64,000 nucleotides of DNA, taken from assembly GCF_003122215.1 (NCBI RefSeq), contig NZ_QEYD01000002.1, forward strand, positions 372,001-436,000, in the 5' to 3' direction. The first letter of the stretch is position 1. Each line of letters opens with the position of its first letter. Below are positions 1-64,000 of the stretch, piece after piece. The stretch is from Pararhodobacter marinus (GTDB lineage Bacteria; Pseudomonadota; Alphaproteobacteria; Rhodobacterales; Rhodobacteraceae). The notes beneath the pieces were generated by a model, which saw only the letters and a list, made by a program, of their open reading frames with translations, made no database searches and had not been told where the DNA came from. The position numbers were made by a program, and so were the translations under genes.

Positions 1-302
1 TCGCGCCCCCGCAGGTTGCGCAGCGTGCCCGGTCCGGCGGTGCGGATCTCGCGCCCGTTGAGCCGGATCTCGCCGCCCGACAGCCGGATGCCCCCGCGCC
101 CGTAGGACAAAGCCGACAGCCCGATGGTGGATTTGCCCGCGCCGGATTCGCCGATCAGTCCCATGACCTTGCCGCGCTCCAGCGACAGCGACACATCGTC
201 GACGATGACGATGTCCTTGGGCTTTTCGCCGGGCGCATAGGCCGTGGCCTCGATCCTGAGATTCCGGATCTCGAGCAGGGGTTCTTGAGCGTGATCAGAC
301 AC
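1..302 (-). CDS. ABC transporter ATP-binding protein (oligo/dipeptide type), partial
   Basis: This is the first hundred residues of an ATPase of the peptide/nickel importer class; the rest lies beyond the left window edge. The start is a GTG at 302 that overlaps the stop of the permease gene at 295-297 by 8 bases (GTGTCTGA), so translation is probably coupled. The Walker A motif GESGAGKS is visible near residue 55, after the usual short N-terminal strand ([10 protein letters not shown]). It would energise uptake through the two permeases encoded immediately upstream. Family importers of this kind usually have one double-length or two separate ATPases; the window edge prevents deciding which applies here. 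Confidence 0.9.
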
Positions 303-1113
303 CGCGACCTCCTTTCAGGCTGGTGGTGCGGTTGAGCGCCCAGTCGGCCACGAGGTTGACCGAGATCGACAGCGTGACGATGGCGATGGCCGGCATCAGC
401 GCCGCCGAGATGCCATAGACGATGCCTTCGCGGTTTTCCTTCACGATACCGCCCCAGTCGGCATTGGGTGGCTGGATGCCCAGGCCCAGGAACGACAGGG
501 TCGAGATGAAGAGAATGGCGAAGATGAAGCGAAGGCCCAGCTCGGCCACCAGCGGCGACAGGGCGTTGGGCAGGATCTCGCGGAAGATGACCCAGCGCTG
601 GCCTTCGCCGCGCAGGCGGGCCGCTTCTACGAAGTCCATGACGTTGATATCGACCGCGACCGCGCGCGACAGACGGAACACGCGCGTCGAATCCAGGAGC
701 CCCATGACAAGGATCAGGATCGGCAGCGTGACCGGCATCACCGACAGCACGACCAGCGCGAAGATCAGCGTCGGGATCGACATGATGAGGTCGTTGAAAC
801 GCGACATCGCCTGATCGACCCAGCCGCCATAGACGGCGGCGGTGAAGCCCAGGATCGCGCCGGTGCAGAACGACACGGCCGTCGCCATCGAGGCCACGAA
901 GATCGTCGTGCGCCCGCCATAGATCATGCGCGTCAGCAGATCGCGGCCCAGATTGTCGGTGCCCAGAAGGAACTGGTCAGACGCCGGTTCCCAGATGTCG
1001 CCGACGATTTCGGACATGCCGTAGGGCGCGATCCAGGGGGCGAGGATGGCGGCGATGAAGAAGGCCGCGGTGATGATGAGCCCGAGAAGGGCAGAGATGG
1101 GAATGCCCCTCAT
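295..1113 (-). CDS. ABC transporter permease, DppC/OppC type
   Basis: Inner-membrane permease of 272 residues, the usual size for DppC-like subunits. It starts with a transmembrane segment ([16 protein letters not shown]), followed by the family signature region [18 protein letters not shown] and the cytoplasmic EAA loop around [22 protein letters not shown], which contacts the ATPase. It overlaps the preceding DppB-like permease by 4 bases (ATGA) and the following ATPase by 8 bases, so the three are one translationally coupled unit. The substrate is not evident from the sequence. The linked CocE-type hydrolase suggests peptides, esters or amide-containing small molecules (inference). Confidence 0.93.
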
Positions 1114-2066
1114 TTCGGATGCCTCAGCCGGGGGTTGGACAGGATCGAGATGATGTCCGCCAACAGGTTAAGTCCGATATAGATCGTCGCGAAGATCAGC
1201 CCGCAGGCCTGCACCACCGGCACGTCCCGTTTCGCGACATGGTCGACCAGGTACTGGCCCATGCCGGGATAGACGAAGACCACTTCGATCACCACGACCC
1301 CGACCACCAGATAGGCGAGGTTGATCATCACAACGTTGACGATGGGCGCGATGGCGTTGGGCATCGCGTGGCGGGCGATGATGGTGAAACGGCGCAGACC
1401 CTTCAGCTCGGCGGTTTCGATATAGGCCGATTGCATCACGTTCAGGATCGCCGCGCGGGTCATCCGCATCATGTGGGCCAGCACGACGAGCGTGAGCACG
1501 ATCGCGGGCAGGGCCACGGCGTTCAGTTTTTCCAGGAAGGTCATGCCGTCGTTGATGTTCGACACCGACGGGAACAGCCCCCACTGCACCGAAAAGAAAT
1601 ACATGATCACGTAGCCCAGCAGGAATTCGGGCAGCGAGATCGAGGTAAGCGTGATGGCTGAGATCAGCCTGTCGGGCCAGCGGTCGCGGTAGCGCACGGC
1701 CAGAAGGCCCAGAAAAATGGCCAGCGGAACCGAGATGCAGGCGGCGACAGCGGCAAGGAACAGCGTGTTCTGAAGGCGGCCGCCGATCGAGGTGGCGATA
1801 TCGAGCCCATTCGACAGCGCGGTGCCAAGATCGCCCTGGAGGGCGCTGAAAAGCCAGTCGAAATACCGGGTGAACGCGGGCTGGTCCAGCCCGAGCTCGG
1901 CGCGAAGATTCTGCAGGGCCTGTTCGGTGGCACCCTGACCCAGGATCGCCTGGGCCACATCTCCGGGCAGGATCTGGGTTCCGACGAAGATCAGAACCGA
2001 CGCTGCGAGGAGGAGAAGGAGACCCAGCGCAAGGCGCTGGATCACCAGAGTCAGGACAGGATGCAT
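1110..2066 (-). CDS. ABC transporter permease, DppB/OppB type
   Basis: First permease subunit of the peptide-type importer, about 318 residues. The start was set at the ATG at 2066 (MHPVLTLVIQRLALG), which gives the normal DppB N-terminus and has AAGG a few bases upstream; a GTG at 2087 is possible but would overlap the binding-protein stop. An N-terminal membrane segment, the periplasmic loop with LGLDQP (typical of the family), and the EAA loop near ETAELKGLRRFTIIARHAMPNA are visible. It lies 5 bases after the binding-protein gene and overlaps the DppC-like gene by 4 bases, so it belongs to the same operon. Confidence 0.93.
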   Translation of the reverse strand: MHPVLTLVIQRLALGLLLLLAASVLIFVGTQILPGDVAQAILGQGATEQALQNLRAELGLDQPAFTRYFDWLFSALQGDLGTALSNGLDIATSIGGRLQNTLFLAAVAACISVPLAIFLGLLAVRYRDRWPDRLISAITLTSISLPEFLLGYVIMYFFSVQWGLFPSVSNINDGMTFLEKLNAVALPAIVLTLVVLAHMMRMTRAAILNVMQSAYIETAELKGLRRFTIIARHAMPNAIAPIVNVVMINLAYLVVGVVVIEVVFVYPGMGQYLVDHVAKRDVPVVQACGLIFATIYIGLNLLADIISILSNPRLRHPK

Positions 2067-2071
2067 CGGCC

Positions 2072-3658
2072 TTATTCGGCCGACCACATCAGGACGGGCG
2101 CCCGGCCGTCCATCAGTTCCAGATTGGGGTTGGTCACCCAGCCCGTGATCTGGTCGTTATAGGCGTCGATGAAGTCGTTGAACATCGGGCAGATCAGCCC
2201 GCCTTCATCGCGCACCATCATGCCCATTTCGCTGTAGATCGCCTTGCGGCGCGTCTGGTCCAGCTCACCCCGGGCTTCCAGCAGCAGCTCGTCGAAATGG
2301 TCGTTGAAGAAGCGCGTGTCGTTCCAGTCCGCGGTCGACAGATAGGCGGTCGAGTACATCTGGTCCTGCACCGGACGCCCGCCCCAATACGAGGCGCAGA
2401 AGGGCTGCACGTTCCAGGTCTCGGACCAGTAGCCATCGCCTGGCTCGCGGATGATGTTGATGTCGATCCCGGCGGCGGCGGCGCTTTCCTTGAACAGCTG
2501 GGCTGCGTCGACCGCGCCCGGGAAGGACACGTCCGAGACGCGCAGGTCGATGGGACCGGAATGCCCCGAGCGTTCGTAGTGGAAACGCGCCTGGTCGGGA
2601 TCGTATTCGCGCTGCGGGATCGTGTCGTCGAACAGCGGATACGAGGCGTTGATCGGCATGTCGTTGCCCACCGAGCCATAGCCGCGCAGGATGCGGTCGA
2701 CCATGTCCTGGCGGTTGATGCCCAGCTTCAGCGCCATGCGCAGATCGTTGTTGTCGAAGGGCGCGGTGTTGCAATGCATGATGAACACGTAATGCCCGCG
2801 ACCGGCGGTCGATTCCACGGTCACGCCCGGGGCGCGCGACAGCAGGCCCGCAACGCGCGGCTCGACGCGGTTGATCAACTGAACCTGACCCGATTGCAGC
2901 GCCGAGTTGCGCGCAGTGGAATCGTTGATGACCAGCATCTCGATCGAGTTGAAGTGACCCGCGCTGTCATCCCAGTAATTCTCGAACTTCTCCAGCACAT
3001 GGCGCACGCCGGGTTCGTTCTCGACCCATTTGTAGGCGCCCGCGAAGATCCCCGCCGTGGCGTCGTCCATGCCGCCATTGGGCTGGATCATCAGGTGGTA
3101 ATCGGCCAGCAGGTAGGGCAGGTCGGCATTGGGGCCGTCGGTGGTCAGAACCAGCGTGTCGCCATCGACCGCGATGTCCGTGATGCCGCGCATGATGCCC
3201 AGCGCGCCCGACTGGCTTTCCTCGTTCGAATGCCGGCGCAGGGTCTGGGCCACGTCCTCGGCGGTGACGGTCTGACCGTTGTGGAACTCGACGCCCGAGC
3301 GGATCTTGAAACGCCAGTTGGTGGCGTCGGACGACGCGGTCCATTCCTCGGCGATGCGCCCGTCAAGGCTGCCGTCGGGCATGATGTTGACCAGCGGTTC
3401 GCCCGACACCCGGAGATAGACATAGGGCACCTGGCTGGCGGCCAGCGCCGGGTCGAGCGAGTTGGTGCTTTCGCCACCCTGCATGCCCATCACCAGGCTC
3501 CCGCCCCGGCGCGGACCCTGCGCCAGCACGGCTTTCGACAGCAGGCCGGTCGCGGCGGTGCTGGTCACGCCAAGCGCGGCGGCGCGGCCCAGAAAGGCCC
3601 GGCGGTCCAGCTTGCCGCGCGCGGCGCGGGTCAGCAGATAGCGAAATTCGTCGTTCAT
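2072..3658 (-). CDS. ABC transporter substrate-binding protein, SBP_bac_5 family, Tat-exported
   Basis: Periplasmic solute-binding protein of 528 residues, the usual length for family 5 (DppA/OppA) proteins. The N-terminus has a twin-arginine signal: DRRAFLGRAAALG followed by a hydrophobic stretch and AVLAQG as a likely cleavage region, so it is exported folded. The body shows family 5 features such as EEWTASSDATNWRFKIRSGVEFHNG and ALKLGINRQDMVDRIL. It precedes the two permeases and ATPase and would deliver the ligand to them. The ligand cannot be read from sequence. AGGGAGA lies upstream of the ATG at 3658, and a possible promoter lies at 3742-3770. Confidence 0.95.
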   Translation of the reverse strand: MNDEFRYLLTRAARGKLDRRAFLGRAAALGVTSTAATGLLSKAVLAQGPRRGGSLVMGMQGGESTNSLDPALAASQVPYVYLRVSGEPLVNIMPDGSLDGRIAEEWTASSDATNWRFKIRSGVEFHNGQTVTAEDVAQTLRRHSNEESQSGALGIMRGITDIAVDGDTLVLTTDGPNADLPYLLADYHLMIQPNGGMDDATAGIFAGAYKWVENEPGVRHVLEKFENYWDDSAGHFNSIEMLVINDSTARNSALQSGQVQLINRVEPRVAGLLSRAPGVTVESTAGRGHYVFIMHCNTAPFDNNDLRMALKLGINRQDMVDRILRGYGSVGNDMPINASYPLFDDTIPQREYDPDQARFHYERSGHSGPIDLRVSDVSFPGAVDAAQLFKESAAAAGIDINIIREPGDGYWSETWNVQPFCASYWGGRPVQDQMYSTAYLSTADWNDTRFFNDHFDELLLEARGELDQTRRKAIYSEMGMMVRDEGGLICPMFNDFIDAYNDQITGWVTNPNLELMDGRAPVLMWSAE

Positions 3659-3741
3659 GGATGTCTCCCTGACTAGCCTTCCGACGGGAAGGTCATGGTT
3701 ATGGCGCTTCTCCAGCGTCCCGTTTTTCTTGACTGTTGAAT

Positions 3742-3770
3742 CAATAACAATCGGCTGCCGGATGAAGCAA
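3742..3770 (-). promoter_or_regulatory. possible sigma-70-type promoter for the peptide importer operon
   Basis: Read on the minus strand, TTGCTT (3765-3770) and TTATTG (3742-3747) are separated by 17 bases in an AT-rich island that contrasts with the GC-rich surroundings. It lies about 85 bases upstream of the binding-protein start. Between them is a short dyad, CCTTCC-GACG-GGAAGG at 3677-3692, in the presumed leader. This is inferred from spacing and composition only. Confidence 0.3.
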
Positions 3771-3797
3771 TCATTATGTTTGCGCTATGTGTAACAA

Positions 3798-5759
3798 TCA
3801 GACGTGCTGACGGGCAACCTGCGCATGAAAGTTTCTGTCGATGGTTTCGGGGGCTTCCGCGCCGTCCTTGATGTGAACGCTCAGGCTGGCATCCAGAACA
3901 AGCGCGTCGGTTGTGCCGGTCTGCCGCGCTTCGACCCGCGTATCGACCGACCAATCGCCGCGCCGGAAGTGCTGAGTCCAGGTGATCCGGCAACTGGCGC
4001 TGAGCGGATCGTCGGGGTGGATCGACCAGATCTCGACCATCGTGTTGCGGGTGATCAGCCCGTGATCGGGGTTCTGGGTCTCGCCGCTGTCCGAGATCAC
4101 CGTATAGGTTTCCACGCCGCTGACCATGTCGATTTCCCGGCTGCGCGCATCGCGGCTTTCGCTCAATGTTTGCAGGCGTCCGGGCGGCGGAACCTCGGGG
4201 TCGGCGAAGGTCCAGCCGGGCGCCTTGCCGTCATGCACGGGCAGGGACAGCGTCCCCGCCGACAGCCGTAGCGCCGCGATTTCCGGCGAGGGCCAGACGA
4301 AGGGCCAGTAGGTATTCGACAGCGCCAGCCGCAACCTGTGGCCGGGTGCGATCTCATAGGCCATCTGGTCGAGAACCAGCTCGACTTCGATCTCTTCGCC
4401 GGGTGTCAGCGGGGTCGGCGGATCGCTGCGGTGATGGAGGTTCAGCAACCCATGGGCGATCCGGGTCGAGGATCCGTCGGGCGCCACATCGCAAAGCCGG
4501 GCACAAACGAAGGCAAAGGGCTTGTCCGAGGTCAGCCGCAGCGACAGCGTCGCGGCACCGAGCAAACGCAGACCATCGGGCAGCGGCGTGTCGAAACAGA
4601 CCGAATGGGCATCGTCGTCGCGCTGGTCGCCGGCCATTTCGCCGTTCAGGCCCATCGGGAAATACTCGCCCGCCGCCGCGCCCAGCGTCTGCTTGGTGCG
4701 AATCGTGGCGTCGGGCGCCGGCCCGTCGCCCAGCACGCCGCCCGCCGAGAGCGGCAGCGCGCGCCAGTTCACATGCGGCGAGGGCAGCGTATCGGCGACC
4801 CAATAGCCCGGCCTTTCGGCCGCCGAGGCGTCGGGCGGGGCCGAGGTCATCATGTAGGCGCGGTAGTCGGGCCAGTCCTCGGCCCCGTTCTCGATCCCCT
4901 TGAGCCAGCGGTCCCACCATGTCTTCATCTCGGTCAGGAACCCGATGCGCGGCGCGGGGACGGCGGTATGGGGATACTGGTGCACCCAGGGGCCGACGAT
5001 GGCCTTCCCCATCGCGACATTCTCGACGATATGCGCGGGGGTGTTCATGTAATTGTCGGCCCAGCCGCCGATCGACAGAACAGCGGCATTCATGCGGCCG
5101 TAATCCTCGCAGATCGAGCCGTGCTTCCAGTAAGCGTCGCGCGCCTGATGGTTCGACCAGATCTCGGACAGGTGGGGCAGCGTCTCGATCCGCTGGCGCA
5201 GATCCTCGCGCCAGTCGGGGCGCAGAAGCGGATCGGCGGGGCGCGAGGCATAGGACAGCATCAGCGTTCCCCAGCCGAAATTCTCGCCCAGCAGGCAACC
5301 GCCCTTGAAATGGATGTCGTCGGCAAAGCGGTCCACGGTGGAACAGACGCTGACCACGGCTTTCAGCGCGGGCGGCTGCAGGAAGGCGGTCTGCAGGCAA
5401 TTGAACCCGCCCCAGCTTTTGCCCATCATCCCCACATTGCCCGAACACCAGTCCTGAGCGGCGATCCAAGCGATCACGTCGCAGGCATCCTGCAGCTCGG
5501 TGGGCGAATATTCGTCGTCGAACACGCCCTCGCTGTCGCCATTGCCGCGCACATCGACGCGCAGGCAGGCATAGCCTTGCGCCGCCATCCACGGATGGAT
5601 CGTCTCGTCGCGCGGCAGCGTGTTGTCGCGCTTGCGATAGGGAATGTATTCCAGAATGGCGGGGACGGGCGCGCCCGATGCCGGGCGCCAGATACGGGCC
5701 GAAAGCCTGGTGCCGTCGGGCAGGGGGATGGTCAGGCCATCCTGGTCGATGATGTCCAC
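3798..5759 (-). CDS. CocE/NonD family hydrolase (peptidase S15-like)
   Basis: About 653 residues. The N-terminal alpha/beta-hydrolase domain contains the nucleophile elbow GKSWGG (GxSxGG type) and the preceding strand with RVDVRGNGDSEG. The C-terminal half is the jelly-roll domain of X-Pro dipeptidyl-peptidase/cocaine-esterase proteins (EIEVELVLDQMAYEIAPGHR, then the RLALSNTYWP region). The chosen start is the GTG at 5759, giving VDIIDQDGLTIPLPDGTRL and a GGAG ribosome site 6-7 bases upstream; a longer version from 5855 has an atypical N-terminus. Members cleave esters, amides or N-terminal dipeptides. It lies upstream of the importer genes on the same strand, so it may process the imported compound; no signal peptide is evident. 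The true substrate is unknown. Confidence 0.9.
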   Translation of the reverse strand: MDIIDQDGLTIPLPDGTRLSARIWRPASGAPVPAILEYIPYRKRDNTLPRDETIHPWMAAQGYACLRVDVRGNGDSEGVFDDEYSPTELQDACDVIAWIAAQDWCSGNVGMMGKSWGGFNCLQTAFLQPPALKAVVSVCSTVDRFADDIHFKGGCLLGENFGWGTLMLSYASRPADPLLRPDWREDLRQRIETLPHLSEIWSNHQARDAYWKHGSICEDYGRMNAAVLSIGGWADNYMNTPAHIVENVAMGKAIVGPWVHQYPHTAVPAPRIGFLTEMKTWWDRWLKGIENGAEDWPDYRAYMMTSAPPDASAAERPGYWVADTLPSPHVNWRALPLSAGGVLGDGPAPDATIRTKQTLGAAAGEYFPMGLNGEMAGDQRDDDAHSVCFDTPLPDGLRLLGAATLSLRLTSDKPFAFVCARLCDVAPDGSSTRIAHGLLNLHHRSDPPTPLTPGEEIEVELVLDQMAYEIAPGHRLRLALSNTYWPFVWPSPEIAALRLSAGTLSLPVHDGKAPGWTFADPEVPPPGRLQTLSESRDARSREIDMVSGVETYTVISDSGETQNPDHGLITRNTMVEIWSIHPDDPLSASCRITWTQHFRRGDWSVDTRVEARQTGTTDALVLDASLSVHIKDGAEAPETIDRNFHAQVARQHV

Positions 5760-5917
5760 GCGTGTCTCCGCTTGCTGATGTGCCGGCGCCGAAAATGACC
5801 GCCCGTGCCGTGGTTGTCCAATGCCGGCGCGGGGTTGGTCCTGAAAAGCCCGCATAGCCTGCGAGGGCGCTCCGTTCCGGTCAAGGCCGGTCCGAAGCCT
5901 GTCGCCCGATTGTTATC

Positions 5918-5929
5918 CGAATCGATTCG
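5918..5929. promoter_or_regulatory. palindromic operator-like site between the divergent hydrolase and amidase genes
   Basis: A perfect 12-base palindrome, CGAATCGATTCG, lies in the 262-base region between the divergent starts at 5759 and 6022. Its core ATCGAT fits the central pattern of LacI-family operators (ANCGNT), and the flanks (TC...CA) partly fit. No regulator gene of that family is in the window. It could control the amidase, the hydrolase-importer unit, or both. This is inference from symmetry and position. Confidence 0.35.
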
Positions 5930-6021
5930 CATCGCGCGTCGCTTGCCGCGTCCTTGCCTACGCCCTCGCCTCGGCCTGGCGGCTGGGTTAGCGTGAAGAC
6001 GGTGAAGGACGGGGGGCGGAT

Positions 6022-7440
6022 ATGGACGACTTGTTGGATCTCGGCGCGTTGGAGCAATCGGCGGCGCTTGCACGGCGCGAGGTCTCGGCCGAGGCGCTGA
6101 TGCGCGCGACGCTGGCGCGAATCGAGGCGCGCAACCCCGGCGTGAATGCGATCGTCAGCCTTGCCGATCCCGAAACACTGCTCGCGCAGGCCCGCCACGC
6201 CGATACCGAGCCGCGCAAGGGCTGGATGCATGGCCTTCCCATGGCGGTCAAGGATCTGGCCAATGTCGCGGGTCTGCCTACCAGCATGGGCTCGACCATC
6301 CTGGCCGGGCAGGTCGCGCGTCGCGACGACCTGATGGTCGCCCGGATGCGCGCGGCAGGGGCGCTGTTCATCGGCAAGACCAACACTCCGGAATTCGGGC
6401 TGGGCAGTCACACCTTCAACCCGGTGCATGGGCCGACCGGCAACGCCTGGGATCCGACGCGCAGCGCCGGGGGATCGTCGGGTGGCGCGGCGGTGGCGTT
6501 GGCCTGCCGCATGACTGCGATTGCCGACGGCTCGGACATGATGGGCAGCCTGCGCAACCCGGCGGGCTGGAACAACGTCTACGGTATGCGCCCCAGCTGG
6601 GGCCGGGTTCCGGACGAGGCCGAGGGCGACACGTTCCTGCACCCGCTGGCCACCAATGGCCCGATGGCGCGCAACCCGCGCGATCTGGCCGCGCTGCTCG
6701 AGGTGCAGGCCGGGCCGATGGCGGAACGGCCCTTCACCCTTCCGCAGGAAAGCTTTCTCGACCGGATCGAGGCCGATCTGCGCGGCCGTCGCGTGGCATG
6801 GCTGGGCGATTGGGGCGGCGCCTATCCGATGGAGACGGGCGTTCTGGACACCTGCACGGCGGCGCTGCGCGTCTTCGACACGCTGGGCGTCACGGTCGAG
6901 GCGATCAACGCACCCTTCGATGCCGGCGCCCTGCGGCAAAGCTGGCTGCATCTGCGCGCCTTCGCCAATGCCGACCGGCTGGGCGCGCTCTATGGCAACC
7001 CGGAATGGCGCCGGCAGCTCAAGGCGACGGCGATCTGGGAGATCGAAACGGGGCAGTCGCTGACACTGGCCGAGGTCAAGGCGGCCAGCCTGATCCGGTC
7101 GCAATGGTACGCTGCCGCCGCGCGTCTGTTCGGGGATTTCGACGCGCTGATCCTGCCCAGCGCGCAGGTCTGGCCCTTCGATCTGTTGCTCGAATACCCG
7201 ACCGAGATCGCGGGCCGCCCGATGGATACCTATCACCGCTGGATGGAGGTGGTGATTCCCGCCTCGCTCATCGGGTTGCCGGCGCTGTGCGTGCCGGCGG
7301 GGTTCGGGGCCAGCGGCTTGCCGATGGGGCTGCAACTGATCGGACGGCACGGGGACGATCTGGGGCTCCTACAACTCGCCCAGGGGTGGCACGAGGCGGC
7401 GGAATGGGTGCAGCGGCAACCGGCCCAAACATTCCGTTAA
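6022..7440 (+). CDS. amidase signature family protein
   Basis: A 472-residue member of the amidase signature family. The catalytic Ser-cisSer-Lys set is visible: the lysine in GLPMAVKDLANVAG (about residue 77), the glycine/serine-rich stretch RSAGGSSGGAAVALA, and the nucleophile region GSDMMGSLRNPA. C-terminal PASLIGLPALCVPAGF is also typical. The family hydrolyses amides to acids and ammonia; GatA is excluded by the absence of a gatCB context. It is transcribed divergently from the CocE-type hydrolase, suggesting a shared catabolic role for an amide-bearing substrate (inference). No close orthologue name can be assigned. Confidence 0.92.
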   Translation: MDDLLDLGALEQSAALARREVSAEALMRATLARIEARNPGVNAIVSLADPETLLAQARHADTEPRKGWMHGLPMAVKDLANVAGLPTSMGSTILAGQVARRDDLMVARMRAAGALFIGKTNTPEFGLGSHTFNPVHGPTGNAWDPTRSAGGSSGGAAVALACRMTAIADGSDMMGSLRNPAGWNNVYGMRPSWGRVPDEAEGDTFLHPLATNGPMARNPRDLAALLEVQAGPMAERPFTLPQESFLDRIEADLRGRRVAWLGDWGGAYPMETGVLDTCTAALRVFDTLGVTVEAINAPFDAGALRQSWLHLRAFANADRLGALYGNPEWRRQLKATAIWEIETGQSLTLAEVKAASLIRSQWYAAAARLFGDFDALILPSAQVWPFDLLLEYPTEIAGRPMDTYHRWMEVVIPASLIGLPALCVPAGFGASGLPMGLQLIGRHGDDLGLLQLAQGWHEAAEWVQRQPAQTFR

Positions 7441-7534
7441 CCATATGTTTGAAAGCCGATTTTCTGCAGAGGCGCGACCATATTTCGGTCAGAATCCCCG
7501 GTCATTGTGGCGCCGACCGCAACCAGAGGTAGCC

Positions 7535-7741
7535 ATGCCGAATGCCATCAGACACTTCGTCCGTTGCGATGCCGGGGCGGTCACGGTCGATTGGGTGATC
7601 CTGACCGCAATCGCCGCCTCGTTCGGTATTCTGGTTTTCGTGACGCTCGGCTCGGGGCCCGACGATGTGGGCGAGCGGATGCAGACTGCGTTCGACGATG
7701 CCTCGGTCGCGCAGTTGCCGGAACTCGGCTATTCGCAATAA
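7535..7741 (+). CDS. small Flp/TadE-like single-pass membrane protein
   Basis: A 68-residue protein starting at ATG 7535, with AGAGGT just upstream; an in-frame extension back to 7445 is unlikely. The sequence has CDAGAVTVDWVILTAIAAS followed by a single hydrophobic segment (LTAIAASFGILVFVTLG) and a short polar tail. The GAVTVDW run resembles the processing region of Flp-type IVb pilins (Gly then five residues ending in an acidic one), but with Asp where Glu is usual. It stands alone here: no tad genes are near. It could be a pilin-like protein processed elsewhere or simply a small membrane protein. Confidence 0.7.
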   Translation: MPNAIRHFVRCDAGAVTVDWVILTAIAASFGILVFVTLGSGPDDVGERMQTAFDDASVAQLPELGYSQ

Positions 7742-7765
7742 TCCCGCGCCGCGCCTGATCCGCGA

Positions 7766-8815
7766 TCAGGCGATCACTTTCCAATAGACATCGAAGCCGG
7801 GATCGAACACCGTCACCGGGCCGGCGCCGGTTTCGATCTTGGCCGGGAAACGAACGGGCTCGGCCTGTTTTTCCAGCGTCAGCGTGCCGTTATTGCGCGC
7901 CAGCCCGTAATAATCCGCCCCGAAATGCGCGGTGAATGCCTCCAGCCGGTCCAGCACGCCCTCGCGTTCGAAGATCTGGGCCAGAAGCGGCATCGTGTTG
8001 GTGGCGGTGAAACAGCCCGCCGCGCAGCATTCGCATTCCTTGCGGTCATCGCTGTGGGGCGCCGAGTCGGTGCCCAGGAAGAACCGCGCATCGCCCGAGG
8101 TCGCGGCCTCGACCAGCGCCTGGCGATGCAGCTCGCGTTTGGCGACGGGCAGGCAGAAGTAATGCGGCCGCATCCCGCCGACGAGCAGGCTGTTGCGGTT
8201 GATGATCAGGTGATGCGTGGTGATCGTCGCCGCCAGATCCCGGTCATGCGCGCGCACATACTCGACCGCGTCCTTGGTCGTGACATGCTCCATGATCACC
8301 CGCAGGCCCGGATGTTGCCGGCGGATCGGGTCGAGCACCTTGTCGATGAACACCGCCTCGCGGTCGAAGATGTCGATCTCGGGATCGGTGACTTCGCCAT
8401 GCAGGCAAAGCGGCACGCCGGCTTTCGCCATCGCTTCGAAAACCGGGGCGACCTTGTCGAAGTCGCGCACGCCCGAAGCCGAGTTCGTCGTCGCGCCCGC
8501 CGGGTACAGCTTGACCGCCGTGACGATGCCCGCCTGGTGCGCGGCGACGACATCGGCGGGGTCGGTCTCTTCGGTCAGGTAGAGCGTCATCAGGGGCGTG
8601 AAATCGGCGCCCGGCAGGCTCTTGTCCAGAGCTGCGGCGATCCGGTCGCGATAGGCCGACGCCTGCGCGCCCGTGACCACCGGCGGCACGAGGTTCGGCA
8701 TGATGATCGCGCGGGCGAAATCGCGGGCCGTTTCGGGCGCGATGCCGTCGAGCATGGCGCCGTCGCGCAGGTGCAGGTGGAAATCGTCGGGGCGGGTCAG
8801 GGTCAAGCGCGTCAT
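7766..8815 (-). CDS. pyrC: dihydroorotase
   Basis: PyrC, 349 residues, the normal length of the E. coli type (class II) dihydroorotase, which closes carbamoyl aspartate to dihydroorotate in pyrimidine synthesis. The metal-binding start [13 protein letters not shown] (HxH) is at residues 10-22. The lysine that is carbamylated in the family lies in [12 protein letters not shown]. Further ligand regions are [19 protein letters not shown] and [10 protein letters not shown]. No other pyr genes are adjacent. It is convergent with the small Flp-like gene. Confidence 0.97.
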
Positions 8816-8855
8816 GGCGTTCCCATAGCGCGCGGCCCTGACGGTGTGAAGGGTG

Positions 8856-9791
8856 TTAGTCGCGCAGCGGCTTGCCCGATTGCACGCGCTCCAGCGCCTT
8901 GCGCAGCTGCGGATGCTCGACCAGCGAATTGGCCACGGTCAGCGCGCGCAGCAGCAAGGCCGGCCGGTTCTGGATCTGCAGCCGGCCGATCAGCCGTCCG
9001 AGATAATGCGCATTGGTGCGCCGCCGCCGCCAGAGCCGGAAGAAAAGCTGCGGGGTCAGGCTGCCGGTACAGGCCGCGTCGATCAGCGGGCGCAGCACGT
9101 TGATGCGCGCCAGTTCGGCCTGCGGATCACGACCGATATTGCGCGCGCGCAGCCGGTGGACATGCGGCGCGCGGAACATCGCCGCATGGACGGCGTCGAC
9201 CTGCTGGATCGGATCGTAGACGATGAATACCGTTTCGCAGCCCTCGACCATGTCGGGGGCAAAGCCGAAGCGGCTGGTGAAATCGAGCCGCCGCGCCTGC
9301 AGGAAGCGGCGGTCCCATTCGGCGGCCTCGGTCTGCAGCGTCGATTGCGGGGCAAGGGCCAGCACCGTGCTGCCCGGCGCCGCGACCGAGAACGCTGCCG
9401 CGCCATAGCCACCCATGCCCGCGCCGTAGAACACCACGCGGTCGAAATCCTCGAAGAACGCGTCGTCGATCAGCCGATCGAAAAAACCGTAGACCGCCGC
9501 GTCGCGATACCAGGTGTCGCCCTGGGCCAGGATCGTCAGCGACGACCAGCCGCGCGGCGCGGCGATCTGGTAGCCCAGCGGCATCTGCCCGCCACCCGCG
9601 CCGCGAACGCCCGAAACGGTTTCGAAACTGACCAGCAGAACGGGACCCAGATCCGAGAAAAACGCCGAATGCTTGTCGCCGAGCGGCTCGAAATAGCCCG
9701 ACTCGTCTCCGATTTCCTGCATGATCGACAGCCAGTCGGAATCGGTGCTGGCCTCGCTGGCGTCGAACATCTCGATGGAATCGTCACTCAT
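8856..9791 (-). CDS. conserved hypothetical protein with alpha/beta-hydrolase-like elbow
   Basis: A 311-residue protein without a confident family name. The middle has [30 protein letters not shown], which resembles the elbow of alpha/beta hydrolases (GxxxGG), but the nucleophile serine is replaced by methionine (GAGMGG), so hydrolase activity is doubtful. The C-terminal third is rich in Arg and Leu ([24 protein letters not shown]). There is no signal peptide; the N-terminus is acidic. It is 40 bases upstream of pyrC on the same strand and might be cotranscribed with it. Some related proteins carry unreliable names in databases; I would leave it as unknown. Confidence 0.8.
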
Positions 9792-9801
9792 CCGTCACAT
9801 C

Positions 9802-9839
9802 TGCCTGTCTGGAACACGAATGCCTGTCTGGAATACGAA
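9802..9839. repeat. tandem 19-base direct repeat in a divergent promoter region
   Basis: Two adjacent copies of TGCCTGTCTGGAAYACGAA lie at 9802-9820 and 9821-9839, differing only in one C/T position. They sit just upstream of the gene that starts at 9791 (minus strand) and within the 266-base region before the methyltransferase gene. The rest of that region has an AT-rich stretch at about 9940-9972 that could hold the plus-strand promoter. Whether the repeat is an operator or a replication slip is unknown. Confidence 0.8.
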
Positions 9840-10057
9840 GGCGCGCCGCCGACGCCGTATCATGACCGAGCTTAGCGCAATGTTGCGGACCTTGAAACGG
9901 TGCAATCGTGACCCTGCGGTGACATCGCGGGGCGGCGCGGAAACGATAAGATTTTACCGTTTATTAAAAGGAAACAATGTGCATCGGCTTGCGAGGCGCT
10001 GGCCGCCGGCATAGCCTCGCGCGGCAAACGGTGCGGGACGCACAGGCAGGGCAGCAG

Positions 10058-10765
10058 ATGAAATTCGACGATATTCCCGGGTGGTTCATGCCCATCGATC
10101 AGGCGGCGTTCAGCTGGGTCCTGCAGCATCAGAACCGCGCGCAGCCCCTGGGCGGCCTGGTCGAGCTGGGCGTCTTCAAGGGCAAGAGCGCCGTCGTGAT
10201 GGGCAATTTCCAGCGCCCGGGCGAAGTCTTTACCGTCTGCGACCTGTTCGAGGATATCGAAACCGACAGCCATGCGGACCCCGAAGAGCAGCGCTTCTTC
10301 AAGGGGCAATCGCTGTCGCAGATGGAATTCGAGCGCAATTACCTCGCCTTCCACCGTGAGCTGCCGCGCATCGTGCGGGCGCCGACCGCGGTCATCACCC
10401 GGCATGTCGCCCCCGGCTCGGCGCGCTTTGTGCATGTCGATGCGGGCCATACCTATGACCTTGTGCGCGCGGATACCGCCTCGGCCCGGACCCTGCTGCG
10501 CGACGACGGGGTCGTCGTGTTCGACGATTACCGCAAGGCGGGCGCAATGGGGTGCGGCGCGGCGGTATGGGAGGCGATCCTGAACGAAGGGTTGCGGCCC
10601 ATCGCCAACACGGAATTCAAGCTTTACGCGACCTGGGGCGACCCGGCGCCCTATATCGCCGAGATCGAGGCCCGCGCGCGTGACGCCGGCTGGTGCCGCA
10701 CCAAGCGCCCGACCATGATCCGAGACATGCCGATGGTCTACCTGCACCGCAGCCCCGGCAACTGA
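10058..10765 (+). CDS. class I SAM-dependent methyltransferase, TylF/Methyltransf_24 type
   Basis: About 235 residues from ATG 10058 (MKFDDIPGWFMPIDQAAF). Features include LGGLVELGVFKGKSAVVM, which is motif I for S-adenosylmethionine binding, VFTVCDLFEDIETDSH (acidic residue after strand 2), FVHVDAGHTYDLVRADTA with the family HVDG/A-H motif, and DDGVVVFDDYRKAGAMG. These are typical of the class-shift TylF/MycF-like and cephalosporin-hydroxylase-like groups. An upstream in-frame ATG at 9977 has a good AAGGA site and cannot be excluded; it would add 27 residues without family similarity. The methyl acceptor is unknown. It stands alone between divergent and convergent neighbours. Confidence 0.85.
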   Translation: MKFDDIPGWFMPIDQAAFSWVLQHQNRAQPLGGLVELGVFKGKSAVVMGNFQRPGEVFTVCDLFEDIETDSHADPEEQRFFKGQSLSQMEFERNYLAFHRELPRIVRAPTAVITRHVAPGSARFVHVDAGHTYDLVRADTASARTLLRDDGVVVFDDYRKAGAMGCGAAVWEAILNEGLRPIANTEFKLYATWGDPAPYIAEIEARARDAGWCRTKRPTMIRDMPMVYLHRSPGN

Positions 10766-10791
10766 CCGGCGCCCCGCCCGTCAAGCGCACA

Positions 10792-11328
10792 TCAGGGGAA
10801 GCGTACCTTGCCGATATAGGGCAGGTTGCGGTTGCGCTGCGCGTAGTCGATGCCATAGCCCACGACGAATTCGTCGGGGATCTCGAACCCGGTCCATGTG
10901 GCCTTGATGTCGACCTCACGCCGCGTCGGCTTGTCCAGAAGGGCGCAGATTTCCAGCCGTCTTGGGCCCCGTGCGGTCAGCAGGTGCTTGACGTGGTGCA
11001 GCGTGAAGCCGGTATCGACGATATCCTCGACCACCAGCACGTCGCGCCCGGCGATCTCGCCGCGCAGATCCTTGAGAATGCGCACCTCGCGGCTGGATTC
11101 CATGCTGTCGCCATAGGAACTGGCCTCGAGGAAATCCACCTCGACCGGCAGGTCGATCTCGCGCACCAGATCGGCGATGAACACGAACGAGCCGCGCAGC
11201 AATCCCACGACGACCAGCTTGTCGGTGCCGGCGAAAGCCTGGGTGATCTCTTCGGCCAGCGCCTCGACCCGCGCGGCGATGCGCTTGGCCGAGATCATCT
11301 GGTCGATCACATAGGCGGGCTGGGTCAT
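10792..11328 (-). CDS. hpt: hypoxanthine phosphoribosyltransferase
   Basis: 178 residues from ATG 11328 ([17 protein letters not shown]); the longer reading frame to 11409 crosses the divergent gene start and is rejected. The PRPP-binding loop [14 protein letters not shown] and the pyrophosphate loop [17 protein letters not shown] are clear, and [23 protein letters not shown] is the family purine-binding end. The enzyme salvages hypoxanthine and guanine to IMP and GMP. It is divergent from the RatA/COQ10-type gene with about 80 bases between the starts. Confidence 0.95.
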
Positions 11329-11408
11329 GGCGTCGCGTCCTGTCGAAGGGGGGGTTGAAAAGCCGGTCACACAATAGGAAAAGACCACCGCACACGCCAG
11401 AGGTCGCA

Positions 11409-11864
11409 ATGCCCCATCATCGCGAAAACCGCCAGCTTCCGTATCGCGCGGATCAGATCTACGATCTGGTGGCCGATGTCGCCAAATATCCCGAATTCCT
11501 GCCCTGGACGGCGGCGGCGCGCATCCGCTCGCGCGAGCCCCTGCCCGAACGCGGCGAGGGCGCCGAGGTGATGGAGGCGGATCTGGTCATCAGCTTCAAG
11601 GTCTTCCGCGAGAAATTCGGCTCGCGCGTGGTGCTGATCCCGACCGAGAACCGGATCGAGACGGATTACCTGGATGGCCCCTTCAAGTACCTGCATTCCT
11701 TCTGGCAGATCGAGCCCGAGGGCGACGGCTGCCGCGTGACCTTCGAGGTGGATTTCGAATTCCGCAACGCGATGCTGCAACGGGTGATCGGGCTGGTCTT
11801 CAACGAGGCCATGCGCCGCGTCGTCGGCGCCTTCGAGGCCCGCGCCCGCCAGCTTTACGGCTGA
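11409..11864 (+). CDS. RatA/COQ10-type START-domain protein
   Basis: 151 residues starting at ATG 11409, with AGAGGT upstream. [33 protein letters not shown] is the characteristic start of the COQ10/RatA polyketide-cyclase-like family, and the end [26 protein letters not shown] is also diagnostic. In the family, COQ10-type members bind ubiquinone and support respiratory chain function, while E. coli RatA was described as a ribosome association inhibitor. In alphaproteobacteria the ubiquinone role is more likely (inference). No antitoxin gene lies nearby, so a toxin-antitoxin call is not supported. Confidence 0.9.
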
Positions 11865-11895
11865 CGGGCGGGGCAGGGCGTCACGGGTCAGGGCG

Positions 11896-13074
11896 TCACG
11901 ACGTGACGTCGTAGGCGCGCTCGCCATGGACCGACAGGTCGAGCCCGTTGGTCTCGGTCTCGGCATCGACGCGCAGCGGGGTGATCAGGCCGACCAGCTT
12001 GATCAGGATCCAGGACATCCCGACCGTATAGACCCCGACGATGATCAGCGCACCCAGCTGCGCGCCCCATGCGGCGTGGCCCAGGGCGGCCAGCATCACC
12101 GTGCCGAAGATGCCGCCCACGCCATGCACCGCGAACACATCGAGCGTGTCGTCGACCTTCATCTTGTGGCGCACGAAATTCACGGCTTCCTGGCACAGGA
12201 TCCCGGCAACCGCGCCGATGATCAGCGCCTCGACCGGGCCCACGAAGCCCGAGGCGGGCGTGATCGAGGCCAGCCCGGCGATCGTGCCGGTCACAAGCCC
12301 CACCATCGAGGCGCGGCCGAACTTGATCCGCTCCCACAGCGCCCAGGTCAGAGACGCCGCGGCCGCCGACAGATGCGTCACGGTGATCGCCATCGCCGCC
12401 TGACCGTTCGCCGCCAGCGCCGAACCGCCGTTGAAGCCGAACCAGCCGACCCACAGCATCGCCGCGCCCATCATGACCAGCCCCGGGTTATGCGGCGGCG
12501 TGACCCGGTTCGTGCGCGGACCCAGCGCGATCGCCAGCATCAGCGCGGCGAGCCCCGCCGTTTCGTGCACGACGATCCCGCCCGCGAAATCGCGCGTGCC
12601 GATCGCGCCGAAAATCCCGCCATCGGCCAGGAACCCGCCGCCCCAGATCCAGTGCGTGACCGGCGCGTAGACAAGGATCATCCACAGGGCCGAGAAGACC
12701 AGCACGAAGCCATAGCCGATCCGTTCGACATAGGCACCGACGATCAGCGCGGGCGTGATGATGGCAAAGGTCATCTGGAAGACGAAGAACAGCACTTCGG
12801 GGACCGACCCCGACAATGTCTCGGCGTCGATGCCGGTCAGGAAGACCTTGGACAGGCCGCCCCAGACCGCGTTGCCCTCGCCGAAGGCCACGGAATAGCC
12901 GATGGCCAGCCACAGGACCGACATCAGGCAGGCGATGGAAAAGACGTGCATGAACACGCTCAGCACGTTTCGCGCCCGAACCAGCCCGCCATAAAACAGC
13001 GCCAGCGCGGGCAGGGTCATGAACAGCACAAGGGCTGTCGCGGTGATCAGGAAAGCGGTATCCGCAGCGTTCAT
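11896..13074 (-). CDS. amtB: ammonium transporter
   Basis: 392-residue Amt/Mep/Rh family channel with about 11 membrane segments. Visible family features: ALALFYGGLVRARNVLSV near residue 25, the periplasmic VTHWIWGGGFL, the first pore histidine in GIVVHETAGLAAL and the second in FAVHGVGGIFGTVM. It imports ammonium in nitrogen limitation and in most proteobacteria is paired with glnK; no PII gene is adjacent here. There is no cleavable signal peptide of the kind seen in some Amt proteins: the first residues MNAADTAFLITATALVLFM lead directly into segment 1. The 160-base upstream region has no clear sigma-54 promoter. Confidence 0.96.
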   Translation of the reverse strand: MNAADTAFLITATALVLFMTLPALALFYGGLVRARNVLSVFMHVFSIACLMSVLWLAIGYSVAFGEGNAVWGGLSKVFLTGIDAETLSGSVPEVLFFVFQMTFAIITPALIVGAYVERIGYGFVLVFSALWMILVYAPVTHWIWGGGFLADGGIFGAIGTRDFAGGIVVHETAGLAALMLAIALGPRTNRVTPPHNPGLVMMGAAMLWVGWFGFNGGSALAANGQAAMAITVTHLSAAAASLTWALWERIKFGRASMVGLVTGTIAGLASITPASGFVGPVEALIIGAVAGILCQEAVNFVRHKMKVDDTLDVFAVHGVGGIFGTVMLAALGHAAWGAQLGALIIVGVYTVGMSWILIKLVGLITPLRVDAETETNGLDLSVHGERAYDVTS

Positions 13075-13234
13075 CTGTCCCCCCTCAGGTTTGATCGCGC
13101 TTCTAGAGCGTCTTGCGAGAGGTCAGAAAACGGGCAAAGCGCCGGAAGGACGAAAATATGCCGGGCAATCGGCGAAATGCACGGCATTCAGCCTTCGAAA
13201 AAGGCGGTTCGCCCTGAAAAACGGCAAAGATGAA

Positions 13235-13705
13235 TCAGGAAAGGGCGGCTTTGAGCAATGCAAGCGCATGCGCGACCGAGGCCGCGCGCACCTTGGCCCG
13301 GCCGATGGCACCGAATTCCACGGTTTCGGTGCGGGTGGTGCCGTCTTTTCGGGCAAGACCAAAACAGACACGTCCTTCGGGTTTGTGCTCCGAACCGCCC
13401 GGGCCGGCGATCCCGGTGGTCGAAACCGCGAGCTGTGCGGCGCTGTGGCGGAGCGCGCCCTCGGCCATCTCGCGCGCGATCTGCTCGCTGACGGCGCCAT
13501 GCGCCTGCAGCGTAGCGTCGCGCACGCCCAGCATGTCGCGCTTCGCGGCGTTCGAATAGGTGACGAAACCCCGGTCGACCACGTCGGACGAGCCGGGAAT
13601 ATCCGTCAGCACCGCCGCGATCATGCCGCCCGTGCAGCTTTCGGCGGTGGCGATCATGACGCCCTTTGCGCGAGCGAGATCAAGGGTTTCGGCGGCGAGG
13701 CTCAC
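13235..13705 (-). CDS. pncC: CinA C-terminal domain protein, nicotinamide-nucleotide amidase type
   Basis: 156 residues, equal to the stand-alone C-terminal CinA domain. The signature AESCTGGMIAAVLTDIPGSSDVVDRGFVTYSNAAKRDMLGV is present, as is STTGIAGPGGSEHKPEGRVCFGLA. The family deamidates nicotinamide mononucleotide in NAD recycling. It overlaps the upstream pgpA gene by 4 bases (stop of pgpA at 13702), so the two are translationally coupled in the ispDF-pgpA-pncC unit. Assignment of the precise activity rests on family knowledge. Confidence 0.9.
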   Translation of the reverse strand: MSLAAETLDLARAKGVMIATAESCTGGMIAAVLTDIPGSSDVVDRGFVTYSNAAKRDMLGVRDATLQAHGAVSEQIAREMAEGALRHSAAQLAVSTTGIAGPGGSEHKPEGRVCFGLARKDGTTRTETVEFGAIGRAKVRAASVAHALALLKAALS

Positions 13706-14196
13706 ATCAGGTATCCATGCGCGAGCCCGGCCGCGACGATCACCGCCAGACCGGCGCAGAGCCCGGCGAACAGGTCGTCCAGCATGACGCCCAGCCAGTC
13801 ATGGCGTTTGTCGGCGCGGCCGATGAACCACGGCTTCCAGATGTCGAACAGCCGGAAGAAAAGGAAAGCCGCGACCCAGCCGGGATAGGGCATCCAGTCG
13901 TCCCAGCCGCGCCACCAGAAGGCCAAGGCGGGAAAGGCCAACGCGATCCATTGGCCGGCGATTTCGTCGATGACGATTTCGCTGGGGTCCAGGCCGGGAC
14001 TGTCCTTGAGCTCGGCGTGACAGGCCCACAGCCCGGCGGCCGTGGCGGCAAGCGCGGCGATGACGAGCATGGGCGCGCCCAGATAGCGGTCGATGACCAG
14101 CCCCACGGCAATCGCCGCCGCCGAGCCCCAGGTGCCCGGGGCGGGGCGCATCAGCCCGGCGCCGAAGCCGATGGAGACGAGACGCGCGACTCTCAT
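13702..14196 (-). CDS. pgpA: phosphatidylglycerophosphatase A
   Basis: 164 residues from ATG 14196, which overlaps the ispDF stop (ATGA). The PgpA family marks are [20 protein letters not shown] near the N-terminus, the acidic motif [34 protein letters not shown], and [16 protein letters not shown] at the end. Four membrane segments are evident. The enzyme removes the phosphate from phosphatidylglycerol phosphate in phospholipid synthesis at the inner membrane. The longer open frame that reaches 14466 runs inside ispDF and is not credible. Confidence 0.93.
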
Positions 14197-15350
14197 CTCC
14201 GCACCAGCGCCGCAGTGGCGAGTGCCGCGATTCCTTCCTCGCGCCCGGTGAAGCCCAGCCGTTCCGAGGTCGTGGCCTTCACCGAGACGCGGTCGGGCTC
14301 TATCTCCATGATCTGCGCAAGCGCCGTGCGCATCGCCTCGGCATGCGGTCCGACCTTGGGCCGCTCGCAGACCAGCGTCACGTCGCAATTGGCGATCGTG
14401 TAACCCTTGGACCGGGCCAGATCGGCGGCGTGACGCAGGAAGATATGGCTTTCGGCGCCTTTCCATTGCGGATCCGAGGGCGGGAAATGCCGGCCGATAT
14501 CGCCCTCGGCCATGGCGCCGTAGATCGCATCGGTCAGCGCGTGCATGCCGACATCGGCATCCGAATGCCCCAGCAGCGCGCGCGTGTGCGGGACCTTCAC
14601 ACCGCAGAGCCAGACGTGATCGCCCTCGGTGAAGGCATGCACGTCATAGCCATTGCCCAGCCGTATATCCATTGTCTGACCTTTGGTTGCCTGACGTTCG
14701 ACCAGCGCCTGCTCCGCGCGTTCGAAGTCAACAGGATAGGTGAGTTTGATATTGGTTTCCGAGCCCTGAGTTATCCACACAGGGATCCCCGCCGCCCGCG
14801 CGATGGCCACGTCATCCGCTGCGTCGCCCGCATGCGCCCGATAGGCGGCCAAGAGCCGGGCATAGTCGAATCCCTGCGGCGTCTGGGCCCGGAACAGGTT
14901 GTCGCGGTCGCGCATCGCGACGACGTGACCGTTTTCGCCCTGCCACAGCGCATCGGTCACCGGCAGCGCTGGCGCGGCACCCGGATGCTGGTCCAGCGCG
15001 CGCACCACGCCGTCGATCACGCGGGGTTCGACCAGCGGGCGGGCGCCGTCGTGGATCAGCACCTTGGCGGGCGGGGTGGCGCTCAGTGCCTCCAGCGCCG
15101 CGCGCACCGATTGCGTCCGCGACGAGCCGCCCAGGACATGGGGCACATCAAGCGCAGCGGCCCGCTCGCGGTCGTCTTCGTGGATCACCAGAAGGATGTT
15201 GTGAAGCCCCGCCGCGCGGAAGGCCGCGATCGTATGCGCCAGCACCGGACGGCCGTTCAGCGGGCGCCATTGCTTGGGCACGCCGCCGCCCATCCGGCTG
15301 CCGCGACCGGCAGCCACAAGGATCACGGCGATGTCGGTTTTCCCAGTCAT
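14193..15350 (-). CDS. ispDF: bifunctional MEP cytidylyltransferase / MEcPP synthase
   Basis: 385 residues from ATG 15350 ([23 protein letters not shown]). Residues 1-225 form the IspD domain, with the nucleotide-binding [17 protein letters not shown] and [11 protein letters not shown]. From about residue 230 comes the IspF domain, with GNGYDVHAF (zinc ligands D and H) and [21 protein letters not shown]. It performs two steps of the methylerythritol phosphate route to isoprenoids. This fusion is common in alphaproteobacteria. It heads the ispDF-pgpA-pncC operon and is divergent from dusB; the 170-base region between them should hold both promoters. Confidence 0.97.
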
Positions 15351-15519
15351 GCGATGTGGATTAGGGGATGTGTCGCGACCCTGCAAGCGAATGCGCAGAA
15401 CGGCGAAGATGCAAAAAAGAGCGTCGCCGCTTGATTGATGACCAATAATTGTGCAAGCGATGAAACAGAAAGCAGAAACCCGTGCGCTCGCCTTTCCGTT
15501 TGCCGCTTCTGCGCGCTAG

Positions 15520-16542
15520 ATGGGCACAGCACGCATTGCCGAACCGAGCCTGATGACTTCCTCAGCGTTTCCCGTCTCCCTGACGCCTCCCATCGTCCTG
15601 GCCCCGATGTCGGGGATCACCGATCTGCCGTTCCGCCGCATGGTGGCGCGGTTCGGTGCGGGTCTGGTGGTCAGCGAAATGATCGCCTCGGGCGAGATGG
15701 TCACCGCGCGTCCGTCGCGCCGTGCCGCGAGCCGCGCGCGGGCCGAGGTCGACGAAAGCGTCCCCACCGCCGTGCAACTGGCCGGACGCCACGCCGACGC
15801 GATGGCCGAGGCCGCGCGCATCGCCGAGGGGCAGGGTGCGCCGCTTATCGATATCAATATGGGTTGCCCGGCCAAGAAGGTCGTGGGCGGCGCCGCCGGA
15901 TCGGCGCTGATGCGCGAGCCGGATCTGGCGCTGCGGCTGATCGAGGCGGTCGTGGGCGCCGTTCGCGTGCCCGTGACGCTGAAGATGCGGCTGGGCTGGG
16001 ACGGTGATTGCCTGAACGCGCCCGAGATCGCGAAACGGGCCGAGGCGGCGGGGGTGCGGATGCTGACCATCCACGGCCGCACCCGGGCGCAGTTCTACAC
16101 GGGCCGGGCCGACTGGGAGGCGATTGCCGGCGTGGTCGAGGCCGTGTCGATCCCGGTCATCGCCAATGGCGACATCACCGATGCGCGAAGCGGGCGCGCC
16201 GCGCTGGCGGCGTCGGGCGCGGCGGGCATCATGGTCGGGCGCGGCGCGCAGGGGCGCCCCTGGCTTCTGGCGCAGATCGGCGCGGCGCTGCATGGCACGC
16301 CGGCGCCCGAGATCCCCGAAGGCGCGGCGCTCGCCGATCTGGTCGCCGATCACTACGAACAGATCCTGTCCTTTTACGGCGCCGAGCTGGGTGTGCGCAT
16401 CGCGCGCAAGCATCTGGGCTGGTATATCGACGCGGCCGGGGGCTCTGCCGGGTTGCGCGCCGTGCTGATGCGCGAAAGCGATCCGGCGCGGGTCATCCAT
16501 GCCTTGCCCGATGCGCTGACACCGGATCGGGCGGCGGCATGA
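15520..16542 (+). CDS. dusB: tRNA dihydrouridine synthase B (NifR3)
   Basis: About 340 residues. The FMN-binding start LAPMSGITDLPFRRM, the catalytic cysteine region NMGCPAKKVVGGAAGSAL, TIHGRTRAQFYTGRADW and the C-terminal MVGRGAQGRPW are all Dus family marks. It reduces uridines in the tRNA D-loop. ATG 15520 is used; ATG 15553 (MTSSAFPVSL) is an alternative, and neither has a strong ribosome site. The gene is the first of the nifR3-ntrB-ntrC operon known in Rhodobacter, and its stop overlaps the ntrB start (ATGA). Confidence 0.95.
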   Translation: MGTARIAEPSLMTSSAFPVSLTPPIVLAPMSGITDLPFRRMVARFGAGLVVSEMIASGEMVTARPSRRAASRARAEVDESVPTAVQLAGRHADAMAEAARIAEGQGAPLIDINMGCPAKKVVGGAAGSALMREPDLALRLIEAVVGAVRVPVTLKMRLGWDGDCLNAPEIAKRAEAAGVRMLTIHGRTRAQFYTGRADWEAIAGVVEAVSIPVIANGDITDARSGRAALAASGAAGIMVGRGAQGRPWLLAQIGAALHGTPAPEIPEGAALADLVADHYEQILSFYGAELGVRIARKHLGWYIDAAGGSAGLRAVLMRESDPARVIHALPDALTPDRAAA

Positions 16543-17630
16543 GCTACGTTCCGGTCCCCGGCGCGATCTTCGCGGCGCTGCCGATGCCGGCCTTCCTGAC
16601 CGGGGCCGAGGGCACGAAGGAAATCATCCTCGATTGCAACACGGCCGCCGAGCAATTCTGCTCGGTCTCGTCGCAGGTGCTCAGGGGCGAGCCCGCTTTC
16701 GACCGGCTGCTCATCGACGCGCCGATGGAAGAGGCGGTCGAGCGTGCGCGCAAGAACCGCGCGCCGATCTTCATCAACGATTGCGAGGTCACGACCGGCG
16801 AGCGTCCGCCCATCCTGTGCACGCTGCAACTGGCGCCGATGAACGACAATTCCGATTCGCTGCTGATGCTGGTCACGCCGCGCGACATTGCCGGGCGGCT
16901 GGGGCGCACGCAGGTGGTCAAGGCGGCGGCGAAATCGGCCATCGGTATGGCCGATATGCTGGCGCATGAAATCAAGAACCCGCTGGCGGGGATTGCCGGG
17001 GCGGCGCAGCTTCTGTCGATGGGACTGGATGCCGCCGACCGCGAGTTGACCGACCTGATCGTCGCCGAGACGCGGCGCGTGGTGAAGCTTCTTGAACAGG
17101 TCGAGCAATTCGGCGACCAGCGCCCGCCCGACCGCAAGGCCACGAATATCCACGATGTTCTGGAGCGCGCGCGGCGTTCGGCCGGGGTCAGTTTCGGCGC
17201 GCATATGAAGATCCGCGACGATTACGACCCGTCGCTGCCCGAGGTCTGGGCCGATCCCGACCAGTTGCAGCAGGTCTTTCTGAACCTGCTGAAGAACGCC
17301 TCGGAGGCACAGCCCGAGGGCGGCACGATCCGCATCCGCACCCAATTCGAACGCGGGCTGCAGGTCAGCGGGCTCGACGGTCAGCGCGTCGCGCTGCCGA
17401 TACATGTTCATATCGAGGATGACGGCCCCGGCCTGCCCAACGCGATTGCCGAAAATGTCTTCGAGCCCTTCGTGTCGGGCCGCGAGAACGGCACCGGGCT
17501 GGGACTGGCGCTGGTGTCGAAGATCATCGCCGCACATGAAGGCTGGATCGAGGTGAAATCTCGTCCCGGCCAGACGATCTTTCGGGTGTCTCTTCCCATG
17601 GCCCCGGTGACAAGCAAGGAGCCCCGCTGA
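16539..17630 (+). CDS. ntrB: nitrogen regulation sensor histidine kinase NtrB
   Basis: 363 residues from ATG 16539, coupled to the dusB stop. An N-terminal PAS-like region (residues 8-115) precedes the H-box [20 protein letters not shown] with the phospho-accepting His143, and the ATP-binding part contains the N-box [21 protein letters not shown] and GTGLGLALV. It is soluble, without membrane segments. It phosphorylates and dephosphorylates NtrC according to nitrogen status, in the family under PII control. Its stop overlaps the ntrC start. Confidence 0.96.
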
Positions 17631-19036
17631 TGGATGGAACCGTCCTGGTAGCCGATGACGACCGCACGATCCGCACCGTGCTGACCCAGGCGCTGACGCG
17701 GGCCGGCTGCCGCGTGCACGCCACCTCCAGCCTGACGACGCTTTTGCGCTGGGTCGAGGAAGGGAAGGGCGATCTGGTCGTCACCGACGTGATGATGCCC
17801 GACGGCAACGGGATCGAGATGCTGCCGCAGATCAAGACGATGCGCCCGGGCCTGCCGGTGATCGTGATCTCGGCGCAGAACACGATCATGACCGCCATTC
17901 AGGCGACCGAGGCCGAGGCCTGGGATTACCTGCCCAAACCCTTCGACCTGCCCGATCTTCTGTCGCGCGCGGGCAAGGCCATGGAAAGCTCGCGCCGAGG
18001 CAGCGTCCGCGTGAAGGCGCCGGCGCCCGCGGCTGCGGCCCCCGTCGTCGCCCCGGAACCCGCCGCCGCCGCCGATCTGCCGCTGGTCGGGCGCACGCCG
18101 TCGATGCAGGCGCTCTACCGGCTGGTCGCGCGGGTGATGAATGCCGAACTGCCCGCGCTCATTACCGGGGAATCGGGCACCGGCAAGTCGCTGCTCGCGC
18201 GTGCGCTGCATGATTTCTCGGACCGGCGGGCGCAGCCTTTCGTGCTGGCCTCGGCGCAGGATTTCACCGGCGACCAGAACTCGGCCGGAACGGCGATGAT
18301 GGCCCGCGCGCGCGGCGGTTCGCTGGTCATCGACGGGCTGGGCGATCTGGATGCCACGGCGCAGGCGCGGCTGGTGCGGCTGCTCGATTCGATGCCGCCC
18401 GACGGGCCGCGCATCATCGCCATCGCCGACGGCACGCTCAACGGCACGCTCGAAGCGGGAAATTTCCGCCATGACCTGTATTACCGGCTGTCGGGCGTCA
18501 CGCTGCATGTCCCGCCGCTGCGCGAACGGATCGAGGATATTCCGCTGCTGGCCGAGCATTTCCTGGCCCGCGCCGCGCGCGACGGCGGCAATCCGCGCCG
18601 CCTGTCGACCTCGGCTTTGGAACTGGTGCGGCAATACCGCTGGCCGGGCAATGTGCGTCAGCTGGAAAACGTGATCCGCCGGCTGGTCATCACCGGGCAA
18701 GAGCCCGAGATCGGCCGCGCCGAGATCGAGAGCGCGCTCAACGCCCATCCCGCCGCCGCGCCCTCGGGCGAATCGAGCGAGGCGGGCACGCTGGCGGAAT
18801 CGGTCGCGCGGCATGTGCGCCGGTATTTCGAACTGCACGGCGCCGACCTGCCGCCGCCGGGCGTTTACCAGCGCATCCTGCGCGAGGTCGAGGCGCCGCT
18901 CATCGACATCGCGCTGGAATATACCGGCGGCAACCAGGCGCGGTGTGCCGATCTGTTGGGAATCAACCGCAATACCTTGCGCAAGAAAACCAACGAGCTG
19001 GATATTCGCGTGACACGGCGCCGCAAATTGATGTAG
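17630..19036 (+). CDS. ntrC: nitrogen response regulator NtrC, variant without GAFTGA
   Basis: 468 residues. The receiver domain has acidic residues at 9-11, phospho-Asp53 in [11 protein letters not shown] and Lys103. The central AAA domain keeps Walker [10 protein letters not shown] (179-187) but has lost the block with ESELFGHEKGAFTGA: sequence runs from [11 protein letters not shown] straight to AMMARARGG. Walker B is LVIDGLGDL, so the usual DE is DG. The Fis-type helix-turn-helix at the end ([25 protein letters not shown]) is intact. Rhodobacter capsulatus NtrC also lacks this loop and activates the housekeeping polymerase rather than sigma-54; the same is inferred here. The frame is intact, so it is not a pseudogene. 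Confidence 0.95.
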
Positions 19037-19108
19037 TCAGGCAACAGGGCGTGGCGCAATTGCCGCACCCCATGCGTTCAACCCCGCGGTCGCGCCTGTG
19101 TTGCCTGA
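19037..19108 (+). promoter_or_regulatory. long-range inverted repeat in the ntrC-ntrY gap
   Basis: TCAGGCAACA at 19037-19046, directly after the ntrC stop, is mirrored by TGTTGCCTGA at 19099-19108, ten bases before the ntrY start. The arms are perfect over 10 bases and enclose 52 bases that include the palindrome GCAATTGC. No T-run follows, so it is not a standard terminator. It could be a leader hairpin, an RNase site that sets different ntrBC and ntrYX levels, or a regulator site. Confidence 0.45.
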
Positions 19109-19117
19109 TATTCATCC

Positions 19118-21421
19118 ATGACTTCGCCCGACTCTCCTGCCGATCCGGCCCAACAGGCCGAAGCCTTCGGGCCGCCCCGCCGCAGCCCGCTGCAAAGGCG
19201 GGTTCAGACTCTGGGCACGCTGGCGCTGGTGCTGCTGGCGCCGGTTCTGGTGGCGGCGACGGTGCTGGTGCTGGGGCCGTTCTCGTTCGTGTCGGGGCTG
19301 CCCTCGCTGCGCGTCGTGCTGTTCGCGGATCTGGTCTATATCCTTGTCGTCGCGGTGCTGGTTCTGACCCGTATCGTGCGGCTGATCCGCGCGCGTCGCT
19401 CGCAGGCGGTGGGCGCAAAGCTGCACCTGCGTCTGTCCTCGCTTTTTGCCGTCATCGCGCTGCTGCCCGCGATCACCGTCGCGGTCTTCGCCGTGGTGAC
19501 GATCAATCTGGGGCTGGAAAGCTGGTTCTCTGACCGGGTGCGCAACGTGGTGGGCAATTCGCTGGCCGCCGCCGAAGCCTATCAGGGAGAACAGGAGCGT
19601 AACCTCATCGAGGATGCGCAGGCCGTGGCCGACGTGCTGGCCGAAGCGCGCCGCCGCAGTCCGACGATCAGCGAGGGCGAGGTGCGTCAGCTTCTCAGCC
19701 AGGCGCAGGCGGCGATCCAGCGCGGGCTGCGGGTGGCCTTCATCATCAATTCCGACGGCGAGCTTCTGTTGCGGGGCGACCGGTCGTACCTGTTCGATTT
19801 CATCGAACCCGCCGGGCAGGACATCGCCCGCGCGCTCGACGGCGAACTGGTCCTGATCAAGGACTGGCCCAACAGCGAATTCCGCGCGCTGGTGGCGCTG
19901 CCGGGCTATGTCGACCGGCTGCTCTATGTCGCGCGCGCCGTCGATGGCGAGATCCTGAGCCTGCTCGATGAAACCCAGCAGACGATCCAGCTTTACACCC
20001 AGCTCGAAGCCGAGCGCGGCACCGTGCTGTTCAACTTCGCACTTGTCTATATCGGCTTCGCGCTGATCCTCATCCTCGCCGCCGTCTGGCTGGGCATGTG
20101 GTTCGCCGAGGGGCTGTCGCGGCCCATCGGGCGGCTGGCAGCGGCGGCTCAGAATGTCGGCAAGGGCGATCTGGATGTGCAGGTGCCCGAAGAGCGCGGC
20201 GATGACGAGATCGCGACGATGGGCCGGGTCTTCAACCAGATGACGTGGCAGTTGAAGGGCCAGCGCGAGGCGCTCTTGTTCAACACCCGGCAGATCGAGG
20301 AACGGCGCCGGCTGTTCGATTCGGTTCTGGGCTCGGTCACCGCCGGGGTGATCGGTCTCGATGCCGAGGGCCGGGTCGATTTCGTCAACCGCGCCGCCGA
20401 GACCCTGATCGGGGTCGAGGCCGAAGGCGCCGTGCATTCCCCGCTGACCGAGATCGTGCCCGAATTCGAGGTCCTGCTGACCCGCCTGCGCAGCGGCGAA
20501 GGCCGGATGCATGGCGGCCGCGTGCAGGACGAGATCCGGCTCAGCCGCAACGGGCGGCTTGAAAGCCTGCTCGTGCGTTTCGCCGAGCGTCGCACCGCGA
20601 GCGGCGAGCTGGAGGGCTACGTGGTGGCCTTTGACGACGTGACCGAGCTGGTTTCGGCGCAGCGGATGGCGGCCTGGGGCGACGTGGCGCGGCGCATCGC
20701 GCATGAAATCAAGAACCCGCTTACGCCGATCCAGCTGTCGGCCGAGCGTATCAAGCGCAAGTTTTCCAAGGTGATGGGGGACGAGGACGCGGCCTCGCTG
20801 GGCAATCTGACCGATGTGATCGTGCGCCAGACGAACGATCTGCGCCGCATCGTCGACGAGTTTTCCCGCTTTGCGCGGATGCCCGAACCCGATCGCCGGC
20901 CGCATGACCTGGTGCAGATCCTGCGCGACGTGGCCACCTTGCAGGAGGCCGGGCAGGAAGCGGTCGCCTTCGACATCGCGCTGCCCGACGCGCCGCTGGT
21001 GATTGAGATCGACGCGACGATGATCTCTCAGGCGATGACCAACCTGATCAAGAATGCGGGCGAGGCGACCGAGGGCCTGATCGAGGCAGGCAACGCCCCC
21101 GTAGGCTACCAGCCGCGCATCGCGCTGCGCATGGACGTGGCCGAGGACCGCGCCACCATTACCATCGCCGATAACGGGATCGGTCTGCCCGAGGATCGGG
21201 CGCGGCTGTTCGAACCCTATGTAACCACACGCGAACGCGGGACCGGGCTGGGCCTGCCGATCGTGAAGAAGATCATCGAGGAACACGGCGGCTCGCTGGT
21301 TCTGCGTGACGCCCCGGTGATGCCGGGCTGCGCGCATAGCGGCGCTCTGGCCGAAATCCGGCTGCCTATCCTGCGCACCCCGCGCGGCAGCCGCAACGAA
21401 AGAACAGGAGCCGAGGCATGA
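19118..21421 (+). CDS. ntrY: membrane sensor histidine kinase NtrY
   Basis: 767 residues. Three membrane segments occupy about residues 30-120 (TLGTLALVLLAPVLVAATVLVL and following), then a periplasmic or sensory part, another membrane segment near 310-330 (NFALVYIGFALILILAAVWLG), a HAMP linker (GLSRPIGRLAAAAQNVGKGDLDV), a PAS domain (residues 390-500), and the kinase core with H-box [19 protein letters not shown] (His529), N-box MTNLIKNAGEA and GTGLGLPIV. It pairs with NtrX, whose start overlaps its stop by 4 bases. The pair is linked to nitrogen and redox/envelope control in alphaproteobacteria. Confidence 0.96.
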   Translation: MTSPDSPADPAQQAEAFGPPRRSPLQRRVQTLGTLALVLLAPVLVAATVLVLGPFSFVSGLPSLRVVLFADLVYILVVAVLVLTRIVRLIRARRSQAVGAKLHLRLSSLFAVIALLPAITVAVFAVVTINLGLESWFSDRVRNVVGNSLAAAEAYQGEQERNLIEDAQAVADVLAEARRRSPTISEGEVRQLLSQAQAAIQRGLRVAFIINSDGELLLRGDRSYLFDFIEPAGQDIARALDGELVLIKDWPNSEFRALVALPGYVDRLLYVARAVDGEILSLLDETQQTIQLYTQLEAERGTVLFNFALVYIGFALILILAAVWLGMWFAEGLSRPIGRLAAAAQNVGKGDLDVQVPEERGDDEIATMGRVFNQMTWQLKGQREALLFNTRQIEERRRLFDSVLGSVTAGVIGLDAEGRVDFVNRAAETLIGVEAEGAVHSPLTEIVPEFEVLLTRLRSGEGRMHGGRVQDEIRLSRNGRLESLLVRFAERRTASGELEGYVVAFDDVTELVSAQRMAAWGDVARRIAHEIKNPLTPIQLSAERIKRKFSKVMGDEDAASLGNLTDVIVRQTNDLRRIVDEFSRFARMPEPDRRPHDLVQILRDVATLQEAGQEAVAFDIALPDAPLVIEIDATMISQAMTNLIKNAGEATEGLIEAGNAPVGYQPRIALRMDVAEDRATITIADNGIGLPEDRARLFEPYVTTRERGTGLGLPIVKKIIEEHGGSLVLRDAPVMPGCAHSGALAEIRLPILRTPRGSRNERTGAEA

Positions 21422-22809
21422 GCGACATCCTGATCGTCGACGACGAGCGCGACATCCGGGAACTGGTGGCCGAAATCCTGCGCGAGGAAGGGTATTCCAC
21501 CCGTCTCGCCGCCAATTCGGACGAGGCGATGTCCGCCGTCGCCAACGATCCGCCGATGCTGATGATCCTCGATCTGTGGCTGCGCGATTCCAAGATGGAC
21601 GGGATCGGCATCCTGATGTCGGTGAAGCGCGAATATCCGCATATCCCGGTCGTCATCATCTCGGGGCACGGCAATATCGAGATCGCGGTCGAGGCGATCA
21701 AGAAGGGCGCCTATGACTTCATCGAGAAGCCCTTCAATACCGACCAGCTTCTGGTGGTGATCGGGCGCGCGATGGAGACCTCGCGTCTGCGGCGTGAAAA
21801 CACCAAGCTGAAGAAACGCGATACCGGCCCGACCGAGATGATCGGCCAGAGCCAGTCGATGAAATTCCTGCGCTCGCAGCTGGGCAAGGTCACGCGTTCG
21901 AACGGGCGGGTGATGCTGACCGGGCCGTCAGGATCGGGCAAGGAAGTGGCGGCGCGCTACATCCATCTCAACTCGAACCGCGCCGATGCGCCCTTCGTCA
22001 CCGTTTCCTGCGCCGCGATCGAGCCCGACAAGATGGAGACCGTGCTGTTCGGGCAGGAAAGCGGCGCGCGCGGCGTGATTCCGGGGCTTCTGGAACAGGC
22101 CAATGGCGGGATCCTGTATCTGGACGAAGTGGCCGACATGCCGCTGGGGACGCAGTCGAAGATCCTGCGCGTTCTGGTCGAGCAGACCTTTACCCGCGTT
22201 GACGGCGCCGACCGGGTCAAGGTGGATCTGCGGGTGATCTCCTCGACCACGCGCGATCTGCGCGCCGAGATTGCGGCGGGCACCTTCCGGCAGGAACTCT
22301 ATGACCGGCTCAACGTGGTGCCGATTTCGGTGCCTGCGCTGGCTGAACGGCGCGACGACATCCCGGTGCTGGCGCGCCATTTCATCGACCTGCTGCACCA
22401 GACGCAGGGCCTGCCCAAACGGGACCTGTCCGAAGAGGCCGAAACACAGCTTCAGTCGATGAACTGGCCGGGCAATATCCGCCAGCTTCGCAACGTCATC
22501 GAACGCGCGCTGATTCTGGGCGACGGGCAGGGTGCCATCGAGGCGCGCGATCTGGCCTCGGACCCGGCGGGGGCCGAAGAAGAGGGACGCGTCGTGCTGG
22601 CGGGCGGGCTGGCGACGCTGCCGCTGCGCGAGGCGCGCGAATTGTTCGAGCGCGAATACCTGCTGACGCAGATCAACCGCTTCGGCGGCAACATCTCGCG
22701 TACCGCCGCGTTTGTGGGTATGGAGCGCTCGGCGTTGCACCGAAAGCTCAAGTCGCTTGGCGTGAACACTGCCGCCCTTTCGGGCGGTCGCAGCAACCGC
22801 GACGATTGA
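21418..22809 (+). CDS. ntrX: response regulator NtrX, variant without canonical GAFTGA
   Basis: 463 residues. The receiver has acidic DDE at 8-10, phospho-Asp52 in ILDLWLRDSKMDG and Lys104. The AAA domain has Walker A GPSGSGKE (169-176) and Walker B ILYLDEVADM (232-241), but the loop that should read GAFTGA is GARGVIPG, following LFGQES. The Fis-type helix-turn-helix at the end (GGNISRTAAFVGMERSALHRKLKSL) is intact. Because the loop is replaced, sigma-54 activation is doubtful; it probably acts as a DNA-binding regulator with sigma-70 polymerase (inference). It is coupled to ntrY. Confidence 0.95.
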   Translation: MSDILIVDDERDIRELVAEILREEGYSTRLAANSDEAMSAVANDPPMLMILDLWLRDSKMDGIGILMSVKREYPHIPVVIISGHGNIEIAVEAIKKGAYDFIEKPFNTDQLLVVIGRAMETSRLRRENTKLKKRDTGPTEMIGQSQSMKFLRSQLGKVTRSNGRVMLTGPSGSGKEVAARYIHLNSNRADAPFVTVSCAAIEPDKMETVLFGQESGARGVIPGLLEQANGGILYLDEVADMPLGTQSKILRVLVEQTFTRVDGADRVKVDLRVISSTTRDLRAEIAAGTFRQELYDRLNVVPISVPALAERRDDIPVLARHFIDLLHQTQGLPKRDLSEEAETQLQSMNWPGNIRQLRNVIERALILGDGQGAIEARDLASDPAGAEEEGRVVLAGGLATLPLREARELFEREYLLTQINRFGGNISRTAAFVGMERSALHRKLKSLGVNTAALSGGRSNRDD

Positions 22810-22861
22810 CGGCGCGGGCAAACTGAGTCGGACCTGCTGAGGCCAGATTGGGACACGGACG

Positions 22862-24238
22862 ATGAAGATCATCATCTGCGGCGCGGGCCAGGTCGGCTGG
22901 CAGATCGCGCGGCATCTCTCGGGCGAGTTCAACGACGTCTCGATTGTCGACAACAACCCGGCGCTGGTGCGCCGGGCCACCGACGCGCTGGAAGTGCAGG
23001 GGATCGTGGGGTTCGCCTCGCATCCCGACGTGCTGGAACAGGCCGGCGCGCGCGAGGCCGACATGATCATCGCCGCCACGCATTCGGATGAGGTGAACAT
23101 GGTCACCTGCCAGGTGGCCCATTCGGTGTTCAATGTCACCCGCAAGATCGCCCGCCTGCGCGCGCAAAGCTACCTGGAGCCGGTCTATAGCGACCTGTTC
23201 CGCCGCGATCACATGCCCATCGACGTGGTGATCAACCCCGAGCAGGAGGTCTCGCGCGCGGCGCTTCGGCGTTTCGCGGCGCCCTCGACCTTCGATGTGC
23301 AGGATTTCCTCGACGGTTCCGTGCAGCTGGCCGGTCTGGCACTGGACGAGGATTGCCCGGTTCTGAACACGCCGCTGCGGCAGTTGACCGAGCTGTTTTC
23401 ATCCCTGCGCGCCATCGTCGTCGGCGTGCGTCGCGGCGGCAAGCTGTTCGCGCCCGAGCCGGGCGACCAGCTCTTTGACGGCGACCAGATCTATGTCGTC
23501 TCGGAAGCGACGGACCTTGCCCGCACGCTGGCCATTTTCGGCAAGCCGCAGGCCAAGCAGGAGCGCGTGGTGATCGTGGGCGCGGGCAATGTCGGGCTTG
23601 GCGTCGCGCGCGCGCTCGAAGACCGCAAGGAGCGTGTCCGCGTCAAGGTGATCGAGCGTGACCGCAGCCGGGCCGAAACCGCCGCCGACCTGCTGGAGCG
23701 GACCATCGTGCTGCATGGCGACGGCATGGACAGCGAGTTGCTGGGCGAAGCCGCCATCGATTCCGCCGATGCGCTGCTTGCCGTGACCGATGACGACAAG
23801 ACCAACCTGCTGGCCTGCGTGCGCGCCAAGGCGATGGGCTGCAAGATGACCATCGCGCTGGTCAACGACCCGTCGCTGGTGCCGCTGATGGCCCATCTGG
23901 GGATCGACGCGCATATCAACCCCCGTGCGACCACCGTGTCCTCGATCCTGCGCCATGTCCGGCTGGGTCGCGTGCGCTCGATCTACACGATCGGCGACGG
24001 CGAGGCCGAGGTGATCGAGGCGCAGGTCCTTTCCACCTCGCCGCTGGCGGGCCGCACCATCGCCAATATCGGCTTCCCCGAGGGCGCGCTGGTCGGCGCG
24101 GTCAAGAAGCGGGGCGAGTTCATCAAGCCCACCGGATCGACCGAGCTTGAGGAAGGCGACCTGCTGGTGATCTTCGCCCTTCGCAACGACGTGCCGGTGA
24201 TCGAGCGGCTGTTGCAGGTGGCGGTGGAGTATTTCTGA
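22862..24238 (+). CDS. trkA: Trk system potassium uptake protein TrkA
   Basis: 458 residues, with two tandem RCK units. Each starts with an NAD-binding Rossmann motif: IICGAGQVGWQIARHL (residues 3-18, acidic end FNDVSIVD) and VIVGAGNVGLGVARAL (about 236-251). Each is followed by a TrkA-C domain. It is the cytoplasmic regulatory subunit of the Trk potassium channel. The trkH gene follows with one base between, so they form one unit; trkA also follows ntrX by 52 bases, an arrangement usual in alphaproteobacteria. Confidence 0.97.
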   Translation: MKIIICGAGQVGWQIARHLSGEFNDVSIVDNNPALVRRATDALEVQGIVGFASHPDVLEQAGAREADMIIAATHSDEVNMVTCQVAHSVFNVTRKIARLRAQSYLEPVYSDLFRRDHMPIDVVINPEQEVSRAALRRFAAPSTFDVQDFLDGSVQLAGLALDEDCPVLNTPLRQLTELFSSLRAIVVGVRRGGKLFAPEPGDQLFDGDQIYVVSEATDLARTLAIFGKPQAKQERVVIVGAGNVGLGVARALEDRKERVRVKVIERDRSRAETAADLLERTIVLHGDGMDSELLGEAAIDSADALLAVTDDDKTNLLACVRAKAMGCKMTIALVNDPSLVPLMAHLGIDAHINPRATTVSSILRHVRLGRVRSIYTIGDGEAEVIEAQVLSTSPLAGRTIANIGFPEGALVGAVKKRGEFIKPTGSTELEEGDLLVIFALRNDVPVIERLLQVAVEYF

Positions 24239-24239
24239 C

Positions 24240-25733
24240 ATGAATGCGCGCCTGTCCCGGGTGCCGCCGCTGGTCGCGCTGATCGCGCTGGCGGGCGCGC
24301 TGATGCTGGTGCCCGCGGCGGTCGCGGCGCTGGACGGCAACGCGGCGCTGGCGCGAACCTTTTTCTACTGGGGCCTGCTGAGCCTTCTGGTCGCCAGTTT
24401 CGTGGCTATCGCCATGGCCGGACAAAGCCGCCGCGGCGTTCCCACAGGGCCGTTTCCGCTGCTGGCGACGATCTACCTGGCCCTGCCGGCGGTGATGGCG
24501 CTGCCAATGGCCGATTCCCTGCCCAACATGCGCTACCTCGATGCGTGGTTCGAGATGATCTCGGCCTTCACCACGACCGGCGCCTCGCTCATCGAATTGC
24601 CGCGCCGGGTGCCGCAGGCGATCCATGTCTGGCGCGGGCTGGCGGGCTGGCTGGGCGGCGCCTTCATCCTGGCCGCCGCGACCGCGCTGCTGGCCCCCCT
24701 GCGGCTGGGCGGCTACGAGATGATCCGCCGCAAGACGACGGCCTTGCGCAATGCGGGTGTCGGGGCCGGGCACGGGATGCGGCTCAGGGTTCATGCGGCG
24801 GTCGTGCTGCCCGCCTATGCCGGGCTGACGCTGGCCTTGTGGCTGATCCTGTCCATCGTCGGCGTCCCGGGTTTCGACGCGCTGATGCAGGCCATGGCGA
24901 CGCTGTCGACCTCGGGCGTGTTGCCGCGCGAGACGCTGGGCAATGTCGGGCTGGCGGGCGAGATCGCGATCTTCGGTTTCCTGTGCATCGCGCTCAGCCG
25001 CCGATTCCTGCCCGGCTATTCCGCCCGCGCGCGGCCCCTTCACCGCGATCCCGAATTGCTGACGGCGGCGCTGGTGATCGGGCTGGTCACGCTGTTCGTC
25101 GTCGCCCGCCACTGGTTCGGCGCCTTCGAGACCGCCGAGGGCGAGAACCTGCCCGCCATCGGCCGCGCGGCCTGGGGCGCGGCCTTCACGGCCCTGTCGT
25201 TCCTGACAACCACGGGCTTCGTCAATCAGGACTGGATCGCCTCGCGCGCCTGGTCGGGGCTGACCCCGCCGGGGCTTGTGCTGATGGCGGTGGCGCTTCT
25301 GGGCGGCGGGGTGGCCACCACGGCCGGCGGCATCAAACTGCTCAGGATCTACGCGCTGGGGCGGATGGGCCGCTACGAGATGATGCGCATGATCTATCCG
25401 TCGATGGTGATCGGCGGCAACGAATACGACCGCTTCCTGGCGACTTCGGCCGCGCGCTCGGCCTGGCTGTTCGCCATGGTCTTCGCGCTGACCTCGATCG
25501 TCATCGTGGCCTTGCTGCTGTTCAGCGGGATGCGGCTGGAAACGGCGATGATCTACACTCTGGGCGCGCTGACGAATACCGGCCAGCTGGTGCAGGTGGC
25601 GGGCGACCAGCCGCTCTATTGGGTGCTTCTGAGCGATACCCAGCGCGTTGTGCTTGCGCTTGCGATGATTCTCGGTAGGTTGGAAATTCTTGTTTTGCTG
25701 GCGGCGATCCTGGACCGTTCTCGGCGAAACTGA
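24240..25733 (+). CDS. trkH: Trk potassium transporter membrane subunit TrkH
   Basis: 497 residues and many membrane segments. The four selectivity-filter repeats can be recognised: ISAFTTTGASL (first pore loop), ATLSTSGVLP (second), LSFLTTTGFVN (third) and LGALTNTGQLV (fourth). It forms the potassium-conducting pore and is regulated by TrkA. The C-terminus ends in a basic DRSRRN tail. It is followed by 169 bases before hfq that include a weak dyad followed by T residues near 25758-25772. Confidence 0.96.
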   Translation: MNARLSRVPPLVALIALAGALMLVPAAVAALDGNAALARTFFYWGLLSLLVASFVAIAMAGQSRRGVPTGPFPLLATIYLALPAVMALPMADSLPNMRYLDAWFEMISAFTTTGASLIELPRRVPQAIHVWRGLAGWLGGAFILAAATALLAPLRLGGYEMIRRKTTALRNAGVGAGHGMRLRVHAAVVLPAYAGLTLALWLILSIVGVPGFDALMQAMATLSTSGVLPRETLGNVGLAGEIAIFGFLCIALSRRFLPGYSARARPLHRDPELLTAALVIGLVTLFVVARHWFGAFETAEGENLPAIGRAAWGAAFTALSFLTTTGFVNQDWIASRAWSGLTPPGLVLMAVALLGGGVATTAGGIKLLRIYALGRMGRYEMMRMIYPSMVIGGNEYDRFLATSAARSAWLFAMVFALTSIVIVALLLFSGMRLETAMIYTLGALTNTGQLVQVAGDQPLYWVLLSDTQRVVLALAMILGRLEILVLLAAILDRSRRN

Positions 25734-25902
25734 CCGTCCTGTCGCTGCGGACCCGGGAGCGCGACGCTTTTTGACCGGGTAATGCGCTGAAAAGGCGAGT
25801 TTTCGGGCTGGAAACTTGCCTGTTCCATCTCCATACTCTGGCGACAGGGGGAGACTGCGCCGGCCGCAACGGCTGCGCGGGCCAATAAGAAAAGGCAAGA
25901 CA

Positions 25903-26136
25903 ATGGCCGTCGACAAACAGAATCTGCAGGACGCATTTCTAAACCACGTTCGCAAGAACAAGGTCCCCGTGACGATTTTCCTGATCAACGGGGTCAAGTT
26001 GCTGGGTGTCATCACCTGGTTTGACAATTTCTGCGTGCTGCTGCGCCGCGAAGGGCAGAGCCAGCTGGTCTACAAGCATGCGATCTCGACGATCATGCCG
26101 GGCCAGCCGATTTCGCTGTATAATGGTGACGACTGA
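25903..26136 (+). CDS. hfq: RNA chaperone Hfq
   Basis: 77 residues from ATG 25903 with AAAAGG upstream. The Sm1 motif ([25 protein letters not shown]) and the Sm2 motif [10 protein letters not shown] are clear. The C-terminal tail is short, as usual in alphaproteobacteria. Hfq forms a hexamer that pairs small RNAs with messages. It precedes hflX by 21 bases. Its presence is relevant to the candidate small RNA at 28792-28897. The longer open frame from 25816 has no family similarity in its first 29 residues. Confidence 0.97.
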
Positions 26137-26157
26137 TCGCGCACCGGACGTCTTATC

Positions 26158-27504
26158 GTGACTGACGACAGGTTCGACCACGACAGGGGGCCAAAGGCGC
26201 ATCCCCAGAGGGCGCTGGTCCTGCATCCCGATATCCGTGGCCACAGCGCCGCGCGCTCGCCCGAGGCCGCCTTGGACGAGGCGCTGGCACTTGCGCTGGC
26301 GCTGCCGGGGATCGATGTCACGGGCGGGCTGGTCGTGCGGTTGCCCAAGGCGCAGCCGGGCCTGTTGTTCGGCACCGGCAAGGTGGCCGAACTCAAGACC
26401 CGGATCGAAGAGGACGAGATCGAGCTCGTGCTCGTCGATGGCCCGGTCACGCCGGTTCAGCAGCGCAACCTGGAAAAGGAATGGGGCGTCAAGCTTCTGG
26501 ATCGCACCGGTCTGATCCTTGAAATCTTCGCCGACCGCGCGCGCACGCGCGAAGGGGTGTTGCAGGTCGAACTGGCGGCGCTCAGCTATCAGCGCACGCG
26601 GCTGGTGCGGGCCTGGACCCACCTCGAGCGTCAGCGCGGCGGGCTGGGCTTCGTGGGGGGTCCCGGCGAAACCCAGATCGAGGCCGACCGCCGCGCCATC
26701 GACACGCAGATGGTGCGCCTGCGCCGCCAGCTGGAAAAGGTGGTGAAAACGCGCGAACTGCACCGCGCCGCACGCCGCCGCGTGCCCTATCCGATCGTGG
26801 CGCTGGTGGGCTATACCAATGCCGGAAAATCGACGCTGTTCAACACCCTGACCGGGGCCGAGGTGATGGCGAAGGACATGCTCTTTGCCACGCTCGACCC
26901 GACCATGCGCGCGGTGACTCTGCCCGGCGGGCTGGCGGTGATCCTGTCCGATACGGTGGGCTTCATCTCGGACCTGCCCACGCAACTTGTCGCGGCGTTC
27001 CGCGCCACGCTGGAAGAGGTGCTGGAAGCCGACCTCATCCTGCATGTGCGCGACATCGCCCATCCCGAGACCGAGGCGCAGGCCGAGGATGTCGCGGCGA
27101 TCCTGCGCGATCTGGGTGTGGGACAGGATGTCGTCACGCTGGAAGTCTGGAACAAGATCGACCTGCTGGCGCCCGACGATGCGCAGATCACCGTGGCCGA
27201 CCGGCGCGAGGACGTGATCGCGGTGTCGGCGCTGAACGGCACTGGCATGGACCGGCTGGTCGAGGCGGTGGGCCGCGCGCTTGGCGACGAGCGGCGCGTG
27301 GAAACCGTGACCATCGACCATGGCGAGGGCAGGGCGCGCGCCTGGGCCTATGCCGAGGGCATCGTGGAGAGCGAAGTCGCGGGCGATGACGGGATCACGC
27401 TGACGCTGAGCTGGTCGGCGCGCCAGAAGCGGCGGTTCCAGAGCCTGCTCGCCCCGACGGACGCGCCCGAGGACGATGTCTTCGACGACCCGGAACAGGA
27501 CTGA
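26158..27504 (+). CDS. hflX: GTPase HflX
   Basis: 448 residues with a GTG start at 26158 (TDDRFDHDRGPKAHPQRALV). The N-terminal HflX domain includes LPKAQPGLLFGTGKVAEL and LLDRTGLILEIFADRARTREG. The helical linker has the family motif RGGLGFVGGPGETQIE. The G domain has G1 GYTNAGKST, G3 SDTVGFISDLP, and G4 NKID. It is a ribosome-associated GTPase. The hfq-hflX order is typical. A strong hairpin follows 2 bases after the stop. Confidence 0.97.
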   Translation: MTDDRFDHDRGPKAHPQRALVLHPDIRGHSAARSPEAALDEALALALALPGIDVTGGLVVRLPKAQPGLLFGTGKVAELKTRIEEDEIELVLVDGPVTPVQQRNLEKEWGVKLLDRTGLILEIFADRARTREGVLQVELAALSYQRTRLVRAWTHLERQRGGLGFVGGPGETQIEADRRAIDTQMVRLRRQLEKVVKTRELHRAARRRVPYPIVALVGYTNAGKSTLFNTLTGAEVMAKDMLFATLDPTMRAVTLPGGLAVILSDTVGFISDLPTQLVAAFRATLEEVLEADLILHVRDIAHPETEAQAEDVAAILRDLGVGQDVVTLEVWNKIDLLAPDDAQITVADRREDVIAVSALNGTGMDRLVEAVGRALGDERRVETVTIDHGEGRARAWAYAEGIVESEVAGDDGITLTLSWSARQKRRFQSLLAPTDAPEDDVFDDPEQD

Positions 27505-27505
27505 A

Positions 27506-27524
27506 CGCGCAGGACCCCTGCGCG
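27506..27524 (+). terminator. terminator between convergent hflX and fliG
   Basis: CGCGCAGG (27506-27513) and CCTGCGCG (27517-27524) form a perfect 8-base stem with an ACC loop, followed on the plus strand by CTGTTTATT. It begins just after the hflX stop and lies before the convergent fliG stop at 27529. The T-run is short, so efficiency is uncertain. Confidence 0.6.
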
Positions 27525-27528
27525 CTGT

Positions 27529-28629
27529 TTATTCCTCGTCTTCCTCGAGCAGCGTGATCTCGCCCATCTCGACCAGATTGCGCACCGCGGCCACGGCCGC
27601 GGCCAGGGCCGCGTCGGCCTCTTTCGGCTTGATACGCCCGCGGGTTTCGACCTCGTCGCGCAGGGCGGCGGCCATGCGCTGGGACATGTTGTTGAGAAGG
27701 AAGGTCGCGGCCTGACCGTCGGGGCTGTCGGGCGCGGGCAGGGTGGCGGCCAGCGCGGTGATCAGCTCTGCCTGCGGGATTTCGCGCAGAAGTTTCGGCA
27801 CGTCGCGCGGATTCACCCGCTCGGCAATGTTGGCGAAGGTAAAGATCGCCTTGCGCACGCCTTCGGCAAAAGCGGCGTCGTCTTCTTCCAACCCGGTCAG
27901 CAGATCGTCGCGCAGCTGCGACGAGGTCGAGTTCAGGATCGCCCCCACCCGCGCCGCCGGGGCAGAGGGGAACGCGCGCGCCGGCCGTCCGTCCAGTTCC
28001 CGCGCGATCGACGCCCCGATCCGCGCGACCATGTCGGGCGCGATGCCTTCGGTCAGCGACACGCCATAGGCCACGCGGCGCGCCCGTTCGCCCGGCATCT
28101 TGCCCAGGATTTCCGCCGCGCGCCCGACCGGCAGTTTCGACAGCACGACCGAGGCCACCTCGGCGCTTTCGGGCTCCAGCACGCTGAGCAAGCTGGGCGT
28201 ATCGGCGCTGGTGATCCTTTCCCACGGATCCTCGCCCGCGCGCGCGCGCTGGCGCAGGCGCGAGCTGGCACCGGGGCTGAGCTTGCCGTCGAGCGCCTTC
28301 AGCGCGCCGCCCAGCCCGGCGGGAAAGCTAAGCCCCACCTGTTCCATCGTCTCGACGAATTCGGCAATCACGGTGTTGAGCGTATCGCGATCCACCAGCC
28401 GCATCTCGGCGATGGTTTCGGTCAGCGCGGTCTGCATGTCCTCAGGCAGCGCGGAGAGTTTCAGATCCGCGCCTTCGGCAACCAGCAGCCGGACAATGAT
28501 CGCCGCTTTCTGGCGGCCCGTCAGCTTGCGGATCGTCCGCCCCGAGGCGGCATGGGCATGGTTCAGCGCCGCCGAGGCGGTGTCGGTGTCGAGCGAGGGA
28601 AAAGAAAACTTGGCAAGGTCCTGGGACAT
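27529..28629 (-). CDS. fliG: FliG-like flagellar motor switch protein, orphan
   Basis: 366 residues. The C-terminal domain is clearly FliG: FTFANIAERVNPRDVPKLLREI, then NNMSQRMAAALRDEVETRG and VRNLVEMGEITL. The middle also has the armadillo-like part (LLSVLEPESAEVASVVLSKLPVGRAAEIL). In flagellar FliG the torque helix carries two aspartates before RSIQ; here the aligned pair is Asn273-Pro274, so torque function may be altered. No other flagellar gene is in the window. It may be the main FliG placed outside the flagellar cluster, or a second diverged copy. The alignment is by eye. Confidence 0.88.
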   Translation of the reverse strand: MSQDLAKFSFPSLDTDTASAALNHAHAASGRTIRKLTGRQKAAIIVRLLVAEGADLKLSALPEDMQTALTETIAEMRLVDRDTLNTVIAEFVETMEQVGLSFPAGLGGALKALDGKLSPGASSRLRQRARAGEDPWERITSADTPSLLSVLEPESAEVASVVLSKLPVGRAAEILGKMPGERARRVAYGVSLTEGIAPDMVARIGASIARELDGRPARAFPSAPAARVGAILNSTSSQLRDDLLTGLEEDDAAFAEGVRKAIFTFANIAERVNPRDVPKLLREIPQAELITALAATLPAPDSPDGQAATFLLNNMSQRMAAALRDEVETRGRIKPKEADAALAAAVAAVRNLVEMGEITLLEEDEE

Positions 28630-28743
28630 CGGCTCATCCGTGCTGGCTTGGCACAGGATGCGTCAAGGACGGTTAATCGACCGATAATTCCCGGTGGATT
28701 TTTCGCCCCGGTCGGGACCCTTTCGCGGCCCGGTGGCGCCGAG

Positions 28744-28757
28744 TTGATCCATGTCAA
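28744..28757 (+). promoter_or_regulatory. FNR/FnrL-type binding site
   Basis: TTGATCCATGTCAA matches the FNR family consensus (TTGAT-N4-ATCAA) in 9 of 10 defined positions. Its centre at 28750.5 would place a class II activated start at about 28792, which is followed on the plus strand by an intrinsic terminator. The alternative is control of the minus-strand fliG, 115 bases away, but no good minus-strand -10 element is at the right spacing. Confidence 0.6.
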
Positions 28758-28791
28758 GGTCCGACACCGCCACCGCGATTAGACAGGACAG

Positions 28792-28897
28792 CGAAGGGCC
28801 GGGCCTTGTCCGATCTTCATCTCCCGTTTCCGGGCGCACCTCCCTGCATCCGGGCGACTTTGCCGCCGCGAGACCTGGCTCTCGCGGCGCTTTTTTT
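28792..28897 (+). ncRNA. candidate FNR-controlled small RNA
   Basis: The 292-base gap between fliG and ispG, both on the minus strand, contains a plus-strand intrinsic terminator without any plus-strand gene before it. About 41 bases downstream of the FNR-type site centre is the predicted start (about 28792), with TAGACA at 28780-28785 as a possible -10. The transcript would be about 105 bases. It contains CTCCC (28821-28825) and CCTCCC (28839-28844), which could pair with ribosome-binding sites, and ends in a strong hairpin with seven T. The hfq gene is nearby. No convincing coding frame with a start site lies in it. This is inference; expression is untested. Confidence 0.5.
28864..28897 (+). 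terminator. intrinsic terminator on the plus strand with no upstream plus-strand gene
   Basis: CGCCGCGAGA (28864-28873) and TCTCGCGGCG (28880-28889) make a perfect 10-base stem with a 6-base loop, followed by C and seven T (28891-28897). The T-run is on the plus strand only. On the minus strand it lies 33 bases after the ispG stop but lacks a T-run there, so termination of ispG is at best a side role. Confidence 0.8.
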
Positions 28898-28921
28898 CGC
28901 GGTGCCAACGGGGCCGGGCGA

Positions 28922-30049
28922 TCAGTCCGCAGCGACGGGATCGTTCTGCGCTTCCAGCTCGGCCGCGCGTTTCTCGACCAGCTCGACGATGTGGTCGATC
29001 ATCCGGTCATTGGACATCTTGTGGTCCTGCTTGCCCGCCATATAGACCATGCCCGACCCCGCGCCGCCGCCGGTAAAGCCGATATCGGTCAACAGCGCCT
29101 CGCCCGGGCCGTTCACCACGCAGCCGATGATCGACAGGCTCATCGGCGTCTTGATATGCGACAGCCGGTCTTCGAGGATCTCGACCGTCTTGATGACGTC
29201 GAAACCCTGACGCGCGCAGGACGGGCAGGAAATGATCTGAACGCCGCGGGTCCGCAGGCCCAGCGATTTGAGGATCTCGTACCCGACCCTGACCTCTTCG
29301 ACCGGATCGGCCGACAGGCTCACGCGGATCGTGTCGCCGATCCCGGCCCATAGCAGGTTGCCCATGCCGATGGCGGATTTCACCGCGCCCGACACGAATC
29401 CCCCGGCCTCGGTGATGCCCAGATGGATCGGCGCGTCGGTGGCCTCGGCCAGCTGCTGATAGGCGGCAGCGGCCAGGAACACGTCGGACGCTTTCACCGA
29501 GATCTTGAATTCGTGGAAATCGTTGTCTTGCAGGATCTTGATGTGATCGAGGCCGCTCTCGACCATCGCGTCGGGGCAGGGCTCGCCGTATTTGTCCAGC
29601 AGGTGTTTTTCCAGCGAGCCAGCATTCACGCCGATGCGGATCGAACAGCCGTGATCCTTGGCGGCGCGGATGACCTCGCGGACGCGCTTTTCGTCGCCGA
29701 TATTGCCGGGATTGATCCGCAGGCAGGCGGCCCCGGCTTCGGCGGCCTCGATGGCGCGTTTGTAGTGGAAATGGATATCGGCCACGATCGGCACCGGGCT
29801 TTCGCGGCAGATTTCGCGCAGCGCCTGCGTGCTGGCCTGATCGGGGGTCGAGACGCGAACGATATCCGCACCCGCCTCGGCGGCAGCGAGGATCTGCGCC
29901 AGCGTCGCCTTGACATCCGTGGTGTCGGTATTCGTCATCGTCTGCACCGAGATCGGCGCGTCGCCGCCCACGGGGACGGATCCCACCATGATCTGGCGCG
30001 AGACGCGGCGCTCGATATTGCGCCAGGGGCGGATCGGGTTCAGGGACAT
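28922..30049 (-). CDS. ispG: 4-hydroxy-3-methylbut-2-enyl diphosphate synthase
   Basis: 375 residues from ATG 30049 ([20 protein letters not shown]). The N-terminal TIM-barrel part includes [18 protein letters not shown] and [19 protein letters not shown]; the iron-sulfur cluster cysteines are in [13 protein letters not shown] and the [11 protein letters not shown] motif near the C-terminus. It makes HMBPP, the step after the IspF product, so it works in the same pathway as ispDF at 14.2 kb. Reading frames extending to 30475 are shadows of the RodZ-like gene. Confidence 0.97.
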
Positions 30050-30132
30050 GGGGCCGGGCTCCTCGATCTGTGTCGATCCTGAGTAAAGGGTCTGGGGCTG
30101 AGATAAGGCCTGCGGCGGATGGCGGCAATGCT

Positions 30133-30163
30133 GCAAAAGCAAAAGGCCCGCATCGCGCGGGCC
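30133..30163 (-). terminator. terminator after the RodZ-like gene
   Basis: GGCCCGC (30145-30151) and GCGGGCC (30157-30163) form a perfect 7-base stem. On the minus strand it is followed by CTTTTGCTTTTGC. It lies 20 bases after the RodZ-like stop at 30184 and before ispG, so ispG probably has its own promoter in the next 80 bases or is read through. Confidence 0.65.
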
Positions 30164-30183
30164 CCTGTCGTTCACGTTTCGGC

Positions 30184-31452
30184 TTATTCGGCCTGGAGCT
30201 GGGCCACGAAGACCGCCAGATCGTCGTCGCGCTCCAGATCGGCGACCTGGTAGCTGCCCTGCAGCGCATCGGCTTCCAGCGCCACGTTGCGCACGACCGA
30301 GGCCGTGGGCGCGGCGGGGCCATAGGCCTGACCGTTGATCAGGAAATAGACCGAGCTGGAATTGCCGGCATGCAGCGTCGGGACGTCTTCGGTCTGCGGG
30401 ATCGTGTAGCGTTCGCCCGCATCGAGGATCCGCTCGAAGATGACCGAACCGTCGGCGGCGCGCACGCGCAGCCATGCGGGGCGCACGGCCAGCAATTCGA
30501 CGGTGTCGGGGCCGGCGGCCAGAACCCGTGGCGCGGCCGGATCGGCGGCGTCGTCGCCCGAGGCAAGCGCCGCCAGAACCGCGTCGTCGGTCGCCGCACG
30601 CTGCGCGGCATCGGCCGGGCGGGGCGTCGAGGCGGCCGGGACGATCGCGGCGATGGGCCCGTCGCGGGGCACCACGACCGGCACGTCGAGCGCGGGCGCA
30701 CGGGCGATGCGGACCATGCCTTCGGCGCTGCCGCCGCTTCCTTCGCCCTGCATCGAGCCTTCATCCGTCGCGCTGAGCGAAGGAGACCGCGGCGCGGTGC
30801 CGGCGCCCAGCAGCGGGTCGGTGTCATTCTCGGCCAGCATCGCGGGAGCCGCACGCATATCGGTGCCCAGCGGATTGATGTCGCTGGCGACGTTGGGAAT
30901 GATGTCGGCGGGCGCGACCTGCACGCGCTGAACTTCCTTCAGCACCGTCCAGCCGGCATAGCCCAGCCCGAGGATCAGCGCGCAGAGGATCGTCACCGAT
31001 CCCAGCGCGCCGGGTTCGATCCGGCGCCAGAAGGGTTCGGGATCGGGCAGGATGCCGACGCCTTTCAGCGCGCCGCCACGGGCCTCGATCGGTTCGCTGC
31101 GCGAGGGCTTGTTGAGCCCCGACATACCGCCCATGCCCTGGACCTGAACCTGGAAGCCGTGCTCGGCGCAGAAGCGCTCGTACACCCATTCGGGTTCCAT
31201 CCCCAGATAGCGGGCATAAGACCGCACGAACCCGGCGATGAAGCTGGGTGTCTCGAACGCGTCGAGATCGCCATTCTCGATGGCTGCGATATAGGCCGCC
31301 CGGATATGAAGTTCGCGCTGAACGTCCAGCAGCGATTTGCCCAAAGTGGCGCGCTCGCCCCGAAGGATATCGCCGAGATGCAGTTCGAAATCATCGAAAC
31401 CGCGTGGACTTTCATCCTGCTGTACCGGAGGCTGTTCCTTCCGCCAGATCAT
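30184..31452 (-). CDS. RodZ-like helix-turn-helix membrane protein with DUF4115 domain
   Basis: 422 residues. An N-terminal Xre-type helix-turn-helix occupies about residues 23-95 ([37 protein letters not shown]), then a linker, one membrane segment ([23 protein letters not shown], about 168-190), a long Ala/Pro-rich periplasmic stretch, and the C-terminal DUF4115 beta domain ([26 protein letters not shown]). This architecture is that of RodZ, which links MreB to the cell wall machinery. Rhodobacterales genomes commonly have it next to ispG. A shape role is inferred from architecture only. Confidence 0.88.
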
Positions 31453-31599
31453 CTGCCCTGTCCCTTGACCGCCTGCTCTTTTATGGATCGCTTTGCCCGG
31501 TCAGTCGCCGCCGCGACGGGATGAACGCGGCCGAGTCGCCCGGAACGATCTCTTGGGAACAGGTTTAGCAGATCATCAAAAGCATTTGAAGACAAACAC

Positions 31600-31616
31600 G
31601 TTGTCAGGCCGACAAC
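31600..31616 (-). terminator. weak hairpin overlapping the hemA stop
   Basis: GTTGTC and GACAAC (31600-31605, 31611-31616) pair around a 5-base loop that includes the hemA stop codon; on the minus strand it is followed by GTGTTTGTCTTC. The stem has only 6 pairs and the T-run is broken, so its function as terminator is uncertain. The rest of the 150-base gap to the RodZ-like gene holds no gene. Confidence 0.3.
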
Positions 31617-32833
31617 TCGGCGCGATTCAGCGCACAATGCGACCACAGCTTGTCCATGGCGCCCACGACGCGGTCGATTTCCTTGGGATCGTGCACCGGC
31701 GAGGGCGTGAAGCGCAGCCGCTCGGTCCCGCGCGGCACAGTCGGGAAGTTGATCGGCTGCACATAGACGCCGTGATCTTCCAGCAACATGTCCGACAGCA
31801 TCTTGCAGTGCACGGGATTGCCCACATGCACCGGCACGATGTGGCTGCCGTGGTCGATGATCGGCATCCCCAGGCCTTTCAGGCGCATCTTCAGGATCCG
31901 CGCATGAAGCTGCTGCTTGTCGCGCAGCTCTTGCCCGGCGGCCGTCTTCAGGAAGGCGATGGAGGCGGCGCAGCCGGCCGCAACGGTCGGCGGAAGCGAC
32001 GTGGTGAAAATGAAGCCCGGCGCGTAAGACCTTATGGCGTCGACCATTTTCGCGCTCGCCGCGATATAGCCGCCCATCACGCCATAGGCTTTCGCCATCG
32101 TCCCGTTGATGATGTCGATGCGGTGCATCAGCCCGTCGCGCTCGGCCACGCCGGCGCCGCGCGGCCCATACATGCCGACCGCGTGAACCTCGTCGATATA
32201 GGTGAGCGCGTTGAACTCGTTCGCCAGATCGCAGATCGCCTTGATCGGGCCGAAATCGCCGTCCATGGAATAGATCGACTCGAAGGCGATCAGCTTCGGC
32301 GCCGCGGGATCGTCGGCTTCCAGAAGCGCGCGCAGATGGGCCACGTCATTGTGCCGGAAGATGCGCTTGGCGCCCCCGTTGCGGCGCACGCCTTCGATCA
32401 TCGAGGCGTGGTTCAACGCATCGGAATAGATGATAAGTCCCGGGAAAAGCTTGGGAAGTGTCGAAAGCGTCGCGTCGTTCGCGATATAGGCCGAGGTAAA
32501 GACCAGCGCCGCTTCCTTCTGGTGAAGATCGGCGATCTCGGCTTCGAGACGCTTGTGATAGACCGTGGTGCCGGAAATGTTGCGCGTGCCGCCCGAGCCC
32601 GCGCCCGTGGCGTCGAGCGCTTCGTGCATCGCGGCCAGAACCGCGGGGTTCTGGCCCATGCCGAGATAATCGTTGCCGCACCAGACGGTGATGTCCTTCT
32701 TCGACCCGTCCGCCTTCGTCCAGACCGCGCGCGGGAAATGACCCTGTTTCCGCTCGATATCGATGAAGGTCCGGTAACGCCCTTCGTCATGGAGACGTTG
32801 CAGGGCGGAATCGAGGGCGGAATCGTAGGTCAA
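31604..32833 (-). CDS. hemA: 5-aminolevulinate synthase
   Basis: 409 residues, the usual length of the alphaproteobacterial C4-pathway enzyme that joins glycine and succinyl-CoA, the first step of haem and bacteriochlorophyll synthesis. The glycine-rich region [23 protein letters not shown] and the PLP-binding Lys248 in [14 protein letters not shown] are all present; the lysine number matches that of the R. capsulatus enzyme. An FNR-type site lies about 95 bases upstream of the start, which suggests oxygen control. A secreted small protein is encoded upstream on the same strand, separated by a terminator. Confidence 0.98.
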
Positions 32834-32922
32834 GGGTCTTCTCCTGGCGTCCTGCTGGGCACTCTTCTGTGTGGCCAGCTCAAAAGCTGGACGATCTGTG
32901 CATGTTTGCTTGCGACATTAAC

Positions 32923-32936
32923 ATGACCTGGATCAA
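32923..32936 (-). promoter_or_regulatory. FNR/FnrL-type site upstream of hemA
   Basis: On the minus strand this reads TTGATCCAGGTCAT: the left half TTGAT is perfect and the right half GTCAT fits 3 of 5 positions of ATCAA. It lies in the only AT-rich part of the 146-base region upstream of hemA, centred about 96 bases before the start codon. FnrL control of hemA is known in Rhodobacter sphaeroides. A start at about 32888 would follow if the usual -41.5 spacing holds. Confidence 0.6.
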
Positions 32937-32940
32937 TTGA

Positions 32941-32976
32941 AAAAAACGTCGCACCCGTCGGAATACGACGTTTTTT
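32941..32976 (-). terminator. strong intrinsic terminator after the secreted-protein gene
   Basis: AAAAAACGTCG (32941-32951) and CGACGTTTTTT (32966-32976) form a perfect 11-base inverted repeat around a 14-base loop. It follows the stop at 32980 by 3 bases. Both arms carry A/T runs, so it can work in both directions, and it insulates hemA from the upstream gene. Confidence 0.85.
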
Positions 32977-32979
32977 CCG

Positions 32980-33564
32980 TCAATCGGCGATGACGACTTC
33001 GCAATCGGAAACCTCGATCCCGCCGGTACAGGCGCTCACCGCGTCCGATGCGGCCGCGCTTCCGGTGCCGATTCCCCATTGCCCGGTGCTGGCCGAGATG
33101 GCCAGAGCGCGCGGCGCAGGAGCGGCGGCAAAGTCGGTCAGAAAGCCCGTGGTGGCGTCCGCGGACAGCATCACCGGGCGCGATTCCCACCCGGCGGGAC
33201 GCACTTCCAGCGCCAGCGTGCAGGCGCTTCCCCCCGACCGGCGCCCGTTGCAGCCCTCGAGCGCGGCGCTGCGGGCGGCGTCGGGCGAGTGGTAATTCGC
33301 GGCCATCACGGTAGGTTCGGACAGGATGCCCGCATCCGGGGCGTAAGCCACGGCTGCATAGAATTGCTGGCTGCGCGCCACGGTCATCAGCGCGTTGATT
33401 TCCTGTTCGCTCAGGCCCGGCAGATCGTAGCGCGCGATCTCGATCTGGCCGGCGGGAAAAACCATCGCCTGCGCGGTTTGCGACGGGACCGGATCCGCCA
33501 TCGCGGCGGAGGCCGTCAACGCGGCAAGGGCACAGGTCAGGGCGGTAACGGGGCGGTGCGACAT
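32980..33564 (-). CDS. secreted hypothetical protein, DUF4189-like
   Basis: 194 residues from ATG 33564 (MSHRPVTALTCALAALTASAAMADP), a clear Sec signal peptide with an AMA-D cleavage site. The mature part has paired cysteines (EGCNGRRSGGSACTL and SACTGGIEVSDCEVV) and the pattern YHSPDAARSAALEGCN, reminiscent of DUF4189 repeats in which a stress-response protein domain occurs twice. It is conserved near hemA in relatives as far as I can judge, and may carry misleading names from that neighbour; no enzymatic motif for aminolevulinate synthesis is visible. A TATAAA element lies at 33606-33611 on the minus strand. Confidence 0.8.
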   Translation of the reverse strand: MSHRPVTALTCALAALTASAAMADPVPSQTAQAMVFPAGQIEIARYDLPGLSEQEINALMTVARSQQFYAAVAYAPDAGILSEPTVMAANYHSPDAARSAALEGCNGRRSGGSACTLALEVRPAGWESRPVMLSADATTGFLTDFAAAPAPRALAISASTGQWGIGTGSAAASDAVSACTGGIEVSDCEVVIAD

Positions 33565-33772
33565 GCGTGACTCCGGGTCGATCATCGGCCCACACTTCTA
33601 TCCACTTTATAGCGCGAATGCAGCCCCTTGACCGGCGTTTTTCCGGCGCTTTTCGTGCACACATTCCGTTGAACGCCGCGCAATCGCCGCCCTTGGGCAG
33701 ACCGCCGACCCGGCATCTGGACTTCGCCGCCCGCGCGGGACTAGGGTTGGACCGCAACAACAGGGAAGTTCC

Positions 33773-35161
33773 ATGACCTCCGACGCCGCCACCCCCGTCC
33801 TCGCTCATGTCGACATGCATCTCGACGAGTCGCTCGAGCGCCTGAAGGGCCTGCTGCGAATCCCCTCGATCTCGACCGATCCGGCTTACAAGGCGGAGTG
33901 CGACAAGGCTGCCGACTGGCTGGTCGACGAGCTGGCCGATCTGGGCTTCGACGCCGCCAAGCATCCCACGCCGGGCCACCCGATGGTCGTGGCGCAGGAT
34001 GACGAAGGCGAGGGGATGCACCTTTTGTTCTACGGCCACTATGACGTGCAACCCGTTGATCCGCTGGAACTCTGGGCGCGCGACCCGTTCGACCCTCAGG
34101 TCGAGGAGACGCCCAGGGGCCGGGTGATCCGGGGCCGCGGCGCGGCCGATGACAAGGGTCAGCTCATGACCTTCGTGGAAGCCTGCCGCGCGTGGAAAGC
34201 GGTGCACGGCAACCTGCCGCTGAAAGTGTCGATGTTCTTCGAGGGCGAAGAGGAATCCGGCTCGCCCTCGCTCGTGCCGTACATGAAAGAGCATGCCGAG
34301 GATCTGAAAGCCGACCTGGCGCTGATCTGCGACACCGGCATGTTCGACCGCGAAACGCCCGCCATCACCACCGCCCTGCGCGGACTTGCCAAGATCGAGC
34401 TGGTCATCACCGGCCCCGACAAGGATCTGCATTCGGGCATGTATGGCGGCGCCGCGCGCAACCCCGCGCATGTCCTGTCGAAGATCCTGGCCGATCTGCA
34501 TGACGAGAACGGCGCCTGCACGCTCGAGGGGTTCTATGACGGCGTGCCCGAACTCTCCGACGCTCAGAAGGCGCAATGGGACAATCTGGGCTTCGATGCC
34601 GAGGCGTTCCTGAACGGCGTGGGCCTGTCGGTGCCGGCGGGCGAGAAGGGGCGCTCGGTACTTGAAATGATCTGGTCGCGCCCGACCTGCGAGGTGAACG
34701 GGATGACCTCGGGCTACACCGGCGCCGGGTTCAAGACCGTGCTGCCGTCCAAGGCGACGGCGAAGATCAGCTTCCGGCTGGTCGGCACGCAGGATCCCAA
34801 GGCCGTGCTCAAGGCGCTGGAAGCGCATATCAAGGCGCGGATGCCCGCCGATTGCCGCTATGTCATCAACGAGCCCGAAGGCAGCAGCGCGACGACGATG
34901 CCGGTCGAGAACCCCGCCTTCGAAGCCGCGCGGCAGGCGCTGAGCGACGAATGGCCCAAACCGGCGGCTTTCATCGGCTGCGGCGGGTCGATCCCGATCG
35001 CCGGGCATTTCCAGACGATCCTGGGCATGGATTCGATGCTGATCGGCTTTGGCAACGATGACGACCAGATCCACTCGCCCAACGAGAAATACGACCTGAC
35101 CGCGTTCCACAAGGGGATCCGCAGCTGGGTGCGCGTGCTCGACGCGCTGTCGAAAGCCTGA
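33773..35161 (+). CDS. M20 family dipeptidase
   Basis: 462 residues, the length of M20 dipeptidases. Zinc ligand regions: LLFYGHYDVQPVDP (His and Asp), RGAADDKGQLMTF (bridging Asp), and FEGEEESGSPSL (Glu-Glu, catalytic and ligand). The dimerisation insert lies in the middle (residues 190-380, DLHSGMYGGAARNPAHVLSKIL), and the last ligand His is in DQIHSPNEKYDL. It cleaves dipeptides or related amides in the cytoplasm; there is no signal peptide. It stands alone, divergent from the secreted-protein gene. The exact substrate is unknown. Confidence 0.93.
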   Translation: MTSDAATPVLAHVDMHLDESLERLKGLLRIPSISTDPAYKAECDKAADWLVDELADLGFDAAKHPTPGHPMVVAQDDEGEGMHLLFYGHYDVQPVDPLELWARDPFDPQVEETPRGRVIRGRGAADDKGQLMTFVEACRAWKAVHGNLPLKVSMFFEGEEESGSPSLVPYMKEHAEDLKADLALICDTGMFDRETPAITTALRGLAKIELVITGPDKDLHSGMYGGAARNPAHVLSKILADLHDENGACTLEGFYDGVPELSDAQKAQWDNLGFDAEAFLNGVGLSVPAGEKGRSVLEMIWSRPTCEVNGMTSGYTGAGFKTVLPSKATAKISFRLVGTQDPKAVLKALEAHIKARMPADCRYVINEPEGSSATTMPVENPAFEAARQALSDEWPKPAAFIGCGGSIPIAGHFQTILGMDSMLIGFGNDDDQIHSPNEKYDLTAFHKGIRSWVRVLDALSKA

Positions 35162-35179
35162 GGGCGGCGCGCGGGGCGG

Positions 35180-35545
35180 TTACAGACGCCGCCCGGCAAG
35201 ACAGGCGAGGGCCGTCCAGGCCCCCGCCGCGCCCAGCGTCAGCCCGGCACCGAGCGGCAGGTCGGGACGCGCAAGGACCAGGGCCAGCGGCAGACACAGG
35301 GCCAGCGCGCTCCAACTCAGCGCCAGCGCAAGGTGGCGCTCGGGCTGCGGCACGATCAGCGGCACCGCCAGCATCCCGCCGATGGCGGCGATCAGCGCCA
35401 GTAGCTCGCCGCGCACGGGCACCAGCGTCGCGGCACCGGCCACGAGGGCAAGCGTGACAAGCAGACCGGCGCCGCGCGCGGACGCGGCAAGCGCAGAGGG
35501 AAAGGCGGGCGAGGGCGGGGCCGAAAGGCGGGCGATGCGGGACAT
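35180..35545 (-). CDS. small hypothetical membrane protein
   Basis: 121 residues from ATG 35545 (MSRIARLSAPPSPAF). After a short polar N-terminus it has three or four hydrophobic segments: GAGLLVTLALVAGAATLV, LLALIAAIGGMLAVPLIV, LALALSWSALALCLPLALVLA and AGLTLGAAGAWTALACLA. It is very rich in Leu and Ala and ends in GRRL. No family is recognised. It is convergent with the dipeptidase gene, 18 bases apart, and divergent from the P450 gene. Confidence 0.7.
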   Translation of the reverse strand: MSRIARLSAPPSPAFPSALAASARGAGLLVTLALVAGAATLVPVRGELLALIAAIGGMLAVPLIVPQPERHLALALSWSALALCLPLALVLARPDLPLGAGLTLGAAGAWTALACLAGRRL

Positions 35546-35718
35546 GGCCGTGAGACGCGCGACGCGGGCCAAGGGTTCAAACGCGGGACCAGCACTCCGT
35601 GCGTCTTCCGCCGCCGTCCATCTTCCGCCGCGTCGTCTTGCCGATATTCTTGACCTTGCGGTCAGGTTTGGGCAACGTCCCGCTTTCACCGACCGGCAGC
35701 CACGATCCGAGCCCCTTC

Positions 35719-36900
35719 ATGCAGCGCCTGAGCCAATCGCCCACCGATCCCGCCTTCGTGCAGGATCCCTATGCCTTCTACGACCGCGCGCGCGCCGCAG
35801 GCCCGGTGGTGTTCTGGGAGGATTACAATCTGCCCTGCGTCTTCGGTTTCGCCGCCGCGAACCAGATCCTGCGCGACCGCCGCTTCGGGCGCGAGATCCC
35901 CGAGGACAAGCGCCCGCCCATCGCGCCGCATACCGCGCCCTTCTACGCCATCGAGGCGCATTCGATGCTGGAACTGGAACCGCCGCGCCACAAGCGTCTG
36001 CGCGGCCTGGTGCTGCGCGCCTTTACCTCGCGCCGGATCGAGGCTCTGGGTCCAGAGATCGACAGCCTTGTCGACGACCTGATCGGGAAGCTGCCCGAGG
36101 GGCCGTTCGACCTGTTGCCCGCTTTCGCCGAAACCATCCCGGTGATCATCATCGCCCGGCTTCTGGGCGTGCCCGAGGAGATGAAGGATCAGCTTCTGGC
36201 CTGGTCCCACGCGATGGTCGGCATGTACCAGGCGGGCCGCACGCGTGCGATGGAGGATGCCGCCGCCCGCGCCAGCACCGAGTTTACCGCCTTCCTGCGG
36301 GATTATGTCGAGACGCGCCGCCGGCGCCCGGGCGACGACCTGATCACTTCGCTCATCGGCGCCGAGGAGGCGGGCGACAAGCTGTCGACGGACGAGCTGA
36401 TCGCGACCTGCATCCTGCTCCTCAACGCAGGCCATGAAGCGACGGTCCACGCGATCGGCAACGGGGTGAAGACGATCCTCGAGGCGGGGGGACCGAAGGA
36501 CTGGCTGGCGCCCGACAAGGTCGAGGCGACGATCGAGGAAACGCTGCGCTTCGATCCGCCGTTGCACATGTTCACCCGCTGGGCCTACGAGCGGATCGAG
36601 GTGATGGGCCATGTCTTCGAGCCGGGCGACGAGGTCGCGGTGATGCTGGGCGCGGCCAATCGCGATCCGTCGATGTGGGAGAATCCCTCGGTCTTCGATC
36701 CGGGGCGGCCTGCCAAGCCCAATCTGGCTTTCGGCGTGGGGCTGCATTTCTGCGTGGGCGCGCCGCTGGCGCGCATGGAACTGGTGCGCGCGCTGCCCAA
36801 GCTGTTCGCGGCCTGTCCCGACCTGCGGCTTGCCGGACCGGCGGATTACGCGATGAAATACCATTTCCACGGGCTCGAGCAGCTGATCGTTCAGCGCTGA
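35719..36900 (+). CDS. cytochrome P450
   Basis: 393 residues from ATG 35719 (MQRLSQSPTDPAFVQDPYAFYDRAR). The I-helix motif NAGHEATVHAIGNG, the ExxR motif ETLR in EETLRFDPPLHMF, and the haem loop FGVGLHFCVGAPLARMEL with Cys345 as iron ligand are intact. It is a soluble bacterial class I enzyme and needs a ferredoxin and reductase, neither of which is encoded nearby. It hydroxylates an unknown substrate. The reading frame can be extended to 35599, but the first 40 residues then look unlike the family. Confidence 0.93.
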   Translation: MQRLSQSPTDPAFVQDPYAFYDRARAAGPVVFWEDYNLPCVFGFAAANQILRDRRFGREIPEDKRPPIAPHTAPFYAIEAHSMLELEPPRHKRLRGLVLRAFTSRRIEALGPEIDSLVDDLIGKLPEGPFDLLPAFAETIPVIIIARLLGVPEEMKDQLLAWSHAMVGMYQAGRTRAMEDAAARASTEFTAFLRDYVETRRRRPGDDLITSLIGAEEAGDKLSTDELIATCILLLNAGHEATVHAIGNGVKTILEAGGPKDWLAPDKVEATIEETLRFDPPLHMFTRWAYERIEVMGHVFEPGDEVAVMLGAANRDPSMWENPSVFDPGRPAKPNLAFGVGLHFCVGAPLARMELVRALPKLFAACPDLRLAGPADYAMKYHFHGLEQLIVQR

Positions 36901-36936
36901 GTCAGGGGCGCTAGCAAGGGTCCGGGAGGGGCGGGC

Positions 36937-37017
36937 GACGGGGGCATCGAGCCCCCGTCACCCGCGCGGGCTGCCCGCCCGCACCCGGACCGAGAGGGGG
37001 ACACGCCCCCCTCTCGG
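36937..37017. repeat. cluster of GC-rich hairpins after the P450 gene
   Basis: Two perfect hairpins lie in the 168-base convergent gap: GACGGGGGC/GCCCCCGTC (36937-36945, 36951-36959, loop ATCGA) and CCGAGAGGGGG/CCCCCTCTCGG (36990-37000, 37007-37017). A smaller one, GCGGGCTGCCCGC, lies between. No T-run follows, so they are not classical terminators, but they may act as bidirectional transcription or RNA-stability barriers. A diverged copy of the GAGTAT...AGTGAAG motif follows at about 37037-37059. Confidence 0.7.
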
Positions 37018-37068
37018 CGCTCTCCCCTCGGCCCTCTTCCGGTGGAGTATGTCCCGAGTGAAGCGCGG

Positions 37069-38067
37069 TCAGGCCTCCGGATCGACAGCGATCAGTGCGG
37101 CGCCGATCCGGTCATTGCCTTCGCAGGCTTCATGCGCGCGCCAGCCCTCGGCGAAGGCCGCTTCGAGCGCGACGGTATGCGTCAGCGAACCGGTTTCGAG
37201 CCAGCCATTGATGTCGCGGATGGCGGCGCTGCGGGCGTCGGGCGGCAGGATATAGACAAGCACCATGCGCAGCGTCTGGCTGGCAAACAGCATCGGGTAA
37301 AACGGCAGGACCGGCTCGGGCTCGGCCATCGAGCCGTAGGTCGCTACGACGCCATTGGGGTTGAGAACCGCGCGGGTGACGGGCAGGTTGGCGCCGAATT
37401 CGACCTCGACGATGCGGTCGATGCCGCCGCCCGCTTCGGCGCGGATCTGCAGCGCCGCATCGGGGTCGCGGTAATCGATCACCGCATCCGCGCCCATCAT
37501 CCGCGCATGGTCGGCCTTGGCGGGCGAGGCGGTGGCGATCACCCGCGCCGCGCCGCCCCGCTTCGCCATCTGCACCGCATAGGCGCCGACCGCACCGCCG
37601 CCGCCGGTGACCAGCACGTTGGCGCCCGTCACCGGCCCGTCGGCGAAAAGGCAGCGATGCGCGGTCATGGCCGGTATGCCGAGGCAGGCGCCTTGGGCAT
37701 AGCTGGCGGCGTCGGGCAGGGGGACGGCCTGCGCCTCGGGCAGGCAGACATACTGCGCGGCCGAGCCGAAGGGCCGCTGCCAGGCCGCGTTCCACAGCCA
37801 GACGCGCTGTCCCCGGCGCGCGGGATCGACGCCCGGACCCGTCGCGACGATACGCCCGGCGCCGTCGCTGTCGGGGATGACCAGCGGGAAGGGGATCGGC
37901 GCGCGGGCGCCCGAGCGGGTCTTCGCATCGGACGGGTTGGCGCCCGAATAGGCCACCCGCACCAGCACCTCGCCGGGGCCAGGTTCCGGACGTTCGACGG
38001 CGCGCAGGGCGAGCACCTCGCGCGCGGGGCCGGTGCGGTCGTAGCACAGGGCCTGCATATCGGTCAT
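37069..38067 (-). CDS. zinc-independent medium-chain reductase (quinone oxidoreductase-like)
   Basis: 332 residues. The N-terminal GroES-like domain (EVLVRVAYSGANPSDAKTRSG) lacks the catalytic zinc cysteine/histidine pattern of alcohol dehydrogenases, which points to the NADPH:quinone reductase branch. The Rossmann domain has ANVLVTGGGGAVGAYAVQMAKRGG at about residues 145-168. It would reduce quinones or enones with NADPH. It lies 46 bases downstream of hemF on the same strand and could be cotranscribed with it, although no functional link is obvious. Confidence 0.92.
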   Translation of the reverse strand: MTDMQALCYDRTGPAREVLALRAVERPEPGPGEVLVRVAYSGANPSDAKTRSGARAPIPFPLVIPDSDGAGRIVATGPGVDPARRGQRVWLWNAAWQRPFGSAAQYVCLPEAQAVPLPDAASYAQGACLGIPAMTAHRCLFADGPVTGANVLVTGGGGAVGAYAVQMAKRGGAARVIATASPAKADHARMMGADAVIDYRDPDAALQIRAEAGGGIDRIVEVEFGANLPVTRAVLNPNGVVATYGSMAEPEPVLPFYPMLFASQTLRMVLVYILPPDARSAAIRDINGWLETGSLTHTVALEAAFAEGWRAHEACEGNDRIGAALIAVDPEA

Positions 38068-38112
38068 CGCTGTCTCCTGTTGCTCAGGCCTGGGGATCGG
38101 CCGCGCATTGGC

Positions 38113-38994
38113 TCAGATCCATTTCGCCAGCGGCGGCAGGCTCATCAGCACCGCATTGGCGTCGTGGCCGGTTTCCAGCCCGAACTTGGTGCCCCGGTCA
38201 TAGACGAGGTTGTATTCGGCATAGAGCCCGCGATGGACGAGCTGCGCATCGCGCTCGGCCTCGGACCAGTCCTGCACCCGGCGCTTTTCGCAAAGCGGCA
38301 CGAAGGCGGGCAGGAACGCCTCGCCCACCGCGCGGGTAAAGGCGAAATCGGCGTCCCAGCTGTCGGAATCCTGTCCGCCCGAATTGAGGTCGTCATAGAA
38401 AATGCCGCCGACGCCGCGCGCGCGCCCGCGATGGGGGATGAAGAAATACTCGTCCGCCCAGGCCTTGAACCGGTCGTAATAGCCCGGATCATGCGCGTCG
38501 CAGGCGCGCTGAAGCTCGGCGTGGAAATGCGCCGTGTCCTCGGCGTATTCGAGACAGGGATTCAGGTCCGCGCCGCCGCCAAACCACCACGCGCCGGGGG
38601 TCCAGAACATCCGCGTGTTCATATGCACCGCCGGGCAGTGCGGGTTGCGCATATGCGCGACAAGGCTGATGCCCGAGGCCCAGAAACGCGGATCCTCGGC
38701 CATGCCGGGCACGCCCCGCGCGGCCATCGCCTTCTGCGCGCGCTCGCCCAGCGTGCCATGCACCGCCGACCAGTTGACGCCGACCTTCTCGAACAGGCGT
38801 CCGCCGCGCATCACCGACATGATCCCGCCGCCGCCCGCGCCGCCGTCGCGCTGGGTTGGCGTGACTTCGAACCGCCCGGCGGGGCGGTCGCTGTCGGTCG
38901 TGTTCTCGAGCGCCTCGAAGGCCCGGGTGATCGTGTCGCGAAGGCTGCGGAACCAGTCGGCAGCCTGTGTCTTGCGGATCTCGAAATCGGTCAT
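38113..38994 (-). CDS. hemF: oxygen-dependent coproporphyrinogen III oxidase
   Basis: 293 residues, normal for HemF. Family stretches include GGIMSVMRGGRLFEKVGVNWS, NPHCPAVHMNTRMFW (with the conserved His), WFGGGADLNPCLEY, and GRARGVGGIFYDDLNSGG. It decarboxylates coproporphyrinogen III with oxygen to give protoporphyrinogen IX in haem synthesis; the oxygen-independent counterpart (hemN) is not in the window. Immediately upstream is a copy of the short intergenic motif at 39019-39041. Confidence 0.97.
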   Translation of the reverse strand: MTDFEIRKTQAADWFRSLRDTITRAFEALENTTDSDRPAGRFEVTPTQRDGGAGGGGIMSVMRGGRLFEKVGVNWSAVHGTLGERAQKAMAARGVPGMAEDPRFWASGISLVAHMRNPHCPAVHMNTRMFWTPGAWWFGGGADLNPCLEYAEDTAHFHAELQRACDAHDPGYYDRFKAWADEYFFIPHRGRARGVGGIFYDDLNSGGQDSDSWDADFAFTRAVGEAFLPAFVPLCEKRRVQDWSEAERDAQLVHRGLYAEYNLVYDRGTKFGLETGHDANAVLMSLPPLAKWI

Positions 38995-39018
38995 GGAGCC
39001 TCTCGGTGGCGGCGTCTT

Positions 39019-39041
39019 TTGAGTATTTGCGGCAAAGTGAA
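39019..39041 (+). repeat. short dispersed intergenic motif, copy 1
   Basis: TTGAGTATTTGCGGCAAAG followed by TGAA, lying between the hemF start and the stop of the DUF2332 gene (both on the minus strand). It is identical to the copy at 45849-45871 except for one base (C instead of A). Short motifs of this shape are scattered between genes in Rhodobacterales; the function is unknown. Confidence 0.7.
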
Positions 39042-39045
39042 GAGA

Positions 39046-40074
39046 TCAGGGCGCGCGCCAGTCGACCCAGCGGCCGTGGAAATCGGCGCGACCCAGATCG
39101 AGGGTCCGGTTGCCGGGCCAGAGCCTGAGCGTCAGCGCGGCGCCGGGGCTGGTGCCGTCGGCTTCGTAGGAAAGCCAGGCAAGCGGGGCATCGGGGGTCG
39201 CGCGGGCGCCGGCCTCTTCCATCAGCCGGGTGCCGCGCGCTTGCGCGGCGCGGGGGAAATATTGCCAGGCCACGGTCGACCAGACGAGGTGCAGATGGCC
39301 GGGTTTCGGGGATAGCCGGGTTTGCAGCCAGTCGATGGCATCGGCGCGGTCGGGCTTTGGCGGGCTGGTGGCGATGGCGGCTTCGGTCAGTGCGCGGCGA
39401 TGGGGCTGGTCGGGCCAGAGATAGGCGAGAAGACGCAGGCGGGCCTCGGGATCCTGAAGATCGATCGGCGCCAGGTCGACGCCCGCACGCTGGGCCACCG
39501 TGATATCGGCGGCGAAGGGCAGGGCGCCCGACCAGTCGGGGGTCAGGACCACCCTGGCCGAGGGGCTTCCAAGCCGGGCTTGTCCCGCTTGCAGCGCGAA
39601 GCGGTCCCAGTTCAGGTTCAGCCCGGCGCTGGCCCCCAGTTCGGAGAACACGAAGGGCAGCGTGAAACGCTCGGCCAGCCAGTGACCGGCGGCGATCAGT
39701 ACGGCGGCACGGCGGACCTCGTTCGTCTGGGGCGCGCGGTCGATGAAGGGCGCGATGAAACCTTCCTCGCTGTCGAGCGCGGTGTCGATGGCCTGCCAGA
39801 GCGCGTCGTCGGGGGCCTCGTGCGGCGGGTAGACGGCTGTCAGCCCCGCATGCCCGCGCAGGACAAGCGCGTGAAGCGCCCCGGCCAGCCGCAGGGGCAC
39901 GGCATCGCCCGCCGCCGTCATGTCGCCGGGCCAGTCGAACAGGCGGCGAGTCAGGGGCCGGTCGGGGCGCAGCCTGTCGGCCAGCAGCGCGCAGAGCCGC
40001 GCCATGAAGGGCGAGCCGAGCGCCGCGCAGGCGTCGCTTTGCTGGCGGAAGGCCTGGGGCAGGGCGCCGGTCAT
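39046..40074 (-). CDS. DUF2332 family protein
   Basis: 342 residues. DUF2332 marks are FRQQSDACAALGSPFMARLCALLADRL at the start, NEVRRAAVLIAAGHWLAERF, VFSELGASAGLNLNWDRF and LVWSTVAWQYFP. No catalytic function is established for the family. The ELGASAGLNL stretch recalls a nucleotide or SAM-binding turn (inference). Its start overlaps the pth stop by 4 bases, so it is translated with pth as one unit. Confidence 0.88.
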   Translation of the reverse strand: MTGALPQAFRQQSDACAALGSPFMARLCALLADRLRPDRPLTRRLFDWPGDMTAAGDAVPLRLAGALHALVLRGHAGLTAVYPPHEAPDDALWQAIDTALDSEEGFIAPFIDRAPQTNEVRRAAVLIAAGHWLAERFTLPFVFSELGASAGLNLNWDRFALQAGQARLGSPSARVVLTPDWSGALPFAADITVAQRAGVDLAPIDLQDPEARLRLLAYLWPDQPHRRALTEAAIATSPPKPDRADAIDWLQTRLSPKPGHLHLVWSTVAWQYFPRAAQARGTRLMEEAGARATPDAPLAWLSYEADGTSPGAALTLRLWPGNRTLDLGRADFHGRWVDWRAP

Positions 40075-40760
40075 CGGAACCTGTCGGCCAGTTTCTGCAG
40101 GGCCGAGCGGGTGTCTTCGGGTTCGGGTTCGGGTTCGGGCTCTGGCTTGGTCTTCGGTTCGGGGGCTGGTTTCGCGCGCCCCTGATTGCGCGCGGGCGCG
40201 GTGCGCGCGGCGACCGCGTTCTGGAACTTCGCCCCGTCCCCGGCGGCCAGGTGATCGGCGCCGTCAGAAATCCCGCGCATCAGGTCGTCGAGCCAGTCGT
40301 CATCGGCCTTGGCGAAGTCGTGCAGCACATAGGCCGCGACGCGGTCCTTGTGGCCGGGATGGCCGATGCCCAGCCGGACCCGCGCATAGGCCTCGCCGAT
40401 ATGCTGGTGAATCGAGCGCAGCCCGTTATGGCCGGCATGCCCGCCGCCCTGTTTCAGCCGCAGCTTGCCGGGCGCGAGATCAAGCTCGTCATGCAGAACG
40501 ATGATGTCGGCAGGCGTCAGCTTGAGATAGCGCATCGCTTCGCCCACGGCCTGCCCCGACAGGTTCATGAAGGTCTGCGGCTTCAGCAACACCGCCTTGT
40601 CGCCGCCCAGCCGCCCTTCGGCCACCTGCGCCTGAAAGCGCGATTTCCACGGGCTGAACCCGTGATCCGAGGCGATCCGGTCCACGGCCATGAAGCCAAT
40701 ATTATGGCGGTTCTGCGCGTATTTCGCGCCGGGATTTCCGAGGCCGACGATGAGTTTCAT
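40071..40760 (-). CDS. pth: peptidyl-tRNA hydrolase with Pro/Glu tail
   Basis: 229 residues. The catalytic domain covers residues 1-190: LIVGLGNPGAKYAQNRHNIGF with the catalytic His, FMNLSGQAV, and VLHDELDLAPGKLRLKQGGGHAGHNGL. It frees peptidyl-tRNA that drops from ribosomes. The C-terminus has an extra tail of about 35-40 residues with KPAPEPKTKPEPEPEPEPE followed by TRSALQKLADRFR; an extension is common in alphaproteobacteria, but the PE repeat is notable. It is coupled to the DUF2332 gene downstream. Confidence 0.96.
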   Translation of the reverse strand: MKLIVGLGNPGAKYAQNRHNIGFMAVDRIASDHGFSPWKSRFQAQVAEGRLGGDKAVLLKPQTFMNLSGQAVGEAMRYLKLTPADIIVLHDELDLAPGKLRLKQGGGHAGHNGLRSIHQHIGEAYARVRLGIGHPGHKDRVAAYVLHDFAKADDDWLDDLMRGISDGADHLAAGDGAKFQNAVAARTAPARNQGRAKPAPEPKTKPEPEPEPEPEDTRSALQKLADRFR

Positions 40761-40918
40761 GGCGCTTGTTCTAGCGCGCGGCCCCGGGGGTGTCCATCGG
40801 CGCCGGACGGACAGACGGGGCCGCCAGCAGGGCCGCGCGCGGGCGGAATCCGGCCCAAAGGTCCCGGCAGGGGGAACAGGAGCGGCGCGCGGGGGTTAGC
40901 CTGTGAAAGGAGAAACCC

Positions 40919-41173
40919 ATGCCCAATCCCAGCCTGAAGGACGAAGACCTGTACGAAAGCCTGCGCGATGACGGCATGTCGAAGGAAAAGGCGGCGCGGA
41001 TCTCGAACGCCAAGGCCAATCCCGACATGCATCCGTCGAAGAAGGGCGGCAAGGCGCCGCCTTACGAGGACTGGACGCGCGACGATCTTTACGACAGGGC
41101 CAAGGAGATCGGCATCGACGGGCGCTCTGCGATGAGCAAGGACGAGCTGATCGACGCACTGCGCAGCCACTGA
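40919..41173 (+). CDS. small Rho_N-domain protein
   Basis: 84 residues from ATG 40919, with GGAG 8-11 bases upstream. Residues 1-48 (LKDEDLYESLRDDGMSKEKAARISNAKANP...KKGGK) resemble a small domain found widely in bacterial stress-type proteins (DUF7218-like); residues 50-84 (WTRDDLYDRAKEIGIDGRSAMSKDELIDALRSH) are a Rho N-terminal-like SAP helix pair that may bind nucleic acid. It stands alone and is followed by a strong bidirectional terminator. The function is unknown. Confidence 0.82.
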   Translation: MPNPSLKDEDLYESLRDDGMSKEKAARISNAKANPDMHPSKKGGKAPPYEDWTRDDLYDRAKEIGIDGRSAMSKDELIDALRSH

Positions 41174-41192
41174 ATGTGCCCCGCGCAACGGA

Positions 41193-41219
41193 AAACCCCG
41201 CCCTCGGGGGGCGGGGTTT
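41193..41219. terminator. bidirectional terminator between the Rho_N gene and rplY
   Basis: AAACCCCGCCC (41193-41203) and GGGCGGGGTTT (41209-41219) form a perfect 11-base stem with loop TCGGG. It sits between the convergent stops at 41173 and 41253. The T-run is short on both sides, but the stem is very stable. Confidence 0.75.
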
Positions 41220-41252
41220 CGCGTGATTTTGCCTGAAGCGACAGCCTGAGGA

Positions 41253-41879
41253 TCAGTCCTCGGCGGCTTCTTCCTCGGCGCCCTCGTCTTCGGCATCGGC
41301 CGAGCGCAGACCCGACGGGGCCGCGATGTTGGCGATGACGAAGTTGCGGTTGATCACCGGCTTCACGCCACTCGGCAGTTCGATGTCGTTGATGTGGATC
41401 GTGTCGCCGATCTGCTTGCCGGTCAGGTCGACCACCAGCTTCTCGGGGATCTCGCCGGCCAGAACGTTCAGTTCCACGTCCGGGCGCACCACGACCATCG
41501 TGCCGCCGCGCTTCAGACCCGGCGCGGCTGCGTGGTTGATGAATTCCACGTGCACGAACAGGTTGATGCGCGAGGTGCGGCGCAGGCGCATTAGGTCGAC
41601 ATGCGTCGGAAGGTCCTTGACGACATCACGCTGCACGTCGCGGCAGATGACGCGGACGTCTTCCTGGCCCTCGACCTTCAGGTTCCACAGCTGCGACTTG
41701 AAGCGGCCTTGCTTCAGCAGTTTCAGCAGGTAGTTGAAGTCGAAATTGACGTTCAGCGGGTCCGCGCCGCCCCCGTAGAGGACGCCGGGCACCTTGCCCT
41801 CGCGACGAGCTTGACGAGCGGCCCCCTTGCCCGACCCCGTCCGGACCTCGGCGATCAGATCCTGGATCTCACCAGCCAT
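41253..41879 (-). CDS. rplY: 50S ribosomal protein L25 (Ctc form)
   Basis: 208 residues from ATG 41879 ([38 protein letters not shown]). The N-terminal L25 domain binds 5S rRNA; the C-terminal beta domain ([30 protein letters not shown]) makes it the longer Ctc/TL5 form. It ends in an acidic tail ([16 protein letters not shown]). pth lies about 1 kb away, as these two genes often neighbour each other. The reading frame that continues to 42140 overlaps the exporter gene and is rejected. Confidence 0.96.
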
Positions 41880-41990
41880 ATCGGTTCTCCATGAATTAGG
41901 TTGCATAAGCCACGCCCCTCCAAGGGTGGATGCGCAGCGGGGCTGGCCATAGCGCAGCCGGGGCGGAATGGAAAGAAGAAAGTGAGGGGC

Positions 41991-42012
41991 GGCGCGGACA
42001 GTCCGCCGCGCC
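41991..42012 (-). terminator. hairpin after the MsbA-type exporter gene
   Basis: GGCGCGG (41991-41997) and CCGCGCC (42006-42012) pair around ACAGTCCG, which can pair further inside. On the minus strand it is followed within ten bases by a T/C-rich run (CTTTCTTCTTTCC). It lies 6 bases after the exporter stop at 42019. Confidence 0.5.
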
Positions 42013-42018
42013 GGGTCC

Positions 42019-43824
42019 TCAGGTCCCGCTGAATTGCAGCGCGTGCAGCTTTGCGTAAACCCCGCCAAGCGCCAGCAGCGTGTCGTGGTTGCCTTCCTCG
42101 ACCACGCGGCCGGCTTCCATGACGACGATCTTGTCGGCATGGCGCACGGTCGAGAGCCTGTGCGCGATCACCAGCGTGGTGCGCTGCGCGCTCAGATCGT
42201 CGAGCGCCTGCTGCACCAGAGCCTCGGATTGCGCGTCGAGCGCCGAGGTCGCCTCGTCAAGCAGCAGGACCGGCGCCTCGCGGACCAGCGCGCGGGCAAT
42301 CGCCACCCGCTGCCGCTGGCCGCCCGACAGCGCCGAGCCGCGCGGGCCGACGCGGGTTTCAAGTCCCTGCGGCAGGCCGGGCACGAATTCGTCGACATGC
42401 GCGGCGCTGATCGCCCGCTGCAGGCGTTCCTCGGACACGTCGGTCTTGCCCATCAGGACGTTGTCGCGCAGCGTCTCGTCAAAGAGCGCGCTGTCCTGCG
42501 CCACGACGCTGAACTGGCTGCGCAGGCCGCGCAGATCCATGCGCGTGATGTCCTCGCCGCCCAGAAGGATCCGCCCCGATTGCGCATCGGCAAGCCGGGT
42601 CAGCAGCATGAAGACCGTGGATTTCCCCGCTCCCGACGGGCCGACCAGCGCCGTGGTCTGTCCCGCTTTCGCGGTGAAGCTGAGCCCGTGCAGCACCGGC
42701 TCGGCCTCGTAGGCGAAGGTCACGTTGTCGAAGACCACGTCTTCGTGACCGGGTTGCGGCAGCGGGGCCAGATCGCCCTGGGGCTGGGTGATGCGCGGCT
42801 TTTCATCCAGCAGCCGGTGAATCCGTTCGAGCGAGGCGAGGGTGTTTTGCCAGGCGCCCGCCAGATTGCCGAGCCGGCGCAGCGGTTCGAACAGAAAGGC
42901 GATGGCCGCGAAGAAGGTCATGAAATCGCCGACCGTCCGTTCTCCGGCGGCGATCTGGCTGCCGGCGAAGATCATCACCAGCGCGAAACCAAGGGCCGCC
43001 ACCAGATCCGACATCGAGCCCATGGCCGCCTGACCGCCCGCCACGCGCACGCGCGCTTTCACGAAGCGGGTGAAGACACGGCTGAGGCGCGCGGTCTCGG
43101 TTTCTTCGGTGCCCGAACGCTGGATCGTCTGTACGCCGTGAAAGATCTCGTCGAGCCGGGTCGAGGCGGCGGCGGAACTCTCGCGGGCCCGCACGCCCAT
43201 CGCCCGCACCACCCGCTGCAGGAACGCAGCCGGCAGCACCAGCGCCGGCACGCCCACCAAAGCGATCAACGTCCACAGCCAGTCGATCCACATCGCCACG
43301 CCCAGAAGGACGACGATCGACACCATGTCGCGCCCGAGATTGGGGATGATCTTTTCGAAAACCGCGTTCAGCTCCAGCGTATCGCCGCGCACCCGGTCGA
43401 TCAGGTGCCCCGGCGGGTGGCGGTGATGAAACGACTGGTCCAGCCCGATCAGGTGCTGGGTCATCGTGAGCTGCAAGCGCGTCACGACCTTCTCGGCCAC
43501 ATAGGCCATCAGCGTGCGATAGGTCAGCGACGACACCGCGCGCACCACGAATGTGCCCCCGATCCCCAGCGCCACCCACAGCACCATGTCCTGTTGGCCG
43601 GCGACCAGAACATCGTCGAACATCGGTTTCAGCAGCGCGCTCAGCACGCCCGCCATCGCCCCGTCCATCGCCATCAGCACGATGCCGAACAGGATATGGG
43701 GCAGCCAGCCGCGAACGTGATTGTGCCAGAACCAGCGCGCCAGCGCCCGGTCGCGCGCCGGGTCGGCGCGGCGCGGCAGCGGTTCCGATTTGGATTTCTT
43801 TTTCGGGGTCGACACTTGGCTCAC
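42019..43824 (-). CDS. ABC exporter, MsbA-like
   Basis: 601 residues with fused membrane and ATPase domains. Six membrane segments occupy about residues 35-330, followed by the nucleotide-binding domain with Walker [10 protein letters not shown], signature [15 protein letters not shown], Walker [13 protein letters not shown] and the H-loop VIAHRLST. The N-terminus is basic ([13 protein letters not shown]). It resembles MsbA lipid A/lipid flippases and related half-transporters; the cargo cannot be fixed from sequence, since drug exporters are similar. It would work as a homodimer in the inner membrane. Confidence 0.92.
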
Positions 43825-44024
43825 GCGGAAAGGCCCGGAGGGATCGCGCCCCTATACCGTGGATCGCGGGGCAGGGAAACCGGGGCCTTCGCGTCACGGA
43901 CACCGCTGCCGCAGGGAACCCGTCGCGCGCCAAGGCGTTTGCTTCCGCGCCCGAGACAGGTCACCTTGGCGGCGATGCGGGGCGGAATCGGCTGTCCCGC
44001 AGTGATGACCCCGCAGGAGAGGCC

Positions 44025-45785
44025 ATGTCCACCCCGCAACTGACCATTCTTGCGATCCTTTTCCTGGTTGTCGGCGGGTTCCTGTGGGGACGGTTCCGCC
44101 ATGACGCGGTGGCGCTGTTCGGGCTCATTGCCTGCGTGGTGACCGGGCTGGTCGATGCCGACCGGGCTTTCACCGGCTTCGGGCACCCGGCCGTCGTCAC
44201 CGTGGCCTGCGTGCTGATCCTGAGCCGCGCGCTGCAACATACGGGCGCCGTGGATGTGCTGGCCCGCCGGGTGCTGCCCGCCGAGGCCGGGCGCCTCAGC
44301 GCCGTGGCCGCGCTGATGGGGCTGGGCGCGGCGCTGTCGGCCTTCATGAACAATGTGGGGGCCATGGCGCTGCTCATGCCGCTGGCGATCCAGCTTGCCG
44401 GCCGGCTGAACCTGCCTCCGGGACAGGTGCTGATGCCTCTGGCCTTCGGCACGATCATGGGCGGCATGGTCACGCTGGTGGGGACACCCCCCAACCTGAT
44501 CGTCGCCACCTTCCGCCCCGACGGCGCGTTCCGGATGTTCGACTATACCTGGGTGGGCCTGCCCGTGGCGCTGGCCGGGATCGCCTTCGTCGCGCTGATC
44601 GGCTGGCGGCTGGTGCCGGTGCGGCGCCCGGCGGGCGACATGCCGTTCGAGACCGGCACCTACCTGACCGAGCTGCGCGTGCCCGAGGACAGCAAGGCCG
44701 TGGGTCTCACGCTGCGCAAGTTCGAGGCCGAGCTGGAAGGCGTCGATCTGGTGATCCTCGCGCTCATTCGCGGCACCGAGCGGCAGAACAACCCCCACGG
44801 TTCGCGCAAGATCCAGGCGGGCGACGTGCTGATCGTCGAGGCCGAGGCCAAGGCGCTGACCGAAAGCGCGGCGCGCCACGAGATCGCGCTCGAGGGGCTG
44901 GGCACGCGCGACGAGGACGAGAACGACGACGAATTCGTGCTGCGCGAATTCGCTCTGCTGCCGGGTTCGTCGCTGATCGGCCGTTCGGCGCGCCAGCTCC
45001 GGCTGCGCTTTCGCTGGGGCGTGTCGCTACTGGCCGTCGCGCGCGAGGGCGCGCGTCCGCGCGGGCGGCTGGGGACGCTGACGCTGAAATCGGGCGATTT
45101 GCTGCTGTTGCGGGGCAAGGCCGACGTGCTGTCGGATTTCGCCCGCGATCTCAGCTGCGTTCCGCTCGATACCGCGCCGCTCTGGGTGCCCGACAAGCGC
45201 AAGGCGTGGCTGGCGACGGCGATCATGGCAGCGGCGGTGCTGGTCGCCGCGTTCGGCATCCTGCCTTCGGCTGTGGCCTTCGCGGGCGGCGTGCTGGCGA
45301 CGATGCTGACCGGCACGCTGCCGCTGCGCGAACTCTATCGCGCGCTCGACGGGCCGGTGATCGTGCTTCTGGCCGCGCTGATCCCGGTCGCGGCGGCGAT
45401 GCAGGAGACGGGCACGGCGGATCTGCTGGCGCGCGGCATGGTGGACTGGCTGGCGCAGGGGAACACGCTGGCCGCGCTGGTGGTGGTGCTGGTGGTGACG
45501 ATGGTGCTGTCGGACGTGATGAACAACGCGGCGACGGCGGCGGTGATGGCGCCCATTGCGCTGGGAATCGCGGCCCAGCTGGGCGCCGGGGCCGAGGGCT
45601 TCCTGATGGCCGTCGCGATCGGCGCCTCCTGCGCGTTCCTGACGCCGATCGGGCATCAGAACAACACGCTGATCCTGGGGCCGGGCGGGTTCCGGTTCGG
45701 GGATTACTGGAAACTGGGCCTGGCGCTGGAGGCGGTGATCGTCGCGGTCTCGGTGCCGCTGATCGTCCTGGTCTGGGGGCTGTGA
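44025..45785 (+). CDS. SLC13/DASS family permease with two TrkA-C domains
   Basis: 586 residues from ATG 44025, with GGAGAGG upstream. Membrane segments at the start (LTILAILFLVVGGFLWG) and the family motif NNVGAMALLMPLAI; the second half repeats it as DVMNNAATAAVMAPIALG. Between the two membrane halves (about residues 205-385) are two TrkA-C (RCK C) domains, with RHEIALEGLGTRDEDENDD between them. Such proteins transport sulfate or organic anions; the ligand is unknown. It is divergent from the MsbA-like gene, with 200 bases between. Confidence 0.92.
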   Translation: MSTPQLTILAILFLVVGGFLWGRFRHDAVALFGLIACVVTGLVDADRAFTGFGHPAVVTVACVLILSRALQHTGAVDVLARRVLPAEAGRLSAVAALMGLGAALSAFMNNVGAMALLMPLAIQLAGRLNLPPGQVLMPLAFGTIMGGMVTLVGTPPNLIVATFRPDGAFRMFDYTWVGLPVALAGIAFVALIGWRLVPVRRPAGDMPFETGTYLTELRVPEDSKAVGLTLRKFEAELEGVDLVILALIRGTERQNNPHGSRKIQAGDVLIVEAEAKALTESAARHEIALEGLGTRDEDENDDEFVLREFALLPGSSLIGRSARQLRLRFRWGVSLLAVAREGARPRGRLGTLTLKSGDLLLLRGKADVLSDFARDLSCVPLDTAPLWVPDKRKAWLATAIMAAAVLVAAFGILPSAVAFAGGVLATMLTGTLPLRELYRALDGPVIVLLAALIPVAAAMQETGTADLLARGMVDWLAQGNTLAALVVVLVVTMVLSDVMNNAATAAVMAPIALGIAAQLGAGAEGFLMAVAIGASCAFLTPIGHQNNTLILGPGGFRFGDYWKLGLALEAVIVAVSVPLIVLVWGL

Positions 45786-45848
45786 GGCGTCGTCTGGGCA
45801 GATCCGCGCGCTCACGGGCGTCCGCGCGCGCGTGAGGGGCGGCGGGTA

Positions 45849-45871
45849 TTGAGTATTTGAGGCAAAGTGAA
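45849..45871 (+). repeat. short dispersed intergenic motif, copy 2
   Basis: TTGAGTATTTGAGGCAAAG followed by TGAA, one base different from the copy at 39019-39041. It lies between the permease stop and proS. A dyad, CTCACG/CGTGAG (45811-45816, 45831-45836), precedes it, so hairpin plus motif occur together here. Confidence 0.7.
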
Positions 45872-45992
45872 AGGGCGCGGGCTATGGGCGTCCCTCGGCG
45901 CACGGTTCATCGGGCGGGAGCGATACCACACTTCTTGTAGGGCGCGCGGCAATCGCCTAGACACGGTGCGAACTTTGACCTGAAGGTGAACC

Positions 45993-47336
45993 ATGCGCCT
46001 GAGCCGCTATTTCCTGCCCGTTCTCAAGGAGACGCCGTCCGAGGCGCAGATCGTCAGCCACCGGCTGATGCTGCGCGCGGGCATGATCCGCCAGCAGGCG
46101 GCGGGGATCTATTCCTGGCTGCCGCTGGGCTTCAAGGTGCTGCGGCGCATCGAGCAGATCGTGCATGAGGAACAGCAGCGCGCGGGCCATATCCCGCTTC
46201 TGATGCCCACGCTGCAGCCCGCCGATCTGTGGCGCGAGAGCGGCCGCTACGAGGCCTATGGCGAGGAGATGCTGCGCATCAAGGACCGCCACAAGCGCGA
46301 CCTTCTGTACGGACCCACGAACGAGGAGATGATCACCGACATCTTCCGCAGCCATGTGTCGAGCTACAAGGACCTGCCGCTGACGCTGTATCACATCCAG
46401 TGGAAATTCCGCGACGAGATCCGGCCGCGTTTCGGCGTGATGCGCGGGCGCGAATTCCTGATGAAGGACGGGTATAATTTCGACCTCACCTACGAGGACG
46501 CGATGCATGCCTATAACCGCCATCTGGTGAGCTATCTGCGCAGCTACGAGCGGATGGGCCTGCAGGCCATTCCGATGCGCGCCGAGTCGGGGCCCATCGG
46601 GGGCGACGACACGCATGAATTCCTGGTTCTGGCCGAGACGGGCGAATCCGAGGTGTTCTACGACAGCGAGATCACCGATCTGCGCTTCGGCGATCGGGCG
46701 ATTGATTACGACGATGTGGCGCAGTGCCGCGCGGTGCTCGAGGAATTCACCTCGCGCTATGCGCGCACCGACGATACGCATGATGCCGCCGCGTTCGAGG
46801 CGCAGGTGCCCGAGGAACGCCGCCGCTCGGCGCGCGGGATCGAGGTCGGGCAGATCTTTTATTTCGGCACCAAGTATTCCGAGCCGATGGGCGCGACGGT
46901 GGTCAACGACAAGGGCGAGCGGGTGCCGGTGCATATGGGCAGCCACGGGATCGGTGTGAGCCGCCTTCTGGGCGCGATCATCGAGGCGAGCCATGACGAG
47001 AACGGGATCATCTGGCCCGAAGGCGTCACGCCCTTCCATGCGGGGATCGTCAATCTCAAGCAGGGCGACGGCGCGGCGGATGCGGCCTGCGAGTCGCTTT
47101 ATTCGGCGCTGAAGGCGAAGGGGCTCGATCCGCTCTATGACGACCGTGAAGAGCGGGCGGGGGCGAAATTCGCGACGATGGACCTGATCGGGCTGCCGTG
47201 GCGGATCACCGTGGGGCCGCGCGGGCTGAAGAACGGGGTGGTCGAACTGACCTCGCGCCGCACGGGCGAGAGCGAGGAACTGTCGGCCGATGCGGCCGTC
47301 GACCGGCTGGCGCAGATCTACGCGCCGCATCTGTGA
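45993..47336 (+). CDS. proS: prolyl-tRNA synthetase, type 2
   Basis: 447 residues, the shorter form without the editing insertion that is usual in alphaproteobacteria. Class II motif 2 is in [31 protein letters not shown], motif 3 is in [17 protein letters not shown], and the anticodon-binding domain is residues 350-447 ([35 protein letters not shown]). The start has GAAGGTGA upstream. It charges tRNA-Pro. It is followed by 202 bases without a gene before the serine hydrolase. Confidence 0.97.
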
Positions 47337-47538
47337 CGGGCCGGTGCGCGGGGGCCGTCGGCGATTGCTTCGCGTGACGGCCATGTCCCGGAGCAAATCC
47401 GGGACGAGACTGAGGGGCGTGGCCGGGGCCGCGCCCTTTTGCCGTTCGCGGGGCGGTCACGCGTTCGGGAGTTGCGCTGCAATGCGGCGCGGGTATCTTG
47501 CCGGGAGATTTCGGGGCATTGCAAGACGGGAGGGTGTC

Positions 47539-48537
47539 GTGTCGATCCGGTTCTGGGCGCTGTTAACCTTGATGCTTGGTGGCGGGACGCTCGTCGCGCA
47601 GGCGGAGGACACGATGCCGGAGCAGGCGGCGGCGGAGGCGGCGGAGTCCGGGGAAGCCCCTGCCGCGATCAGCCCGGCCGAGGCTCTGGCCCGCGCGTTT
47701 TTCGACTGGGCGCATGAGCAGGGCGCGGCCGCGCCCGAGATCGCGGTGACCTATCGCGGCGCCGTCGTGCTGACTCAGGCCGAGGGAGTCGAGCCCGGCG
47801 CCCCGCGCGAACTGGCCTCGATGTCGAAGGCGATCACCGCGCAATGCCTTGCAGGGCTGGTCGAAGAGGGGCGGCTGCGCTGGAGCGACACCATGGCCGC
47901 GCGGCTGGGCTGGACCGGCGCGCCGGGGGCGATCACGGTGGCGCAGCTTGTGACGCACAGCGCCGGGCTGCCGGACCGCACGCAGGAGGCGATGCCGGGC
48001 TGGCTGACCGAGGGCGACTGGCGTTCGGTGGCGGAGTGGCCGATGGCGGACTTGATCCCGACCGCCGACGACACGCCCCCCGGCTATCGCTACAGCAACG
48101 AGAATTACGCGCTTCTGGGCAGCGTCGTCGAGGCGGTGACGGGACAGCCTTACGGCGTGGCCTGCGACGGTGTGCTGCCGGCGGCGTCGATCTCGGAGAC
48201 CACGGGCGCGTTCGGGCCGATGGGCGGCTGGCAGGCGCCGCTGGCCGATTACGCGATGTTCCACGCGATGCTCTATGGCGATCGCCCGGCGCAGGGGCCG
48301 GCGACGGTGATCAACGCGCCCGTGGTCTACGGGCTGGGCATGGTCGGGCGTCCGCTGGGCGAGGACTGGATCTGGTGGCATAACGGGATGCTGTGCATGG
48401 AGGACGTTCAGGCCGCGGCCTATTCGGTGCTCTGGCGCGGCGGCTGGGGTGTCACCGTGGCGGTCGACAGCTGCCCCGGCTGGGAGGGTCTGGAAGCGCT
48501 GGACCTGGCGCTGGTCGAGGCTCTGCCCGATGAGTGA
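47539..48537 (+). CDS. secreted serine hydrolase, beta-lactamase/class C fold
   Basis: 332 residues with a GTG start at 47539 and GGGAGGG upstream; this start gives a clean Sec signal (SIRFWALLTLMLGGGTLVAQAED). The catalytic SxxK motif is SMSK in LASMSKAITAQCL, and the YxN motif is YSN in YRYSNENYALLG. A third motif near the C-terminus is unclear (WWHNG may replace KTG). The fold includes esterases, D-Ala-D-Ala peptidases and class C beta-lactamases; resistance function is not implied. The stop overlaps the next start by 8 bases (ATGAGTGA). Confidence 0.87.
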   Translation: MSIRFWALLTLMLGGGTLVAQAEDTMPEQAAAEAAESGEAPAAISPAEALARAFFDWAHEQGAAAPEIAVTYRGAVVLTQAEGVEPGAPRELASMSKAITAQCLAGLVEEGRLRWSDTMAARLGWTGAPGAITVAQLVTHSAGLPDRTQEAMPGWLTEGDWRSVAEWPMADLIPTADDTPPGYRYSNENYALLGSVVEAVTGQPYGVACDGVLPAASISETTGAFGPMGGWQAPLADYAMFHAMLYGDRPAQGPATVINAPVVYGLGMVGRPLGEDWIWWHNGMLCMEDVQAAAYSVLWRGGWGVTVAVDSCPGWEGLEALDLALVEALPDE

Positions 48538-49456
48538 GGGTGATCCGCGCGCGATCCCGCAGGTCGATGTGGGTGCGCTGTTTGCGGGCGATGCGCTGGC
48601 GCGCGCCGAGCTGCGGCGCGGCGTCGAGGCGGTGGGCTTCCTGACGCTGGTCAACACGCCGATCCCGGCGGCGCGGGTGGCCGGGGTGATCGCCGCCTAC
48701 CGCGCTTTCTTCCTGCTGCCCGACGCTGAAAAGGCGGCGGTCGACATGGCGCGGACCGGGTCGAACCGGGGCTGGGGCGCGCCGCTGTCGGAACGGGTCG
48801 ATCCGGGCGCCAATCCCGATTACAAGGAAGTCTACGACATGGGTTTCGCGGTGCCCGGATCGGACCGCGCGGTTCATGCGCCCAACCTGTGGCCCGCCCG
48901 TCCCGAAGGCTTCCGCGCGACGCTGGAGGCGTACTACGCCGAGGCGCGGGCCTTGTCGCTGCGGCTTCTGGGGGCGATTGCCGGGGTTCTGGGCGAAGAT
49001 CCGCACTGGTTCGATGACAAGTTCGACCAGCCCATGGCTTTGCTGCGCGGCAATTTCTATCCCGAGCGGCCGGACTGGGCGGGCGCGCGTGATTTCGGCA
49101 TTGCCGCGCATACCGATTACGGATGCCTGACCTTGCTGGCGAGCGACGGCGTGCCGGGGCTTGAGGTGCAGATGAGGGACGGGACATGGCAGGCGGTGGT
49201 GGCCGCGCCGGGCGGGTTCGTGGTGAATTTCGGCGAGATGCTGGAAAGCTGGTCGGGCGGGCGCGTCCGGGCCACGCTGCACCGGGTGGTGGGTTCGGCC
49301 TCGGAGCGGATCTCGGTGCCGCTGTTCTTCAATCCCTCGCCCGATGTGAACGTGGCGCCGATCGGCTCGGGCCGGGTGGTCCGGGCCGAGGATCACCTGC
49401 AAAAGCGCTTCAACGAGACCTATCTGCACCTGCAACGCGCGGCGCCGGCGGGATGA
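48530..49456 (+). CDS. 2-oxoglutarate/Fe(II) dioxygenase, isopenicillin N synthase-like
   Basis: 308 residues from ATG 48530, coupled to the upstream hydrolase. The iron ligands are HTDYG (HxD, in GIAAHTDYGCLTLLASD) and His in TLHRVVGS, and 2-oxoglutarate is bound by the arginine in RISVPLFFNPS (RxS). The N-terminal domain has the family feature IPQVDVGALF...VGFLTLVNTPIP. Family members oxidise or desaturate small molecules; no isopenicillin cluster is present. Coupling to a secreted serine hydrolase is unusual, and a functional link is only suggested. Confidence 0.92.
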   Translation: MSEGDPRAIPQVDVGALFAGDALARAELRRGVEAVGFLTLVNTPIPAARVAGVIAAYRAFFLLPDAEKAAVDMARTGSNRGWGAPLSERVDPGANPDYKEVYDMGFAVPGSDRAVHAPNLWPARPEGFRATLEAYYAEARALSLRLLGAIAGVLGEDPHWFDDKFDQPMALLRGNFYPERPDWAGARDFGIAAHTDYGCLTLLASDGVPGLEVQMRDGTWQAVVAAPGGFVVNFGEMLESWSGGRVRATLHRVVGSASERISVPLFFNPSPDVNVAPIGSGRVVRAEDHLQKRFNETYLHLQRAAPAG

Positions 49457-49471
49457 GGGGACGCCGATCCC

Positions 49472-50167
49472 TCAGGCGCGGAAAACGCTCAGGATTTCGT
49501 CGAGCGGTTTCTTGATCTTGGCGACCTGCGGCACGGTGGCATCGGGCGCGGGGAAGCCCACGGGCAGGATCATCACCGGCTTTTCCGATTCCGGCCTGTT
49601 GCACAGGGCGTTGAGGAATTTCATCGGGTTGGGCGTGTGTTCAAGGCAAACCAGCCCGGCATGGTGCAGGGCCGCGATCAGCATCCCGGTGGCGATGCCG
49701 ACGCTTTCGGGGACGTAATAATTCTTGTAGCGCGCGCCGTCCTGCGTGACGCCCCAGCGCTGCGCGAAGACGACGATCAGCCAGGGCGCATCGGTGAGAT
49801 GGGGTTTCGACACGCCGGTGCCGATGGGTTCGAGCGCGGCCAGCCATTCGTCGCTTGCGCCGCCCTGATAAAAGGCGCGCTCTTCCTCCTCGGCAGCGTC
49901 GCGGATCTGTTGTTTCATCGCCGGGTCCGAGATCGCCACGAAATGCCACGGCTGGTGATTGGCGCCCGAGGGGGCGGTGCCGGCGGCGGCGATGCAGGCG
50001 GCAATCACCGCTTCGGGCACCGGGCGCGTGTCGTAATCGCGCACCGAGTGGCGCTTCTTCATGTAGGCAAGGAAGGCTTCTGCCTGTGCGAGCGTCTCGG
50101 CCTCGGACCGTTGTACCCGGTCGGGCAGGGGGATGGGCTGATACTGGACCTGACCCTTGGAATACAT
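49472..50167 (-). CDS. nitroreductase-fold flavoprotein, iodotyrosine deiodinase-like
   Basis: 231 residues from ATG 50167 (MYSKGQVQYQPIPLPDRVQRSE). The core KKRHSVRDYDTRPVPEAVI and TAPSGANHQPWHF binds FMN. The lid region EEEERAFY (Glu93-96, Tyr100) and SKPHLTDAP (Lys121) matches the Glu-Tyr-Lys set that clamps halotyrosine zwitterions in iodotyrosine deiodinase. The later YYVPESVGIATGMLIAALHHAGL is also characteristic. Family members remove halogens from tyrosines reductively; a general nitroreductase role is the alternative. It is divergent from the FAD monooxygenase, 94 bases apart. Confidence 0.9.
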   Translation of the reverse strand: MYSKGQVQYQPIPLPDRVQRSEAETLAQAEAFLAYMKKRHSVRDYDTRPVPEAVIAACIAAAGTAPSGANHQPWHFVAISDPAMKQQIRDAAEEEERAFYQGGASDEWLAALEPIGTGVSKPHLTDAPWLIVVFAQRWGVTQDGARYKNYYVPESVGIATGMLIAALHHAGLVCLEHTPNPMKFLNALCNRPESEKPVMILPVGFPAPDATVPQVAKIKKPLDEILSVFRA

Positions 50168-50261
50168 GGCTGACCTCCCGGTTTTGCAAAGGCGTAGCAA
50201 GCCGCGCAGCCCGGGTCCAGCGTCCTTGCGCGGGCGCCGCCTCGGGCGCATGGTGGTCGCC

Positions 50262-51506
50262 ATGGAACAGATGATGACACGCTGTGTGATCTCGGGCGGC
50301 GGCCCGGCGGGGCTGATGGCCGGGTTCCTGCTGGCGCGCGCCGGTGTCGAGGTTGTGGTGCTGGAAAAGCATCGCGATTTCCTGCGGGATTTCCGGGGCG
50401 ACACGATCCACCCGTCGACGCTGCGGATCATGGAAGCGCTGGGGCTGCTCGACGAACTTCTGGCGCTGCCGCATTACCCGTTCCGGCATATGGAGTTCAG
50501 CTTTGGCGACAGGCCGGTGCCGGTGGTGGATTTCACGCCGCTGGGCGAACGGACCGGTTTCGTGGCGATGATGCCGCAATGGGATTTTCTGGATTTCGTG
50601 GCGCAGCAGGCGGCGGCCTGTCCGGGATTCACGCTGCGGATGGAGACCGAGAGCGAAACGCTGATCGAGGAAGGCGGCCGCGTCACCGGCCTGCGGGCCA
50701 GGGGGCCGTCGGGGCCGGTCGAGATTCGCGCGGATCTGGTGCTGGTGGCCGATGGGCGCCATTCCGGCCTGCGCGATGCCGCGGGGCTGGCCCTGCGCGA
50801 TCTGGGGGCGCCGATCGACGTCCTGTGGTTCCGCGTCAGCCGCGAGGGCGGCGAGAACCCGGAATCGCTGGGTCGGCTGAAGGATGGCAGCATCATCATT
50901 CAGCTCAACCGCGGCGATTACTGGCAGATGGCCTTCGTCGTCCCCAAGGACGGCGCCGATACGGTGCGCGCCGAGGGGCTCGAGGCATTCCGGCGGCGGG
51001 TGGGTGCCGCGACGGGGATCGAGGCCGCGCGGCTTGACGAGATCGACGACTGGGACAAGGTAAAGCTTCTCAGTGTCCAGGTGAACCGCCTGACGCGCTG
51101 GTGGCGCGAGGGGCTCTTGTGCATCGGCGACGCGGCGCATGCGATGTCGCCGGTGGGGGGCGTCGGCATCAACCTGGCCGTGCAGGATGCGGTGGCGGCG
51201 GCGAATATCCTGGCCGCGCCGCTGCGCAACGGGACGCTGATCGTGGATGATTTGCGGCAGGTGCAGCGCCGCCGCGAATGGCCGACGCGGGTGACGCAGC
51301 GCGTTCAGGTCCTGCTGCAGGACCGCGTGATCCGCCCGGCGCTGGACGCGCCCGACGCCCCGCCGCCGCTGCCCTTGCGGCTTCTGGCGCGCGTGCCCTA
51401 TCTGCGGCGCTTCCCGGCTCGGTTCATCGGGCTGGGCCTGCGTCCGGAACTGCCCCGCGCGGGCGCGGTTAGCCAGGCTGCGGAGCAGGCCCGGACCGGC
51501 CGATGA
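50262..51506 (+). CDS. FAD-dependent monooxygenase, PHBH/UbiH fold
   Basis: 414 residues from ATG 50262. The FAD-binding GGGPAGL motif is at residues 11-17, the DG motif in VLVADGRHSGLRDAAG, and the GD motif in LCIGDAAHAMSPVGGVGINLAVQDAVAAANIL. The family (group A flavin monooxygenases) hydroxylates aromatic or similar substrates. The divergent halotyrosine-type reductase suggests a joint role in aromatic compound handling, but this is speculation from position. A longer reading frame from 50157 lacks family support. Confidence 0.9.
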   Translation: MEQMMTRCVISGGGPAGLMAGFLLARAGVEVVVLEKHRDFLRDFRGDTIHPSTLRIMEALGLLDELLALPHYPFRHMEFSFGDRPVPVVDFTPLGERTGFVAMMPQWDFLDFVAQQAAACPGFTLRMETESETLIEEGGRVTGLRARGPSGPVEIRADLVLVADGRHSGLRDAAGLALRDLGAPIDVLWFRVSREGGENPESLGRLKDGSIIIQLNRGDYWQMAFVVPKDGADTVRAEGLEAFRRRVGAATGIEAARLDEIDDWDKVKLLSVQVNRLTRWWREGLLCIGDAAHAMSPVGGVGINLAVQDAVAAANILAAPLRNGTLIVDDLRQVQRRREWPTRVTQRVQVLLQDRVIRPALDAPDAPPPLPLRLLARVPYLRRFPARFIGLGLRPELPRAGAVSQAAEQARTGR

Positions 51507-51625
51507 ACGGTCGATGAGCGGGCGCGGCGATTGACGGCGCAGGCGGCGTTCGGTACGGGAGGCCACTTGGCGGATCCCCGATCCGACCTTTCGCCTGATC
51601 CCTCGTCCTGGACGGGACCCCGACA

Positions 51626-53245
51626 ATGCCCACTTCCCTGCTTCTGATCCTCACCGCGGCCGGTTTCGGTGCCTCGCCGCTGCTGATTGCCGAGGCCGTG
51701 GCCTATTTCCCGCCCTGGACGCTGGCCGCCCTGCGCTCGGCGCTGGGTTTGCCGCTGCTGATCCTCGCGGCCGGGGCCTTGGGGCCGCAAAAGCGCTTCA
51801 CGCGCTATGACCTGCTGACCGCGCTGGTCGGCGGGACGCTGGTGGTGGCGATCCCCTTCGTCAGTATGGCGGCGGGGATGCAATACATTCCCTCGGGCAT
51901 GGGCGGGATGCTCTATGCGACGATGCCGCTTTTCACGCTGGCCATGGCGGCGATGGTGCTGCCCGACGAGCCCGCAACTCTGGAACAGGGGATGCGGATC
52001 GGCGTGGGGATCATGGGCGTCCTGTTGATCTCGGTTCCGGCCATTGCCGCGGGCGGTTTCGGGCAGGCGGGGCTGGGGACGCTGCTGACGCTGATCTCGC
52101 CCCTGAGCTATGCGGCGGGGAATGTCTGGTTCCGCCGCCGTCGCCGCGTTGCCCCGCTCATGCTGTCGGCGGCGATGTTCGCGGTCGGCACGCTGGCGAT
52201 CTGGCCGCTGGCGCTTCTGATCGACGGGCCCGTCGCGGCCGAGCCCTCGTTGACGGTGCTGGGCACGCTGGGCGCGCTGGTCGTGCTGGCCACCGTGGCG
52301 CCCAATCTTCTGAATTACGCGCTGGTCCAGCAGGCGGGCGCGAACCGCGCGGCGCTTGCGATGTTCCTGATGCCCGCGTTCAGCGTGGTGTTCGGCATCA
52401 TCTTTCGCGACGAACGTTTGCCGCTTCTCGCCTTTGCCGGGCTGGCGCTGGTGATCGGCGCCTCGACGGTGAAACTTCCCCGCTGGCGGCGGGCGAAATC
52501 GGCGCTCGCCGCCGAGGCGCAGGGCCACCGCGAGGTCCGGCTGATGGGCCCGGCCGCCGGCACGCCCGGTCGGCGAGAGCCCGATGCGCCCGCTTCGGCC
52601 AGTTCCGCGCCGGGACCGAACCCGGGCCGATCCGGGCAGGGGGCGGTACCGGTTCAGCGAGCGGCGCAAGCGGCGAAGGCTCCGAATGCGGCGCCCGGGG
52701 CGCAGGGGGGCAATGCCCGGCACACCGCGTCCCCGGCGGGTGGTGGACAGGCTCCTGCGCAGCCCCGTCCGCAGAGCGGGACGCAGTCCGGGACGCATCC
52801 CGGTGCACAACCGAACGGGCCGCCGAAATCCCGGGCGGCACCCTCATCACCGCCTGCGGGCCAGGCAGCCGGAGCGGCGCGCCCGTGGAAAGCAGCGGGT
52901 CAGGGTGGTGCAGGCCAGAACGCCGCCGCGCCGCGCGCCGCGGGCGGGCAGGGGCCGCAAGCGGGCGCCCGACCGCAGGCCGCCGGGCCGAAAGCGGCCA
53001 AGCCCCAAGCTGCAAAATCGCAACCGGGTAAGGCGCAACCGGGCAAGGCGCAACCCGGCAATCCCGGGGCGCCGAAAGCCGAAGCGGGCAAACCCGCTGC
53101 CACCGGAACCGCGGGGCAATCGCCGAAGACTCCGTCCACCCCCGATCCGCAGGGCCCGACCAAGCGCCCGGCGCCCACGGCCGGAACGTCGCAGGGCAAG
53201 CCGGACACGCCGCGTCCCGCGCCGCGCCCGACCCGAACGGGCTGA
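51626..53245 (+). CDS. DMT/EamA family exporter with a long disordered C-terminal tail
   Basis: 539 residues. Residues 1-287 form a standard DMT permease of about ten membrane segments in two EamA halves (PTSLLLILTAAGFGASPLL to FAGLALVIGAS). Residues 288-539 are a soluble tail rich in Pro, Ala, Gly, Gln and Arg/Lys, without membrane segments, with short repeats such as GKAQPGKAQPG coded by near-identical 15-base units near 53025-53060. Standard members end soon after the last segment, so the tail of about 250 residues is unusual. The frame is intact and codon use is similar to the rest. The substrate is unknown. Confidence 0.85.
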   Translation: MPTSLLLILTAAGFGASPLLIAEAVAYFPPWTLAALRSALGLPLLILAAGALGPQKRFTRYDLLTALVGGTLVVAIPFVSMAAGMQYIPSGMGGMLYATMPLFTLAMAAMVLPDEPATLEQGMRIGVGIMGVLLISVPAIAAGGFGQAGLGTLLTLISPLSYAAGNVWFRRRRRVAPLMLSAAMFAVGTLAIWPLALLIDGPVAAEPSLTVLGTLGALVVLATVAPNLLNYALVQQAGANRAALAMFLMPAFSVVFGIIFRDERLPLLAFAGLALVIGASTVKLPRWRRAKSALAAEAQGHREVRLMGPAAGTPGRREPDAPASASSAPGPNPGRSGQGAVPVQRAAQAAKAPNAAPGAQGGNARHTASPAGGGQAPAQPRPQSGTQSGTHPGAQPNGPPKSRAAPSSPPAGQAAGAARPWKAAGQGGAGQNAAAPRAAGGQGPQAGARPQAAGPKAAKPQAAKSQPGKAQPGKAQPGNPGAPKAEAGKPAATGTAGQSPKTPSTPDPQGPTKRPAPTAGTSQGKPDTPRPAPRPTRTG

Positions 53246-53273
53246 GGCGCCGCCCGTCCTCGCGCGAAGGCGC

Positions 53274-53891
53274 TCAGTTCAGGCTCAGCCCGCCCTCGCG
53301 CTCCAGAAAGTCCACGACCGCGTCGATACCCACCGCGTTGCGCACCTGCGCCATCACATAGGGCCGTGTCCCGCGCGCCTTTTGCGTATCCGCTTCCAGA
53401 AGCGCCAGGTCGACCCCGACATGCGGCGCCAGATCGGTCTTGTTGACCACCAGCAGGTCCGATTTCGTCAGCCCCGGCCCACGTTTGCGCGGAATGTCCT
53501 GCCCGGCGGCGGTGTCGATCACGTAGATCGTCAGATCGGCCAGTTCGGGCGAAAAGGTTGCCGCCAGGTTGTCGCCGCCCGATTCGATCAGGATCAGGTC
53601 CAGGCCGGGGATTCCGGTCGTCAGCTCATCGACGGCAGCCAAATTGATCGAGGCATCCTCGCGGATCGCGGTATGCGGGCAGCCGCCGGTCTCAACGCCC
53701 CGGATGCGGGACTCGGGCAGCACCTGCGCGCGCAGCAGGTAATCGGCATCCTCGCGCGTGTAGATGTCGTTGGTGATCACCGCCATCGAGCAGCGCCCGG
53801 CCAGCGCGCGCGCGAGTTGCTCGGTCAGCGAGGTCTTGCCGCAGCCCACCGGGCCGCCGATGCCGACCCGGAGGGGCCCATGTTTGCTCAT
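53274..53891 (-). CDS. ureG: urease accessory GTPase
   Basis: 205 residues. The P-loop [13 protein letters not shown] is at residues 10-22, the nickel-binding Cys-Pro-His motif is in [11 protein letters not shown], the Asp of the G3 region in [12 protein letters not shown], and the specificity motif in VVNKTDLA. UreG uses GTP to load nickel into urease with UreD, UreF and UreE. Its start overlaps the ureF stop (ATGA). It is convergent with the DMT exporter, 28 bases apart. Confidence 0.97.
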
Positions 53892-55396
53892 GTCCGAAAA
53901 ATCCTGACATCCTGTGTTTCATGTTCGAAAGCGGCCAGATCGCCCGCCAATGCCGAGCCGCCCAGATCCTCGAGCGAGGCCTCGGCCGCCTGCGCCGCCA
54001 GCGCCACGATCACCGGCGCAAGCCGGGCCAGAACCGTCTGGCCCTCGGTCTGGCCCAGGGGCACGTGGCGCACGGCGATGGTGACGAGGTTCCCGGCAAA
54101 ACCCTGCAGGAACAGCGCGATGATCGTGGCGGGGGGCAGCGCGGTGCGCCGCGCGGCCTCGGCCAGAGCAATGGGCAGCGTCCGCGACGTTCGAAGCGCG
54201 CCGGGATGCCGCGCGGGCTGTGCGGTTCTTCCGGCTTGGGGATTGCGCGGATCCGTGGTCTCGGGATTAGAACGGTCGGCCGCCGCGGTGTCGGGGCCGG
54301 CGGGGGGCAAGGTGGCGCTCCGGTCCTGCGCGTCGGGGGCACCGCGCAGAGTTCCGGCGCCGTCATCCTTCCGGTTGCCGCCTGGGCCCGCCGGGTGGTC
54401 CTCTGACCCGCTCTGCGCGCCGCTCTGTCCTGGGCCCGGCGCTTCGCGGTCCACGGGAACCAAGCCGCGCGCCGTATCGGGCACGGTTTCCGCGCTTGCA
54501 GAGATCATCGTCGCCGATGCCGTGACCCGGGTCGCGGCGGTCCGGGCGACAGAACTGAGCGGTACCCCGGCGGCGCCAGCGCGCGCCCCGCCCGCCGGAT
54601 CCGGCGTCGAGGAGACCCAAGGCGCGACTTCCCCCGATCTCGGCGGCGAGGAGGCGACACGTCCATTGTCAGGTACTTCCCTGGCCCCGGGCGAAGCGCT
54701 TTTCCGCACAGCGCCGCCGTCGCCGCCCAGTGTTTCGGTGCCGCTGAAAGCCCGGGGGGCGTCTTGTCCGGCACCGGGCGCCATCGCGCTCGGGATCGCC
54801 GGGTCAGGCCCCGTCGTCGCGCGGTCGAAGGCAGAAGTCACGGCGGGGGCCGAGGCTGCGGCCGCCGCGCCCTCGGTCGGGGTCATCGCTGTGCCCCTTC
54901 CATGTGCCATACCGTCGCGCTGCCCGGACGCCATGAAGCCAAGCGCGCCGGTATCAGAGGGCAAGCCTCCGGCCGATGCGCCGAGGGGCGCGACGGGTCC
55001 CTCGGGCGTCGCCCCATCGGCGGCGTGGCGATCCGGTCCCGTGGCTTTCCCTCCGGACGCGTCCATCCCCGCGATCGTGCGCGACAGCGCGGCGCCCTGG
55101 TCCAGCGTCTCTTTCAGCCGCTCGGCGGACGGCGCCAGCGCCCGCGCCAGGGCATCCAGAGCGTCCAGATCGGTTCCGGCCCGCAGCCCCTGCGCCAGCA
55201 GCACGGCGTCCTGCCACCCCGCGCCATGCAACAGGATGCCGGTCAACCAATCCTCGAGCGTGGCGGCATCGCGGATCGTACCCGTCGCGATCACCCGTTC
55301 AAGCCCGTGCGAATAGGCGAAGGCGCCGGTCGGAAAGGCCGGCGAAAGCCATTGCGTCACGCAGAGCAGATCGGCTGCGTTGGCGGTGTCAGTCAT
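53888..55396 (-). CDS. ureF: urease accessory protein UreF with a large internal insertion
   Basis: 502 residues from ATG 55396, which overlaps the yrhK-like stop by 8 bases. Residues 1-111 ([24 protein letters not shown]...[12 protein letters not shown]) and about 401-502 ([12 protein letters not shown]...[25 protein letters not shown]...[26 protein letters not shown]) together make an ordinary UreF of about 212 residues. Between them lie about 290 residues of Ala/Gly/Pro/Thr/Asp-rich low-complexity sequence (about 54197-55063) without a stop. Both UreF halves are well conserved, so the protein may still act. Family role: bridge between UreD and UreG during nickel insertion. Confidence 0.9.
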
Positions 55397-55670
55397 TGAG
55401 CCTCTTGGCGACATCCTCGACATCGCCGAGTGTCACCATCCTGATTTCCCGCGCAAGCCGGATCGTGGGTTTGAGCGCGAAACAGACCGAACCCAGGATG
55501 AACATCCAGGTCGCGATGGTCATCGTGCTTTCCCAAAGGAACAGGATGGAGCCGACCACGAACAACCCGGCGGCGCAGAAATCGACCAGCGTGTAGGCGA
55601 TTTCATAGGTCGCCCAGACCCGCGCGTGATCGGGCGAGGCATGGCGGTTTTCCGGAGCGAACAGTTTCAT
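55389..55670 (-). CDS. YrhK-like small membrane protein
   Basis: 93 residues. Two membrane segments (YTLVDFCAAGLFVVGSILFLW and IATWMFILGSVCFALKPTI) surround a short loop, which is the YrhK domain pattern, and [23 protein letters not shown] is a soluble tail. It lies between ureE and ureF, overlapping ureE by 4 bases and ureF by 8 bases, so it is embedded in the urease accessory unit. No function is established for the family; a role in nickel or urea handling is only suggested by position. Confidence 0.85.
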   Translation of the reverse strand: MKLFAPENRHASPDHARVWATYEIAYTLVDFCAAGLFVVGSILFLWESTMTIATWMFILGSVCFALKPTIRLAREIRMVTLGDVEDVAKRLND

Positions 55671-56320
55671 TCTGCGTCCGGGCGACTGTCGGAGGTCGCC
55701 CCATGGTGCCGAACATTGCCCGAGACGCGGCTATGGTCGTGGTCGGGATAGTGTCCATGCTCATCATCCGTCGGGACATCCTGTCCATGCTGATGATCTC
55801 CATGCTTATGATCGCCATGATGAATATGCGCATGATGATCGCCCGGTTCCTGCGCCGGGCCGTGGTCATGGCCCATCGTCCGACCCGTGCCATAGGCACC
55901 CGATTCCGGTGCGAAGGGCTGAGTCACGCGAAGGGTCCGGGCGCCGAGACCGTGCAGCATCTTTTCCAGGACATGGTCCTCGCGGATCAGCAGGTGATCG
56001 TCATGGATCTCGCAGGGCGTGTGCCGGTTGCCGATATGCCAGGCCAGCCTTGGCAGGTCGCCGGTGACGCGCAAAACCGCCTCGCCCGCAGGGACAATCC
56101 GGATGATCCGCCCGTCTTCAAGCTCGAAACCCCAATACTCGTCCAGGTTGGTCACGGCGGGCAGGTCGACCATGAAACCCTGTCCGTGCTGCGTCTGCAG
56201 CCTTTTGCGCCGCAGCATCCGGCCATCGTAATCGAGCACCACGCTGTCATAGCTGTCCGGCTGAGGGTCGCGCAGCAGGCGGGCCACCGGCGGAAGGTCG
56301 GTTTTGGGCAGATCATGCAT
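55667..56320 (-). CDS. ureE: urease accessory nickel-binding protein UreE
   Basis: 217 residues from ATG 56320 (MHDLPKTDLPPVARLLRD), with GAGG upstream. The N-terminal peptide-binding domain contains DSVVLDYDGRMLRRKRLQTQHGQGFMVDLP and the metal domain has AWHIGNRHTPCEI and LIREDHVLEKML. The C-terminal tail has 15 histidines in about 47 residues (HDHGPAQEPGDHHAHIHHG and following), a nickel store. It hands nickel to UreG. A possible longer start at 56365 is less likely. Confidence 0.96.
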   Translation of the reverse strand: MHDLPKTDLPPVARLLRDPQPDSYDSVVLDYDGRMLRRKRLQTQHGQGFMVDLPAVTNLDEYWGFELEDGRIIRIVPAGEAVLRVTGDLPRLAWHIGNRHTPCEIHDDHLLIREDHVLEKMLHGLGARTLRVTQPFAPESGAYGTGRTMGHDHGPAQEPGDHHAHIHHGDHKHGDHQHGQDVPTDDEHGHYPDHDHSRVSGNVRHHGATSDSRPDAE

Positions 56321-56391
56321 CCCGGCATCCTCGTAAACGTCATGTTTACCCTCGCATTGCACCATCGGCGACGCAAGTGATGGAGGAACGG

Positions 56392-56775
56392 ATGAGGATA
56401 TCGGCAGAAGTCGATGAACTGGCGATGGTGCGCAGCCGCATCGCCCGGCTTCGCGAACGGGAAGCGGAACTGAGCGCCCGGTTGATCGCCGGCGATGCCG
56501 CGATGCGGCAAGGGCGCTGGACCGTCGCCCATCTGCGCGAGGATTGCATCCGGGTCTTCGACCACCGGCTGCTGCCGCTCGATCTGCAGGCCGATGCGCA
56601 TTACTGGCGCGAGCGGACGAAAATCGTCGTAGAACTGAGCCTGAGGGACGGCCCCCGAGCGCCTCTTCCCGGCGCGGGCGGCGGGCCGCGCACGCTGACG
56701 ATTCCGCCAGGCCCCGACTGCGCCGACGCCGCCTTCATCGCGCTCACCCAGCAGGGCGGCGGCGCGTGGAACTGA
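56392..56775 (+). CDS. hypothetical protein inside the urease locus
   Basis: About 127 residues from ATG 56392, chosen because GGAGG lies 5 bases upstream; ATG 56377 is an alternative. The N-terminus is a charged helix likely to coil (VDELAMVRSRIARLREREAELSARLIAG), followed by RWTVAHLREDCIRVFDHRLLPLDLQADAHYW and a Gly/Pro-rich end. No family is recognised and no signal peptide is visible. It is divergent from ureE with a 71-base gap and runs opposite to the urease genes. Confidence 0.6.
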   Translation: MRISAEVDELAMVRSRIARLREREAELSARLIAGDAAMRQGRWTVAHLREDCIRVFDHRLLPLDLQADAHYWRERTKIVVELSLRDGPRAPLPGAGGGPRTLTIPPGPDCADAAFIALTQQGGGAWN

Positions 56776-57328
56776 TTTGCCGGGGATGAACCGTCGCAAT
56801 CGGCGGGCGCGCCGCGCGGATGCCGGGATGGTGCAGGGGCGTCGTCCGGTGACCTCCGGGGGGCGGTCTGAATGACGCGCACGGCACGACAGGCACGGCG
56901 GGCGCTGTACCGCGGACGGGGCGAGGGCGGGCGAGGCCCGACTGATTGGCCGGTGGATCTGCAGTAACGGATGCGAGCGAGGAGGCAGCATTCCGTCGCC
57001 TGCTGGCGCCAAACGGCGCACGCACAGACCTATGCAGGCGAGGCGACCATCAAGGCAGCGCGCCGGTTCCTGTATTACACGCTCGAGAAGGCCCGGGCAG
57101 TACCGCGTTTCGCCCGGCATGTGGATCGCCCGCAGGCGCCGCAACATGAGTCTGGCCGACGCGAACCCTATAAAACCTTCAAAGGGTTAAGAGCGGATCA
57201 GTGTGCAGGACAGGGATGCCGGGAGCGGCGCAGACCCGCGGCGGGGCCTGTTTGGGCCCGCGATCCACGGATCTGGCGGCGTACTCCACTGGCGTATCCG
57301 GACGAAACAATCGCCGGATGCGCGGTCC
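56776..57328. other. 553-base region without a confident gene
   Basis: Between the hypothetical gene and the DUF1127 gene no credible coding frame was found. Frames on the plus strand (56946-57149, 56971-57381) have atypical composition and no ribosome site. A stretch translating as AARRFLYYTLEKARAVPRFARH might be the trace of a lost gene. An inverted repeat AACCCT/AGGGTT surrounds an AT-rich patch near 57165-57190. The region separates ureC from ureE and may mark an old insertion. Confidence 0.5.
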
Positions 57329-57550
57329 TCAAAGCCCGAGATGGTCGCGGAAGACGTGCTGCACGATGCCGTCGCGCGTAAGGCCAAGCCGTGCAAGCTG
57401 CGTATCCGACATCTTTTGCAGCCGCTCGATCTCGTTCCGGCGCGACCGGGCCTCGATAAGGGCGTCGAAAGCCCTGGCGAAGGTCGCCCGAAGCGCATCC
57501 AGTTTGGTCAGCAGACGCGGGTAGGCGGGGGTGGTTGCGGTGTAAGCCAT
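57329..57550 (-). CDS. DUF1127 small protein
   Basis: 73 residues. The C-terminal DUF1127 motif is clear: RRNEIERLQKMSDTQLARLGLTRDGI. The N-terminus is a helix-rich stretch (RLLTKLDALRATFARAFDALIEARS). In alphaproteobacteria such proteins are small, Arg-rich and some are linked to small RNA or phosphate/carbon regulation. GAGG lies 8 bases before the start. It lies between ureC and ureE on the same strand but is separated from ureC by a hairpin, so it is likely transcribed alone. Confidence 0.88.
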   Translation of the reverse strand: MAYTATTPAYPRLLTKLDALRATFARAFDALIEARSRRNEIERLQKMSDTQLARLGLTRDGIVQHVFRDHLGL

Positions 57551-57778
57551 TGTGGAAACCTCGTTTGGGCTCGCGGGTTTCCTCCCATACGGTCAGGATA
57601 GGACACGGATGCTGACGGAACCACTGACCATTCGGCATGGTTGCTTTGCGCGCGCAGCATACCGCACGCTGCTACGCAGCATTCCTGCGGGCGCGCCCGC
57701 AGGTCGCAAGGAAAAGGAGGCTGGCCGGCCCCCCAACGATCCCGTCAGATTGAGTTTGATGGTGACCCGCACGTTTCC

Positions 57779-57800
57779 CGTCTTTGTTCCATAAATATCC
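57779..57800 (-). repeat. diverged copy of the short intergenic motif
   Basis: On the minus strand this reads GGATATTTATGGAACAAAG then ACG. It shares TATTT-N2-GG-N-A and the AAAG end with the copies at 39019 and 45849. It directly follows the ureC hairpin in the direction of ureC transcription. Confidence 0.4.
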
Positions 57801-57805
57801 CGGGG

Positions 57806-57827
57806 GTCCGGGGGCTGGCCCCCGGAC
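57806..57827 (-). terminator. hairpin at the end of ureC
   Basis: GTCCGGGGGC (57806-57815) and GCCCCCGGAC (57818-57827) are perfect complements with only two bases between, so the inner pairs must open. It lies 28 bases after the ureC stop. No T-run follows directly; an AT-rich motif (ATATTTAT) follows after about ten bases on the minus strand. Confidence 0.5.
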
Positions 57828-57855
57828 GCAGCCCAAGCGCGCCGCTGCTGCCCGT

Positions 57856-59565
57856 TCAGAACAGGAAATAGCGCTGCGCGAGGGGCAATTCGCGGGCCGG
57901 TTCGCAGGTGAGCAGCACGCCGTCGGCCCGGACCTCGTAGGTTTCGGGATCGACCTCGATCTCCGGGGTGGCGTCGTTGAGTTTCATGTCGGACTTGCTG
58001 ACGCCCCGGCAGCCCCTGACGGGAACCACGCTCTTGGCCAGACCCAGCGCCTGTGCCACGCCCGCATCGACCGCGGCCTGCGAGACGAAGGTCACCGCCG
58101 AGCGTTCGACCGAGCGGCCCATCGCGCCGAACATGGGCCGGGAATAGACCGGCTGGGGCGTCGGGATCGAGGCATTGGGATCGCCCATCTGCGCCATGGC
58201 GATGGTGCCGCCGATCAGCACCATTTCGGGCTTCGCGCCGAAGAAGGCGGGCGACCAGAGCACCAGATCGGCGCGTTTTCCGATTTCGACCGAGCCGATC
58301 TCGTCGGCCATGCCATGCACGATGGCGGGGTTGATCGTGTATTTCGCGACATAGCGGCGGGCGCGGAGATTGTCGTTCTCGCCCGTTTCCTCGGGCAGGC
58401 GGCCGCGCTGCTGCTTCATCTTGGACGCGGTCTGCCAGGTGCGGGTGATGACCTCGCCCACGCGGCCCATGGCCTGGCTGTCGGACGAGATGATCGAGAA
58501 GGCGCCCATATCGTGCAGGATGTCCTCGGCGGCTATGGTTTCGCGGCGGATGCGGGATTCGGCGAAGGCCACGTCCTCGGGCACCTTGCGCGACAGGTGG
58601 TGGCAGACCATCAGCATGTCGAGATGTTCCTCGATCGTGTTGACGGTGTAGGGCATGGTCGGGTTGGTGGAAGAGGGGATCACGTTCTGCGAACCCACCA
58701 CCTTGATGATGTCGGGCGCGTGGCCACCGCCCGCGCCCTCGGTATGGAAGGCGTGGATGGTGCGGCCGCCGATGGCCGCCAGCGTGTTCTCGACAAAGCC
58801 CGATTCGTTGAGCGTGTCGGTATGGATCATCACCTGCACGTCCATCTGATCGGCCACGCTCAGGCAGCAATCGATGGCGGCGGGGGTGGTGCCCCAATCC
58901 TCGTGCAGTTTCAGCGCACAGGCGCCGGCCTTGATCATTTCCACCAGTGCTTCGGGCTGCGACGCATTGCCCTTGCCCGCAAGCCCGATATTCATCGGCA
59001 CCGCGTCCACCGCCTGCAGCATCCGGCCGATATGCCACGGACCTGGCGTGCAGGTCGTGGCCAGCGTGCCATGCGCGGGGCCGGTGCCGCCGCCCAGCAT
59101 GGTGGTCAGGCCCGAATGCAGCGCATCCTCGATCTGCTGGGGGCAGATGAAGTGGATATGCGCGTCGAACCCGCCCGCCGTCAGGATCCGGCCTTCGCCT
59201 GCGATGATCTCGGTCCCCGGGCCGATGATCACGTCGACGCCCGGCTGGGTATCGGGGTTGCCCGCCTTGCCGATCACCGCGATCCGCCCGTCGCGCAGGC
59301 CCACATCCGCCTTGTAGATGCCGGTATGGTCAAGGATCAGCGCATTGGTGATGACCGTGTCCATCGCGCCGCCCGCGCGGGTGATCTGGCTCTGGCCCAT
59401 GCCGTCACGGATCACCTTGCCGCCGCCGAATTTCACCTCGGAGCCATAGATCGTCAGGTCGCGTTCGACCTCGATGATGATCTCGGTATCGCCCAGCCGC
59501 AGCCGGTCGCCGGTGGTCGGGCCGAACATGTCGGCATATTGGGCGCGGGGGATCTGATAGGGCAT
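57856..59565 (-). CDS. ureC: urease alpha subunit
   Basis: 569 residues from ATG 59565 with AAAGGA upstream. All nickel-site residues are present: His136 and His138 (DAHIHFICP), the lysine to be carbamylated at 219 ([10 protein letters not shown]), His248 ([12 protein letters not shown]) and His274 ([14 protein letters not shown]). The flap has Cys321 and His322 ([21 protein letters not shown]). It hydrolyses urea to ammonia and carbamate. The numbering is offset by two from the Klebsiella enzyme. It is the last gene of the ureDAJB..C unit. Confidence 0.98.
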
Positions 59566-59596
59566 GGCGGTGTCCTTTCTTGCGGGCGGGAGGCGG

Positions 59597-60094
59597 TCAC
59601 TCGGCCCAGAGGCCGTGGGCCCTGTGCCAGTCCTCGAGCGAGGCATCGGGATAGCGGGCGAAGGTCCGGTCCTGCGGCGCGGCCTGCAGAGGGATCCAGT
59701 CGGGTTTGAAATCGAGCATGATATGCGTGCGCGCGGGGGCTTCAGGCAGCGGGGTGTCGATCACCGAGGCCAGCGGATGGACCAGTTCGGGCCAGGTCGG
59801 ATCGTAAAGCCAAAGGTGGCAGCCGCAGCGGGTGCAGAAATTCCGCTCGGCGCCGGACAGGCGGCAGGCGCCGTCCTCGTCGTGGATCTCGGCCCGGAAG
59901 ACGCCCAGATGTTCCGCGCCTTCGATGCTGAGGCTGTCCATGCGGGCGCCAAGATTGATCGCATAGCCACCCCCGCCCGACGTCTTGCGGCAGATCGAGC
60001 AATAGCAAAGCTGGTAGGGCACCGGCGTGTGGCTGGCCACGGCAAAACGCACCGCGCCGCAATGGCAGCTTCCCTCAAGCGACAGGCCGCTCAT
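59597..60094 (-). CDS. GFA/CENP-V domain zinc protein
   Basis: 165 residues. The zinc ligands are in [24 protein letters not shown] and [12 protein letters not shown], which is the GFA (glutathione-dependent formaldehyde-activating) or CENP-V fold. Most members do not have a proven formaldehyde role. It lies 31 bases before ureC within the urease unit, which is unexpected. A metal-handling role is possible because of its cysteines, but this is only inference. Confidence 0.9.
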
Positions 60095-60180
60095 CGGTGC
60101 GCCGTCCCGGTTTCGGCCCGGGGCGCCGGTTGCGGCGGCGTCGCGGGCAGGGTGGCGGGAAGGGCGAGCCGGGCCATCAT
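60091..60180 (-). CDS. possible 29-residue small ORF coupled at both ends
   Basis: The 82-base gap between the phasin-like stop and the GFA start is filled by one open frame. Its ATG at 60180 overlaps the upstream stop (ATGA), and its TGA (60093-60091) overlaps the GFA ATG (ATGA). The product would be [20 protein letters not shown] followed by nine more residues, without a known motif. The double overlap suggests translational coupling from ureB to GFA. It may be a coupling device and not a functional protein. Confidence 0.35.
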   Translation of the reverse strand: MMARLALPATLPATPPQPAPRAETGTAHR

Positions 60181-60506
60181 GCGCCCGGTCCCTTGGGCGG
60201 GCGACCCGGACCGCGCCGGGTCAGGGTGCGAGCATTCTGCCCGGTGCGTCTGGCATAGGGGTCGAGCGCCGCGCGCGCCACCACGATGGGCGATTTGGAC
60301 TGGCCAAGGGCCTTCGCGACGCCGCGCTGCGCGTCGCCTGCCGCGTCGATCTTTTCCACCAGCATCCGGGTGTATTCCCCCGGACGCAGCCGCCAGACAC
60401 CCATCGCGCCCAGAAGCCGCATGGCGACCACCTGCTGGGCCTGCGCCAGCATCAGCCCGGTTTGCAGGGTCAGGCGGAAAAGATCGGGCAGGGTGCCGAA
60501 GATCAC
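60177..60506 (-). CDS. small phasin-like hypothetical protein in the urease operon
   Basis: 109 residues; the start overlaps the ureB stop by 4 bases. [36 protein letters not shown] is an amphipathic helix resembling phasins, followed by [20 protein letters not shown] and a basic Pro/Arg-rich end ([20 protein letters not shown]). No catalytic motif is present. Relatives between urease genes in Rhodobacterales sometimes carry names such as antifreeze protein, which have no evident support. The function is unknown. Confidence 0.75.
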
Positions 60507-60811
60507 GACAATGCCCCCATCACGCGGGCATTGAAGCCATAGACCTTGCGCGCGCCCTCGTAGGGGATCAGCCGCACCTCGCGGGTCTGGCCCGGCTCGA
60601 AGCGGACGGCAGTGCCGGCGGGGATGTCGAGCCGCTGGCCCATCGCCGCCTCGCGGTCGAAGCTGAGCCCCGGATTGGTTTCGGCGAAATGGTAATGCGA
60701 GCCCACCTGCACCGGGCGGTCGCCGGTATTGGCAACCGCGATCACCGTCACCGGCGCGTCGGCGTTCAGGGTGATGTCACCTTCGGCGGGAAACAGCTCT
60801 CCGGGGATCAT
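60503..60811 (-). CDS. ureB: urease beta subunit
   Basis: 102 residues from ATG 60811 ([46 protein letters not shown]). The SHYHF motif and the end [30 protein letters not shown] are diagnostic. It is a structural subunit that packs on UreC. It follows ureJ by 10 bases and overlaps the phasin-like gene by 4 bases. Confidence 0.98.
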
Positions 60812-60821
60812 GGCGCGCTCC

Positions 60822-61391
60822 TCAGGCGAAGGCGAGAACAAGACCGGCACCGGCGGTCAGGGCGCCGAGGCCCCGGATCGCCAGCCGGTTGACGGCGCGG
60901 CCCACGGCGATGCCTGCGCCGTGCAGCGCGGCGGTGGCCAGCGCGAAGCCCAGCGCATAGAGGGCGAGGCCCGTGGCCGGACCTTCGGCGCCATGCGCCC
61001 AGCCATGGGCAAGCCCGAAGGCGGCGACGACCGGCAACAGCAGCGCCATCGGCGCGCGGACGGCCATGGCGATGAGCGCGCCCAGAACGATGATCGAGGC
61101 AAGGATCATCGGCTCCATCGCCGGAAAGGTCAGGCCGGCCGCGCCCAGCGCGCCGCCCGCCAGCATCGCGCAGACGAAGGTGGCGGGCGTGGCCAGCACC
61201 GAGGCTCCGCCGCGCTGCGCCGCGATCAGGCCCACCGCCAGCATTGCCAGAACGTGGTCCAGACCGCCCAGCGGATGCGACAGGCCGCTCAGAAAGGACA
61301 GACCGGAATGCCCACCGCTATGCGCCAGCGCGAGCGTGGGCAGGGCGGCGAGAGGCAGGGCGACGGGCAGGGCGAGGGCGATTGCGCGCAT
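60822..61391 (-). CDS. ureJ: HupE/UreJ family nickel permease
   Basis: 189 residues. After a signal-like N-terminus ([29 protein letters not shown]) come six membrane segments. The family motif is [18 protein letters not shown] near residue 38, with conserved His and Asp likely to bind nickel, and a second His motif in [13 protein letters not shown]. It imports nickel for urease. It sits between ureA and ureB with gaps of 15 and 10 bases, the usual place in urease operons. Confidence 0.95.
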
Positions 61392-61406
61392 GGGGAAATC
61401 CTTTGG

Positions 61407-61709
61407 TCAGCGGATCGGATGGTGGACGGTGACAAGCTTTGTCCCGTCGGGAAAGGTGGCCTCGACCTGCACGGAATGGATCATCTCGGGGATGCCCTCC
61501 ATGCATTGCGCGGCGGTGACGACATGGGCGCCCGCTTCCATCAGGTCGGACACGGCGCGACCGTCGCGCGCGCCCTCGACGACGAAATCGGTGATCAGTG
61601 CGACCGCTTCGGGATGGTTCAGTTTCACGCCGCGTTCCAGCCGCCCGCGCGCGACCATCGCGGCGAGGCTGACCAGAAGCTTGTCCTTTTCACGGGGGGT
61701 AAGATTCAT
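61407..61709 (-). CDS. ureA: urease gamma subunit
   Basis: 100 residues from ATG 61709 ([50 protein letters not shown]). The family features include [42 protein letters not shown] at the end. It is the small structural subunit of urease. It follows ureD by 26 bases, with GGGGGT about 10 bases upstream of the start. Much longer frames through this region are shadows. Confidence 0.98.
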
Positions 61710-61735
61710 GCCATTCTCCGGGACATTCGGGTCTC

Positions 61736-62524
61736 CTAGATCTGCCAGACGCGGGGCAAGGGGCCCGGGCGCAGGACCTGCACGAGGCGGGCGATCTGGC
61801 GCCTGAGTGGCCAGCCATCCGCCGCCATCAACCGTATCGTCAGTTTTCCATCGAAACCAGAGGCCGCGCCCCGCACGCCGGGCTCGTCCAGCGCGGCGCG
61901 AACGGGGGCCAGCGCGTCCTCGGCCCCCCGCGCGACCAGTGCCATCGAGGCGAAGGCGCGGGCGCCCGCCAGCGTGGCGGAGCCGTGAAGCGCGGCGGCG
62001 GTCAGTTTCAACGGTTCGACAAGGACCGGGCGGCCCGCGCGCGAAATCTCGCGCGTGTCGTGCAACAGCAGATCCTGCACCGTCTCGCCCATCGCCGCGC
62101 GGCCCAGCACGATGGCTTCCAGCGTCAGGCACTCGGCTTCCGGTCCCAGCGCGATGCGGGTGCGGCGGCGCAGGGCCGAGCGGTCGAACAGGATGGTTTC
62201 CTGCGGCAGCCAGTCCAGCCGGCCCCGCGTGATGTCCAAAGCCACATCCATCCGCGCGATGCCGCCGCCCGCCCGGTAGGCGCGCTCGGCGGTCTGGGTG
62301 GTCGCGGTGGTGTCGCTGTCGCATTGCAAGGCATAGCCCAGCCGGTCGCCGCCGGTCAGCCCGCCCGACGTGTTCAGGAACACGATCTCGGGGCGCCGGG
62401 GATCGGGCAGGGTGATCGCCTTGGCCGAGCCCTGGGTGAACAGGCGTTTGATCCGCCCGCCCTGCAAGGCGACATCGGCGGTGCCTCGGGTGCGCTGGTG
62501 CAGGATCTGGGGCTGGGCATGCAT
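61736..62524 (-). CDS. ureD: urease accessory protein UreD
   Basis: 262 residues from ATG 62524 ([20 protein letters not shown]). Family features are [41 protein letters not shown] and [21 protein letters not shown]. UreD docks UreF and UreG on the apourease during nickel insertion. It is the first gene of the urease unit. The 251-base region up to the divergent HAD gene must hold the urease promoter; no clear NtrC site was identified by eye. Confidence 0.97.
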
Positions 62525-62775
62525 GGATCGGGGATACCGCGCCCTGCTGGCGGGCGGGAAGAGGCGGCAGCGCAAGGCACCGGAGAGGCGCGGTTACGGG
62601 GCATCCGGGCGACGGGATTGCCTTCGATTTGTGCAGGGTGTCTATTCTCTGGGCGGATCGGAAGAATGCTCCCCGACTCAGGGGCTTGGACGACGGGCAC
62701 CGACCGCGGATCGGGCAAAGCTTGCGCATAGCCGGGGCGATTTGCCGCTTTCGCCCGCGCCCGAAGTTTGCCAGC

Positions 62776-63690
62776 ATGGCGCTGAAACCTGATCGCCGGC
62801 AGACCGAAACGATGCGACCCGATGCCAGATGGGCCTTTGCCCGCTACCGCGCGATCGCGCACCGCCTGCCGCAACCGGCGCGGCCCTGGCCGAAGCACAG
62901 CTATCGGATTCTGGATCTCGATTACGTGCTGAAGCGCTATGACGGCTTCATTCTGGACGCGTTCGGCGTCTTGAATATCGGCGAGGGCGTGCTGGAGCAG
63001 GCGCTGAAGCGCGTGGCGACGATGCGCGCCCTGGGCAAGAAGGTCATGGTGCTGACCAACGGCGCCTCGGCCCCACGCGCCGAGGCGTTGGCCAAGTATC
63101 GCGGCTGGGGATTCGATTTTGCCGATACCGAGGTGATCGCCAGCCGGGATCTGGCCGCGGCGGCTCTGGCCGGGCGCGGGGGGCTCTGGGCCGGGATCGC
63201 GCCCGAAGGGGCGGGGTTCGCAGATCTGCCGGGCGATGTGCGCGCGCTGGACAACGATCTGCTGGGCCGCGCCGACGGGTTCCTGTTCCTTGGCTCGCAA
63301 GACTGGACCGACGCGAAACAGGCGGCCTTGGTCGCCGCGTTGAAAGCCCGTCCGCGTCCGGTGATCTGCGCCAATCCCGACATCGTCGCCCCGCGCGAAG
63401 ACGGCTTCACCTGGGAGCCCGGCCACTGGGCGCATCAATTGCCGGTCCCGGTCGAATATCACGGCAAACCCTTCGCGGGCGCCTTCGATGCGGCGCTGGC
63501 CGCGATGGGGTTGCCGCCGGAGCAGGTGGCGATGGTGGGCGACACGCTGCATACCGATATCCTCGGCGGTCACGCAGCGGGGTGCGCCACGGTGCTGATC
63601 ACCGGGCACGGGTTCTTCAAGGGCGTCGACCCTGACAGCTTCATCGAGGCGACCGGCATCGTGCCGACCTTCATCGCGGATGAAACATGA
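62776..63690 (+). CDS. HAD superfamily hydrolase, class IIA
   Basis: 304 residues from ATG 62776. The nucleophile loop is [16 protein letters not shown] (Asp in LDAFGV), motif II is VMVLTNGAS, and the class IIA cap and C-terminal [30 protein letters not shown] (motif IV Asp and Gly-Asp) follow. It resembles the TIGR01459-type group of alphaproteobacteria, whose substrate is unknown. It is likely a phosphatase for a small sugar or nucleotide. The next gene overlaps its stop by 4 bases. Confidence 0.92.
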
Positions 63691-64000
63691 ACCACAAGCC
63701 GTTGAAACCGGGGGAAGAGGTGACGCAGGCGGCGTTGTCCGCCGACGCTTCGCTGGGCTTCATCGGCCATGTCGAAACGCCCTGGAAAACGCTGGCGGAC
63801 TGCCCCAAGCGCGCGGATCCCGACGGGCCCGTATCGCTCGTGGTGGTCGATCCGCCCTGGGACCGGGCGCTTCTGGGGGTCGGAGATTTCGCGTGGATCG
63901 AGCTGTATCTGTGGTTTCACGAGGCGCGGCGCGACCTTCTGGTGATCGCGCCGGGTCATGCCGAGGGGCTGCGGGGCGTGTTTTCCGTACGCTCGCCCGT
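63687..64000 (+). CDS. TrmO/TsaA-type tRNA methyltransferase, partial
   Basis: The first 104 residues of a gene cut by the right edge. LGFIGHVETPWKTLADCPKR is the characteristic start of the TsaA/TrmO (UPF0066) family, and VSLVVVDPPWDRALLGVGDFAWIELYLWFHEARRD fits its barrel. In E. coli, TrmO methylates the t6A37 of threonine tRNAs with S-adenosylmethionine. The start overlaps the HAD gene stop (ATGA). Whether this copy modifies tRNA is inferred. Confidence 0.85.
   Translation, partial: MNHKPLKPGEEVTQAALSADASLGFIGHVETPWKTLADCPKRADPDGPVSLVVVDPPWDRALLGVGDFAWIELYLWFHEARRDLLVIAPGHAEGLRGVFSVRSP

Follow-up and report, generated by a model that had tools for sequence, protein, structure and literature searches.

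A conserved, probable small RNA gene behind an FNR box in Pararhodobacter, with predicted pairing to the ribosome-binding site of ctaD

The gap between fliG and ispG in the window (the whole 64-kb stretch of DNA that was analysed) very likely contains a small RNA (sRNA) gene with a link to FNR. The putative gene would encode a trans-acting product of ~107 nt. At low oxygen, FnrL would bind the FNR box and activate the promoter in class II geometry; an anti-Shine-Dalgarno seed, predicted to be exposed between two hairpins, would then pair with the ribosome-binding site of ctaD and block its translation, probably with the help of Hfq. We hold with moderate confidence, from comparison of sequences, that an FnrL-activated anti-Shine-Dalgarno sRNA represses the aa3 oxidase at low oxygen, with ctaD as its direct target. 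The predicted ctaD target is a new result, absent from the earlier note on this DNA. FNR-controlled sRNAs have been characterised in few bacteria, and the available part of a 2017 account still gives the targets of AniS and of gonococcal FnrS as unknown (PMC5362039); here the candidate target is an oxidase that a cell should stop making as oxygen falls. If confirmed, the change from the aa3 to a high-affinity oxidase in the Pararhodobacter group has an RNA arm, and the differences in seed and target between genera offer a natural experiment in RNA–target coevolution.

The unit and its neighbours are arranged in the window as follows.

25897-26136, plus strand: hfq, 2.6 kb away from the sRNA; hflX and then fliG come next
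27529-28629, minus strand: fliG (FliG by Pfam)
28744-28757, plus strand: FNR box TTGATCCATGTCAA, matching TTGAT-N4-ATCAA at 9 of 10 positions
28779-28784, plus strand: candidate -10 element TTAGAC, inferred from the class II position
28791-28897, plus strand: presumed sRNA of ~107 nt, start inferred (GCGAAGG, 28791); covariance model match
28793-28818, plus strand: 5' hairpin HP1 (GAAGG...CUUC), seen in 11 of 13 single-sequence minimum-energy folds
28819-28829, plus strand: unpaired seed AUCUCCCGUUU, complementary, with CC at 28830-28831, to the ctaD ribosome site
28830-28853, plus strand: second hairpin HP2, with a CCUCCC loop at 28839-28844
28864-28897, plus strand: intrinsic terminator of 10 pairs and a loop of 6, then CTTTTTTT
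28922-30049, minus strand: ispG (GcpE/IspG by Pfam)

The earlier note had proposed a near-perfect FNR box, a possible start region at class II distance, a plus-strand terminator with a 10-base stem and two C-rich motifs, and all of these were recovered at the positions listed, the motifs being CTCCC at 28821-28825 and CCTCCC at 28839-28844. As it had also observed, both neighbouring genes are on the minus strand; the T run of the terminator lies on the plus strand, where there is no gene as its client. Within the window, the individual signals are unexceptional. Two sites match TTGAT-N4-ATCAA with one mismatch allowed, against 0.53 expected, and 9 of 100 shuffles reach this count; the pattern TTGAN6TCAA occurs in the 64 kb only at the FNR box of the sRNA, and five times in a 400-kb sample of the same genome. 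A weaker second FNR-like site, TTGATCAGGATCCA, lies at 11999-12012 on the plus strand. A scan of 2.5 kb gave 2 terminator-like sites where 2.0 were expected, which is chance level, the sigma-70 consensus scan returned no promoter against 0.3 expected (TTAGAC was not picked up), and the fold of 28792-28897 is moderately better than those of shuffled sequences (z, -1.87; 9 of 200 equally good). Because the box, promoter and terminator signals taken singly do not go beyond chance, the case for the sRNA rests on comparison among relatives.

A DNA search with positions 28730-28910 matched 13 of the 17 other Pararhodobacter genomes (E <= 0.01). When these were aligned with the window's copy (14 loci), TTGAnnnnnnTCAA was found near the core in all 14, followed in each by CTCCCGTT. 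A covariance model, built from 13 loci and comprising the core and terminator with the box excluded, detected the RNA in 15 of 18 Pararhodobacter genomes, including all 12 complete ones; the divergent G013 was omitted from the alignments, the G004 locus was found by the covariance model alone, and the RNA was not found in G007, G010 and G012. The TTGAnnnnnnTCAA box precedes the RNA in every one of the 15 genus loci that have it, G004 providing the fifteenth, and it is by this conservation that the unit exceeds chance. The earlier note had made its proposal depend on close relatives keeping both box and hairpin; they do, and comparative sequence evidence supports its view of a promoter-to-terminator unit for an oxygen-responsive RNA, although its label "Hfq-era" is of unclear meaning. 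A scan of named genomes for box plus core yielded 25 loci, 13 of them in Pararhodobacter, in one "Rhodobacter sp." strain, or in metagenome-assembled genomes labelled Rhodobacteraceae or Proteobacteria, and 12 in Flavobacterium, Bacteroidales and other unrelated genomes, which look like chance matches. The ispG flank in 29 other Rhodobacteraceae genera showed no such unit, no fliG match and no TTGAN6TCAA box, with one imperfect match to the latter (L140).

All 15 loci keep the trinucleotide GA(A/G) at 48-50 nt from the first base of the box, or ~41-43 nt from the box centre, and the distance from the box centre to CTCCC varies from 70 to 78 (14 loci); a class II FNR promoter would be expected to hold its start at a constant distance from the box while the distance from box to seed varies. 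In most loci, TA occurs in the region expected to hold the -10 element. The box thus stands at a class II distance from the presumed start, and is followed by a putative transcript with conserved structure and an intrinsic terminator, as in FNR-activated trans-acting sRNAs.

At 115 nt upstream of the fliG start, the box could instead serve the divergent fliG or another promoter, the hairpins then being a terminator or transcript end and no sRNA being made. The gene neighbourhood fits this in part, since fliG is adjacent in 12 of the 15 loci (ispG adjoins the RNA in all 15); among the remaining three, G008 and G011 stop at a contig end and consequently say little. G014, however, has the box and the RNA with no fliG match in 2.5 kb on the fliG side. 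Furthermore, the seed and hairpins are conserved, which is beyond what a terminator alone would explain, and the plus-strand T run has no client gene. We therefore consider this explanation very improbable, and prefer an sRNA gene under the box.

In the predicted structure of the sRNA, the seed core CUCCCGUU is unpaired, and both it and CTCCCGTT are invariant in 13 aligned sequences. The seed of the window's own RNA has a mean unpaired probability of 0.74, against 0.41 for the whole RNA, and across 14 species the value ranges from 0.42 to 0.92, being lowest in G013. Downstream, HP2 has nine pairs, three of which are changed on both sides among the relatives (88% of cells paired), and the terminator stem has 4 of 10 pairs so changed (96% of cells paired); taken together, 92.4% of 236 cells are paired and 7 of 19 pairs carry changes on both sides. 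The covariation score for the two elements, 0.226, was reached by none of 500 shuffles, and the count of further pair types (15 vs 13.5) was reached by 95 of 500. The loop of HP2 is CCUCCC or a related C-rich sequence across the relatives. The terminator loop is CCUCCC in five of them (G006, G009, G015, G016 and G017), a feature absent from the window's genome. Single-base insertions in the core (G002 and G017) argue against a conserved peptide.

A candidate regulator and the chaperone Hfq are encoded in the same genome. Four Crp-type genes scored over the cut-off, one of which (L269) has the FnrL-like N-terminus CGSCPIRHRAVCARC (CGSC-x7-CARC) and adjoins a hemN-like gene, the FnrL-like and the hemN-like gene both being recognised by eye. 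In Rhodobacter, too, FnrL lies beside hemN. The position of hfq places the gene for an RNA chaperone near a possible client.

Candidate targets were sought in seven Pararhodobacter genomes as start sites with the seed complement AACGGGAG 3-11 nt before ATG. Between 13 and 26 such sites were found per genome, against 2 to 9 for the reversed pattern (for G017 the counts are at least those among the matches listed), and this abundance is expected of a Shine-Dalgarno core. Among the matches listed, the longer string AACGGGAGCAACGAATG recurs in six of the seven genomes and belongs to ctaD, the gene for subunit I of aa3 cytochrome c oxidase; its product is COX1 by Pfam (E, 2.1e-47) and matches the solved aa3 oxidases of R. 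sphaeroides and Paracoccus at about 1e-112. The ctaD ribosome site GGGAACGGGAG is complementary over 11 nt, including one G-U pair, to the seed CUCCCGUUUCC. The complete GGGAACGGGAG is present in 13 of 16 Pararhodobacter ctaD loci (a set that excludes G003, where ctaD was not found, G005, a fragment without the locus, and second copies in G001 and G008), and in none of nine other genera of the family. The remaining genus loci retain 10 (G012), 7 (G017) and 6 nt (G010) of contiguous complementarity; in the nine other genera no match exceeds 10 nt, a length reached in G021 with G-U pairs and in a different register, and five more distant genera (L236-L240), whose start codons are poorly placed, have no 11-nt site. 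On the RNA side, the divergent G013 seed keeps 8 nt of the ctaD complementarity, and the variants that differ right after CUCCCGUU (G002, G003 and G004), judged by eye, would remain able to pair with GGG by G-U or G-C. An exposed C-rich motif with predicted pairing to a conserved ribosome site is characteristic of anti-Shine-Dalgarno sRNAs.

The ctaD leader itself contains a conserved block of 16 nt, AAGGGAACGGGAGCAA, in which every column agrees in at least 90% of 15 distinct leaders. Its two halves have pairwise identities of 0.79 and 0.87, against 0.37 in the upstream flank, and no such block was seen in the leaders of fliG (5 distinct), ispG (13) or rodZ (9), all compared without gaps; hflX, with one leader only, was unusable as a control. 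The 3' CAA and 5' AA of the block are conserved too, though they lie outside the pairing, and the block could be conserved for translation itself. In a 464-kb sample with crude gene calling, ctaD has the most favourable duplex energy of 353 start sites (-19.3; mean, -8.0), a first rank that is partly by construction, since ctaD was picked with the same seed search. For the window's genome, folding predictions place the ctaD site partly in structure within its own leader (mean unpaired probability, 0.37).

The commonness of the seed complement raises the question of breadth: an FNR-controlled anti-Shine-Dalgarno sRNA with two or three C-rich motifs might be a generalist, having other mRNAs as its main targets, with the ctaD block kept for translation or for another factor. 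The 13 to 26 start sites per genome are in keeping with this, as are the second CCUCCC exposed by HP2 and a flgB-like gene (by eye; L205 and L210) that has AACGGGAGAATCCCATG in three species (G000, G006 and G017). That gene is a second target candidate, less conserved than ctaD. Nevertheless, among the strings listed, that of ctaD alone recurs in six of seven genomes, its pairing reaches upstream past the Shine-Dalgarno core (GGGAAC) into a part that is conserved too, and the genera without such an RNA lack the ctaD string. A generalist role is accordingly rather unlikely in our judgement, and ctaD is retained as the preferred direct target.

Direct transcriptional repression of ctaD by FnrL may come in addition. 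Of the 16 genus loci, 11 have a TTGAnnnnnnTCAA box at 120-165 nt before the ctaD start, as do three of nine other genera at 99-121 nt. In the part of the R. sphaeroides ChIP study that was available, coxI is entered in the CrpK table without a star, denoting that it is FnrL-bound too, and the role of CrpK is given as minus (PMC4263372). Repression of ctaD by FnrL together with repression by the sRNA would form a coherent feed-forward loop governing the switch between terminal oxidases, in which the sRNA probably helps to turn the aa3 oxidase down when oxygen runs low. In the open-licence literature, we found no report joining an sRNA with ctaD or cytochrome c oxidase, FNR and oxygen, no Pararhodobacter small RNA, and no anaerobic sRNA with CCUCC in Rhodobacteraceae.

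Run on 295 family genomes with 14 candidates scored in each, the covariance model yielded ten weak hits outside the genus. An FNR box precedes five of them, though the model contains no box, and three (L076, L083 and L084) look by eye like the CcsR type, behind DUF1127 genes. A plain pattern of an FNR box followed by two CTCCC motifs was found in 14 of the 295 genomes; a control pattern with CCCTC was equally frequent (14 of 295), so that the pattern alone is no evidence of a family, and the plain pattern reversed was found in one. Sorted by eye, ten of the 14 pattern genomes show hairpins and a T run and four do not; G170, one of the ten, has an additional chance-like match. The model and pattern searches together place box-linked RNAs with two to four CUCCC motifs in nine genera outside Pararhodobacter. 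In seven other genera, FNR-box RNAs of ~125 nt (L081, L141-L144, L153 and L154) carry three or four CUCCC motifs, mostly in loops; their neighbours are infC in L142 and L153 and, recognised by eye, also by L154 and L081, an OmpA-like gene in L143, and a VWA CoxE-like gene in L144. An Rfam scan of 12 loci (nine from other genera and three from Pararhodobacter) found no family at cut-off.

In eight of the nine genera with such RNAs ctaD was found (G292 has none over the cut-off). In four of them (G155, G265, G029 and G294), whose RNAs also combine an FNR box with several CUCCC motifs, the RNA motif GAUCUCCC fits the ctaD site GGGAGAUC; the ribosome site there is TGGGAGATC, and the match to GAUCUCCC of the local RNA covers 8, 8, 8 and 9 nt, respectively. 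In G065, G145, G170 and G246, the matches between ctaD and RNA are 7 or 8 nt, the 8-nt one involving no CUCCC motif; G145 and G246 have AACGGGAG at ctaD, yet their own RNAs match it poorly. In the genera with long RNAs, the ctaD leaders (L243-L248) have, in addition to the site at the ribosome-binding position, another of the (C/T/G)GGGAGA type ~35 nt before the start, and two loops of one RNA could bind one ctaD leader. Mean duplex energies, calculated without G007, G010 and G012 (RNA not found), were -18.5 for Pararhodobacter seeds on Pararhodobacter ctaD, and for GAUCUCCC seeds -16.8 on the ctaD of their own group and -11.2 on that of Pararhodobacter; both seed groups gave about -10.5 on genera without a found unit. 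The specificity is partial, since Pararhodobacter seeds are predicted to bind the ctaD sites of the other RNA-bearing genera nearly as well (-15.9 on the GAUCUCCC genera and -16.3 on the other four) and the seeds of G065, G145, G170 and G246 are weak on their own group's ctaD (-12.3).

The pairing of CUCCCGUUUCC with GGGAACGGGAG in Pararhodobacter and of GAUCUCCC with GGGAGAUC in the four other genera would be explained if Rhodobacteraceae possessed a drifting sRNA family under the FNR switch, with seeds that coevolve with the aa3 oxidase ribosome site and with PcrZ as an unrecognised relative. We put this forward as a tentative and somewhat doubtful proposal; if true, RNA control of the terminal oxidase would be a widespread second arm of the oxygen switch. 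The seven ~125-nt RNAs are possible relatives of PcrZ. As for the window's sRNA, it might be a shortened member of the lineage of R. sphaeroides PcrZ, a low-oxygen sRNA that damps photosynthesis genes. Such descent would agree with the FNR-box RNAs of the nine other genera, and with PcrZ itself being an RNA of 136 nt with its own promoter (PMC6238624) that depends on PrrA and FnrL (PMC8139620, PMC8307010), according to the portions of these sources consulted. In addition, a ChIP interval of FnrL and CrpK (2565800-2566399), assigned to cytochrome b561 in the portion available (PMC4263372), abuts the PcrZ 5' end at 2,565,820 (PMC6238624), which suggests direct FnrL control of PcrZ. Against this, the review, as far as available, allows that FnrL acts on pcrZ indirectly (PMC8139620), the plain pattern is not enriched over its control, and the flanking genes differ among genera. 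Membership of the PcrZ lineage is therefore decidedly unlikely, and we keep to the narrower reading of a Pararhodobacter sRNA directed at ctaD.

The window's sRNA reached no Rfam family at its cut-off. The model for mmgR/suhB (RF00519), an RNA with a hairpin, a CUCCCU motif and a terminator in an order resembling that found here, scored 22 bits (E, 0.018) against a gathering score of 41 and was rejected; at E <= 1 it matches 53 of 60 relatives and 12 of 14 control genomes, a broad response that leaves such weak matches with little meaning. The anti-hemB model (RF02837) likewise fell short (27.4 bits; E, 0.00013; gathering score, 49.5). The sole Rfam hit over cut-off in the window is 5_ureB_sRNA at 59125-59412 on the plus strand (92.3 bits), opposite a ureC-like gene (by eye; 57856-59646, minus strand), and it may reflect conserved urease coding sequence and not an RNA gene.

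Among described RNAs, the CcsR RNAs of R. sphaeroides come from the same bacterial family and have C-rich loops, but, in the available part of their description, arise by processing of the 3' portion of a DUF1127 (ccaF1) transcript (PMC10253847), whereas the present RNA, in the gap between fliG and ispG, is preceded by an FNR box of its own and has no DUF1127/ccaF1 gene beside it; this identity was rejected. DenR of Paracoccus was also set aside, being antisense to the ABC-transporter gene Pden_0526 with an aerobic maximum, as stated in the part of the source at hand (PMC6686037), unlike an RNA behind an FNR box in the fliG/ispG gap. Closer counterparts are FnrS of E. coli, described in the excerpt available as FNR-dependent under oxygen limitation and acting on genes dispensable without oxygen (PMC8139620), and AniS of Neisseria, an sRNA made under oxygen limitation in a similarly partial source (PMC5362039); the present sRNA differs from both in its seed and predicted target. 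PcrZ shares with it the bacterial family, and is low-oxygen-induced and FnrL-dependent with its own promoter in the accessible parts of three sources (PMC6238624, PMC8307010, PMC8139620); it differs in its length and in its photosynthesis targets, puc2A and bchN, this comparison being one of descriptions, not of sequences. The architecture is that of NmsRA and NmsRB of N. meningitidis, which, according to the accessible part of PMC5362039, form three stem-loops, the first two separated by a UC-rich anti-Shine-Dalgarno stretch left unpaired, as here, and repress metabolic mRNAs by pairing at the ribosome site; they belong to an unrelated bacterium and have TCA-cycle enzymes as targets, and that part mentions no FNR box for them. 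The window's sRNA is thus of a known kind, like FnrS, PcrZ and the NmsR RNAs.
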